This document shows, piece after piece, positions 1 to 49,695 of a stretch of DNA of 49,695 nt. Origin of the DNA: Deltaproteobacteria bacterium (lineage in GTDB: Bacteria > Desulfobacterota > Desulfobulbia > Desulfobulbales > SURF-16); assembly GCA_029933005.1 (NCBI GenBank), contig JAOZOY010000014.1:1-49695 (forward strand). Reading direction: 5' to 3'. Numbering within the stretch: position 1 is the first letter of the stretch; each line of letters begins with the position of its first letter. The notes beneath the pieces are model-generated. The model had not been told where the DNA came from. It was given only the letters and a program-made list of their open reading frames with translations, and ran no database searches. The translations under genes and the position numbers were made by a program.

Positions 1-171
1 CGTATTGAAGCATATTTGGATAAAAAAGAATATGAAAAGAGCCTGAAAGTGAGCGATAAGGAATTCAGAGAGCTTAATATCAGCCTGAAATTAAAGAATC
101 CAACTGAATTTTGTGGTCATGGAAAAAAAAAGGACGCTGGATTTCTCCAGCGTCCTTTTTGTTAAAATTGC
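1..171 (+). CDS. 3' end of an unidentified gene cut by the window edge; weak resemblance to the C-terminus of an ISAzo13-like transposase
   Basis: Frame 1 is open from base 1: RIEAYLDKKEYEKSLKVSDKEFRELNISLKLKNPTEFCGHG..., running into the terminator hairpin. 'KVSDKEFRELNI' resembles the ISAzo13-type transposase tail, but the last residues diverge. Confidence 0.3.
127..160. terminator. Bidirectional intrinsic terminator
   Basis: Perfect 15-bp inverted repeat AAAAAGGACGCTGGA-tttc-TCCAGCGTCCTTTTT between convergent genes, with A/T tracts on both sides. Confidence 0.9.
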
Positions 172-199
172 ATTATTTTATTTTACTGTTCTAAAATTT

Positions 200-802
200 T
201 CATCCAAAACCAGAGGTTATCGTTTTGCTGAGTTTTTTATCAAGCAGTTCGGAGATATGGGCCTCGCTGAAGTCATTATCTTTGCGCATAGCCTTTGTCG
301 TGTTGCCAAAACCGATCCTGAGTTTTTTGCTGGTCACTAGCTCATACGCCTTCTGCAGCTGTTGCTTTAACTCTTCAGGATCCATTCCTTCAGCTTTACC
401 CAGGGGGCCGAGATCTTTTATCTCTGCGGTGAAATCGGTGATCAGTTTCACAAAACGGGGGGCCTCGGCCGCCGAGGCCCATTTCAAATTATACCTTTCA
501 GGCCGGATCCCTGCTTCCTGCATAATTTTCTGCACAAGGCCGTTGACTCCAAGAGCATCATAATTACCAAACTGGTAATGACATTCGCCGAGTTGTCAGC
601 CGCCTGTGAAGATGCCGTCCGCGCCTTCCAGAAAACCTTTCAGGATAAAGGCGGGATCAATCCGCCCGGTGCACATGACACGAATGGTTCGATGGTTCGG
701 CGGATATTGATAACGGGACACCCCTGCGGCATCAGCTGCCGCATAGCAGCACCAGTTACAGAGAAACCCGAGAATTCTGGGGTTAAAATCTTCCTGACTC
801 AT
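200..802 (-). CDS. mvhD: MvhD-like iron-sulfur/electron-transfer subunit, selenoprotein (UGA at 596-598 read as Sec)
   Basis: ORFs 596..802 and 200..535 share a frame and are separated by one TGA. Joined reading: ...GADGIFTGG-U-QLGECHYQFGNYDALG..., matching the MvhD GGCxxGxCHY motif with U at the first Cys. Follows hdrA directly. Confidence 0.92.
563..579 (-). promoter_or_regulatory. Candidate bacterial SECIS hairpin of mvhD
   Basis: AUUACC-AGUUU-GGUAAU: 6-bp stem, loop containing GU, 21 nt between UGA and loop. Confidence 0.7.
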
Positions 803-805
803 ATC

Positions 806-3800
806 TTATACCTCTTTCGAGCCGCCGGCCACCGTTGTTACAGCGCCAAAGGCCTCGATTTGGGAATTAATTTGTTCATTGGTAAATCCGGCCATGGAAA
901 TTGCAAAAGTCGGACAGCGTGACGCGCAGATTCCACATCCCTTACATGAGGCGGCAATGGTCTCCGCCTTTTTCTTTTTGCCTATCTTAAGCATCTGTAT
1001 AGCCTGATAAGGGCAGAGACTGGCGCAGATGCCGCAGCCGATACAGGTCTCTTTATCAACGCTAGAGACAATGGGAGCGACCGAGACATACCCTTTGACC
1101 AGTGGAATTGCAGCCTTTGCCGCCGCCGCCTGGGCCTGAACAATGATTTCGTCCAAAGGCTTTGGTGAATGAGCCAGGCCGCAGACATAGACGCCGTCAA
1201 CAGGGAGTTCAACCGGACGGAGCTTGACATGGGCTTCCAGATAAAAGTCATTGGCGTTCACCGGAACCTTGAGCAGTTGGGAAAGTTCCTTTGTACCCTC
1301 GGGAACAATTCCGACACTTAAAACAAGCAAATCAGGCTCGATTGTAACGTCTTCTCTCAAGATGGGATCAAAATAGGAAACAATGGTTTTATTTCCTTTT
1401 TTAAGAACTTCAGGCTTTTCTTCAACTGTGTATGGCGTAAAGATGACTCCCTTTTCCCTGGCCTCACGATATGCATCCTCGGCATAGCCATAGGTGCGCA
1501 TGTCGCGATAGAGGACAATAATCTGGGAGTTCGGATTAATCTCCTTGATTTTCAAAGCATTCTTGACGGCATGGTTGCAACAGATCTTGCTGCAATATTG
1601 CAGATCATCGCCTCTGGAACCGGCGCATTGAATCATGACAACGCTATCCGGAGCGCGATTCTTTGCCCGGCCTGCCAGCCGAGTTTCCAGATCCTTCTGG
1701 GTCATGACCTTTTTGGATTGACCAAGGAGATACTTGTCCGGCCTGTGCTCTTTTCCGCCGGTGGCAATGATTACTACACCATGATCAATAGTCTGCTCAA
1801 CCTGTTTTTTTCCTTTTTTTGAAGAAATTACCGAGGAAAAATTACCGACAAAACCACTGATTGATTCCAGTGCGGCACTGGTCAGAACATCAATTTTTTT
1901 ATGTTTTTTGACCCGATCATTCAATTTTTTCAGCAGATCAACGGTATTTTCACCCTTGATTGTCGTTTTAATCGACTGCAGATGTCCGCCGAGCTTGCTG
2001 CCTTTTTCGAGAAGAGTGCAATGAAAACCCTGATCAGCCAGACTCTCGGCCGCTGTTAACCCGGCAACCCCGCCGCCAATAATCAGGGCCTGGGAATTAA
2101 CCGGAACGGTCTGCTCCTTGAGGGGCTGGATTAAACGGGCTTTAGCCACGCCCATGCGAACTAGATCCATGGACTTATCTGTGGCCGCATCAGGTTCATT
2201 AGCATGAACCCAGGAACACTGGTCACGGATATTCACCATTTCAAAGAGGCATCTGTTCAGCCCGGCATCCTTCAAAGTTTCCTGGAAAAGAGGCTCGTGG
2301 GTTCGGGGAGAACAGGCGGCAATAACGACACGATTGAGATTATGCTCTTTGATTTTTCCAACGAGCATCTCCTGCGCATCCTGGGAACAGCTGTATAAGG
2401 TGTCATCGTGATAAACAACATTTTCCATGGTTCCGGCATAGTCATCGACTTTATGGACATCAACCGTACCGCTGATATTGATGCCGCAATGACAGACGAA
2501 AACACCGACTCGAACTTCATCATCTACTTTAATTTCCTGCTCATCGGGATAGGATTTATGGACAATTCCCTTGCCGCGCTGCTGTTTCAACATGGCGGAC
2601 GCAATACCCGCCGCCGCGCTGGACTGGGTAACGCTCTCGGGAATATCCTTGGGGCCCTGAAAGGCGCCGGCAACAAAAATTCCCTTCCGGCTGGATGCCA
2701 GCGGAGCAAAAGAGCTCGTCTCGCAGAAATCATATTTATTCAATTTAAAATCAGCGATTCGGGACAGATCCCGGGCGCTTTTCGGCGCATCAAGACCAAC
2801 TGAGAGGACCACCATATCAAAAGGATCGAAACGATGGGTTTCATCCATGGTTGAGTAGGTCAATTTTAACTGTTTGCCCCAAGGCATGACATCAGCAACC
2901 TTGGCCCGGACAAACTTGATGTCAAATTGTTCAACCGCCCTTGTCTGGGCCGCATCAAAATCCTTGCCCTGGGTCCGCATGTCCATGTAGAAAATGGTAA
3001 TCTCACACTCGGGATCATGCTCTTTAGCCACCATGGCTTCTTTAATAGCATACATGCAGCAAACGGATGAGCAGTAACCGTTGTCGCAGCCGATATCGCG
3101 AGAACCGACGCACTGAATAAAAGCAATTTTTTTCGGATGACGTCGGTCGGACAGACAACGGACTTCACCCTCAAACGGGCCGGATGGATTGAGCAGTCTT
3201 TCAAATTCAATACTGGTCACCACATCGGGATGCTTGCCGTAGCTGTATTTTTCTAAAGCACTTTCCGGAACTCGGCCAAAACCGGGGGCCATAATCACAG
3301 CACCGATATTAATTTTACGTTCAATTGGTTTCTGAGTAAAATCAATGGCATTACTGCGGCAGACCGGCACACAGATCTGGCAGGTATCATGCTTTAAATA
3401 CAGACAGGCCGCCGGATCAATAAAATAGGTCGCAGGCACAGCCTGGGGATAATCAATATGAATGGGCCGGGTAATGGCCAGGCCTTCGTTATATTCATCA
3501 ACAAGATGACGGGGACAATACGTGGTACAAAGACCACAGGCCGTACACTTGTCGGCGTTAATATAACGCGGGTTTAAGCGAATTTTTGCGGAAAAATCTC
3601 CCGGCTTTCCATCAAGGGAAAGAAAGTCGGCATTGCTCAGAATTTCAATATTTGGAGACCGACCGGCCTCAACAAGCTTCGGAGCAAGAATTCAGAGCGA
3701 ACAGTCGTTCGTCGGAAAAGTCTTGTCAAGTTGGGCCATTGCGCCTCCAACCGCCGCAGACTTTTCAACCAGATAGACGTAATAGCCAAGCTCGGTCAAA

Positions 3801-3901
3801 TCAAGCGCCGCCTGGACGCCGGCCACACCACCGCCAACCACCATGACGCTTCCTGCTCTGTTATCTTCCGCTGCACCCTTCGGCGCTGCTGCCTGTCCCA
3901 T
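806..3901 (-). CDS. hdrA: HdrA-like flavoprotein with two FAD modules and ferredoxin domains; selenoprotein (UGA at 3692-3694 read as Sec)
   Basis: ORFs 3692..3913 and 806..3439 share a frame. Joined reading: ...[29 protein letters not shown]..., the HdrA DCSxC motif with U. Second Rossmann motif [18 protein letters not shown] and C-terminal CxxCxxCxxxCP motifs. Probable ATG at 3901 behind GGAG. Confidence 0.93.
3666..3677 (-). promoter_or_regulatory. Candidate bacterial SECIS hairpin of hdrA
   Basis: GCUU-GUUG-AGGC: short stem with one U-G pair, loop containing GU, 18 nt between UGA and loop. Confidence 0.45.
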
Positions 3902-4003
3902 AATATACTCCACTTCATTGCCGGCTTGAAAAGCCTATGTATCACCGGCGTGCTATGGTTTATAATTTATTACTGTTGTAAATCAAAAAATAAATCGAAC
4001 GAA

Positions 4004-7000
4004 TCAAACAAGTTCAACTTTGATCGCGCAGACTTTATATTCTGGGCTGCGCGACAAGCGATCAAGGCTGTTTATAGTCAAAAGGTTAACCGGAGCCTCC
4101 GCGAAATGATAAGGAATAAAAACGGTTCCTTCCTGGGATCGTTCGGTTATGGTCGTCCTGATTTTGATCTTGCCCCTTCTTGAGGTGATCTGAAGCCAGG
4201 ATTTTTCTTCAATGCCAAGTTTATCTGCGTCTTCCTGACAAATTTCAGCAAAGGCCTCGGGACTGATTTCTTCAATACCCGGAGTTTTTCTGGTCATGCT
4301 GCCAAAATTATACTGGGCCATTTCACGACCGGTAGTGAGTATCATCGGATATTCCTCATCCGGCGGTTCGGAAGGCCCGGTGTAATCCTCGGGGATGAAA
4401 AGTCCCCTGCCCCTGGTGAAGCTGCCAATATGGAGGACCGGGGTTCCGGGATGCTCCTCATCCGGACAGGGCCACTGAATACCCTCTTTCTCGATACGTT
4501 CATAACTGATCCCGCTGTACTGGGGCAGCAGAGATGAGATTTCTTCAAAAATTTCCCTGGGACTGTCATACTTCATGTTGTAGCCCATTTTCTGGGAGAG
4601 ATCACAGATAATCTTCCAATCCGGTCTAGCCTCTCCCGGCGGATCAACGGCCTTGCGCACCCGCTGCACCCGCCTTTCCGTGCAGGTGAAAGTGCCGTCT
4701 TTCTCAGCATAACAGGCAGCCGGAAGAACAACATCCGCCATTTTGGCTGTATCAGTGAGAAAAATATCCTGAACGACCATGAAGTCGAGTTTTTCAATAG
4801 CCTTTATGGCATGGCCGGCATTGGGATCGGCAAGAACAGGATCCTCGCCGAAGACATACAATCCCCTGATATTCCCATCCAGGATATCATCCCAGACTTC
4901 TGTGGCCGGTTTGCCGAGTCTCCGTGGCAATCTTACTTTCCAGAGCTTTTCATATTTGGCAAAAAATTCATCATTGGTCAATCCAACATAGCCTGGCAGA
5001 GTATTGAAAAGTGCCCCCATGTCGCAGGCACCCTGAACATTGTTCTGACCCCGTAATGGATTAACCCCGCCGCCGGCAACTCCGAGTTTTCCGCAGAGCA
5101 TGGCCAGATTGGCGATGGATTTGACATTATCCGTACCGGAAGCGTGATGGGCCAGACCCATGCCATAATAAATGGCAGATTTTTTGCCGGCGCCGGCATA
5201 AAGCCTGGCTGCTTCAAAAAGCTGATTCTCGGGTATTCCTGTTATTTCGGAGACATAAGACGGCGTGTATTTTCTTGTAACGCTCTCAAGTTCCTCAACA
5301 TTTTCTGTTCTTTCCTTGACAAACTCTTTATCCCAAAGACTTTCTTCAAGAATGATATGACAGAGACCATTTAACAGAGCCACATCCGTGCCCGGTTTGA
5401 TCCTGAGCCAGAGATCGGCCTGGTTGGCAAAATCAGTTCCACGAGGATCAACTACAATCAGCTTGGCGCCTCTGGCAACGGCCTGGTGCAGACGCAAGCC
5501 AATGGTGGGATGCCCGGTATCGGCATTAGAGCCGATCATGAAAATCACATCAGCCTGACCAATATCACTAATTGAGTTGGTCATGGCGCCGCTTCCGAAG
5601 GAGATGGCCAGACTGGCCACCGTGGGAGCGTGTCAGAGACGAGCGCAATGATCAATATTATTAGTGCCGATAGCCGCGCGCATGAACTTCTGCATGAGAA
5701 AATTTTCTTCATTGGTTGCACGGGCACAGGAAAATCCAGCTATGGAAATCGGCCCATACATGGCCTTCAGATCAAAAAAATTCTTGGCGACAACCTCAAG
5801 AGCCTCATCCCAGGTTGTTTCAACCAACTGATTATTTCTGCGAATCAGAGGCTTTGTCAAGCGGTCCTTATGCTGAATGAAATTAAAACCGAAGCGGCCC
5901 TTTATACAGAGAGCTCCATAGTTGGGCGCCTGCTCGGGATCAGCAGTTACCTCTATGATGGTTCCGCCCTTGACGTTAAGGATGATTTGACAGCCCGCGC
6001 CACAATAGGGACAGGTAGATCGGACCTTACGCACGCTTTCACTGACGACAGGAACAAGGAAGTCTTTTTTATTCAAAGCGCCGGTGGAGCAGTTATCTAC
6101 GCATTTGCCGCAGGAGACACAGTTATCCTTAAAAGTCAGCTTTAAATCCAGTGGAATACCATTTTCACCCATTGCACCACTGCTGATCTCAATGGCATCA
6201 TATTCACAGCTGTTCATGCAGCGCTGGCAGAAAATACACTTATTCAGGTCGACCACTATGTTGGGGTGGGAATCATCCTTCTGATACATAGGCTTTGTGC
6301 CCATGCCCGTTTTAAGGATATTAACCCCGTAATCGATATCAAGGGGTTTAAGGTTACAACGATCAAAGGCTGTACAGCCGCAGGAAAGACAACGTTCGGC
6401 TTCCCTTATTGCCTGTTTCTCGGTATAACCGAGATTCACTTCATCAAAATCCTGAATCGCGATTTCTGGCGGTCTTCCCGGCATTTTTTCCCGCAGCTTG
6501 ATATTAATTCCGTCAAAATTACTTAACCTGACATCATCAAAAGACTTGCCTCGGGTAAAATTGAAACGGCTTTCAGCCGGGGATTTGTCTTCATCCATGA
6601 CAAAGGCGTGGATATTTTCGGCAGCCCTGCGAGCCGAAACTACGGCTTGAATGACAGTACGGGGACCATTAACCGCATCACCTGCGGCAAAAACTCCGGA
6701 CACACTTGTCAGAGAATCACGAGGTGAAGCTTTGATGGTATTTTTCGGAGAAAGAAGCAGTTTTTCTTCCAGTTCTCCGCCGGAAAATGACTCTTCGCTG
6801 ACTATCAGTCCAAGAGAAGACACAACCGTATCCACCTCAAGGATATTGCTTGAGCCTGGAATAGCTTCCGGTAATCTGGTGCCACGTGCATTTGGCTCAC
6901 CCAGTCTCATCCGAATCAGTTCAACATTTAATGATTTATCTTCGTTTTCCGTAATGGATACCGGAGAAGCCATGAGCAGGAATTGAACTCCTTCCTTTTC

Positions 7001-8116
7001 AGCTTCTTTAATGACCCTTTGGTTGGCCGGCATCTCTTCCTGAGCCCGGGGATAAATTATCGTCACCTCATCAACACCGGAACGTAGCAGGGTACGAGAA
7101 GTTTCCATGGCGATATTATTGCCGCCGATCACTGCGGCCCGCCGACCATAATCTTTTTTAATCCGGCAGGCTACATCTTTAAGAAATTGAGCGGCATGAA
7201 GGACGGACGGCAAAGTTGCACCGGGGATTTCAAGTTTTTTGTCAGCACTGGTCCCTATGGCCAGCAAGATAGCGTTATATCCCTGGTCTTTTAGATCCTG
7301 AAGTGTGAAATCAGTACCCCATTTCTGGCTGAGACGGACGGAAATTCCCATCCTGAGAATCATATTTGTCTCAAAATCCAGAACATTGCGGGGAATTTTA
7401 TATTCGGGAATGCCGTACTGCAGCATGCCGCCAAGCTTGGGCATGGACTCCATGACTGTCACATCATGACCCTTTCGAGCCAGATAATAGGCACTGGTAA
7501 GACCTGCCGGACCACCGCCGATCACTGCCACCCGTTTGCCTGTAATCTTGGCCCGGGGAATTTTGAGATCGATGTGATTGGTCATGGTCCAGTCAGCAAC
7601 AAAACGTTTCAAATGATTGATTGAGACCGGTTCATCCACCAGAATACGGCGGCAGCGCGTTTCACAGAAACGTGGACAGACGCGTCCGACGGAAAAAGGA
7701 AAAGGGTTTCTCTCATAAACCAGGCGCAGAGCTTCTTCGTACTGGCCCTTGCTGACATGGGCGATATAGCCCTGAACATTGATCTGGCCGGGACAGGTCA
7801 GGTTGCAGGGGGCCTTGCAATCACCGAAATGATGACTGGAAATTCTTGCCAGTTTTTCCTGGCGAAGATTTTTCAAATTAGCAGAATCTGTCACCACGAC
7901 CATGCCATCCCTGGCCAAGGCAACACAGGAACGGACAGGATCCGCCATGCCCTCAATTTCAACAAGGCATATTTCACATGGTTCTTCCGAATTCTTGCCG
8001 TTGATGCGGCATAAAGTCGGAATAAAGATGTCCGCGCGCCGGGCAACCTCAAGAATGGTCAAGCTTTCCTCGGCAACGATCTCCAGACCGTTTATTTTTA
8101 ACGTTATCGTAGACAT
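4004..8116 (-). CDS. fdhA: Formate dehydrogenase catalytic subunit fused to N-terminal 2Fe-2S and GltD/NfnB-like flavin modules; selenoprotein (UGA at 5633-5635 read as Sec), about 1370 aa
   Basis: ORFs 5633..8116 and 4004..5620 share a frame. Joined reading: ...[28 protein letters not shown]..., the FdhA active-site motif. N-terminus has NuoG-like ferredoxin, GltD-like motif VAVIGGGPAGLTSAYYLARKGHDV and two 4Fe-4S motifs. Confidence 0.95.
5603..5621 (-). promoter_or_regulatory. Candidate bacterial SECIS hairpin of fdhA
   Basis: GGUGGCC-AGUCU-GGCCAUC: 7-bp stem with one G-U pair, loop AGUCU, 18 nt between UGA and loop; similar to the E. coli fdhF element. Confidence 0.8.
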
Positions 8117-8117
8117 G

Positions 8118-8280
8118 TATATTTCGTCAGAATGGTCGGGTTAGTCAAATTGGTCAAATTGGTCTTGTTGATCCTGTTAGGACTGTTGGTCCTAATTAGT
8201 CATGGTAGTCTGATTGTTTTGCGCAAACAATCAGACTAATAAGACCAGTAAGACTAACTAGACTAACAAGACAAAACAAA
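8118..8280. repeat. Intergenic degenerate repeat array (TTGGTCnTG / AAGACTAAn type) forming a long imperfect hairpin
   Basis: Repeated ~9-nt units on the left arm and complementary AAGACTAA-type units on the right. Core 14-bp perfect inverted repeat TAGTCTGATTGTTT-tgcgc-AAACAATCAGACTA at 8206-8238. Confidence 0.75.
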
Positions 8281-9636
8281 CTATGCTGCCGGCTTCCACT
8301 CTTTCAAAAAGGCCGGTAGATGACCGGCTTCACGCGGGCCGATTGTAATCGTCCAGTCGGACAGTTCTTCCTCAAGTTCACCCTTGATCGTCGCCAGGTA
8401 ACCGGGAATAATCAATTCACGGTGTTTGATCTTATCTTCAATTCCGGACTTCTTGATAAACTGAGCGATAAGATCAGCGCCGAATTTGCCGGCGGCCCAG
8501 GCAGTCAAAACCGACAAACCTTCCGTATCCTTAATCAAAAGCCAGGATGGAACATTGCTGCCTTCAACTTCACCTGAGACAATAAAGTAGGTCAGAGAGA
8601 AATTACAGGTGATCATTACTGGTGAATTCTCGTCCGGTCCGTTGATTGAGTAGATATCTTCCTGTACCACCATGGGACGCTGGGGATCTGTAAAGATATT
8701 GAGACGTTCAAGTAACAAGGGAAAAAGAATATCGCCCTGAAGATCGGAGAGTACGACAATTCCGGCATATTTGGCAATCAGAACCGAAGTGATCATCGCC
8801 TCCATGAGAGGATCATCAGTCATCTCACAGGGGAACATAATAGTGGAAAAACCCAGGGGTTTGAACTTTGAATTAATAGCAGCCCTGCGCGCAACAATAT
8901 TATCCTCCAGGGCAGCCCGCAGGGTTCTTGCGCCGGTATCAATAACCATATCCTTAAGGCCTGCTCCAGTCAGTTTCTCAGAAAGAGCAATTGTCTCGTC
9001 AAGGTTTCCTCCCTTGAGTCCGAGAACACATCCCTGCTCCCTGGCCAGATCCGCCATGGCATCGGAATTATCCTGGTTGGCACCAAAAAGAAGCGGCTTT
9101 CTGTCGCCGCAGAGCTTCGTCCCTTGAACAAGGGTTTCCGAGTTGTCACTCATGAGAATCAGGTTGGCGTCTTCAGCTGTATCAAGGACTTTTTGAACAA
9201 GGCCGGTAAAGGCTGCCTGATCACCATCAGCATCCTTGATCGCAATGAGATCGGCTTTCATGAAGACCCCGACCCGTTCATAGCGAAGCGTTTTAAAACG
9301 GTCAATGCGGCCGTCGACATCGCTGTCCGACATTGATGTCGAGATAAGAACAGCGATACCAGTCGGGTTTTCAAAACGTTTTTCATGGCGAAAAAGACAT
9401 GTTTCGCCTCCGGTAGTAAAGGCTGAATCACCTGCTCCGATTTTAATTGTACGTATCGGCGGCGCTGAAGCTTCACCGATTGTTTCCTTTGCTTCGTCAC
9501 TGACATAAGGACATTCTTCAATTTCGATCTGTCCGGCAGCCACCTTCATGGCAAAGGCAAGGCAGGTCGGAATCCCGCACTCCCCGCAATTCTTCTTGGG
9601 CAGCATTTTAAGTATTTGAATACCGGTTAATGCCAT
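8281..9636 (-). CDS. acsC: CODH/ACS corrinoid iron-sulfur protein large subunit (gamma)
   Basis: 451 aa; N-terminal 4Fe-4S motif KKNCGECGIPTCLAFAMKVAAGQ; adjacent to acsB and the acsD fusion. Confidence 0.95.
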   Translation of the reverse strand: MALTGIQILKMLPKKNCGECGIPTCLAFAMKVAAGQIEIEECPYVSDEAKETIGEASAPPIRTIKIGAGDSAFTTGGETCLFRHEKRFENPTGIAVLISTSMSDSDVDGRIDRFKTLRYERVGVFMKADLIAIKDADGDQAAFTGLVQKVLDTAEDANLILMSDNSETLVQGTKLCGDRKPLLFGANQDNSDAMADLAREQGCVLGLKGGNLDETIALSEKLTGAGLKDMVIDTGARTLRAALEDNIVARRAAINSKFKPLGFSTIMFPCEMTDDPLMEAMITSVLIAKYAGIVVLSDLQGDILFPLLLERLNIFTDPQRPMVVQEDIYSINGPDENSPVMITCNFSLTYFIVSGEVEGSNVPSWLLIKDTEGLSVLTAWAAGKFGADLIAQFIKKSGIEDKIKHRELIIPGYLATIKGELEEELSDWTITIGPREAGHLPAFLKEWKPAA

Positions 9637-9723
9637 TTTTTAATCCCCCTCTATCTCTATAATCTCAAAATCTTATAATTTAAGAATGCTATGTCAGGCT
9701 TATACTTTTGTTAATGATACGAC

Positions 9724-11928
9724 TTACATTGCCGCTTCCATTTCAAGAGCCGGATGACCTTTTTCTTTCAGGAAAGCAAGAACCTCTTCTTCAGTGGTGC
9801 CCACTTCCTCATCGGCAATCATGTCGAAAAACTCAGGCATCCCTTCTTCCTCACAGCGTGCCATCAGCTTTTCTCTTAACTCTTCCTTAAGCATCTTCGG
9901 CAACCAGACAACTCTTTTTAATCCGCCTTCAGATTTAAAAAGTTTGCGGCTGGTCAGATAATGCTTGCTGACTCCCATAAAACCAGGGGTCTGGGCGCCG
10001 CCACCGGCCATACCGGCCAGAGAGGTGAACTTCATGCCTGAAGGAGTCATTCCCATGTAATCACGATTAACCACCATAATACCGTTACATTGAGGTAACA
10101 TGGCGGAAATACACTCAAAGCAACCACAGGCAGTCATTGGATTGGTCATCAAGGAGTAGCAGCTCACATTGGGAACCGCACCGCGGGAGGCCTGATTGAC
10201 AAAGTCATTGATTCCGGAAAATTCGCCTAAATTTTCATCCAGACATTCGCCTTTTTCAATGGGCTGGTTCGGGCCGGTGGGATTAATCTGATAAGATGCC
10301 TTGCCGTCCAGCCAGTTATAGGCACCGCACATGCCGACCCTTTCAGGGGTGATAACGCAGACATGACTGGGTGCGAAAGATTGACAGAGAGTACAGGAGT
10401 AAAAAATATCCTCACTTTCATCAGTCATGCTGCCAAGCCTGAGATCACGCTCGGCATAGACGCCCCTGGCCAACTCAACGACCTCTTCTACGGTTTCCTG
10501 AACCGTTGAAATTTTCACTTGGACTTTATCAAGAATTGCTCCGAACTCCTGGTGAATCTTTCCATGAAGTACTTTGCCTATGTGCTTGAAAGAGAATCCT
10601 TTCTCAACAGCGGCCTTTCCAATTCTGATCCACATAATGTTACGCTGGCCAATATGCATAATGCCCTGGATATAGTTGATCAGATGATGAAACTGACGTT
10701 CAAGAATCGGCTCAAAATCAGACTGCATTTCACGGCCGGCCACTTCAACCAAAATGGAAATGGGTAAATTTTCACCCTGTTTAATATCGCAGATATCCTT
10801 GCCTTCAAGGGTAACCTCTCCATCCTGGATCTCACTCATATCTTTGGAGACCAGTACCTCAACACCGGTGGTACGGCCACCACCGCATTCCATGAAAAGA
10901 TCATCCTTTCTGATCCGTTCACCTTCGAAGGCCGGACCAAAGGAAAGGGGAATATCGATTTTTGCGACATTCACTTTCAGGCCGCGAACCTCAATGGCTT
11001 TCTGAACAATTTCATCATGAGGGATCCTGCTGACAACATGCTCGTAGGTGCATATACCGGTGGGCAGAACCTCGGGAATGTCGTAATCGGATATCGTGGG
11101 AAAGCCCCAGTTGATCGCTCCGGCGGCATTTGCATACCACTCATCACTTACCGGGCCAAAGGCCATGACAAAGGCAAAGGTCCGGTCTTTGTTGTAAATC
11201 AAATTTCCCTTATAATCACCCGGCTTGATGCCGCCAAAGGCAAGAGCGACACGACAGGCGAAGCCGATAGCAAAAACAACGGATGTATAGCTTTTACCAA
11301 AAGGTACCAGACGGGTGTTCCAGCCAACCTGGACATCATTTTTGACCAGTTGCTCCGCCATGTTCAAGCCTTCAGACTGATCATGCATGAAGATGTAGAG
11401 ATTCTTCTCCTGAAGCTCAAGGGCAATCTTACTGGCAACCTCTTTATCCATGGGAGTTCCACAGATCGCCGCAAAACCCGGGGCGGATCCATCAACAAAT
11501 TCAACACCGCGTTTTCGGAAAACTACATCATCGGCAGCGCCAAGCCAGATATTGTCGGCTAAGGGATCTTCCGTCTTTGTATAAAAATTAGGTTCATTGA
11601 GATAACGGATCGCCTCAAACATCTCCTCGGCAAAGTAGGTCGCCATGCCGGCATCAAGGGCCGGAGCAAGATATGGCAGCCAGACCTTTTCCGTTACTTT
11701 GGAGGGGAGCAGTTTCCGGGTTTCAATGAATATGTCCTTCATGTCTCCGAGTTTTTCCACCTTGGCGCCAAGCATGGAATAAATAATCGGAAGATAATAG
11801 GCTGTGTTTGGAAAGGAGACTTCTTGATCAGCTCCGTATTTTTTCAGGGCTTCCTCGAATTTTTCTTCAGCCATGTTCACAATATTTTGTGCGCCTCTGA
11901 TGGCTGCTGAGCAGATGATTTTAGACAT
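9724..11928 (-). CDS. acsB: Acetyl-CoA synthase, CODH/ACS complex alpha/beta catalytic subunit
   Basis: 734 aa; AcsB-type sequence including FYSCTLCQSFAPSHVCVITPERVGMCGAYNWLDGKAS and MTACGCFECI. Confidence 0.96.
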   Translation of the reverse strand: MSKIICSAAIRGAQNIVNMAEEKFEEALKKYGADQEVSFPNTAYYLPIIYSMLGAKVEKLGDMKDIFIETRKLLPSKVTEKVWLPYLAPALDAGMATYFAEEMFEAIRYLNEPNFYTKTEDPLADNIWLGAADDVVFRKRGVEFVDGSAPGFAAICGTPMDKEVASKIALELQEKNLYIFMHDQSEGLNMAEQLVKNDVQVGWNTRLVPFGKSYTSVVFAIGFACRVALAFGGIKPGDYKGNLIYNKDRTFAFVMAFGPVSDEWYANAAGAINWGFPTISDYDIPEVLPTGICTYEHVVSRIPHDEIVQKAIEVRGLKVNVAKIDIPLSFGPAFEGERIRKDDLFMECGGGRTTGVEVLVSKDMSEIQDGEVTLEGKDICDIKQGENLPISILVEVAGREMQSDFEPILERQFHHLINYIQGIMHIGQRNIMWIRIGKAAVEKGFSFKHIGKVLHGKIHQEFGAILDKVQVKISTVQETVEEVVELARGVYAERDLRLGSMTDESEDIFYSCTLCQSFAPSHVCVITPERVGMCGAYNWLDGKASYQINPTGPNQPIEKGECLDENLGEFSGINDFVNQASRGAVPNVSCYSLMTNPMTACGCFECISAMLPQCNGIMVVNRDYMGMTPSGMKFTSLAGMAGGGAQTPGFMGVSKHYLTSRKLFKSEGGLKRVVWLPKMLKEELREKLMARCEEEGMPEFFDMIADEEVGTTEEEVLAFLKEKGHPALEMEAAM

Positions 11929-11986
11929 TGAAAAACTCCCTCTTACGTCTTACGTTATTTAACTAAAGTAATGATCGAATAAAATT

Positions 11987-14677
11987 TTAACCCACCAAAC
12001 CGTCAATCATGGATTTGGCCAGGTTAACTGCCTTGGGATGCCTCATAATCAGAAGTTCTCCTCCGCACAACATCATACAACTTGCGGTAATGGCCTCCAT
12101 CATAATGCCCCGCGTTTCCTGATCACCGATCATCTCGTCGGATGGTAAACGACACTCCTTGGCTTTCCAGACCTCACGCCCCAGATTACAGACAAACGGG
12201 ACCTGAAGTTTCTCATCCTGTTGAGTCAAAGCGGCAATTCTGATTCTCTCCATGACGGAATATGTATATTCAATGCCATAGCCCAGAGCACCGATGGAAG
12301 GATCGACCAGGATATTATCAAGGGATACTCCCAGATTTTCCATGAGAATATTAAGCTGTTTGGCCAGGTTGACATCAATGGGCGAGGCTGCGACAAGAGG
12401 ATGCTGAAAGGCCATGGCCGTTGCACCGAGGGAACGATAATTTGCATCCGTCAACGGAGCCAGGCACACTTTCTTGTCACCAATCATGGCGGTAAGCTCA
12501 CGCAGAGTATCGGTGTCCTTTTCACTGTTTTCACAGCCCCAGACAATGACCGGCACATCGATATTATTGACGATGTCGGCCGCGGTTTTTGCAGCTTCGA
12601 CAGAATCACGATTCAGACCGTTGGGATCCGTGCTGATCAGGGAGATGCATAGGGCCTCGGCCTGGTATTCATTCACACACTTTCGAGCCCAGGCCAATGG
12701 ATTATCAAGCACATCCTCAAAATGACGAGTCAAAGTTGATGGCCACCCTTCCGGTTTCACATCGACAATATCCATGGCGATAAGTGGCTTGTTTCCCATC
12801 TCACCCTCAAAGAGATAAAACGGCATGGACGAAGAACCACCGACTTTAACCTCGTTACCCGGATTACCAAGAACCGTTTCACGAATTTGACCCGTGTAAT
12901 TAACCTTATAAGTTGTTTCAGGGATCTTGCTTGCCCGTTCGGCCAGTGGTGTTTCCTCGTGCTTCAGTGGTGCAACCGCCATAGATGGCGGGGCGGCTGT
13001 TTTCGTCTCTTCCGCAGCTTTTTTCTCTGCCGCTTTTTTGGCCTCATCAGCAGCCTTAGCTTCTTCAGCGGCCTTCGCTTCAGCCGCTTTTTTTGCTTCC
13101 TCGTCAGCCTTGCTTTCTTCAGCGGCTTTGACTTCAGCGGCCTTTTTTGACTCCTCGGCAGCCTTGGTTTCTTCAGCGGCTTTGACTTCAGCGGCCTTTC
13201 TTGACTCCTCGACAGCCTTGGCTTTTTCAGCTGCTTTCACTTCGGCGGCCTTTTTCGCCTCATCAGCGGCCTTAGCCCCTTCAGCGGCTTTGGCTTCCGC
13301 CTCTTTTTTTGCTTTATCAACAGCCGGTGCCGGCGCTGCGGGAGCGGCTGTTGATACTTGCGGTTCTTTTTTCAATACAGCTTCAGCACCGGCAAAATTC
13401 GACAGGGCCTCAAATTGATCGTCTGACAGGCCAAAGGCTTTTTTAAGAGAGTCAAGACCCATGCGAACAGACTCTAACGCCACCTGACGTTCTTTTTCAT
13501 TCATCTCATGTTCTCCTGCATCATCAAGTTCTATGGTTTCCTGCTCAGCCCCGGGTACTGCCGTTACAGGCTGCCGTACTGCCCGAGCCCTTAGTTCGGC
13601 GATCTCATCCTTCGCTGCAGCTATAATTTTTTCAGCCTCTGCCCTGGCCTGAACAAGAATTTCATCACGATCAGCAGCCGTTTCTTTTACAGTCTCAGCC
13701 GGACGAACTTCAATAACTTCTTCCGCTGCTTTTTCAACCGTAACAACAGGCTCATCTTCCAGTACGGGACGTTCTTCGATCCCAGCTCGTTTAACAATTT
13801 CCGGAACAGCTGTCTCCCATTCAATGGCCATGATATGGACACCGGAAACACCTTCTATTTCCTTCACCTGGTTGATAATATCGACACAGATATTGATACC
13901 TTCATCCTGTTTGTCTTTGGCATCCTGCATTCGTTGCAGAACATCATCGGTGACATCCATGCCCGGCACAAATTTTTTCATGTAGCGGGCCATGCCAAGG
14001 GATTTCGGCGGTGTTACGCCGGCAAGAATATAAACTTTTTCATGAAGACCGAGATCACGGGCCATTTCCATGAATTTGGCAAATCTTTCTACATTGTAAA
14101 TGATCTGGGTCTGAACAAAGTCAGCGCCGTTGGTCACTTTTTTCGCCAGTCTTGCTGCCCTGAATTCAAGCGGATAAGCAAAGGGGTTCGCAGCGCAGCC
14201 AAGAAAAAAATGAGGCTCGGCCGATTTAATCGCTTCACCGCACTGAAATTTCTTGTCATCCCGCATGGTTTTGACCATGCCGAGCATCTGGATGGAATCC
14301 ATGTCAAAAACGCCCTTGGAACCGGGATGGTTGCCGAATTTCTGATGATCACCGGTGAGACAGAGCAGATTTTTCAAACCCAGGGCCGAGGCCCCGAGCA
14401 GATCACTCTGCATACCAATTCGATTTCGGTCACGGCAGGTCATCTGAATGACGGGTTCAACACCCTCCTGCTGGGCGATAAGCCCGGCGCCAATAGATGA
14501 CATTCGGACTATGGCTGTCTGGCAGTCCGTAATATTCACCGCATCAACATGTCCCTTGAGGATACGCGCCTTTTCCCGTACCACCTCGGGGTTACCGCTT
14601 TTTGGCGGCCCAAGTTCACCTGTAACCGCGAATTCTCCTGCGGTCAAAATACGCTCTAATCGACTACCCGATTTCAT
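11987..14677 (-). CDS. Fusion of methylenetetrahydrofolate reductase (N-terminal) and CODH/ACS delta subunit AcsD (C-terminal), joined by an A/K/E-rich repeat linker
   Basis: 896 aa. Residues ~1-300 MetF-like (ELGPPKSGNPE, QMTCRDRNR, NLLCLTGDH). C-terminal third AcsD-like (NPLAWARKCVNEYQAEALCISLISTDPNG, ILVDPSIGALGYGIEYTYSVMERIR). Confidence 0.9.
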   Translation of the reverse strand: MKSGSRLERILTAGEFAVTGELGPPKSGNPEVVREKARILKGHVDAVNITDCQTAIVRMSSIGAGLIAQQEGVEPVIQMTCRDRNRIGMQSDLLGASALGLKNLLCLTGDHQKFGNHPGSKGVFDMDSIQMLGMVKTMRDDKKFQCGEAIKSAEPHFFLGCAANPFAYPLEFRAARLAKKVTNGADFVQTQIIYNVERFAKFMEMARDLGLHEKVYILAGVTPPKSLGMARYMKKFVPGMDVTDDVLQRMQDAKDKQDEGINICVDIINQVKEIEGVSGVHIMAIEWETAVPEIVKRAGIEERPVLEDEPVVTVEKAAEEVIEVRPAETVKETAADRDEILVQARAEAEKIIAAAKDEIAELRARAVRQPVTAVPGAEQETIELDDAGEHEMNEKERQVALESVRMGLDSLKKAFGLSDDQFEALSNFAGAEAVLKKEPQVSTAAPAAPAPAVDKAKKEAEAKAAEGAKAADEAKKAAEVKAAEKAKAVEESRKAAEVKAAEETKAAEESKKAAEVKAAEESKADEEAKKAAEAKAAEEAKAADEAKKAAEKKAAEETKTAAPPSMAVAPLKHEETPLAERASKIPETTYKVNYTGQIRETVLGNPGNEVKVGGSSSMPFYLFEGEMGNKPLIAMDIVDVKPEGWPSTLTRHFEDVLDNPLAWARKCVNEYQAEALCISLISTDPNGLNRDSVEAAKTAADIVNNIDVPVIVWGCENSEKDTDTLRELTAMIGDKKVCLAPLTDANYRSLGATAMAFQHPLVAASPIDVNLAKQLNILMENLGVSLDNILVDPSIGALGYGIEYTYSVMERIRIAALTQQDEKLQVPFVCNLGREVWKAKECRLPSDEMIGDQETRGIMMEAITASCMMLCGGELLIMRHPKAVNLAKSMIDGLVG
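12992..13309 (-). repeat. In-frame 54-nt (18-aa) tandem repeat in the metF-acsD linker, about 5.9 copies
   Basis: Units: KKEAEAKAAEGAKAADEA / KKAAEVKAAEKAKAVEES / RKAAEVKAAEETKAAEES / KKAAEVKAAEESKADEEA / KKAAEAKAAEEAKAADEA / KKAAEKKAAEETKTAA. Confidence 0.95.
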
Positions 14678-14698
14678 TCGGAATGATCCTTATTTATT

Positions 14699-14854
14699 GT
14701 AAACATTCGGCTTGATAATAAATTATTACAAAAACCACCGAAATGTAAATTTTGGATAGTGGCCCATATTTGGACGATCAGGTCTGTGAGCTATATTGAT
14801 TCATATGCGAGTAGGCCTGATCGTTCAAAGATGGGGTGCTAGCCGAATATTTAC
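14699..14854. repeat. Nested imperfect inverted repeats between cooS and metF-acsD
   Basis: Outer arms GTAAACATTCGGCT (14699-14712) / AGCCGAATATTTAC (14841-14854), 13/14 match. Inner arms 14764-14782 / 14816-14834, 17/19 match. Confidence 0.7.
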
Positions 14855-14918
14855 TATTTATTAATGAAGTTTGATTTGATTCTGCTTAATACCATCACAG
14901 CAACTTTCTTAATCTTTC

Positions 14919-14951
14919 TTCTGGTTTCTGACTTCTGTCCTCTGACCTTCA
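14919..14951. repeat. Degenerate 7-nt-period intergenic repeat (CTGACTTCTGTC family), copy 1
   Basis: ttctggtttctgacttctgtcctctgaccttcag next to the cooS stop codon. Confidence 0.6.
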
Positions 14952-14952
14952 G

Positions 14953-16941
14953 CTACGCCGGGCCGTGGCAACCCACATCGGTCAGACCAGTTCCGGAGGT
15001 CAGATCACGCCGCATCTCCATGTCAAAAAGGACACGTTCGCGCTTCTTGTCAATGCCAAGAGCAACGCGTTTCTTGTCGATATGGGCAATCATTTTCCGG
15101 GCCAGCTTGACCGGATCTTCTTCGCTATCCCACATGCCGCCATACATCTCCTCCATGTCCTCATAAAGATATTTTTTCATTAGCTTTGATCCGCTGACAG
15201 GAAGATTCTGGAAGATAACATACACACCGCTTGTGGCAAAATATTCACCAATGGATACTGCTTTTTCACTCATCCATAAAGGCGCCGTCCCTGCAGCGGG
15301 CAGATCCGAGATATCATCTCCCAGGCCTCCTTCCTCGACCATGGCGGATGCGGCAATCAGGATACGGCTGTTATCAACACAGGATCCCATATGCAGTACC
15401 GGCGGCATACCCACGGTCTCACAGACCTCGGCCAATCCCGGACCTGCGTATTTAGAGGCTGCCTCGGGATTAAGCAGTCCTGCCCGCCCCAAAGCCTGTG
15501 CGGCACAGCCGGTGGCAAGAACCAGAACATCGTTTTTTATCAGTTCCTTGGCAACGATGACATGGACGTCATCAGGCAGTTTGTAATTTTCACAGCCGAC
15601 AACAGCGCCAACGCCGCGAATACGGCCATTAATAATATTATCGTTTAATGGCCGGTAACTGCTGCGGAAGCGGCCGCCCAGAATATAGTTGATCGTTTCA
15701 TGACTGAAACCGACCACGACATCAAGTTTGGTGTCCTTCGGGATATGGCAAGCACCCCGTTTCTTGAAGTTACCAATGGCTCTTTTAAGGATGTCTTTGG
15801 CAGAATTCAGAGAATCTTCCTCATCAAACTGAAGATGGACCGCATCCGGCATCTTGGCCCGGTAATTGGTGGTGATGATTTCCGTATGAAAATTCTTGGC
15901 CACCTGGGCAAGTGACTGCATGACGCACTGGATATCAACAACCATGGCCTCAACAGCGCCGGTCGCCAATACCATTTCCTGCTGAATAAAGCTGCCTGCA
16001 ACCGGAATACCGCGCCGCATGAGGATCTCATTGCCGGTGCAGCAGACTCCTACCAGATTCACGCCCTTGGCGCCAACCTTTTTACACAGGGCTTGAATAT
16101 CCTCCTGGCGGGCTGCCATGCAGAGTGATTCAGCCAAAAGCGGTTCATGACCGTGAACAGCAACGTTGACCATATCCTTTTTGAGTACACCTAAATCAAC
16201 CATGGCCCGGATCGGCACCGGAGTGCCGAACATGATGTCGGTCAGGTCGGTGGAGAGCATAGAGGCGGACCAACCGTCAGCCAGGGCGACTCTGGCACCC
16301 TGGAGCATGATGTTTTCATAATGCTGATCTACACCCATATGGGTCCGATGCATGGTTTCCGTCACCTCACGGTCAATACCACGGGGCTCAACGCCAAGTC
16401 TTTTCCAGAGCTCCTGTCTTGTCTTCGGCGCCCTTTTCAGCATAACCTGAGTGCCCTGCTGTTTCCCAAACTCGGCCAAGGCCTTTTCTCCAAGCTCCAG
16501 AGCAATTTCATTTTTATCCCTGTCCTCGGTTTCAATTTCAAACACCTTGGCAAGCATGTGAAGTTTTTCTTCATCCTTGATCTCATGGGGAGTCTCGCCT
16601 TTGGCCGTGGCAATAAAACCAAAAATCATCTCACGGGCATGATCCGCATGAGCTGCAGTACCTGCCGCTATTGTTCTTGCATAATTTCTCGCGGCCACGG
16701 TTTCAGCAGTAGCACCACATATGCCGATCATTTCTTCCACTCCGTCAATGATCTGGCATGGCCCCATATTACAGTTTCGGCAACAGGTTCCGCCGGAGCC
16801 GAAAAGGCAGGCTGACATTCCTCTTGACTGGACACGGTCATAAGCTGTGACCACATCTTTAGAGACATCACTGCCAAGAACTTCAATCGTTGACGAACAG
16901 GTTAAATCGGTACAGCCTTCACATCCTGTAACTCTTGTCAT
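14953..16941 (-). CDS. cooS: Anaerobic Ni carbon monoxide dehydrogenase catalytic subunit
   Basis: 662 aa; CooS-like cysteine motifs FGSGGTCCRNCNMGPCQI, LVGVCCTGNEILMRRG, VLATGCAAQALGRAG, LHMGSCVDNSRI. Confidence 0.96.
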   Translation of the reverse strand: MTRVTGCEGCTDLTCSSTIEVLGSDVSKDVVTAYDRVQSRGMSACLFGSGGTCCRNCNMGPCQIIDGVEEMIGICGATAETVAARNYARTIAAGTAAHADHAREMIFGFIATAKGETPHEIKDEEKLHMLAKVFEIETEDRDKNEIALELGEKALAEFGKQQGTQVMLKRAPKTRQELWKRLGVEPRGIDREVTETMHRTHMGVDQHYENIMLQGARVALADGWSASMLSTDLTDIMFGTPVPIRAMVDLGVLKKDMVNVAVHGHEPLLAESLCMAARQEDIQALCKKVGAKGVNLVGVCCTGNEILMRRGIPVAGSFIQQEMVLATGAVEAMVVDIQCVMQSLAQVAKNFHTEIITTNYRAKMPDAVHLQFDEEDSLNSAKDILKRAIGNFKKRGACHIPKDTKLDVVVGFSHETINYILGGRFRSSYRPLNDNIINGRIRGVGAVVGCENYKLPDDVHVIVAKELIKNDVLVLATGCAAQALGRAGLLNPEAASKYAGPGLAEVCETVGMPPVLHMGSCVDNSRILIAASAMVEEGGLGDDISDLPAAGTAPLWMSEKAVSIGEYFATSGVYVIFQNLPVSGSKLMKKYLYEDMEEMYGGMWDSEEDPVKLARKMIAHIDKKRVALGIDKKRERVLFDMEMRRDLTSGTGLTDVGCHGPA

Positions 16942-16958
16942 GGCACCCTCTCTTACTG

Positions 16959-17846
16959 TTATAGAAGCCCGGCAGCAGTCTTTGCCGCCTGGACCGTATT
17001 TTTCATTAACATGGTGATGGTCATGGGGCCAACGCCGCCTGGTACTGGCGTAATTGCTCCAGCTTTTTGCTTAACAGACTCAAAGTCCACGTCACCAGCC
17101 AGGATTGCCTTGCCGTCTTCGGTTTTGCCGATTCGGTTTACGCCAACATCAAGAATCACAACGCCTTCCTTAATCTGGTCGGCCTTAATCAGGTTCGGTA
17201 CGCCGACTGCGGCAATAAGAATATCGGCCCGTTTTGTATGAAAATCCATATCTTTTGTTCTGGTATGGCAGATAGTTACCGTGGCATTGCCGGCCGGTCG
17301 TTTCTGCAGCATCAGGTTGGCAATGGGCTTACCGACAATATTGCTGCGGCCGATGACCACACATTCCGCGCCGCTGGTTTCAATATTGTTACGCTCCAGA
17401 AGCTCCAGCATGCCATGGGGAGTACAGGGCAGAAAGCAGTCCTCGCCAAGCATCATTTTGCCGATATTGACAGGATGAAAACCGTCAACATCCTTATTTG
17501 GATCAATTGCATAAAGAACCTTATGCTCGTTAATATGCTTGGGCAATGGCAACTGGACAAGAATACCGTTAATCTTGTCATCTTTGTTACATTTTTCAAC
17601 AAGGGCCAGGACCTCTTCTTCAGAGGTGTCCGCAGGGAGATCATAACGTTCGGAATACATCTCCAGAGCCTTGCATGTTCTCTCCTTGGCGCCGACGTAA
17701 ACCTGGGAGGCAGAATCACTGCCCACCAGTATGGTCACCAGACCGGGAACAATACCATGTTTTTCCTTCAGCTCTGCAATCTCTGCTTTTAACTCCTCAC
17801 GGATAGCCTTGGCGGTTTCAGTTCCGCTGATAATCTTGGCAGTCAT
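16959..17846 (-). CDS. folD: Bifunctional methylenetetrahydrofolate dehydrogenase/cyclohydrolase
   Basis: 295 aa; VGSDSASQVYVGAKERTC, GILVQLPLPKHI, VIGRSNIVGKP, PGGVGPMTITMLM. Confidence 0.97.
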   Translation of the reverse strand: MTAKIISGTETAKAIREELKAEIAELKEKHGIVPGLVTILVGSDSASQVYVGAKERTCKALEMYSERYDLPADTSEEEVLALVEKCNKDDKINGILVQLPLPKHINEHKVLYAIDPNKDVDGFHPVNIGKMMLGEDCFLPCTPHGMLELLERNNIETSGAECVVIGRSNIVGKPIANLMLQKRPAGNATVTICHTRTKDMDFHTKRADILIAAVGVPNLIKADQIKEGVVILDVGVNRIGKTEDGKAILAGDVDFESVKQKAGAITPVPGGVGPMTITMLMKNTVQAAKTAAGLL

Positions 17847-18155
17847 ATTTCTCCTTAGTTGTCGGCTGTAACTATTTTTTCGGAATAATTAGATCAGAAT
17901 GATAATGGATTTGAATGATCTCAAACAAATCAGATCAGTACATATTTTATCCTTTTATACAAATTACGAACCATTGACACTACTGAATAATCGTTGGTTT
18001 TTCAAGGATATTTCGACAATGGAAGCAAATAATAAAAATACCCGAAAGGTAATATTAATTGCTGGAGAGAAGGGCTAGGTATTCATACCTAAACGAAGTG
18101 AGAAATTCTACCTAGAGGCTGTCCGGGGATATTCAAAAAAGGAGAAAAAAATGCC

Positions 18156-20366
18156 TTAGCTTACCTTGCGCGTCGTGTTGCTGGCAAGCTTAACAATAAT
18201 ATCATTGGCCTGGCCAAGCCGTTCAATGATGGTTGAGAAAAGATGCTTGGCAACATCGGGATGTTTTTCAATAATTTCCATGATTTTATCTCCAGGAAAC
18301 CGCTTGACCGTACAACGACCCTTGGCAACAATGGAGGCTGACCTTTCTTCACCGGAAATGGCGGCCATTTCACCAAAGTAGTCATTGGGCTGATGGATTT
18401 CGGCAATTTTTTTACCGTCGACGATAACCATAACTCCGCCGAGGATCAACTGGAAGAAATCAATATCCGTGTTGCCCTGACGGATGATATAATCTCCGTC
18501 CTCGTATTTTTCCACATCCGGATTGACCAGATAGGCGGGCAGACTTTCCTTGGTAATCACTGTTTTTTTCAGGACCTCTTCAATGGAGATAACTCCTTGT
18601 GAGGCCTTGAGCAGAGCGGCATCCCGCAGGGGGGTCATGCCTTCCTGGATGGCAATTTTTCTGAGTTGGTCTTCCGGCACTTCAGCGCTGATGGCCTTGG
18701 CCACCTCCTCGGTGACCTCCATTAATTCAAACAGACCCACTCTGCCCTTGTGACCGTTTCCCCTGCATTTGGAGCAGCCTTTAGGACCATAAAGCTGCAG
18801 ATCAGGAATCTGCTGTTCGGAAAAACCCATTTCCAGCAGGCTGGACGTGTCAGGCAAATCAATCAGGGTTTTACAATGCGGACAGAGTCGCCTGCCAAGC
18901 CGCTGGGACTGTACCATGGTAATGGCTGAAGACAGCATAAAGGGCGGAATACCGATATCTACCAGACGACCGATGGTGGCCGCGCAATCATTGGTATGCA
19001 GGGTGGAAAGAACAAGATGGCCGGTCATAGCCGCCTTGATCGCAATTTCAGCAGTTTCTATATCGCGAATCTCACCCACCATGATGATGTCGGGATCCTG
19101 ACGCAGAAAGGCTTTCAAAGCGGCGGCAAAGGTCATACCCACTTCTTGATGGACATTAACCTGGTTAATGCCCTTAAAGTTAAATTCAACAGGATCTTCA
19201 GCAGTTAAAATTTTTATGGCATCATCATTTAATGAATTCAATACTGAATACAAGGTTACCGTCTTGCCGCTGCCGGTTGGGCCGGTCACCAGAAGCAACC
19301 CCTGGGGCTTGGCCACACATCTTTTAAGCATTTCAAATGTTTCAGGCTCAAATCCCAGCATGGTCAGATCAACGTTCAGAGAACTCTTGTCAAGAATACG
19401 CAGGACTATACTTTCGCCAAAGAGAGTTGGTAGGGAGGAGACGCGAAAATCCACCACTTTGCTCCGTCCCACCCGCATCTTAATCCTCCCGTCCTGGGGA
19501 ACCCTGCGCTCAGTAATATCAAGGGAGGCAAGAATTTTTAACCGTGAAGTCAGAGCATTTTTAATGGATAACGGCAGATTCATGGATTTATACAACGATC
19601 CATCCATCCTGTAACGAATCTGCAATGTCTTTTCATACGGTTCGACATGAATATCACTGACACCGTCTGTTACCGCCTTCACCAGAATACCGTTGACCAG
19701 CTTGATGATGGGAGCGTCCGAAGCCGCATACTGATCAGGCCCCTCTTCCTCATCCAGGGTCTCGATGGCCATATCATCAGCGGCCTCGGCAGCAAGAGAG
19801 CCAAAATCGTCGATGTTGGTTACTTCTTCTTCCTCTTCCTGCTCCTCGACATCAAGCAGTTCTTTATACTCTTCGTCACTGATTTGATAATATTTTCTAT
19901 AAGCCTCAATAATATCCTTCTGGGTGGCGACACAGACGGATAACCCTTTTTTGACTGCGGTCTGCAAACCTTCCACGGCAGAGGTATCGGTAGGTTCTGC
20001 CATGGCAACCTGCAGGGCTTTGCCTGTCATGCGCAAGGGCAGAGCCATGTACTTTTTTACAACGTCATAGGGAATGGCCTTGAAGACATCCGGACTGGGC
20101 GGTTCCTGGGAGATTTTAACCGCCGGAAAATTATAGGATCGACTGAGGACGTTTAGAATCGTGTCATCGTCAATATATTCGAGCTTAAGCAGAATACTGC
20201 CCAGACTCAGCTTGTTTTTTTTCTGTATGGATTGGGCATGTTCAAGCTGATTACTGGTGATTTGACCTTCCTTGCGAAGGATTTCACCGATTTTTAGCTT
20301 TCCGGCCCCGGACTGATCCTTGACGGATGCTTTTAAATTCGATTTTGCAGCAGCAGGATTTGGCAT
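18156..20366 (-). CDS. GspE/PilB-family secretion/pilus ATPase with C-terminal cyclic-nucleotide-binding domain
   Basis: 736 aa; T2SSE N-domain; Walker A LLLVTGPTGSGKTVTLYS; zinc motif CPHC...CSKC; C-terminal EDGDYIIRQGN...DYFGEMAAISGEERSASIVAKG typical of cNMP-binding domains. Confidence 0.93.
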   Translation of the reverse strand: MPNPAAAKSNLKASVKDQSGAGKLKIGEILRKEGQITSNQLEHAQSIQKKNKLSLGSILLKLEYIDDDTILNVLSRSYNFPAVKISQEPPSPDVFKAIPYDVVKKYMALPLRMTGKALQVAMAEPTDTSAVEGLQTAVKKGLSVCVATQKDIIEAYRKYYQISDEEYKELLDVEEQEEEEEVTNIDDFGSLAAEAADDMAIETLDEEEGPDQYAASDAPIIKLVNGILVKAVTDGVSDIHVEPYEKTLQIRYRMDGSLYKSMNLPLSIKNALTSRLKILASLDITERRVPQDGRIKMRVGRSKVVDFRVSSLPTLFGESIVLRILDKSSLNVDLTMLGFEPETFEMLKRCVAKPQGLLLVTGPTGSGKTVTLYSVLNSLNDDAIKILTAEDPVEFNFKGINQVNVHQEVGMTFAAALKAFLRQDPDIIMVGEIRDIETAEIAIKAAMTGHLVLSTLHTNDCAATIGRLVDIGIPPFMLSSAITMVQSQRLGRRLCPHCKTLIDLPDTSSLLEMGFSEQQIPDLQLYGPKGCSKCRGNGHKGRVGLFELMEVTEEVAKAISAEVPEDQLRKIAIQEGMTPLRDAALLKASQGVISIEEVLKKTVITKESLPAYLVNPDVEKYEDGDYIIRQGNTDIDFFQLILGGVMVIVDGKKIAEIHQPNDYFGEMAAISGEERSASIVAKGRCTVKRFPGDKIMEIIEKHPDVAKHLFSTIIERLGQANDIIVKLASNTTRKVS

Positions 20367-20563
20367 GAACGTGACTATTTTTTATTTTCAACAGGTTGGG
20401 CAGGGACAGATAACGAGCCTGCAGAATATTCGAAGTATCTGAGGGCAAAGGATAAAAAATATCTAAACCTTTCACCTTTAATCCTTATTTTTTAGTTTAG
20501 TGATATTGTCAGGTAATTTCAAATAAATAGTTATTTTCTTTTTAAATTTTTTTTACAAAAAAA

Positions 20564-20599
20564 ATACCCCTTGAAAATTTATATATTCTCAAGGGGTAT
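20564..20599 (-). terminator. Intrinsic terminator downstream of fhs
   Basis: 11-bp perfect inverted repeat ATACCCCTTGA/TCAAGGGGTAT followed on the minus strand by a T tract. Confidence 0.85.
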
Positions 20600-20657
20600 A
20601 AACTACAAATAAAAAAAAGAGACGAATTTTTTTTCAGCCAGGAAATTCTCCCTTTCT

Positions 20658-20680
20658 ATTCTGATTACTGACTTCTGATT
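20658..20680. repeat. CTGACTTCTGTC-family intergenic repeat, copy 2
   Basis: attctgattactgacttctgatt next to the fhs stop codon. Confidence 0.5.
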
Positions 20681-22444
20681 CTAGAATACGCCTTTAACCT
20701 TGCCGGTTTCGACATCAACGTCAACACGGCGGTAGGCCGGATCAGAAGCGGTACCCGGCATCAGGCTGATGGCACCGGCAACCGGCACAACAAATCCTGC
20801 TCCTTTATAGGTGAGGATATCCTGAATAGGCAGGGTCCAACCCTTAGGCACACCTTTGAGTTTCGGGTCGTGGGAAAGAGAAAGATGGGTTTTAACCATG
20901 CAGGTTCCCATTTCCTTCAGGTCCGGATCAGCCTCCATGCGTTTCAGCTTAACCCGGGCCTCGGGAGTATAGCTGACGCCGTCAGCTCCGTAAACCTCTT
21001 TGGCAATAAGTTCGATGCGCTGGGAAAGAGGGGTATCGAGTTCATAAAGAAACTTGAAATCATTGGGCTCTTCACAGGCATCCGTGACTGCGTCGGCAAA
21101 TTCAAGGGCACCGTCACCACCATGCTCCCAGTGGCGTGACAGGGCCACCCGGGCTCCGGCAGCCTCACCAATACGGCGGATGGCGTCAATTTCAGCATCA
21201 GTATCAGTGTAAAATGCATTAATGCAGACAACTGGATTAATACCGGCTTTTTTAACCGTTTCGATGTGATGAATCAGATTCTTGCAGCCTTCCTCAACCC
21301 AGCCGACATTTTCTGAATTATACTCTTCAGGCATGGGCTTACCCGGGATCGGAATCGGGGCGCCGCCATGGCATTTCAGGGCGCGGATTGTGGCAACAAT
21401 CACGGCGCAGTTGGGTTTGAGACCGCTATAGCGACATTTCAAGTTCCAAAATTTCTCAAAGCCGATGTCAGCGCCAAAGCCGCTCTCCGTGACGTTGTAA
21501 TCAGCCAGTTTCAGAGCTACCCGGTCAGCAATAACCGATGACTGGCCAATGGCGATATTGGCAAATGGTCCGGCATGTACCATAACAGGCTGGCCTTCCA
21601 GGGTCTGCAGCATGTTGGGATTCAGGGCCTCAACCATCCAGGCGGTCATGGCTCCGTCAACTTCCAGATCAGCGGTGGTGATGGGTTTGTCCTGCTTATT
21701 ATAAGCGACAACGATTTTGCCGATACGTTCGCGCATGTCTTTCAAGTCGGAGGCGACCGCAAGAATAGCCATAATTTCAGAACTGACCGCAATGGCGAAC
21801 TTGGACTGCATGGTAAACCCGTCCATTTTGCCGCCAAGACCGATGGTGATATTCCGCAGAGACTGGGCACAGAAATCCATGATCCAGCCGAACTCAACCT
21901 TTTTGGGATGAATATCGAGCCGTTTTAGATTCCGCAGGGCCAGTTGTTCATCGGTATAATTTGCCTCATGCTGCATACGGGCGGTAAGAGCCACCATGCC
22001 GAGGTTATGGGCATTCATGATGGCGTTAATGTCACCGGTGAGGCCCAGGGAAAACGGGGTCAGCGGAATACACTGGGCCAGACCGCCGCCAGCGGCACTG
22101 CCTTTGATATTCATGGTAGGGCCGCCGGAAGGCTGACGAATGGCACCGATAACACTCTTGTTACGCTTGCCGAGTCCTTGAACCAGCCCCATGGCGCATG
22201 TGCTTTTCCCTTCGCCAAGAGGAGTGGGTGAAATGGCCGTTACATCGACATATTTCCCATCCGGCTTGTCTTTAAGGCGCTCCATGATTTTCCGGTAATC
22301 AAGTTTTGCCACATAATGGCCATAGGGAAGGAGCTCTTCCTTTTCCAGGCCCAGGGCATCGCCCAATTCGTAAACTGTTTTCATCCGGGTTTCCGCATCA
22401 GCCGCGATTTCCCAATCAGCATGTTTGGTTGGATCAAGAGCCAT
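20681..22444 (-). CDS. fhs: Formate-tetrahydrofolate ligase
   Basis: 587 aa; [24 protein letters not shown] and [19 protein letters not shown] motifs. Confidence 0.97.
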
Positions 22445-22712
22445 TACTACCTCCTTATATTATTATTATAAAATAAAAATTATCCAGAAATCAGGATACA
22501 TAACCAATTACAAATATAAAAAAAGAACTATCTAATCGATAATTAAACTGAAAACAATCCGCAAAAATACTTAGTTGAACATGTCTGGCAAATTATTATG
22601 ACTTACGACAGGCGAACGTATGGGATTATGCACAAAACAGCGTAAGCTGCGATCTATTTAGTTGTCAGTAATTTCAAATGATTAAAGAGAATCTTTCCAA
22701 AGATAACAATGA

Positions 22713-23663
22713 TCAATCTTCAGCAAAAATATGGGAAAGAACAGCGGGAAATAATTTTTTAAATTCGGCAAGCAAAGGAATCATCACTTCACGCATGGAA
22801 GGATCAGCGCCTTTTGAGGTCCGCAATTTGAACATATGGACCCACTGCAGCAAATTGGCGTACACCATCAGTTCAGTTTTACAGGAGTTGGGCAGAACAG
22901 TCCGGGCAGCCTGGGGTGTTGAGGTCTCAAGCAGTTTTAGATAAATCCTTTCACTTTCGGCCATGGCCTCTTCCCAGAGACGGTATTCTTCACTGTCTTC
23001 TTTATAAAAAAGAGGTTTGATAAAGGTAAGCTGGTTGCCGAACTTATTTTCACTGTAGCGGCAATAGCGTTGACTTTCCTGGAGAAAGCCACAGGGCCGG
23101 TGGCGTACCATTTCATGGGTCACGGCTCGGTTGACGGTAAACGAGACCGCAACAAAACGATGTTTCGCCAGAAGATAGGCAGGCAGTTGTTCAATCTCAT
23201 CCAAGGGTATTTTTTCCACAGCCATCCCGCCTTGGCGGACAATGCCTTTTTCAGGAACAATATCCTCGAAAAAAAGAGGATGACGGGTATGCAGATAACC
23301 GGTTATCCCCTTCACGATTTTCAGATTTGGGTAGGCCTGGTACAGCTCCCGGAAGGCCCGGACCGAGCCGCTGATCAACATATATTTCTCAACTCTGTCT
23401 ATATGAAGATACTTTGGAAGTGCTCCACAAAATTTTGTTACATCAGCTTCACTACCAGGAGATACTTTTAGCGTTAAAATAGCCATTTCAGCAACAGAGT
23501 TGTGGCCATGCTTTAATATTCTTCGAATAAACGGCGGGGCTGAATCCTCTGTTATCTTATCCTCACTTTTATAACAGAGACGCCCACAACGTTCAATACG
23601 AACAGCAAGACTCTCCTGATCTAGATCATGCCGAATTTTAAATAACGGGGGAATAACAAGCAT
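22713..23663 (-). CDS. thyX: Flavin-dependent thymidylate synthase
   Basis: 316 aa; ThyX-like motif RHRPCGFLQESQRYCRY; HGHNSVAEMA. Confidence 0.9.
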   Translation of the reverse strand: MLVIPPLFKIRHDLDQESLAVRIERCGRLCYKSEDKITEDSAPPFIRRILKHGHNSVAEMAILTLKVSPGSEADVTKFCGALPKYLHIDRVEKYMLISGSVRAFRELYQAYPNLKIVKGITGYLHTRHPLFFEDIVPEKGIVRQGGMAVEKIPLDEIEQLPAYLLAKHRFVAVSFTVNRAVTHEMVRHRPCGFLQESQRYCRYSENKFGNQLTFIKPLFYKEDSEEYRLWEEAMAESERIYLKLLETSTPQAARTVLPNSCKTELMVYANLLQWVHMFKLRTSKGADPSMREVMIPLLAEFKKLFPAVLSHIFAED

Positions 23664-23755
23664 GACGTTTCCTCAGCCTCCCTTGGTGGGATAAAAAATT
23701 AAAAGTTAAAAGTTTTAAATTATGAATTTTGATATTTTCTCATCAGATCACTTCC

Positions 23756-24967
23756 TCAGCACTTACAGCCGGATCCACCAACGCGACCCTTATGGCTTGT
23801 TTTCCAGAAAGGTGACATTTCCCGCAGCTCGGCAATGATCGGCGGTAGTTTCTCTAAAATAAAATCAACTTCATCTTCTCGATTATAGACGCTCAGGCTG
23901 AAGCGAATGGAGCCGTGAGCGGCAGTGAAAGGAACTCCCATGGCCCGCAGGACATGGGAAGGTTCAAGGGAACCGGAGGTACAGGCCGATCCGGATGAGG
24001 CGCAGATATTAAACCGGTCAAGATGAAGCAGAATGGCTTCCCCCTCGACAAACTCAAAACTGACATTTGTCGTATTGGGCAGCCGCTCGGTTTTGTGTCC
24101 GTTTAAAATCGCATTGGGAATTTTTTCAAGCAGGCCGTTCTCCAGTTTATCACGCAATGCCCGGACCGTGGTATTTTCTGTATCGATATGTTTTGCCGCA
24201 AGCTCACAGGCTTTGCCAAGACCAATAGCCGATGTCACGTTTTCCGTTCCGCCCCGCCGGCCATGTTCCTGGTGACCGCCGATCAAAAAAGGATAAAAAG
24301 GTGTTCTCTTGCGAACATAGAGTACGCCGATTCCTTTTGCGGCATGGAGCTTATGGCCGGATAACGAAAGAAAATCCACCTCCACATCAGAAAGGTCAAT
24401 GGGAATTTTTCCCACGGCCTGGACCGCGTCGGTATGAAAAAGAATTCCACGGCTCCTGGCGATCTGCGCCATTTCCTTAATCGGGAAAATCACACCTGTT
24501 TCATTATTGGCCCACATGACGCTGATAATGGCTGTTTCATCAGTCAGGCTCGTCTCGTAACGCTTCAGGTCAAGTGTGCCGTCTTGCTCTACAGGAAGCT
24601 GGGTGACACGGTGTTTATGACCAGTCAGGGTATCGAGATTTTCGCATAAATTTTTAACTGCCGGATGTTCCACACGGGTGGTGACGATATGACGTTTTCC
24701 CGGATTAGCCTGGAGGCCGGAAAGAATGGCTGTTGAGTCACTTTCAGTGCCGCAGCTGGTAAAAATCAGTTCATCGGGAACGGCATTAAGCAACCGAGCG
24801 ATTTTCTCCCTGGCCTCGACAACCTTTCTGCCGACTTGCCCCCCAAAAGTGTGCATGCTGGAGGGATTGCCGTATAAATCAGAAAAATAGGGCAGCATGG
24901 TTTCCAGCACTTCGGGCGCTACCATGGTGGTAGCATTATTATCCATATAGATGATTTTGTCATTCAT
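23756..24967 (-). CDS. nifS: Cysteine desulfurase, NifS/IscS family
   Basis: IYMDNNATTMVAPEVLETMLPYF, PLP motif SLSGHKLHAAKGIGVLYVRK, SSGSACTSGSLEPSHVLRAMG. Start set at MNDKIIYMDNN (24967). Confidence 0.95.
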   Translation of the reverse strand: MNDKIIYMDNNATTMVAPEVLETMLPYFSDLYGNPSSMHTFGGQVGRKVVEAREKIARLLNAVPDELIFTSCGTESDSTAILSGLQANPGKRHIVTTRVEHPAVKNLCENLDTLTGHKHRVTQLPVEQDGTLDLKRYETSLTDETAIISVMWANNETGVIFPIKEMAQIARSRGILFHTDAVQAVGKIPIDLSDVEVDFLSLSGHKLHAAKGIGVLYVRKRTPFYPFLIGGHQEHGRRGGTENVTSAIGLGKACELAAKHIDTENTTVRALRDKLENGLLEKIPNAILNGHKTERLPNTTNVSFEFVEGEAILLHLDRFNICASSGSACTSGSLEPSHVLRAMGVPFTAAHGSIRFSLSVYNREDEVDFILEKLPPIIAELREMSPFWKTSHKGRVGGSGCKC

Positions 24968-24994
24968 GGGCGATTTATTCTCTCTTTTTTTATG

Positions 24995-25025
24995 TCTCCC
25001 GACTTCTGTCTCCTGACTTCTATTC
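24995..25025. repeat. CTGACTTCTGTC-family intergenic repeat, copy 3
   Basis: tctcccgacttctgtctcctgacttctattc between nifS start and nifU stop. Confidence 0.55.
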
Positions 25026-25859
25026 TTTATACTCTTCAACAATCAGAGTCTCCAGCACCTGTTCACGAAGCTTTTTCTCGACATATTCTTTCAAGGTGAT
25101 CTGTGACTTGGCACAGCTTACACAAGCGCCGCGCAGGGAGACCATGACAAAATCACCGTCCACATCCACCAGTTCAATATCGCCGCCATCTTTTTTCAAG
25201 GTTGGGCGAATTTCTCTTTTCAGAACTTCTTCGATTTTTTTGATCTTCTGGATGTTGGTCATCCGTTTAGGTCCACCCATTGGAATGCTTTGAAGTTTCG
25301 CTTCATGCCGAACTTCAGCAAGCAACTCCTCGATCCGCTCTTCACACTTGCCGCACCCTCCGCCGGCTTTGGTGAAATTTGTCACATCCTCCACCGTATG
25401 CAGATCACTTTCTTCGATGGCTCGCCGAATTTCAATGTCAGTCACACCAAAACACTCACAGACCACCTCTCCCTCGGCCATGGGCAGTTCGATACCTCGG
25501 TAGTTGGCAATGGCTGCTTCCAGGGCTTCTCGTCCCATCACCGAGCAATGCATTTTTTCTTTGGGCAGCCCTCCGAGATAGTTTGCAAGATCTTCGTTGG
25601 TTATCTTTTCAGCTTCCTCCAAAGTCAAGCCCTTGATCATTTCAGTCAATGCCGAGGAAGAAGCAATGGCGCTGGCGCAACCGAAGGTTTTGAACTGAGC
25701 GTCCTTGATGCGGCCGTCTTCACCGAGTTTAAAAGTCAACTTCAACGCATCGCCGCAGGCCAGGGAACCCACATCCCCTATCCCATCCGGATTCTCGATC
25801 TCACCGACATTGTGAGGATGAAGAAAATGCTGTTTAACCTTGTCCGTATACTCCCACAT
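25020..25859 (-). CDS. nifU: NifU iron-sulfur scaffold (IscU-like, BFD-like 2Fe-2S and Nfu domains)
   Basis: MWEYTDKVKQHFLHPHNVGEI...; central CxC/CxxC region CECFGVTDIEI...GGCGKCEERI; C-terminal Nfu CVSC motif. ATG at 25859 behind GGAG. Confidence 0.94.
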   Translation of the reverse strand: MWEYTDKVKQHFLHPHNVGEIENPDGIGDVGSLACGDALKLTFKLGEDGRIKDAQFKTFGCASAIASSSALTEMIKGLTLEEAEKITNEDLANYLGGLPKEKMHCSVMGREALEAAIANYRGIELPMAEGEVVCECFGVTDIEIRRAIEESDLHTVEDVTNFTKAGGGCGKCEERIEELLAEVRHEAKLQSIPMGGPKRMTNIQKIKKIEEVLKREIRPTLKKDGGDIELVDVDGDFVMVSLRGACVSCAKSQITLKEYVEKKLREQVLETLIVEEYKE

Positions 25860-25938
25860 GATATTATCAACTCCTGCCAAAAAAAGTGTCAGTCAGAAAA
25901 ATCAGCCAGATACAATCAAGCTCACAGTACTGGCTTAG

Positions 25939-25996
25939 GGTTCACTCAAAAATAAATTCACAGAATTGAGGTGTACATTTATTTTTTGAGTGAACC
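25939..25996. repeat. Long hairpin-forming inverted repeat between uvrC and nifU
   Basis: GGTTCACTCAAAAATAAAT / ATTTATTTTTTGAGTGAACC, about 19 bp with one bulge. Confidence 0.75.
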
Positions 25997-26140
25997 TCTA
26001 GAGAAAAAATCTCTTTTCCCTTATGCCATTACCCTTACACCTCCAAACCAATTCAGCTGATTCGGAAATTAATCAAAATTTTGAATAAATCTCTTATCAG
26101 AAACAAGATACCATAATTTTTTGATGCCTAAAAAGCAACA

Positions 26141-27958
26141 TTAATCATCAAAATAGGCCCTGATCTGCCTGGCCAGCTCAGGGCCGATCCCTTTTACATC
26201 TGCAAGTTCGGTAAGTGAGGCTTCTTTTATCCGTTTCAGGCTGCCCAGTTTTGCAAGCAGAATTTCTTTACGGCCCCGGCCAATACCTGGAATTTGATCC
26301 AACTCCGAATGTAACGTCTCCCTGCGTCGCCATTTTCGATGAAAAGTGATGCCATAGTGGTGGGACTCATCCCTCACCCGCATCAGAAAAAGAAGCAGGG
26401 GACTGTGGCCGGGCAGCAAAATGGGATTTTTCCGTCCTGGCCGGTAAAGTTTTTCCCCTTCGCTCTTTTTTTCCTTGGCAATGCCAACCAGATCAATCCT
26501 GGTCGACAGATCAAGGGAGGCCAGGACATTGACCGCCACGTTCAACTGACCCTTACCGCCATCCACCATGAGAAGATCAGGAAGATTGTTTTCCTCTTTT
26601 TTCCGCTTCAGATGCCGCTTCAGAACTTCGGCCATCATTCCGTAATCATCGGGCCCGTCCAGGGTTTTAATTTTGTAATGTCGATATTTTTTGCTGTCTT
26701 TTTCACCATTGAAAAAAGAAACCAGGGCGCCTACCGCCTTTTCACCGCCGATATTGGAAATATCAAGACATTCAATCCTGTCAGGACTTTTAGACAATCG
26801 AAGGGTGCTTTGCAGAATAGCTGAAAAATTCTGCCAGGACTCAAATTTCTTTTGCCGGTCGGCAAGAATCTGTTCGCCGTTTTTTTGTGCCATATTGATA
26901 AGTTTTTTCAAATTCCCGCGTTGAGGTACATGAAGCACGACTTTTCCTTTTTTCAGATCAGAAAATCGTTCCGTCAGCAGCTCTCTGTCATCAGGAGTAA
27001 AGGGAAGCAGGATTTCCCGTGGCACAGCATGATCATCAAAATAATATTGACTCAAAATATGGGCAAGAATTCGCCCATCATCACCAATGGGCTCATTGAC
27101 AAGAAATCCATGCTGTCCGCTCACCATCCCTTTACGGACATGGATTACGGCAACTGCGATGGAATTTTCTTTATGGACAAAACCAAAAATGTCCTGATTC
27201 CGGCGATGATCCGCGACCACGATCTGTTTTTCCAGGGTTTTTTCAAGGGCCTGAATCTGATCCCGGAACCCGGCTGCCTCCTCAAAATAAAGATTTTCCG
27301 CCGCCGCTTTCATTTGTTTCCGCAAATTTTGAAGTACTTTTTTCTTGCTCCCCTCAAGAACCATGATGATATTGTCAATCATGCCCTGGTATTTTTCTCG
27401 GTCCGGGTTTTCGCAACAGGGAGCAAGGCACTGGCCGATCTGGCGGTTCAGGCAGGGACGATTTCTTTTTTTTACATCTTTCCCCTTGCAGCGGCGCAGG
27501 GGAAAGAGTGAGTGGAGCAGTCTCAGGGTCTTCCACATGGCGGAAATCGACGAATAGGGGCCAAAGTAACGGGCTCCGTCCCTGATCCGCCGCCGGGCCA
27601 TCAGCAACCGGGGCCAGGCATCCCTGATCGTGACTTTGATCAGGGGATAATTTTTATCATCCCGAAGAATGACATTATATTTGGGCCGATATTTTTTGAT
27701 CAGCGAGGCCTCAAGAATGAGGGCTTCTTTTTCGGTATGGGTGAGAATTGACTCTATTAACACGACATGGGTGAGAAGTGCCATGGTCTTGCTCTGTTTT
27801 GCCGGAGCAGCTGCGTAAGAGGCCAGACGTTTCCTTAAGTCCCGGGCCTTTCCCACATAAAGAATCTTTCCATGGCTGTCCTTCATCTGGTACACACCTG
27901 GATGATGGGACACGGTTTGCAGAAATTCTTTTGTGAGAACAGAATGCTTTTTAGTCAT
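26141..27958 (-). CDS. uvrC: Excinuclease ABC subunit C
   Basis: GIY-YIG start HHPGVYQMKDSHGKILYVGKARDLRKRL; C-terminal HhH GIGRGRKEILL. Start set at MTKKHSVLTKE. Confidence 0.96.
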   Translation of the reverse strand: MTKKHSVLTKEFLQTVSHHPGVYQMKDSHGKILYVGKARDLRKRLASYAAAPAKQSKTMALLTHVVLIESILTHTEKEALILEASLIKKYRPKYNVILRDDKNYPLIKVTIRDAWPRLLMARRRIRDGARYFGPYSSISAMWKTLRLLHSLFPLRRCKGKDVKKRNRPCLNRQIGQCLAPCCENPDREKYQGMIDNIIMVLEGSKKKVLQNLRKQMKAAAENLYFEEAAGFRDQIQALEKTLEKQIVVADHRRNQDIFGFVHKENSIAVAVIHVRKGMVSGQHGFLVNEPIGDDGRILAHILSQYYFDDHAVPREILLPFTPDDRELLTERFSDLKKGKVVLHVPQRGNLKKLINMAQKNGEQILADRQKKFESWQNFSAILQSTLRLSKSPDRIECLDISNIGGEKAVGALVSFFNGEKDSKKYRHYKIKTLDGPDDYGMMAEVLKRHLKRKKEENNLPDLLMVDGGKGQLNVAVNVLASLDLSTRIDLVGIAKEKKSEGEKLYRPGRKNPILLPGHSPLLLFLMRVRDESHHYGITFHRKWRRRETLHSELDQIPGIGRGRKEILLAKLGSLKRIKEASLTELADVKGIGPELARQIRAYFDD

Positions 27959-28050
27959 TTCGTCTTGTAATTCCTTGCGTCTCCGGTCTGCAATGTTAAA
28001 ATGAAAATTATTTATTATTTTGTTTACATATTCTGCAAGGAGAAACCGAG

Positions 28051-28635
28051 ATGGAATCATTTGAAAATCTACTCGAATGCTCAACAAAAATCCATGGCCA
28101 TATCTGTGCCGGCCAGGTTATCGGGGTACGCATGTCCATGATTGGTCTGCGTGAAATAGATATCGATGACCCCAAAGGGACGCAGCGCAAGAGTTTGTAC
28201 GTATTAGTTGAAATCGATCGTTGCGCCACGGACGCCATCCAGAGTGTGACCGGCTGCAGTCTGGGGAAAAGAGCCCTGAAATGGCTTGATTACGGTATCA
28301 TGGCGGCGACTTTTGTCAATCTGACCACGGGCAAGGCGGTGCGGATCACATGCCGCGAAGAGTCCAGGGAACTGGCCAAGAAATATTCCCCGGATATAGA
28401 GGGGAAATACAAACAGCAGCTTGAGGCCTACCGGGTAATGCCCGAGGAGGAGTTATTTAAAATCGAACAGGTTAAAATAAATATCCCGCAATGCGATATG
28501 CCGGGCCGGCCTATGAAACGCGTCCAATGTGATGGATGCGGTGACTGGGTACAGGACTGCCGCGAGGTTGAGGTCGATGGAAAAACTTTGTGTCAAAGCT
28601 GTGCACATGGCAGGTATTATAGTGTCATTTCCTGA
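28051..28635 (+). CDS. FmdE-family protein with C-terminal zinc-finger-like CxxC motifs
   Basis: 194 aa; KIHGHICAGQVIGVRMSM, DRCATDAIQSVTGCSLGKRALKWLDYG; C-terminal CDGCGDW...CQSC. Confidence 0.88.
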   Translation: MESFENLLECSTKIHGHICAGQVIGVRMSMIGLREIDIDDPKGTQRKSLYVLVEIDRCATDAIQSVTGCSLGKRALKWLDYGIMAATFVNLTTGKAVRITCREESRELAKKYSPDIEGKYKQQLEAYRVMPEEELFKIEQVKINIPQCDMPGRPMKRVQCDGCGDWVQDCREVEVDGKTLCQSCAHGRYYSVIS

Positions 28636-28732
28636 TCATGACTACTGAAAGTTTACAGACATTCTCGGTGTCTCTGCAAACGCAACAAGAGACTTGTATA
28701 TAAATACTCAACTCTAAACTTGGCCATCATCC

Positions 28733-29782
28733 ATGACAACGAAAACCATCCCAATTGACCAGGCCGTCGGCATGGTCCTTCCCCATGATATTACTGAAAT
28801 CAGGCAGGAGGATGCCGGGAACAAGGATTTGGGCTTTAAAGGCCCGGCCTTCCGCAAAGGCCACATCATCAGATATGAAGATATCGATCATCTGCGCAGA
28901 CTTGGCAAAGAACATATCTATGTCCTTGATCTTGGCCCGGATGATATCCATGAAAATGAAGCGGCCAAATTGCTGGCTGATGGATTGGCCGGAAACGGCG
29001 TTGTCTGTTCCGGCAAACCGGTTGAAGGAAAAATTGGTCTGCTTGCCGAACACGACGGTTTGCTCAAAATCGACAAAGATGCTCTCTTCCGCTTCAATTT
29101 GCTGGGAGAGGTGATGTGTGCCACCCTGCACAACAATACTCCGGTGAAAAAGGGAGAACAGGTGGCGGCCACCCGGCTGATTCCCCTTACCTCCAAAAGG
29201 AAAATTGTTGAACAGGCTGTTGAAATTTCCACAGAAAAAAATGGTATTACCCAGGTCATTCAACTGCGCCGGGCCCAAGCCGGTCTCGTCATCACCGGCA
29301 ACGAGGTCTATCATGGCCGGATTGAGGATCGTTTTGAAGCTGTTCTGCGTAAAAAACTGGATCAGATCGGTTCAAAGGTGAAGAAGGTCTGTTTCGCTCC
29401 GGATGATATCGACAGAATTGCCGAAGAAATTATAAATTGCCTGGAAGATGGCGCGGATCTCATTGTCACAAGCGGTGGAATGTCGGTGGATCCCGATGAT
29501 GTTACCAGGCTCGGCATTGCCAGGGCCGGGGCCACGGATCTTGTTTACGGAACCCCTGTTCTGCCCGGCGCCATGTTTCTGGTGGGACGAATCAACAACG
29601 TGCCGATTATGGGCCTGCCGGCCTGCGGCATGTTCCACCGCATCACGGTCTTTGACCTTATCCTGTCGCGGATTCTGGCAGGTGAATCAATTGATCGTGC
29701 CGATTTGGCCGATCTCGGCCATGGAGGCCTGTGCCGCAACTGCAAAACCTGTCAGTATCCGATCTGCGGTTTTGGTAAATAA
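28733..29782 (+). CDS. Molybdopterin-binding (MoCF-domain) protein
   Basis: 349 aa; VITGNEVYHGRIEDRFEAVLRKKL and DLIVTSGGMSVDPDDVTRLGI (MoaB/Mog-type); downstream of FmdE-like gene. Confidence 0.85.
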   Translation: MTTKTIPIDQAVGMVLPHDITEIRQEDAGNKDLGFKGPAFRKGHIIRYEDIDHLRRLGKEHIYVLDLGPDDIHENEAAKLLADGLAGNGVVCSGKPVEGKIGLLAEHDGLLKIDKDALFRFNLLGEVMCATLHNNTPVKKGEQVAATRLIPLTSKRKIVEQAVEISTEKNGITQVIQLRRAQAGLVITGNEVYHGRIEDRFEAVLRKKLDQIGSKVKKVCFAPDDIDRIAEEIINCLEDGADLIVTSGGMSVDPDDVTRLGIARAGATDLVYGTPVLPGAMFLVGRINNVPIMGLPACGMFHRITVFDLILSRILAGESIDRADLADLGHGGLCRNCKTCQYPICGFGK

Positions 29783-29846
29783 AACGTAATTATTCAGGAG
29801 CACCCCACGGAGTTGAGCTATACTGTCTTTAAGGGTACCTTACCTC

Positions 29847-30287
29847 TTAATTAGCTGATTGCGCGATGGCTTCTTCTTCCTCTTTTGCCGGAACTCCGCC
29901 TTTGACGAGACGCAAATCGCTGGTTTCAACCTTCACCTCGCCGTTGAGAGAGGCACCACCTTCCACAAGGAGATTGACAGCCTCCACATTGCCATCAATC
30001 CTACACCCCTTGACGACATTAAGATTAGAGGCCTTGATATTCCCCTGAACTCCACCCTGACAGATAAAGGTCTCGATATCGACATCACCTGTGATACTGC
30101 CTGTTTCACCCATAACAAGATGGTCCCCTTTGACGTTTCCTTCAATAGAACCATCAAGACGGAGTTTGCCGGTAAAATTGACATTACCGGTAAACTTCAT
30201 TCCTTTGCCGATAATGCTGCTGATGGCAACGTTGTTCCCGTCTAGATTCATCTCTGGGTTGTTATCATTTTTTTTAAAAAAACTCAT
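29847..30287 (-). CDS. Bactofilin family polymer-forming protein
   Basis: 146 aa; SSIIGKGMKFTGNVNFTGKLRLDGSIEGNVKGDHLVMGETGSITGDV... repeats. Confidence 0.92.
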   Translation of the reverse strand: MSFFKKNDNNPEMNLDGNNVAISSIIGKGMKFTGNVNFTGKLRLDGSIEGNVKGDHLVMGETGSITGDVDIETFICQGGVQGNIKASNLNVVKGCRIDGNVEAVNLLVEGGASLNGEVKVETSDLRLVKGGVPAKEEEEAIAQSAN

Positions 30288-30340
30288 AAAAACTCCTTAA
30301 GATTGTTGGTTACTTTGAGGCATAAGTTTGTGGAAAGAAA

Positions 30341-31219
30341 TTACTTGATAACAGAGGGCATGTTGCGGGCAACTCGAACAAATTTCAGGGGATTTACACT
30401 TTTTTGATTATAATGAATTTCATAATGAAGATGAGGCCCGGTACTGCGGCCTGTATTGCCCACAAGACCGATCACCTGCCCGCGTTTTACCAGGTCTCCC
30501 TTCTCGACGAAACTTTTTTTCATGTGAAAATAACGAGTTTTAAAATCCTTGCCATGACCGATGACCACATAATTACCTTGACCTTTATTATACCCCTTTT
30601 TGAGAACCTTACCGTCAGCAGTTGTGGTAATCTCGGCACCGATTTTTTTTCTAATGTCAATACCGCTATGAAAAGCTGCTTTTTTGTTAATTGGGTCTAT
30701 TCGTCGCCCATACAGTGAGGTAATTGTTCCGAGAACAGGCGGCCCTAAGGGAACTGACTTGATAATATCCAGTGAATGATCCAGTCTAAAAATAATGTCT
30801 TCATAGGAATCCTCGCTAAGAGGGGTGAAAGGACCACCACTATGCTTTGTGCTTTCCTTAATTGAGGTCTTGATACCGACGGTTTTCAGGATGGATTCAA
30901 CTATTTCACTTCTATTTTTCAGCTCACTGAGGGCTGTGCTTAACAGCTTCTCCCTTTCGTCAGCCTTGACTTTAAGATCATCAAGAATGCTTTGATACTC
31001 CGCCTCCTTTTCTGCAATTTGTTTTACAAGACGATCATGAGATGCCCTAAGTTGGATAGTCTGGCAGGTATCTTTTAGACCGAGAAAGGAAAAAGCAGCC
31101 AACAGAATAACGAGTGACAATGAGGAAAAAACCAAAGTAATCAGGGCAGTCTTTGATATTACATACGATCTGGTAGTTTCTCTTTCGCCGGTTATAACTA
31201 TATGAAGTTTGTTTTTCAT
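30341..31219 (-). CDS. M23-family metallopeptidase with N-terminal membrane anchor and coiled coil
   Basis: 292 aa; FHSGIDIRKKIGAEITTTADGKV...HGKDFKTRYFHM...GNTGRSTGPHLHYEIHYN. Confidence 0.93.
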   Translation of the reverse strand: MKNKLHIVITGERETTRSYVISKTALITLVFSSLSLVILLAAFSFLGLKDTCQTIQLRASHDRLVKQIAEKEAEYQSILDDLKVKADEREKLLSTALSELKNRSEIVESILKTVGIKTSIKESTKHSGGPFTPLSEDSYEDIIFRLDHSLDIIKSVPLGPPVLGTITSLYGRRIDPINKKAAFHSGIDIRKKIGAEITTTADGKVLKKGYNKGQGNYVVIGHGKDFKTRYFHMKKSFVEKGDLVKRGQVIGLVGNTGRSTGPHLHYEIHYNQKSVNPLKFVRVARNMPSVIK

Positions 31220-31456
31220 AATATGCCTGGAGGTTGTATTGTGTGCTTACTTATCGAAAATAAACAAGCAATTATCGAACCACATAGAGAGAAAAATTCT
31301 TTAACCCTATCGTTTAACCTAAGAAAATTATTGATTTTTTTATCATACAAATTTAAAAAACTTTTTTGAACATGATTAAAAAAAAGGAACATCATTTTAT
31401 ACCATTTTCTTCTTTTATCTGTCAAACTAATTGAAACTCACAAATAACGTAATTTT

Positions 31457-32713
31457 ATGAACGAACACCTTATCATTCAAATCCTGCTCATTTTAGGGCT
31501 GGCGTGGATTCTTGGAACCATTTTCATCAAATTCGAACTGCCGCCTATGTTGGGGGAACTGACTGCCGGACTCATTCTGGGGCCTCCCCTGCTTGGCATT
31601 GTCCAACCGTCGGAAACTCTCGAATTTCTGGCGGAAATGGGCATTTTCTTTGCCATGTTCCATGCCGGCATGGAGATGGATCCGAAAGATCTTATCAAAA
31701 ATCTTTTCCCTTCGGTTGTGGTGGCCCTGGGCGGCTTTTTTATTCCCTTTATCCTGGGCTATTTTGTCTGCAGGACTTTCGGCGGCACCCTCTATCAGTC
31801 GCTTTTTGTCGGCATGGGTTTATCAATAACGGCGATTGCCGTTCAGGCCGTGATCCTTCAGTCGCTGCAAATCCACAAAACCAACATCGGCAACATCATT
31901 ATGGGAGCGGCCATCGTTGATGATATTCTGTCATTGTGCACACTTTCAATCCTACTGGGACTGGCGAAAAGCGGCGCTGTGGATGTAACGTCCGTTACCA
32001 TTATAATCGGTAAGGTGGTGCTGTTTTTTGGTGTCACAATTCTCATCGGCCACTTCATTATGCCCCACCTTACCAGAAGGCTGAACGATTACCATGGCAA
32101 AGGATTTACTTTTGCCATGGTGTCAGCCCTGGTGATGGCCTATATGGCGGAGCTTGCCGGATTACATTTAGTGATCGGCGCATTTCTGGCGGGACAATTT
32201 GTCCGAAAGGAGACGATGAACGAAAAGGTTTATGATGTGATCAGTGATCGGTTTTATGGCATCAGTGCAGGTTTTTTGACGCCGATTTTCTTTGCCACTC
32301 TGGCTTTTCATATCCACATCAGCTGGGATCTCTCTTTTTTAATTTTTGTGGCCGCCTTGATCATGGTAGCGATTTTCGGCAAGGTTTTTGGCTGCGCCGG
32401 AGCAGCCCGGCTGGTTGGCCTGACCCCTAAAGAATCGCTGCTGATCGGGCTGGGCATGAACGGCAGGGGCGCGGTGGAGCTTGTTGTCGCCACTGTTGTG
32501 ATCAAGTTGAGCAATGAGCTTCTGCAAAAAAAAGTAATCGATGAACCGCTGTTGACCGATCCCCAGTTTTCAGCTCTTGTCTTGATGGCATTTATCACAA
32601 CTCTTCTTACTCCTATATTTCTGAAAAAATCATTGGTGCGAAGCTGTGGTATTGACAGTAAGGAAGAATTTTGCCGGATTATTGAAAAAACGAAAACAAA
32701 AATCCTTCGTTAA
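31457..32713 (+). CDS. Cation/proton antiporter (CPA2/Kef-like membrane domain)
   Basis: 418 aa polytopic; LPPMLGELTAGLILGPPLLG, IVDDILSLCTLSILLGL, GLGMNGRGAVELVVA. Confidence 0.9.
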   Translation: MNEHLIIQILLILGLAWILGTIFIKFELPPMLGELTAGLILGPPLLGIVQPSETLEFLAEMGIFFAMFHAGMEMDPKDLIKNLFPSVVVALGGFFIPFILGYFVCRTFGGTLYQSLFVGMGLSITAIAVQAVILQSLQIHKTNIGNIIMGAAIVDDILSLCTLSILLGLAKSGAVDVTSVTIIIGKVVLFFGVTILIGHFIMPHLTRRLNDYHGKGFTFAMVSALVMAYMAELAGLHLVIGAFLAGQFVRKETMNEKVYDVISDRFYGISAGFLTPIFFATLAFHIHISWDLSFLIFVAALIMVAIFGKVFGCAGAARLVGLTPKESLLIGLGMNGRGAVELVVATVVIKLSNELLQKKVIDEPLLTDPQFSALVLMAFITTLLTPIFLKKSLVRSCGIDSKEEFCRIIEKTKTKILR

Positions 32714-32830
32714 GAACCAATTTAGACAGAAGAATGTAAAAACAGGCATTAATATCTGCTTGTGTGCTTAAAATTGTGGGTAAAGGGTAGCTCTAAGAAA
32801 CTGATTTGTGGAAAGAAATGTAGACAAATA

Positions 32831-32877
32831 AAAAAAGGGTGCAGAGGAATATATTGATTTCCTCTGCACCCTTTTTT
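32831..32877. terminator. Bidirectional intrinsic terminator
   Basis: 19-bp perfect inverted repeat AAAAAAGGGTGCAGAGGAA-tatattgat-TTCCTCTGCACCCTTTTTT between convergent antiporter and livK genes. Confidence 0.95.
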
Positions 32878-32898
32878 GTTGAGAATGGCTGAAATTAA

Positions 32899-34068
32899 TC
32901 AGTCGGCCATGGTGAACTTCCCGTCTTTTACCTGAACAATAACCATGGAATCCACATCCAGGCCATTATGATCTTCCGGGGTGATGTTATAAATACCGGA
33001 GATGCCGACATAGCCTTTGGTCTCTTCAATGGCGGCGCGCAGAGCCTTGGGCTCGGTGCCGGCCTTTTTCATGGCATCAGCCACAATGTTGATTGCGTCC
33101 CAGGCATAGCCGGAATGAGTGTTGATGGGAAATTTCTCATCAAAATGATAGACATCCCGGTAAAGATGAACAAATTCCTGAATCACCTTTTTCTGGGGAT
33201 CATCATTCGACAGCTGGTCAGCCACCATCAGCTTGGTTGCGGGCATACGGTCGCCCTCGGAAGCCTTGCCGGCCAGCTCAATGTATTTTGGATCAGGAAG
33301 ACCATGACATTGAAAAAGAGGCACGGTCATGCCGAGCTGAACCTTGTTTTTGGCCACGATGGAACCGGCTGCTCCAATTGTCCAGCAGACAATGGCCTGT
33401 GGCTGACTGTTTTTTAGATTGGTGAGCTGGGCCGTCATATCGGTGTCCTTGGGGCCGAACGATTCTTTACCGACAACGGTCAGGCCGTAATCCCCGGCCA
33501 GTTTGTCGAGCCAGCGGCCACCGTCCTTACCGAAACCATCAGCGGCGGTGAGCAGCGCAATTTTCGTCAAGCCTTTTTCCTGCAGATAGCTGTATAGCCT
33601 TTTAACCGCAACAGAAGAACGCTGGGGGGATTTAAAGATATAGGTGTAAGGGCCGAACTTGCCGCCCATGATCACCGGATCGCCGCCCACGGTCATGATT
33701 GTGGGCATGCCGGCCTTCTCGACAATGCTCTTCACATTCATGCCGGTGCCGGTCCGGGTGGGTCCGACAATGGCTGCAACCTTGTCTTTATAGATAAATT
33801 TTTTGGCAATAGTGGCAGCTTTGGCCGGATTACCTTCAGTGTCGCCGATAATTAAAATAATTTCCTTGCCGTTAACGCCGCCATTTCTGTTAATTTGATC
33901 TACGACCATTTCCGCCACGAGCCTGGTGGGCGTACCAATAAAACTGGCCGGGCCGGAGAGGTCAAAAAAGGCCCCTATCTTGATGTTTTCCATCGCCAGG
34001 GCGGAAGCCGTGGGTAAGGCCATGCACAGAGCCGCCATAATGGCAAAATAAAATTTGATTTTTTTCAT
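32899..34068 (-). CDS. livK: Liv-type ABC transporter substrate-binding protein
   Basis: Signal peptide MKKIKFYFAIMAALCMALPTASALA; ENIKIGAFFDLSGPASFIGTPT; AAIVGPTRTGTGMNVKSIVEKAGMPTI. Start set by the AAGGAG site. Confidence 0.9.
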   Translation of the reverse strand: MKKIKFYFAIMAALCMALPTASALAMENIKIGAFFDLSGPASFIGTPTRLVAEMVVDQINRNGGVNGKEIILIIGDTEGNPAKAATIAKKFIYKDKVAAIVGPTRTGTGMNVKSIVEKAGMPTIMTVGGDPVIMGGKFGPYTYIFKSPQRSSVAVKRLYSYLQEKGLTKIALLTAADGFGKDGGRWLDKLAGDYGLTVVGKESFGPKDTDMTAQLTNLKNSQPQAIVCWTIGAAGSIVAKNKVQLGMTVPLFQCHGLPDPKYIELAGKASEGDRMPATKLMVADQLSNDDPQKKVIQEFVHLYRDVYHFDEKFPINTHSGYAWDAINIVADAMKKAGTEPKALRAAIEETKGYVGISGIYNITPEDHNGLDVDSMVIVQVKDGKFTMAD

Positions 34069-34144
34069 TTTTTTCATCTCCTTAAAATTATAGTTGGAAG
34101 GCAATTTCTGTTTTTTTTTAACACGATGGACTTGTTTCCGCAAA

Positions 34145-36238
34145 TTAAACAATATCATCCTGAAGCCGGGTATCAAAAACACGCTGACTTTTGCGCTCGG
34201 AGCGCGGCAGAGAACCGTACTGCACCAACTCAACATCAGGCGTGACCAGCAATTTCTTTTTCATTTGATGCACCGTTTCCGTGGCAAGCTCGAAACTTCT
34301 CTTCCTGTCACAGTGCTCGCCCTGCTCCACCACAAGTTTCATTGAGTCGCGGCCGCTTGCGGCATCCCTGGAAAGATGGACCTGGTATTCGGAACCCAGG
34401 CCCGGAATTTCCGAAAGAATGGAGTCGATGCCGGAGGGATAGATATTGACGCCCCGGAACTTCATCATATCATCGCTGCGCCCTCTGATCCTGGAATGAC
34501 GCGGCATGATGGAACCGCAGGTGCAGGGGCCGGGAATGATACGGGTGATATCCCGTGTCCGGTATCGAATCAGGGGAGCCGCCTCCTTGCAGAGGGTGGT
34601 AACCACCATTTCTCCCCATTCACCCGGCTCCATGGGTTTCAATGTGTCGGGGTCAAGGATTTCCAGGATGTAATAGTCGGCCCAGTAATGAATGCAGTCA
34701 TGATTCGGGCATTCAATACCGGTTCCCGGACCGTAAAGCTCAGTAAGGCCGGGGATGTCAAACAGTTCCGCTCCGCCGAAAAGCTCGGAGATTTTCTGGC
34801 GCATGGACACGGAAGAACGCTCCGAACCATAGATAATTTTTTTGATATTGATTTTATCGGCAATCCCCCGTTTATGTATTTCTTCTGCCATGAGCAGGGC
34901 CATGGAGGCGGTGGAGCAGAAGACCGTGGATTGGAAATCAAGCATGAACTGGCACTGCAGATCAATGTTGCCGGGACCGGTGGGCACGGCCAGGGCGCCG
35001 ATTCTTTCACAGCCGAGCTGGAACCCCATGCCAGCTGTCCAGACGCCATACCCCACGGCAATCTGAATCCGGTCCAGGGGGGTGATGCCGGCCATTTCAT
35101 AGGAGCGGGCAAAAAAATCGGCCCAGTCGTCCACGTCTTTCTGGGTGTAGGCCAGGATTTTGCGCTTGCCCGTGGTGCCGGAGCTGGCATGAATACGGGT
35201 GATCTGCTCGTAAGGCACAGAGCGCAGGGGAAAGGGATAGCCGTCGCGCAGATCATCGGCCGAGGTGAAGGGCAGTTTCCGCAGATCATCCAGAGATTGA
35301 ATATCCGACGGTTGGATTCCGGCCTTTTCCAGCTGTGTCCGGTAAAAACTCGAACCTTGATAAACATGATTAATCGTCCATTGCAGTCCCTTGAGTTGAT
35401 GGGTGTGCAGTTCATCTTCACTCTTGAAAGAGGGCATAAATGACTGATTTGTCATATCGGGTTTCTCCAATCTGATATTTGTCAAACCAGCGGCGCCAAG
35501 ACGGCTTGCCTCGGGTCTGTTGTCACTTCCGGCCCCAAGAAAGGCCTGGCGAAGTTTAGGGTCGGCCAGCAGCTTTTCACTGTTGCCCGACTGAAGGATC
35601 CGGCCATTGACCAGCAGGTAAGCGGAGGTGGAGGCGGACAAGGCCCGGGCCGCGTTTTGCTCAACCAGTAAAATCGTCACACCGGAACGGGAAAGCTGAC
35701 GGATGATAGCAAAAATCTCATCGGTAATCAACGGCGCAAGCCCCAGGCTGGGTTCGTCCAGCAGGAGAAGCCGGGGTCGGGCCATCAGAGCCCTGCCCAT
35801 GGCAACCATCTGCTGCTCGCCGCCGGACAGGGTGGCGGCCTGCTGATCTTTTCGCTCCGCAAGCCTTGGGAAACGTGAGAAAATCTCCTCCATCCCCTGT
35901 TTTACTTTTGACTTGTTCAGTTTCAGGGCCAGAGCACCGAGCTGTAGATTCTCGAAAACCGTGAGTTCGCCAAAAAGTTGTCTGCCTTCGGGTGAAAGGG
36001 CCAGCCCCTGCCGCACCATGCGCACAGCCGAAAAACCGGTTACATCAGTTCCTTCAAAGAAAATGGAACCCCGGCTCGGACGCACCAGTCCCATGACAGC
36101 TTTCAGCAAAGTAGACTTGCCGGCGCCATTGGCTCCCACCAGGGCCACGGTCTCGCCCTGGCTGACATTGAGATCAATGCCGAACAGGGCCTGGGCCGCA
36201 CCGTAATGAACTTGAAGATTTTGAATTTTCAGCATCAT
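34145..36238 (-). CDS. Fusion of Liv-type ABC ATPase (LivF) and phenylacetate-CoA ligase-like (PaaK) enzyme
   Basis: 697 aa. N-terminus VALVGANGAGKSTLLKAVMGL, TLSGGEQQMVAMGRALMARPRLLLLDEPSLGLAP. C-terminus ITRIHASSGTTGKRKILAYT, LTELYGPGTGIEC, RIRGRSDDMMKFRGVNIYPSGID. Confidence 0.9.
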   Translation of the reverse strand: MMLKIQNLQVHYGAAQALFGIDLNVSQGETVALVGANGAGKSTLLKAVMGLVRPSRGSIFFEGTDVTGFSAVRMVRQGLALSPEGRQLFGELTVFENLQLGALALKLNKSKVKQGMEEIFSRFPRLAERKDQQAATLSGGEQQMVAMGRALMARPRLLLLDEPSLGLAPLITDEIFAIIRQLSRSGVTILLVEQNAARALSASTSAYLLVNGRILQSGNSEKLLADPKLRQAFLGAGSDNRPEASRLGAAGLTNIRLEKPDMTNQSFMPSFKSEDELHTHQLKGLQWTINHVYQGSSFYRTQLEKAGIQPSDIQSLDDLRKLPFTSADDLRDGYPFPLRSVPYEQITRIHASSGTTGKRKILAYTQKDVDDWADFFARSYEMAGITPLDRIQIAVGYGVWTAGMGFQLGCERIGALAVPTGPGNIDLQCQFMLDFQSTVFCSTASMALLMAEEIHKRGIADKINIKKIIYGSERSSVSMRQKISELFGGAELFDIPGLTELYGPGTGIECPNHDCIHYWADYYILEILDPDTLKPMEPGEWGEMVVTTLCKEAAPLIRYRTRDITRIIPGPCTCGSIMPRHSRIRGRSDDMMKFRGVNIYPSGIDSILSEIPGLGSEYQVHLSRDAASGRDSMKLVVEQGEHCDRKRSFELATETVHQMKKKLLVTPDVELVQYGSLPRSERKSQRVFDTRLQDDIV

Positions 36239-36250
36239 CGAATAAAATCG

Positions 36251-36568
36251 TTAAAAAGTAAGCACCCGATCACTTTTGACGATTAATTCATACAAATCTG
36301 ACTGTTTTGCACGGTTGTGATACCCATCCTCCACTCCATGGAGGTCAAGACACTTGCCTCAGGCAAGTAAAACACCTTCAGACAAGGTAAATATTTTTGC
36401 AAGCTCCAGAAGAGGGAATTTTTTTGTATCTATTCGGCCATAAGAAACTGAAGGCCCGTTAAGAAAAATTGTTACATCGTCCATCTTTTCAAGCATGAGA
36501 TTGCCTATACGGAATACATTCCATAAAATTTCAGGGTTATCACTACATGCAATTAGAGAGATATTCAT
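36251..36568 (-). CDS. DsrE-family small selenoprotein with UxxC motif (UGA at 36359-36361 read as Sec), 105 aa
   Basis: Reading through the TGA: ...DVTIFLNGPSVSYGRIDTKKFPLLELAKIFTLSEGVLLA-U-GKCLDLHGVEDGYHNRAKQSDLYELIVKSDRVLTF*. Continues the DsrE fold to its usual C-terminus with U at the first Cys of ACGxC. Confidence 0.9.
36328..36344 (-). promoter_or_regulatory. Candidate bacterial SECIS hairpin of the DsrE-like gene
   Basis: CCUCCA-UGGAG-UGGAGG, 6-bp perfect stem, about 20 nt after UGA; GU at the loop/stem junction. Confidence 0.65.
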
Positions 36569-36604
36569 AATTTTTCCTTTTAGTTGAAATTTTGAGTTAT
36601 TATT

Positions 36605-36638
36605 TCTGTCTCTGTCCTCTGACTTCTGTCTTCTGATA
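36605..36638. repeat. CTGACTTCTGTC-family intergenic repeat, copy 4
   Basis: tctgtctctgtcctctgacttctgtcttctgata next to the livG stop codon. Confidence 0.6.
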
Positions 36639-36639
36639 T

Positions 36640-37404
36640 TTACGCCGCCGCACCGATTTTGCCCAGATATGCCTCAAGAACCAGGGGATTATGGCGAATT
36701 TCCTCAGGAGTACCCTGGGCAATGCAACGGCCACTGTCCAGAACAACGACATGATCGGAAATATCCATGACAAGTTCCATGTCATGCTCAACGAGAAGCA
36801 TGGTATGGCCGGCTGTCCGCATTTGTTTTACAAGCACGCCGATTCGGGCCGTCTCCTCGGAATTCAAACCCGCCACCGGCTCATCAAGCAGAACAATGCC
36901 GGGATTTGCGACAAAGGCCCTTGCCATCTCCACCTTTTTTTTGTCACCGTAAGGCAAGGCCGCCATGGGCCAGTCCGCCTTCTTTGTCAAGCCGAAGAGA
37001 TCCAGACTCTCCATTGCCTTCAAACGCAGAAAACGCTCCTGATGACGCAGGGCAGGCAGCCTCAGCATCGCCTTGAGAAAAGAGTGATCACTTTTGACGG
37101 TAAGACCGCAGAGGACATTTTCCAGCACGGACAATCTGGGCAGAACCCGCAAGTTCTGGAAGGTACGGGCCACGCCACGCCTGGCAATCTCATGGGCCTG
37201 CAGACCACTGATCTCCTTCTCTTCAAACAAAATGCTGCCTTGATCGGCCGGGATGATGCCTGAGATACAGTTGATCAAGGTAGACTTGCCGGCGCCATTG
37301 GGGCCGATAAGGGCGGTGATTTTGCCTTTTGTCACATAGAACGTGACTTCGCTCAAGGCAGGCAGACCACCGAATCTTTTGCTGATATTATTAAGCTTTA
37401 ACAT
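36640..37404 (-). CDS. livG: Liv-type ABC transporter ATP-binding protein
   Basis: MLKLNNISKRFGGLPALSEVTFYV; ALIGPNGAGKSTLINCISG; LLVEHDMELVMDISDHVVVLDSG. Confidence 0.93.
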   Translation of the reverse strand: MLKLNNISKRFGGLPALSEVTFYVTKGKITALIGPNGAGKSTLINCISGIIPADQGSILFEEKEISGLQAHEIARRGVARTFQNLRVLPRLSVLENVLCGLTVKSDHSFLKAMLRLPALRHQERFLRLKAMESLDLFGLTKKADWPMAALPYGDKKKVEMARAFVANPGIVLLDEPVAGLNSEETARIGVLVKQMRTAGHTMLLVEHDMELVMDISDHVVVLDSGRCIAQGTPEEIRHNPLVLEAYLGKIGAAA

Positions 37405-38389
37405 TTTTCCGCCGTCTGAGAGCCAGATTGGTGCGTATAAGATCAAGCAGTCCGGTGATAAAGCCCTGGGGTAGAAACAGCAGGATCAGGACGAGAATCA
37501 GGCCGTGGATAATATCCTTGACGGATTCAAATGTGTCGAGAAATTCCGGCAGCACGGTGAGAAGACCTGCGCCCAGCAGACTTCCCCAGATGGAACCCAT
37601 ACCGCCCACCACAACCATGATGACAAAATCCAACGAGGCGAAAATGCCAAAGGTGTCAGGATTAACGAAACAGAAGCAATGGGCATAGAGACTGCCTGCC
37701 AGGGAGGCAAAGACCGCTGACAAAATAAAGACTTTTACCTTTTCCCTTGCAGAATTGACTCCAAGGGAACCGGCAACCCGCTCATCAACGGCCAGGGCTG
37801 CCAGCCCCCGCCCTACCCCGCTGCGTACCAGGTTGAGGCTGAGAGTGCAAAGGACCAGAACCACACCCCAGACCACGTAATGGAAACGAAACTCATCATT
37901 AATAAGCAGACTGCCGATGGAAAGCGGAGGGATCCCGGCAAATCCGCTGGGACCGCCGGTGACCTCGTCCCACTGCACCAGAACGGAATAAATGACGATA
38001 TTGAAGCCCAATGTTGCCATGGCCAGGTAGTGGCCGGAAAGACGAAGAACAGGAACGCCGATAACAAGAGCCGTCAGGGCCACCAGCAAGGCCGAAAGAG
38101 CCATGGCCGGCCAGGGCCAGACATGATAATAAACGGTAAAAATAGCCGAACCGTAGGCCCCCAGACCGAAAAAAGCGGCATGGCCCAGAGAAATCTGGCC
38201 GGCATAGCCGATAAAAAGATTCAGACCGAGAACAACAATAACGTTAATGGCCACCAGATTGGTGATGCCCAGGATATAGGGATTATCGTAGTAAAAGGGA
38301 AAAAGAGAGAGCACAAGGGCCAGAGTCCAGACCGAAAGTCCGGTTCGGTGATGATAAATAAAGTATGTCAGTCTGTCTCTGGTGGTCAT
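37391..38389 (-). CDS. livM: Liv-type ABC transporter permease
   Basis: 332 aa; LNLFIGYAGQISLGHAAFFGLGAYGSAI; overlaps livG start. Confidence 0.92.
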   Translation of the reverse strand: MTTRDRLTYFIYHHRTGLSVWTLALVLSLFPFYYDNPYILGITNLVAINVIVVLGLNLFIGYAGQISLGHAAFFGLGAYGSAIFTVYYHVWPWPAMALSALLVALTALVIGVPVLRLSGHYLAMATLGFNIVIYSVLVQWDEVTGGPSGFAGIPPLSIGSLLINDEFRFHYVVWGVVLVLCTLSLNLVRSGVGRGLAALAVDERVAGSLGVNSAREKVKVFILSAVFASLAGSLYAHCFCFVNPDTFGIFASLDFVIMVVVGGMGSIWGSLLGAGLLTVLPEFLDTFESVKDIIHGLILVLILLFLPQGFITGLLDLIRTNLALRRRKNVKA

Positions 38390-38442
38390 AATCTGTCAAT
38401 GAAGCCTCAATGACATTAATTCAAAAAAAATCTTGTTTTCAG

Positions 38443-38507
38443 CCACGAACCCCACGAAATAACGCAAAAATTTTCTTTTATTTTCGTGTAGTTCGGGGAT
38501 TTCGTGG
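38443..38507. repeat. Intergenic imperfect inverted repeat of CCACGAA...TTCGTGG type
   Basis: ccacgaaccccacgaaataacgcaaaaattttcttttattttcgtgtagttcggggatttcgtgg between livM and iorB. Confidence 0.65.
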
Positions 38508-38525
38508 CAAAAATGATTATTCCAA

Positions 38526-39026
38526 TTATCCTTCAAGCCCTCGTCGGAAGGCCGCCAGGTTCGAATCGATAAAACGCTCCCTGGATATCTCTCTGATGGC
38601 TGTTTCCAGTTGTTCCTGCCCGCAGAACAGGGAGTTGTATTTGGTGGCAAATCCCAACATGATCAGATTTGTCAATACATTACTGCCCATTTTCCTGGCC
38701 AGTTCCGTGGCGGAAATATTCTTGTAAGAGCCGGTTTTTGAAGTATTGACAAAAAGATCCGCCCCGGATCTCAGCAGCCCCTGATGAACATCAAGATTAT
38801 CAGCATGAAGAAAGAGGCCGATATCCCCCTGACCCTGGCGGACCAGGGGGCTTCGGAATGGTCCTGCCTTGACGAAAGAAATGACACTGCCGCCGCGTTG
38901 CGCCATGCCATGGGTTTCGGATGTCATAATTTCAAGCCCCATACTTACACCGGCGCCGGCTATAATCCGAGTCAGAAACAAAATCCCCTGCCCGCCCATG
39001 CCGCTTACAATAATTTGCTGTTTCAT
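38526..39026 (-). CDS. iorB: Indolepyruvate ferredoxin oxidoreductase beta subunit
   Basis: MKQQIIVSGMGGQGILFLTRIIAGAGVSMGLEIMTSETHGMAQRGGSVISFVK; overlaps iorA stop by ATGA. Confidence 0.92.
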   Translation of the reverse strand: MKQQIIVSGMGGQGILFLTRIIAGAGVSMGLEIMTSETHGMAQRGGSVISFVKAGPFRSPLVRQGQGDIGLFLHADNLDVHQGLLRSGADLFVNTSKTGSYKNISATELARKMGSNVLTNLIMLGFATKYNSLFCGQEQLETAIREISRERFIDSNLAAFRRGLEG

Positions 39027-40873
39027 GATTGGCTTCCTCCCTTTCTGACGATGGAGCCGGTGGGACATACCTGATCACAGATGCCGCAGCCCACACAGAG
39101 ATCAGGATCAATTGAGGCCTGTTCCTCCTCCTCATCCAGGCTGATGGCCGGACATTCAAACTGATTAACGCAGATGCCGCAGCCAATGCAGTCATCGCTG
39201 ATCTCCATCTCAATCACGTCCTGCTTGAGTTGATTGCTTTTGTCCATCAGGCAGGGATGTTTGGCAATGAGCACGGCCACACCGCCCTGGTCACCGCGGC
39301 AGAACTGATCCGCTTCCTTAAGCAGGGCGGAAAAACCCTTGATGTCATATGGATCACATTCCCGCAGAAAACGGACTCCGCTGGCCTTGACCAGATCAGG
39401 GATAAAGGCCTGGTTGCCGGGACTGCCGTCAGCCAGGACACCGCTCTGAGGAGTGGGCTGCTGACCGGTCATGGCCGTGGTGGAGTTGTCCAGGATAGTA
39501 ACGATGATCCGTGCTTTCTGGGTTACGGCATTAACCAGGGCCGGAATGCCGGCGTGGAAAAAGGTAGAGTCGCCGATGGTGACAACAATCGTGGGATAAT
39601 CCGGCCCGTCCTGGGCATAGGCATGATAAAAACCGGCCCCCATGCTGATACAGGCCCCCATGCAGTGACAGGTGTCCACGGCGCCCAGGTTCATGCCCAG
39701 GGTGTAACAGCCGATATCGCTGGGAAAAATGCCCTTGGGAAAGGTTCTTTTGATGGCAAAAAATGAGGCGCGATGCGGACAACCCGGACATAATGACGGC
39801 CTCCGGCCCCGTGCGGGCGGGCCGCTTTCAACAGTCTCGGGTCTGGGCAGATCAAGAAAATCAAGCAGTAGAGTATGAATGATATCAGGTGTCAACTCAC
39901 CCTGTCCCGGCACGTGGCCGGAAAGCCGGCCCCGGGCCTCACGCAGGCCCAGTTGCATTTCGATCACCGTGTCGGTTTCTTCCAGAATCAGAACCTTTTC
40001 ATCCCTCTCTCTGATCTGCCGGCAGAATTCCCTGTTGAGCGGAAAAGGCATTTTGACCTGATAGAGCTGAACCTGATTCAACATATCCAGTTCATCGAGC
40101 AAATCAAACACATTGGCAAAAGCCATGCCCGAGGCAATAATGCAGGGTACCCTGCCCTCTTTTTCCGGGCTGGACTTGCTGACCGGAAAGGGTTTGAGCC
40201 TTTCTTCCGTGCTAATGGCGGCAAGTTTGTCATTTAATTCACTGTGCAGGCCGGTGAGAAAGGCAGGCGTGGCCACCCAGCGGCCGGGGTTCTTCTCAAA
40301 GGCTGCCTGCCGTTGCAGATGAAGCGGTTTACCCAGGGTGATGTTCTGGCGGGAGTGACAGATCCTGGTGGTGGGTCGCAGGATAACCGGAATCTCGTAC
40401 TGTTCGGAAAGTTCAAAGGCGGCAGTGATCATCTCCCTGGCCTCGGCCGGGCTGCTGGGGTCAAAGACCGGGGCCTTGGCAAAGAGGGCGAAAAGACGGG
40501 TGTCCTGCTCGGTCTGGGAGCTGTGCGGGCCGGGATCATCGGCTACAATCAGCACAAAGCCACCCTTGACGCCGAGATAGGTGGAACGGGTAAAGGGATC
40601 GGCCGCCACATTAAGCCCCACCTGTTTCATGATCACGGCCGAGCGTTTGCCAGTGTAGCTGTTAGCCAGCGCCACCTCAAAGGCCACCTTCTCATTCACC
40701 GACCATTCAACATGAAGCGGCTCAGCCGCGTCCCCTATATTAGCAACCACGCTGCCGAGAATTTCTGAAGATGGGGTGCCGGGATAGGCTGAAACCAGGG
40801 TGCAGCCGGCCTCCACCAGTCCGCGGCCCATGGCCTCGTTTCCCATGAGTAGTTTCTGTTGTTTGTCTGCCAT
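39023..40873 (-). CDS. iorA: Indolepyruvate ferredoxin oxidoreductase alpha subunit
   Basis: 616 aa; LLMGNEAMGRGLVEAGCTLVSAYPGTPSSEI; PSLCPGCPHRASFFAIKR; GDSTFFHAGIPALVNAV; two C-terminal 4Fe-4S motifs. Confidence 0.95.
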   Translation of the reverse strand: MADKQQKLLMGNEAMGRGLVEAGCTLVSAYPGTPSSEILGSVVANIGDAAEPLHVEWSVNEKVAFEVALANSYTGKRSAVIMKQVGLNVAADPFTRSTYLGVKGGFVLIVADDPGPHSSQTEQDTRLFALFAKAPVFDPSSPAEAREMITAAFELSEQYEIPVILRPTTRICHSRQNITLGKPLHLQRQAAFEKNPGRWVATPAFLTGLHSELNDKLAAISTEERLKPFPVSKSSPEKEGRVPCIIASGMAFANVFDLLDELDMLNQVQLYQVKMPFPLNREFCRQIRERDEKVLILEETDTVIEMQLGLREARGRLSGHVPGQGELTPDIIHTLLLDFLDLPRPETVESGPPARGRRPSLCPGCPHRASFFAIKRTFPKGIFPSDIGCYTLGMNLGAVDTCHCMGACISMGAGFYHAYAQDGPDYPTIVVTIGDSTFFHAGIPALVNAVTQKARIIVTILDNSTTAMTGQQPTPQSGVLADGSPGNQAFIPDLVKASGVRFLRECDPYDIKGFSALLKEADQFCRGDQGGVAVLIAKHPCLMDKSNQLKQDVIEMEISDDCIGCGICVNQFECPAISLDEEEEQASIDPDLCVGCGICDQVCPTGSIVRKGGSQS

Positions 40874-40954
40874 GTTTCGTCTCGTTTCTTAGTTATTTAT
40901 GAATGAAGTCACCAGCTTAATTCTATTTTTCTTTCCTCTCTTCCCCTGCCCTTT

Positions 40955-41821
40955 CTATCTCCCCAACAACCCCTTGGGCCGGACAAAAAGAATCAGTAAT
41001 AAAACAACAAAGGCAACCACATCCTTATAGGCGCTGCTCAGATAACCGGCGGTCAGGGACTCCAGCAGGCCAAGACTTACACCGCCGAGGATGGCACCGG
41101 GAAAGGAGCCAAAGCCGCCAAGGATGGCGCCGGCAAAACCTTTAAGGCCAAGGAGTACTCCTACATCATAGTTCAGGGTCGTGATGGGGGTAACCAGCAC
41201 CCCGGCCAAGCCGCCCAGCGCCCCAGCCAAGCCAAAACTCACGGCTTTGACCCTGCCGGTATGAAGCCCGACAATAGCGGCTGCCTCCTGGTTGGCCGCC
41301 ACCCCGCGCATGGCCAGACCAATGGAAGAATGACGGAAGATCAAAACAAGACCGCAAATTGCAAGAGCTGTAAGAACCAGGATCCAGATGGCCTGGGGCA
41401 TGATGGTGGCCCCCAGAATCCGGATCGGCTCCTCGCCGGACAAAGGCGGAACAGCCATCCGGTTTTTTCCCCAGATCAGTTTCATCAAACCCCGCAGGAT
41501 GATGGAAATACCGATGGTCAAAAAAATAAGAACCAGTTGGTTATCGGATCGTGAAGGCCGGATACCGATCCACTCCACCAGCATGGCGATGAGGGTGACA
41601 CCGATGATGGCCGCTGCCAGGGCAAATGGCATGGGCAGGCCAAATGAAAAGAGACCGCTGAACAGGAGCATACCGCCCAGGGTGACAAAATCCACCTGGA
41701 CAAAGTTGACAATACCCATGGTATTGTGCACCACGCAGAAACCAAGGGCGATGAGGGAATAGATAGCGCCGCTGGTCAGCCCGGAAAAGATAAATTGCAG
41801 TAAATCCTGATAGGGGGTCAA
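40955..41821 (-). CDS. livH: Liv-type ABC transporter permease
   Basis: 288 aa; FSGLTSGAIYSLIALGFCVVHNTMGIVNFVQVDFVTLGG. Confidence 0.92.
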   Translation of the reverse strand: MTPYQDLLQFIFSGLTSGAIYSLIALGFCVVHNTMGIVNFVQVDFVTLGGMLLFSGLFSFGLPMPFALAAAIIGVTLIAMLVEWIGIRPSRSDNQLVLIFLTIGISIILRGLMKLIWGKNRMAVPPLSGEEPIRILGATIMPQAIWILVLTALAICGLVLIFRHSSIGLAMRGVAANQEAAAIVGLHTGRVKAVSFGLAGALGGLAGVLVTPITTLNYDVGVLLGLKGFAGAILGGFGSFPGAILGGVSLGLLESLTAGYLSSAYKDVVAFVVLLLILFVRPKGLLGR

Positions 41822-42001
41822 AAAACTCGCCTTGAATAAAAAAATCAGCTAATTTGCCGTAAAAACAAAGATGATAAAAAAGGACTTATAAATGTTCAAT
41901 TCATCCATAATTCAGCCTCGTGCACAATACTGCAAACCAGGGAAAAGTCAACGGCAGCAGGCCGGTAACGTCATGTTTACAAGGACTGTGGTTCCCATAA
42001 A

Positions 42002-42937
42002 TTAGTGACCCGGTGAACGGTTACCTTTTTCCTTATCAATAGGTCCTGTAGACCTGATGTTGATAATTTTATTCAGGATGTCAAACCAGAAAGGTGCGCC
42101 AAGGGAGACGGCTAATGTGGTAATTAATAATCCGGCAAGCTTTGTTAACCAACTTATGAAATTCCCATTTTTTATTAAATCAACTTCTGCATTTTCCCAA
42201 CCAAAAGGGAGCCCTGTTTTGTCAAGATGACTTTTGATCTGTTTAAGTGATTTTAACGCATCACTATTATTAGTTTCGTCCCCCTTCCCGGATATCTCCT
42301 GCTGTCTTTTTGCCATTTCCTGAGCTTGTTGGACAATGGCTTGACGCATAACAGGATCATTGGCCAGAGATTTGGCAATTTGAAAGGTATCGGCATTAAA
42401 GGCAAATGAAACGATAACGGCAAGAATGAGTGTTACTGTCTGGGTCTTTCTTTTATACCACCCGGAAATTCTGTCCATCGAGTTATTGTACCAGACTTCA
42501 ATGTTGGCATGAAAATGAGTTATATCGTCTTTTGCGTCATCAAGGAGAATTAAAAGGTTTTGACGGAGAGGCGACTGGCTGGGAAGTTTGGCAATATCTT
42601 GACGAATATTTTCAAATGTTTTTGATTCATCCCCGTCAGAGGGAGCAATAAGATCAAGTAAGACAAGACTGAATATCCGCGGTGGAATATAAGACGGTTT
42701 TCTGCCATCTGATTTTTGCCCGTAGAGACTTCTGATCATAGGGTGATTATAAAACTCATCTTCAAATCCTGGCTGATCCTTATCGGTTAATAAATTCCTG
42801 ATTCCGATTTCCAGATTTTTTGCCCGCCAATTAAAAATTCCAGCGATAATTTCATTGGCAGCGGTGCAAGCTAAACTTAAAATCAGGTAAATAAAGATAA
42901 CGCCGATGGTGATATCAAGTGCCTGTAGTCCTGTCAT
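42002..42937 (-). CDS. Hypothetical membrane protein
   Basis: 311 aa; N- and C-terminal hydrophobic segments; AAAGGAGG site upstream of ATG; no family recognised. Confidence 0.75.
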   Translation of the reverse strand: MTGLQALDITIGVIFIYLILSLACTAANEIIAGIFNWRAKNLEIGIRNLLTDKDQPGFEDEFYNHPMIRSLYGQKSDGRKPSYIPPRIFSLVLLDLIAPSDGDESKTFENIRQDIAKLPSQSPLRQNLLILLDDAKDDITHFHANIEVWYNNSMDRISGWYKRKTQTVTLILAVIVSFAFNADTFQIAKSLANDPVMRQAIVQQAQEMAKRQQEISGKGDETNNSDALKSLKQIKSHLDKTGLPFGWENAEVDLIKNGNFISWLTKLAGLLITTLAVSLGAPFWFDILNKIINIRSTGPIDKEKGNRSPGH

Positions 42938-43187
42938 TTAGGATCCTCCTTTAAGCGGTAAGATTTGGTGCCTGTGATCGCTTACGTCCACCCCCTCTTC
43001 CGGCAGCCAGGCCAGATGGTTGTCAATTAAATGGCCTGGGCCGCCTTTTGCTCAGCTAATTCGAGTCTTGTGGATTATTTGGATGATTCACAATAGCAAT
43101 GAGGTAAAAAATAGCAAGTTTAAATCCTTAAATCGTTAGGAAGTTCCGCTGCAAATTTGCATCGGTCTGCTGGCGGAGAGGATTCTT

Positions 43188-45203
43188 TCAGCACAATAGG
43201 CTGGACACTGATCCTCTTTCCATAATCAAATTGGCAAGAGAATCAACCCGGACCTGAAAATCTTTTGTGACCAGGATTGTGGTATAGTCATCAATGATCA
43301 GGGCAGGGCCGGAAAAGGACTGACCGGTTGACAAATGTTTTCTCAGATAAAGATTGACCCGCGCCCTGCCCTCTTCAAAAAGGACTGTACGCTGTCCCTC
43401 TATTTCCGGCAAGGAAGAAACCTGCCGCAACTGTCTGGGAAGAGGTTGTTTTTCTCTTTTAAGCCGCAGGGTGCAGCGAATTGAGACCAGCTCCAGGGGA
43501 GCATTTTCCATGGCGTAGCCAAAATGCTGCTCATGAAGCTGATGGAATTTTTTTCTAAAATCCTTGTCGTAGGAAATGGTCAGCTCAAAGGACTGTCCCT
43601 TATAGCGTAGATCAAGAAAACGCTTAATTTCAAGCTCGCCTCTGCCGCAGATATCCTCCAGTTCCACCTTGCCTTTTTTGATAAGATCTACAAAGGCTGC
43701 GTCAATTTCCCTGCTCCGCAGTTTGTCTCCCGTCAGGAAAAGGGGTTTGCTGTAATCAAGAGCAGGATCAGCCTGGACCATGCCTTGGGCGGAAAGGATA
43801 CCTGCCCTGGCCGGCACGACAATTGTGGCAATTTCAAGTTCCTCGGCCAGGGCACAGCAGTGCAGACCAGATGCGCCGCCAAAGGAAAACAGGGTGAAAT
43901 CCTTGGGATCATATCCTCGCTCCACCGAGACCGCCCGAATTGCCCTGGCCATGCCAACGTTGACGATCCTGATGATTCCAAGGGATGCCTGTTCCTTTTC
44001 CATGTCAAGACGCTCGGCCAGTTCTACTATGCAGCGCTCCACGGCTTCACTGTCCAGGATCATCCGTCCGCCAAGGAAACGGTCGGGCAGTAAACGGCCG
44101 AGGAAAAGATTGGCGTCGGTTACCGTGATATCCCGTCCCTTGCCGTAACAGACCGGGCCGGGATCAGCACCGGCGCTTTCAGGACCAACATGAAGCAGAC
44201 CGCCTTGATCAATTCCGGCGATTGAACCGCCGCCGGCGCCCACGGTATGAATGTCCATGACCTGGATCCCCACCGGGTATCCGTCTATCTGATGCTCTCG
44301 TGTCAGGGTCGGCCTGCCGTCGCAAAGGGACACATCCGTGGAAGTGCCCCCCATGTCAAAGGTGATGATTTTACCCATGCCCATTTCCCGGGCCAGGTAA
44401 AAAGCTCCTTGAACGCCGCCGGCCGGGCCGGACAGTACCGTATGAACGGCTCTTTTTTCAATGGAACGGGCCGGCAGCACAGACCCGTTTGACTGTTGCA
44501 CGGAAAGAGAGACCGTTGTCAGATTTTCATTTAAGCGATGAATGTAGGAAGAGATCACCGGCGCAAGATAGGCGTTGATCAGTGTTGTTACCAATCGCTC
44601 ATATTCGCGGAATTCCGGCAACAATTCCGCAGATAAAGTTACGGGTAATCCCAAGGGGGCAAGCTCGTCCCTGATCCGTTTTTCATGATCAGGATTGGCA
44701 TAGGAATGCAGGAAACAGACGGCAACAGATTCAATCTCAAGAGAGCGGCAGATTCGTCTCAGCCTTTTGCCGACGCTTGTGCCCAGGGGAGTCTGAACAG
44801 TACCGTCCCACAGGACCCTTTCTTTGACCCCGACAATATTTTTTCGGGGAATGATCTCGGCCGGACGTTCCACGTTCAGATCATAAAGACTCGGCCGATT
44901 CTGCCGGCCGATGGTCAAGATATCCTCAAAACCATGGGTGGTGACGAGCAGAGTTTTCGCACCCTTTCTTTCCAGAAAACTGTTTGTTCCCACCGTGGTG
45001 CCGTGAATGATCTCAAATCCTGCGGGAAGATCGGCAAAAAAATGGCTTAATCCTCTGAGAATAGCCCGACTTGGATCATCCGGGGTTGAGGATATCTTGA
45101 AGGTTTGAATTGCTTTACTGGTCTGGAGAAAAAAATCCGTAAAGGTGCCGCCCGTGTCGATTCCCAGTTTGAGAAGGGGTTGATGTGATTTTAAGGATGG
45201 CAT
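43188..45203 (-). CDS. Hydantoinase/oxoprolinase A-family protein
   Basis: 671 aa; LKLGIDTGGTFTDFFL; IIHGTTVGTNSFLERKGAKTLLVTTHGFEDILTIGRQNRPSLYDL; TFDMGGTSTDVSL. Confidence 0.93.
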   Translation of the reverse strand: MPSLKSHQPLLKLGIDTGGTFTDFFLQTSKAIQTFKISSTPDDPSRAILRGLSHFFADLPAGFEIIHGTTVGTNSFLERKGAKTLLVTTHGFEDILTIGRQNRPSLYDLNVERPAEIIPRKNIVGVKERVLWDGTVQTPLGTSVGKRLRRICRSLEIESVAVCFLHSYANPDHEKRIRDELAPLGLPVTLSAELLPEFREYERLVTTLINAYLAPVISSYIHRLNENLTTVSLSVQQSNGSVLPARSIEKRAVHTVLSGPAGGVQGAFYLAREMGMGKIITFDMGGTSTDVSLCDGRPTLTREHQIDGYPVGIQVMDIHTVGAGGGSIAGIDQGGLLHVGPESAGADPGPVCYGKGRDITVTDANLFLGRLLPDRFLGGRMILDSEAVERCIVELAERLDMEKEQASLGIIRIVNVGMARAIRAVSVERGYDPKDFTLFSFGGASGLHCCALAEELEIATIVVPARAGILSAQGMVQADPALDYSKPLFLTGDKLRSREIDAAFVDLIKKGKVELEDICGRGELEIKRFLDLRYKGQSFELTISYDKDFRKKFHQLHEQHFGYAMENAPLELVSIRCTLRLKREKQPLPRQLRQVSSLPEIEGQRTVLFEEGRARVNLYLRKHLSTGQSFSGPALIIDDYTTILVTKDFQVRVDSLANLIMERGSVSSLLC

Positions 45204-45207
45204 GGGG

Positions 45208-45245
45208 TTCAGGAGTCAGAAGACAGGAGACAGAAGACAGAAATC
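45208..45245. repeat. CTGACTTCTGTC-family intergenic repeat, copy 5, opposite orientation
   Basis: ttcaggagtcagaagacaggagacagaagacagaaatc between hyuA-like start and M48 stop. Confidence 0.6.
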
Positions 45246-45286
45246 AGAATAACAGTTGATATTTTCTTGCTTCTATATTCCGGCGC

Positions 45287-46696
45287 CTATCCTTTCACAT
45301 CTTGAATTTTTTCAAGTATTTCATCAACTTCTTTCTGTAACTTACTGACAGTAGGTAGTAATTGTCTAGCCTTGTGTAAATGAAAGGTTGCGGTATTAAA
45401 ATTTCCATCACAGAAATAATATTTCCCCAGGTAAAAATGGGCCTCGCCCTTATCGCCGTAGCCGGAGAAAATTTCGGCGATCTGATAATAGAGACCGGGA
45501 TAATTCGGAATCTCGCTCGACAGTTGATCGTAGAGAATAAGGGCTCTTTCGGGATTACCTGTTTTTTGCAGAGTTTTTGCCAGATGAAAGTTGTTATACC
45601 AGTTTCCCGGTTCTTGATTACGCACCTTCAGAAAATGAGACAGGGCATGATCGATATTTCCCTGTTGAAAATCTATGACGCCCAGATCAGTCAACAAAAT
45701 CGGTTTATCCGGAAAAAACTGAATCACTTTCAATAAATTTTCTCTGGCCCGGTCAAACTCGTTATTCATTAAATAAGCCTGAGACAGACCATAGTAGGCC
45801 ATGATTTTTTCAGTTACATTTTCGCTTGTGCGGAGAATTTTCCGATAGCGGGGAAAAAGCTTCATGGGATTTTCCGTCAAACTGAAAATTCGATTCTTAA
45901 TACGGTTAAAATTGAATTGATCGGTCATCCTGTATTCAGCGCCAGGATCCTGGATAATCATATCCTCGACATATCCCATTCTGACCTGGGGCTCAGGGTG
46001 AGTTAAAAGGTATGGGGGCGGTTTGCCCATGCTGATTTTACTGATTCGATACATTTTTTTGAGCATGGATACCATGTCTTCGGGGTTGCGTTTATTGGCA
46101 ACCATGGATTTATACCCGACACGATCGGCCTCCTCCTCATCCCGCCGGCTGAATGTCAGGCTCATGGAGGTTCCGGTTGCCATGCCGCCGGTGATCAGGG
46201 CCTGGGAAAGAGCACCGCCGCCCATAAGCACACCGGCAAGCATGAGGGCCACGGTACTGGTGTTGATCTTGGAGGACTTGCCGATACGATCGGCAATATG
46301 GCGACTTGAGACATGCCCGCACTCATGGGCGACAACACTGAAAAGCTCCCCTTCATTATCCATTTTCTTCAGCAGACCGGAATGAACAAACACAAGACCT
46401 GAAGGGGCGGCAAAGGCATTAAAAGCCTTATCAGCAATCATATAAAAATGGTAATGAAAGTATTGAGAACCGGTCACCGAAAGGACTTCATCGCCTATTC
46501 CATTGATATACTGAGAAATATCCGGATCATCAAGCAACCTGAATTGCAGACGGATGACAGTGAGCAATTTTTCTCCATATTCCCGCTCCTCTCCCACCGT
46601 AAAGGCCCGCACCAATCCATTGCCACTCAAAAAGGTGAACTCTGAAAAGAGAAAGAAAAAGAGAATTGTAAGGCTGATGCAGCGTTTGAATAACAT
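45287..46696 (-). CDS. M48-family metalloprotease with TPR-like C-terminus (BepA-like)
   Basis: VVAHECGHVSSRH zinc motif; SRRDEEEADRVGYKSM; repeats in the C-terminal half. Start set at MLFKRCISLTILFFFLFS. Confidence 0.9.
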   Translation of the reverse strand: MLFKRCISLTILFFFLFSEFTFLSGNGLVRAFTVGEEREYGEKLLTVIRLQFRLLDDPDISQYINGIGDEVLSVTGSQYFHYHFYMIADKAFNAFAAPSGLVFVHSGLLKKMDNEGELFSVVAHECGHVSSRHIADRIGKSSKINTSTVALMLAGVLMGGGALSQALITGGMATGTSMSLTFSRRDEEEADRVGYKSMVANKRNPEDMVSMLKKMYRISKISMGKPPPYLLTHPEPQVRMGYVEDMIIQDPGAEYRMTDQFNFNRIKNRIFSLTENPMKLFPRYRKILRTSENVTEKIMAYYGLSQAYLMNNEFDRARENLLKVIQFFPDKPILLTDLGVIDFQQGNIDHALSHFLKVRNQEPGNWYNNFHLAKTLQKTGNPERALILYDQLSSEIPNYPGLYYQIAEIFSGYGDKGEAHFYLGKYYFCDGNFNTATFHLHKARQLLPTVSKLQKEVDEILEKIQDVKG

Positions 46697-46795
46697 TGGT
46701 CTATTGGTCCTGTTGGTCTTGCTGGTCCAAAGTCTATCTCTATTATACAAATTAATCAGACTGACAAGACTAATAATACTGTTATAATCAGACAA
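46693..46795. repeat. Second copy of the TTGGTCnTG / AAGACTAAn degenerate intergenic repeat
   Basis: attggtctattggtcctgttggtcttgctggtcc...aatcagactgacaagactaataatactg; same motifs and arrangement as 8118-8280. Confidence 0.65.
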
Positions 46796-46872
46796 TCACT
46801 TTTTTAAAATTGTTCTCTATTTATCCTGTCGTCTTGCATTCCTCAAAAAATACGGTATAGAGTAGAATTCCC

Positions 46873-48552
46873 ATGCTCAGAGAATTAAAAATATCCAATC
46901 TGGCCCTGATCGAGGAGCTTCATCTTGATTTCAGTGAAGGGCTGATTGTCTTGACCGGTGAAACCGGCGCCGGAAAATCCATTGTCCTCCAGGCAATTCA
47001 CCTGCTTTCAGGCGGAAAGGCTTCGGCGACCTGGGTTCGCAGTGGGGCAAAACAGGCAACAATTGAAGCTCTTTTTGAAATCGGCCCGGGCCACTCACAA
47101 CTTCTCAACCTGCTTCAGGAAAAAGGTTTTGACAGTGATGGCGAAATCATCATCAAACGTATTCTGTCTGCCAAAGGCAAAAGCCGCTTTTATCTGAACG
47201 GCAGTCTGTCAACAGCCAGGCTGATCAGTGAAATCTGCGGAAATCTTCTTAATGTTGCCAGCCAGCATGACCACCAGCAGCTCCTTGTCCCCGGGTTTCA
47301 GCTTGATTTTCTCGATTCAGTGGCAGAACTCAAAAACCTGCGTGAACAGTTTGCGAATCTCTATGACGACTGGCAGGTGAAAAAAAAAGAATTAGAGAGG
47401 CTGCGTACACAGGAGATGGACAAGGAGCAGCGCCGGGATTTTCTTAATTTTCAGTGTAAGGAAATCAGCCAGGCAAAACTGACTCCGGGCGAGGATTTAA
47501 AACTGGTAGAAGAAAAAGATCGACTGAAAAGCAGTGATGAGCTGAATCGGCTGGGCCGTAAAAGTTACTCCCTGCTACAGGATGCATCGGCCAATCATTT
47601 ATCTCTACTCAGAAAAAACATGGATCAGATGGCTGCCCTGGATCAATCCATTGCGGATTTGAGTGAAAATGTGGCTGGTTATTGCTACCAACTCGAGGAT
47701 CAACTCGCAGGCCTGCGTGATTATCTGGACTCCATCCCCAATAATCCGGCCCGGCTTGATGAGATCTGTGCCAGGATTGATCTTCTCCAACAGTTGAAAC
47801 GAAAATACGGCCCGGATCTTGATAATGTCATTCGGTATGGGCAAAAGGCTAAAGAGAAATTGGCCGAACTTGATGCACTTGAACATAATCTCGACCGATT
47901 GGCTGCAGAGCTTGCGAAAAGCGAACAGCAACTGCTGCACGATGCTGCTGAACTTTCAGAGCAAAGAAAAAAACATGGCCGGGAGATCACAAAAAAAATC
48001 ATTAATGAGCTTCACTTTCTGGCCTTGGATCAGGCGGTCTTTAAAATTTTCTTCCATGATCCGCAAAAAAACAGACTCGCACGTATGACCAGGAAAGGAA
48101 TAGACCAGCCCGAGTTTCTTTTTTCAGCAAATCCCGGTGAACCGCCAAAACCCGTGGCCAAGGTGGCCTCAGGCGGCGAACTTTCCCGCCTCATGCTGGC
48201 CCTGAAATGCCTTCTGGCCAGAAAAGACCAGGTGGAATCCGTAATATTTGATGAGATTGATGCGGGGATCAGCGGCAAGGCGGCTGAGGCCGTGGCCAAA
48301 AAAATCAAGGAACTTGCTGTCCATCACCAGGTTATCTGTATCACCCATCTCCCCCAGATCGCCTCTTATGCCGAAGAGCATTTTCTGGTCGCAAAATCCG
48401 TGCAAGGACAACGGACCCGCTCAACCATCACGCGTCTTCAGCCGGACGAGTTAGCACATGAACTGAGCCGCATGCTTGATGGTGATTCCGTCACTGAAAA
48501 GACTCTGGCCTATGCCGGAGAACTTTTGCGGAGACATCAAAAGAATGTCTGA
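46873..48552 (+). CDS. recN: DNA repair protein RecN
   Basis: 559 aa; MLRELKISNLALIEELHLDFSEGLIVLTGETGAGKSIVLQAI; VASGGELSRLMLALK; VIFDEIDAGISG. Confidence 0.97.
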   Translation: MLRELKISNLALIEELHLDFSEGLIVLTGETGAGKSIVLQAIHLLSGGKASATWVRSGAKQATIEALFEIGPGHSQLLNLLQEKGFDSDGEIIIKRILSAKGKSRFYLNGSLSTARLISEICGNLLNVASQHDHQQLLVPGFQLDFLDSVAELKNLREQFANLYDDWQVKKKELERLRTQEMDKEQRRDFLNFQCKEISQAKLTPGEDLKLVEEKDRLKSSDELNRLGRKSYSLLQDASANHLSLLRKNMDQMAALDQSIADLSENVAGYCYQLEDQLAGLRDYLDSIPNNPARLDEICARIDLLQQLKRKYGPDLDNVIRYGQKAKEKLAELDALEHNLDRLAAELAKSEQQLLHDAAELSEQRKKHGREITKKIINELHFLALDQAVFKIFFHDPQKNRLARMTRKGIDQPEFLFSANPGEPPKPVAKVASGGELSRLMLALKCLLARKDQVESVIFDEIDAGISGKAAEAVAKKIKELAVHHQVICITHLPQIASYAEEHFLVAKSVQGQRTRSTITRLQPDELAHELSRMLDGDSVTEKTLAYAGELLRRHQKNV

Positions 48553-49549
48553 GATAATCGCGCTGGCCCTTTTTTCAGGCGGGCTAGACTCTATCCTGGC
48601 CTGCCGGGTGATCCAGGAGCAGAACATTCGCGTCCAGGCCGTCCAGTTTGTCACCCCTTTTTTCCATGATGATCTCCTTCAGCAGGAAGATGAGTATCGT
48701 TCTTATATCAAAAAGAAATACGACATTGATGTTCTGATCCGGGACATCACCCTGCCCTATCTTACAATGCTGGAAAATCCGCCCCACGGTTACGGCAAAT
48801 ATTTCAACCCCTGTATTGACTGTAAGATTCTGATGGTTTCCGAGATTAAAAAAATGATGGCTGAATTTGATGCCTCGTTCATTATCAGTGGAGAGGTAGT
48901 CGGTCAACGGCCCATGTCCCAGCGCAAGGATACCATGCGGGTCATTGAACGCGACAGCAACACGGATCTGATCCTGCTTCGCCCCTTATGCGCCAGATCC
49001 CAGAAGCTCACCCAGGTCGAACTTGACGGAATTGTTGATCGCAATCAACTCCCAGATTTCAGCGGTCGGGGCAGAAGCGGCCAAATCAGGCTGGCGACCG
49101 AGCTTGGTATTTGTGATTATCCCAATCCGGCCGGCGGCTGCGTGCTGGCTGATCCGGTGCTGAGTAAAAGACTGCAAAAATATTTTAAAACAGACAGAAA
49201 AATCAGCCCGGAGGATATCCGTTTTCTACTTGTCGGCCGGCAATTCCTTCTTCCCCATGGAGGCTGGCTGGCACTGGGCCGAAAGCAGCAGGAAAACAGC
49301 AAAATCACTGCCCTGCACCAGAGCGGTGATTATCTATTTAATATGAAAAACAGGCCCGGCCCCACCGGACTGCTGCGCTATGGACATCATCCCGATGACT
49401 GGAAACTTGCGGCCGCACTTGTGGTGCGCTACGGCAAAAAAACAGAAAACGGGCCGACTGCAGCCGTGGTCTGCATTGAAGGCCCGGACAAAGTTTTTGA
49501 AATCAAAACCGATCCCTGCCGGGATGAGATTGGTCAATGGCTGCGTTAA
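48545..49549 (+). CDS. PP-loop ATPase, tRNA thiolation-like (ThiI/TrmU-like), with NFACT-R-like C-terminus
   Basis: MSEIIALALFSGGLDSILACRVIQ PP-loop; FNPCIDCK; C-terminal LVGRQFLLPHGGWLALGRKQQENSKI. Start overlaps recN stop. Confidence 0.75.
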   Translation: MSEIIALALFSGGLDSILACRVIQEQNIRVQAVQFVTPFFHDDLLQQEDEYRSYIKKKYDIDVLIRDITLPYLTMLENPPHGYGKYFNPCIDCKILMVSEIKKMMAEFDASFIISGEVVGQRPMSQRKDTMRVIERDSNTDLILLRPLCARSQKLTQVELDGIVDRNQLPDFSGRGRSGQIRLATELGICDYPNPAGGCVLADPVLSKRLQKYFKTDRKISPEDIRFLLVGRQFLLPHGGWLALGRKQQENSKITALHQSGDYLFNMKNRPGPTGLLRYGHHPDDWKLAAALVVRYGKKTENGPTAAVVCIEGPDKVFEIKTDPCRDEIGQWLR

Positions 49550-49695
49550 AGTAATCTTGTCGCTCACCGGCTGTTAATTGGTAAATGGTATTATTATTGT
49601 TGATTGATTTATACAGTTGTTAGCTTTTGTTTTTACCCATTTAACAAAGTTATCAGGTAATTCTTTTCTCAACTTTCCGGGTTAATGTATTGTAT

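Follow-up and report, generated by a model that had tools for sequence, protein, structure and literature searches.

A widespread MetF-AcsD fusion gene with a conserved putative internal start probably encodes two nested proteins

Introduction

The Wood-Ljungdahl pathway is usually pictured with freely diffusing methyl-THF. In the 49,695-nt stretch of DNA that we analyzed (the window), a single minus-strand gene, metF-acsD (11987..14677), joins the last folate enzyme of the pathway to a subunit of its corrinoid protein. This locus raises the question of what such a fusion does, how it arose and how many proteins it makes. The initial annotation considered the fusion unusual in character, and our analysis bears this out.

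A methylene-THF reductase joined to the small subunit of the corrinoid protein

The fusion gene starts at an ATG, has no internal stop and encodes 896 aa (97.0 kDa). Pfam searches of this ORF matched MTHFR (PF02219) to residues 6-299 (E = 1.1e-39) and CdhD (PF03599) to residues 601-841 (E = 3.6e-41), and in a profile search AcsD-family models covered residues 589-894 (best E = 3.7e-139). In an AlphaFold2 model of the fusion (pTM 0.46), two barrels are predicted with confidence and the helical linker between them with low confidence. A Foldseek search with this model recovered the small subunit of a corrinoid iron-sulfur protein (CFeSP; 4djd_D, E = 1.2e-29) as well as an MTHFR (8eac_A, E = 2.1e-13). 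The Pfam, AcsD-model and fold matches thus agree with the initial reading of one uninterrupted 896-aa frame carrying an MTHFR and a CFeSP small subunit. Within the MetF domain (residues 6-299; 13781..14662, minus strand), as delimited by Pfam and alignments, the catalytic-type residues E21, D110 and Q191 are invariant in 15 fusions, where D110 and Q191 were placed by alignment to human MTHFR and E21 by motif. Judged from its sequence, this part is an MTHFR barrel with the active-site Glu, Asp and Gln, and reductase activity is predicted. The AcsD part (residues 590-896; 11990..12910, minus strand), assigned by profiles and fold match, is a CdhD-family barrel near the solved CFeSP small subunits, for which corrinoid methyl transfer and pairing with AcsC are predicted.

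Between the two domains lies a linker of 286 aa (residues 304-589; 12911..13768, minus strand) that is rich in Ala (26%), Glu (19%) and Lys (13%) and mostly predicted helix, as had been proposed at first sight. It includes a 54-bp tandem repeat array of 5.5 copies (13029..13325, minus strand) encoding an A/E/K-rich helix at residues 468-551. Linker length in 59 fusions has a median of 276 aa, with extremes of 106 and 461 aa, and the sole portion recognizable across lineages is a conserved helical element at residues 392-435 (13373..13504, minus strand), which also forms the N-terminus of the separately encoded AcsD at two loci of sister genomes, L080 and L083. Sequence outside this element is poorly conserved and, given this and the range in length, the precise geometry of the linker is unlikely to matter. 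In some other fused lineages, TPR-like repeats are visible by eye in the linker sequences.

Distribution and origin of the fusion

The AcsD domain was found in 18 of the 22 genomes of the window's family, in a frame nearly always of 870-910 aa, and in 256 of 394 genomes in an even sample of the phylum. By our own count, about 46 of the frames in the phylum sample are 720-1174 aa long with at least 53% AcsD identity, and every one of these whose sequence was read carries an N-terminal MetF. Fused frames of this kind, about 715-1174 aa long, occur in dozens of independent genomes, isolates among them, including Desulfurivibrio sp. AMeS2, Desulfocapsa and Desulfobulbaceae MAGs, Thermosulfurimonas dismutans S95, one Thermodesulfobacteriales MAG and one Caldimicrobium MAG. 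The initial annotation had raised the concern that the fusion might exist in one assembly only; its recurrence in so many independent genomes rules out an assembly error or frameshift. Broken copies are few and coincide with a contig end (L056), a run of Ns (L058) or fragmentary MAGs (L137, L149 and L109).

A tree built from 90 AcsD domains groups every fusion in a single clade (SH-aLRT 100) that spans a Desulfobulbales-like order and Thermodesulfobacteria-like lineages, including T. dismutans S95. The fused or unfused label requires three changes on this tree, for which the simplest account is a single gain, a reversal shared by L080 and L083, and an odd MAG contig, L059. At L080 and L083, metF and acsD are neighboring yet separate genes, and because their AcsD opens with the helical element found mid-linker in the fusions, they look like the product of a later fission. 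The existence of this separate-gene lineage also means that covalent linkage is dispensable. The third case, L059 from genome G016, has an acs cluster that lacks cooS, metF and the linker and whose acsB is 48% identical to that of the window; it could be a chimeric contig, the genome being 7% contaminated, or a genuine replacement. In Ca. Desulfaltia, which falls outside the fusion clade, and in a related MAG, metV, metF and acsD are adjacent but separate, an arrangement that plausibly shows the pre-fusion state.

Such adjacency, together with the drift of the linker in sequence and length and the one later fission, would also suit a near-neutral relic, in which the stop between neighboring metF and acsD genes was lost, co-expression is the sole effect and the old acsD start merely survives within the ORF. 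We consider this account unlikely, since a long open linker in dozens of genomes and a single clade-wide origin favor retention by selection, and the synonymous constraint described below shows maintenance of at least the internal start. Retention of the fusion suggests a benefit, which may lie in local methyl-THF, electron delivery or stoichiometry.

The Wood-Ljungdahl cluster and the partners of MetF

The genes around the fusion, all on the minus strand, comprise fhs, a GspE-like gene, folD, cooS, metF-acsD, acsB, acsC, formate dehydrogenase and hdrA. Profile matches identify the formate-THF ligase gene fhs (20681..22444), folD (16959..17846), the CO dehydrogenase gene cooS/acsA (14953..16941), the acetyl-CoA synthase (ACS) gene acsB (9724..11928) and acsC, encoding the CFeSP large subunit (8281..9636), so that acsB, acsC and cooS are co-encoded with the AcsD part of the fusion. 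An hdrA2-like gene (806..3439), also assigned by profile matches, is a candidate electron module for MetF. The formate dehydrogenase gene (4004..8116) encodes a FAD/NAD-binding (GltD-like) module fused to the catalytic subunit and contains an in-frame TGA (5633-5635) that falls in the motif CARLUHAPTV; the product is probably a selenoprotein with selenocysteine at this TGA. The GspE-like gene (18156-20366, between fhs and folD) encodes a GspE/PilB-type ATPase with a C-terminal cyclic-nucleotide-binding domain, and its position beside fhs and folD recurs in many members of the family and order.

Elsewhere among the fused lineages, the gene immediately before the fusion is metV, which sometimes overlaps it and usually comes with hdrA and with hdrC- and mvhD-like genes; acsE is located after acsC, and in most of these lineages it neighbors the fusion. 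Within the window's order, metV and acsE are both unlinked to the acs cluster. In the window's own genome, metV is found with mvhD- and hdrC-like genes on contig C84, while acsE sits near a RACo-like activator gene on contig C74; HdrA is encoded in the acs cluster, and HdrB was not recognized in the clusters read. Absence of MetV has been reported for Ca. Desulfobulbus rimicarensis (PMC7117923) but is ruled out for the window's family, where 21 of 22 genomes encode MetV and the gene is present but unlinked. The MetF of the fusion shares 57-69% identity with the MetF encoded by metV-metF clusters of Chloroflexi, Planctomycetes and Bacillota. This identity, the upstream metV of other lineages and the near-complete retention of MetV place the MetF of the fusion, at the level of sequence, in the MetV-partnered class described in PMC8515935. 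Two further genes of the window's genome deserve mention. On contig C84 (L108, 8321-9886) is a 521-aa MetF-MetV fusion paralogue that occurs family-wide beside the stand-alone metV, and contig C114 (L009, 600-1412) encodes a second protein of the pterin-binding, methyltransferase-like type, which has about 27% identity to AcsE and occurs in a few family members.

These partners invite the alternative that the fusion docks an Hdr/MetV electron module on CODH/ACS, so that its main gain would be in electron traffic, through ferredoxin held in common with CODH or reactivation of cobalt, and not in local methyl-THF. In most fused lineages whose region was read HdrA is encoded in or beside the acs cluster, metV and mvhD/hdrC-like genes adjoin the fusion in many, and six-subunit ('6S type') MTHFRs are Hdr-coupled (PMC8515935). 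However, the attachment is at AcsD, the methyl-transfer subunit, and neither at CooS nor at ferredoxin, in the window's genome a RACo-like activator is encoded near acsE, and no HdrA was found in the stretch read around the short-linker fusions L085 and L086, leaving electron traffic as the main gain a rather doubtful prospect. The likeliest role of the fusion is instead that of an MTHFR powered by MetV and Hdr proteins and tethered to the CFeSP/ACS complex.

A conserved, probable start site inside the linker

The first reading of the sequence did not include a feature that lies just before the helical element, where the gene reads GCA GGA GAA CAT GAG ATG AAT GAA AAA GAA. The codons GCA GGA GAA contain a Shine-Dalgarno (SD) sequence, AGGAG (13513..13517, minus strand), and an in-frame ATG (M392; 13502..13504, minus strand) follows 8 nt after it as the predicted internal start codon. 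Initiation here would yield a second product of 505 aa (54.1 kDa; 11987..13504, minus strand) consisting of AcsD with the helical element as its N-terminus.

All 37 distinct fusions of the order keep the glycine codon GGA, the ATG and the SD core GGAG, with the 7-mers GCAGGAG (26), GCGGGAG (7) and TCAGGAG (4). A codon alignment of 34 of these fusions contains 39 invariant glycine columns, in which GGA use has a median of 9% and reaches at most 38% in all but the glycine of the internal SD. In the same alignment, excess codon identity is highest at residues 383-395 (0.278, against a gene-wide median of 0.078). The second independent peak, at 0.181, falls on the true 5' start and so acts as a positive control. 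Relatedness among the rows inflates conservation throughout the alignment, an effect for which its other columns provide the control. The context is also that of a start: across the 37 order fusions the 12 nt after the internal ATG average 69% A, and the mRNA at this site folds less than about 98% of the windows of the gene (median fraction 0.017 in the order fusions). In GC3-rich genomes the codons at the internal start are among the most atypical of the gene, with 0 of 825 windows as extreme in L063 and 5 of 853 in L155; the codon-bias rank of the site is unremarkable in AT-rich and mid-GC members, the gene of the window included.

An SD by itself means little, because a strong one also precedes 72 of 1120 internal ATGs in the fusion genes, and under the same strict definition 30 of the 37 M392 sites count as having one, the GCGGGAG variants falling outside it. 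The case rests on synonymous conservation, accessibility and homology. In support of the last, the separate acsD genes of L080 and L083 start at the position homologous to the internal ATG, and at that position a Thermodesulfobacteria-like subclade (L081, L250, L252 and L254) has an SD and ATG in the fused frame, while in L082 the pair lies a few codons downstream. An SD and ATG are also present in L069 and L076 of the long-linker lineage. No suitable internal ATG was found in Thermosulfurimonas-like fusions, nor in the majority of the long-linker fusions examined, so the internal start is no universal part of the fusion. An apparent SD at M373-M376 in part of the long-linker lineage was set aside, as GAG GAG GCN is natural in coiled coils.

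An SD-like sequence and synonymous constraint can have other causes, such as a translational pause, an mRNA element or an overlapping gene. For this site we find such causes very unlikely in view of the combination of SD, correct spacing, invariant ATG, A-rich downstream sequence, open mRNA and homology to the true acsD start of L080 and L083. By these sequence criteria the fusion gene contains a conserved in-frame SD and start codon under synonymous constraint, and it probably makes two proteins, a 97-kDa MetF-AcsD and a 54-kDa AcsD. The evidence for the internal start is strong for the window's order and suggestive in the other lineages. The initial annotation expected one protein in place of two; the fusion itself holds, and a single product is probably too simple a picture given the AcsD-only form that the internal start predicts.

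A proposed tethered reductase with a supply of MetF-free AcsD

We favor, with reasonable confidence, a model of two nested products in which the full-length protein tethers MetF to CFeSP/ACS and the internal start adds AcsD. In the full-length protein, the MetF barrel would draw on MetV and on HdrA/HdrC/MvhD-type partners for the electrons that reduce methylene-THF, and the long helical linker would tie the barrel to AcsD, which with AcsC would make up the corrinoid iron-sulfur protein. The tether would thereby hold the reductase beside CFeSP and ACS, and methyl-THF made locally may be channeled to AcsE, which would still transfer the methyl group to cobalt. AcsD alone, carrying the helical element as its N-terminus, would be initiated at the internal SD and ATG, and the ratio of the two products would leave some CFeSP without MetF. 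It is an evenly balanced question whether one gene, by means of an internal start under selection, in this way programs a mix of CFeSP with and without MetF, and with it an adjustable metabolon of methyl branch and ACS in autotrophic sulfur bacteria.

The initial annotation suggested that methyl-THF is channeled to the corrinoid protein; as a substitute for AcsE this is not supported by the genomes: AcsE is encoded in 22 of 22 family genomes (80-100% identity), the window's own included, and its retention along with that of metV implies that the fusion has not replaced the methyltransferase. Direct transfer of the methyl group from MetF to cobalt is accordingly scarcely credible despite the physical linkage and the distance of acsE from the cluster in the window's order, since AcsE is so conserved and is encoded adjacently in most other fused lineages, and MTHFRs are not known to methylate cobalt.

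That so old a fusion of the last folate enzyme with the corrinoid protein has been retained is evidence from nature that the two branches of the pathway are physically coupled, and this in a major sulfur-bacterial group that includes cultured members. If the internal start is used, the stoichiometry of the fusion may be set by translation, which ordinary proteomics could address. The gene also carries a warning for annotation, as it may be entered as metF or acsD alone. In T. dismutans, TDIS_1006 is listed only as methylenetetrahydrofolate reductase (PMC4911364); by gene order, three genes before acsE (TDIS_1009), it is the MetF-AcsD fusion. In open-licence papers, the literature covered here, we found no description of the fusion or its internal start; an earlier description may exist elsewhere. 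The words 'fusion', 'fused' and 'metF' are all absent from the main text of a 2026 study of the Wood-Ljungdahl pathway in Desulfobacterota.

Comparison with known systems

The closest counterpart of the MetF part is the MetFV/HdrABC-MvhD enzyme of Moorella thermoacetica ('6S type', PMC8515935), which likewise has a MetV-partnered MetF, with metV and hdrA/hdrC/mvhD-like genes here in the cluster or elsewhere in the genome. Unlike in Moorella, MetF is here fused to AcsD, hdrB was not recognized in the clusters read and metV is unlinked in the window's order. The AcsD part has the barrel fold of the CFeSP small subunits AcsD/CdhD (PDB 4djd, 2h9a and 9fzy), to which the domain is 37-40% identical, and acsC adjoins it; the fusion differs in adding the helical N-terminal element, the linker and the MetF domain, and in its two predicted forms.

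Tethering of subunits of the same pathway is also seen with different partners. Other genomes of the phylum encode AcsD-CooS fusions (L087 5315-8686, L088 5676-8975 and L089 5887-9282) that are likewise joined by low-complexity, A/E/K/P-rich linkers and fall outside the MetF-AcsD clade of the tree. Many unfused AcsD in those other genomes of the phylum carry a C-terminal A/E/K-rich tail. AcsC-AcsE fusions (L080 3628-5958, L082 12126-14564 and L083 3458-5848) join the CFeSP large subunit to the methyltransferase, and L082 has both this and the MetF-AcsD fusion. For the nested products, the parallel is Cas11, made from an internal start in cas8 (PMC13199841 and references therein), where one gene likewise gives two in-frame products and the short one is a subunit of the same complex. 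The proteins are unrelated, and in the MetF-AcsD fusion it is the long product that bears the enzyme of the preceding pathway step.
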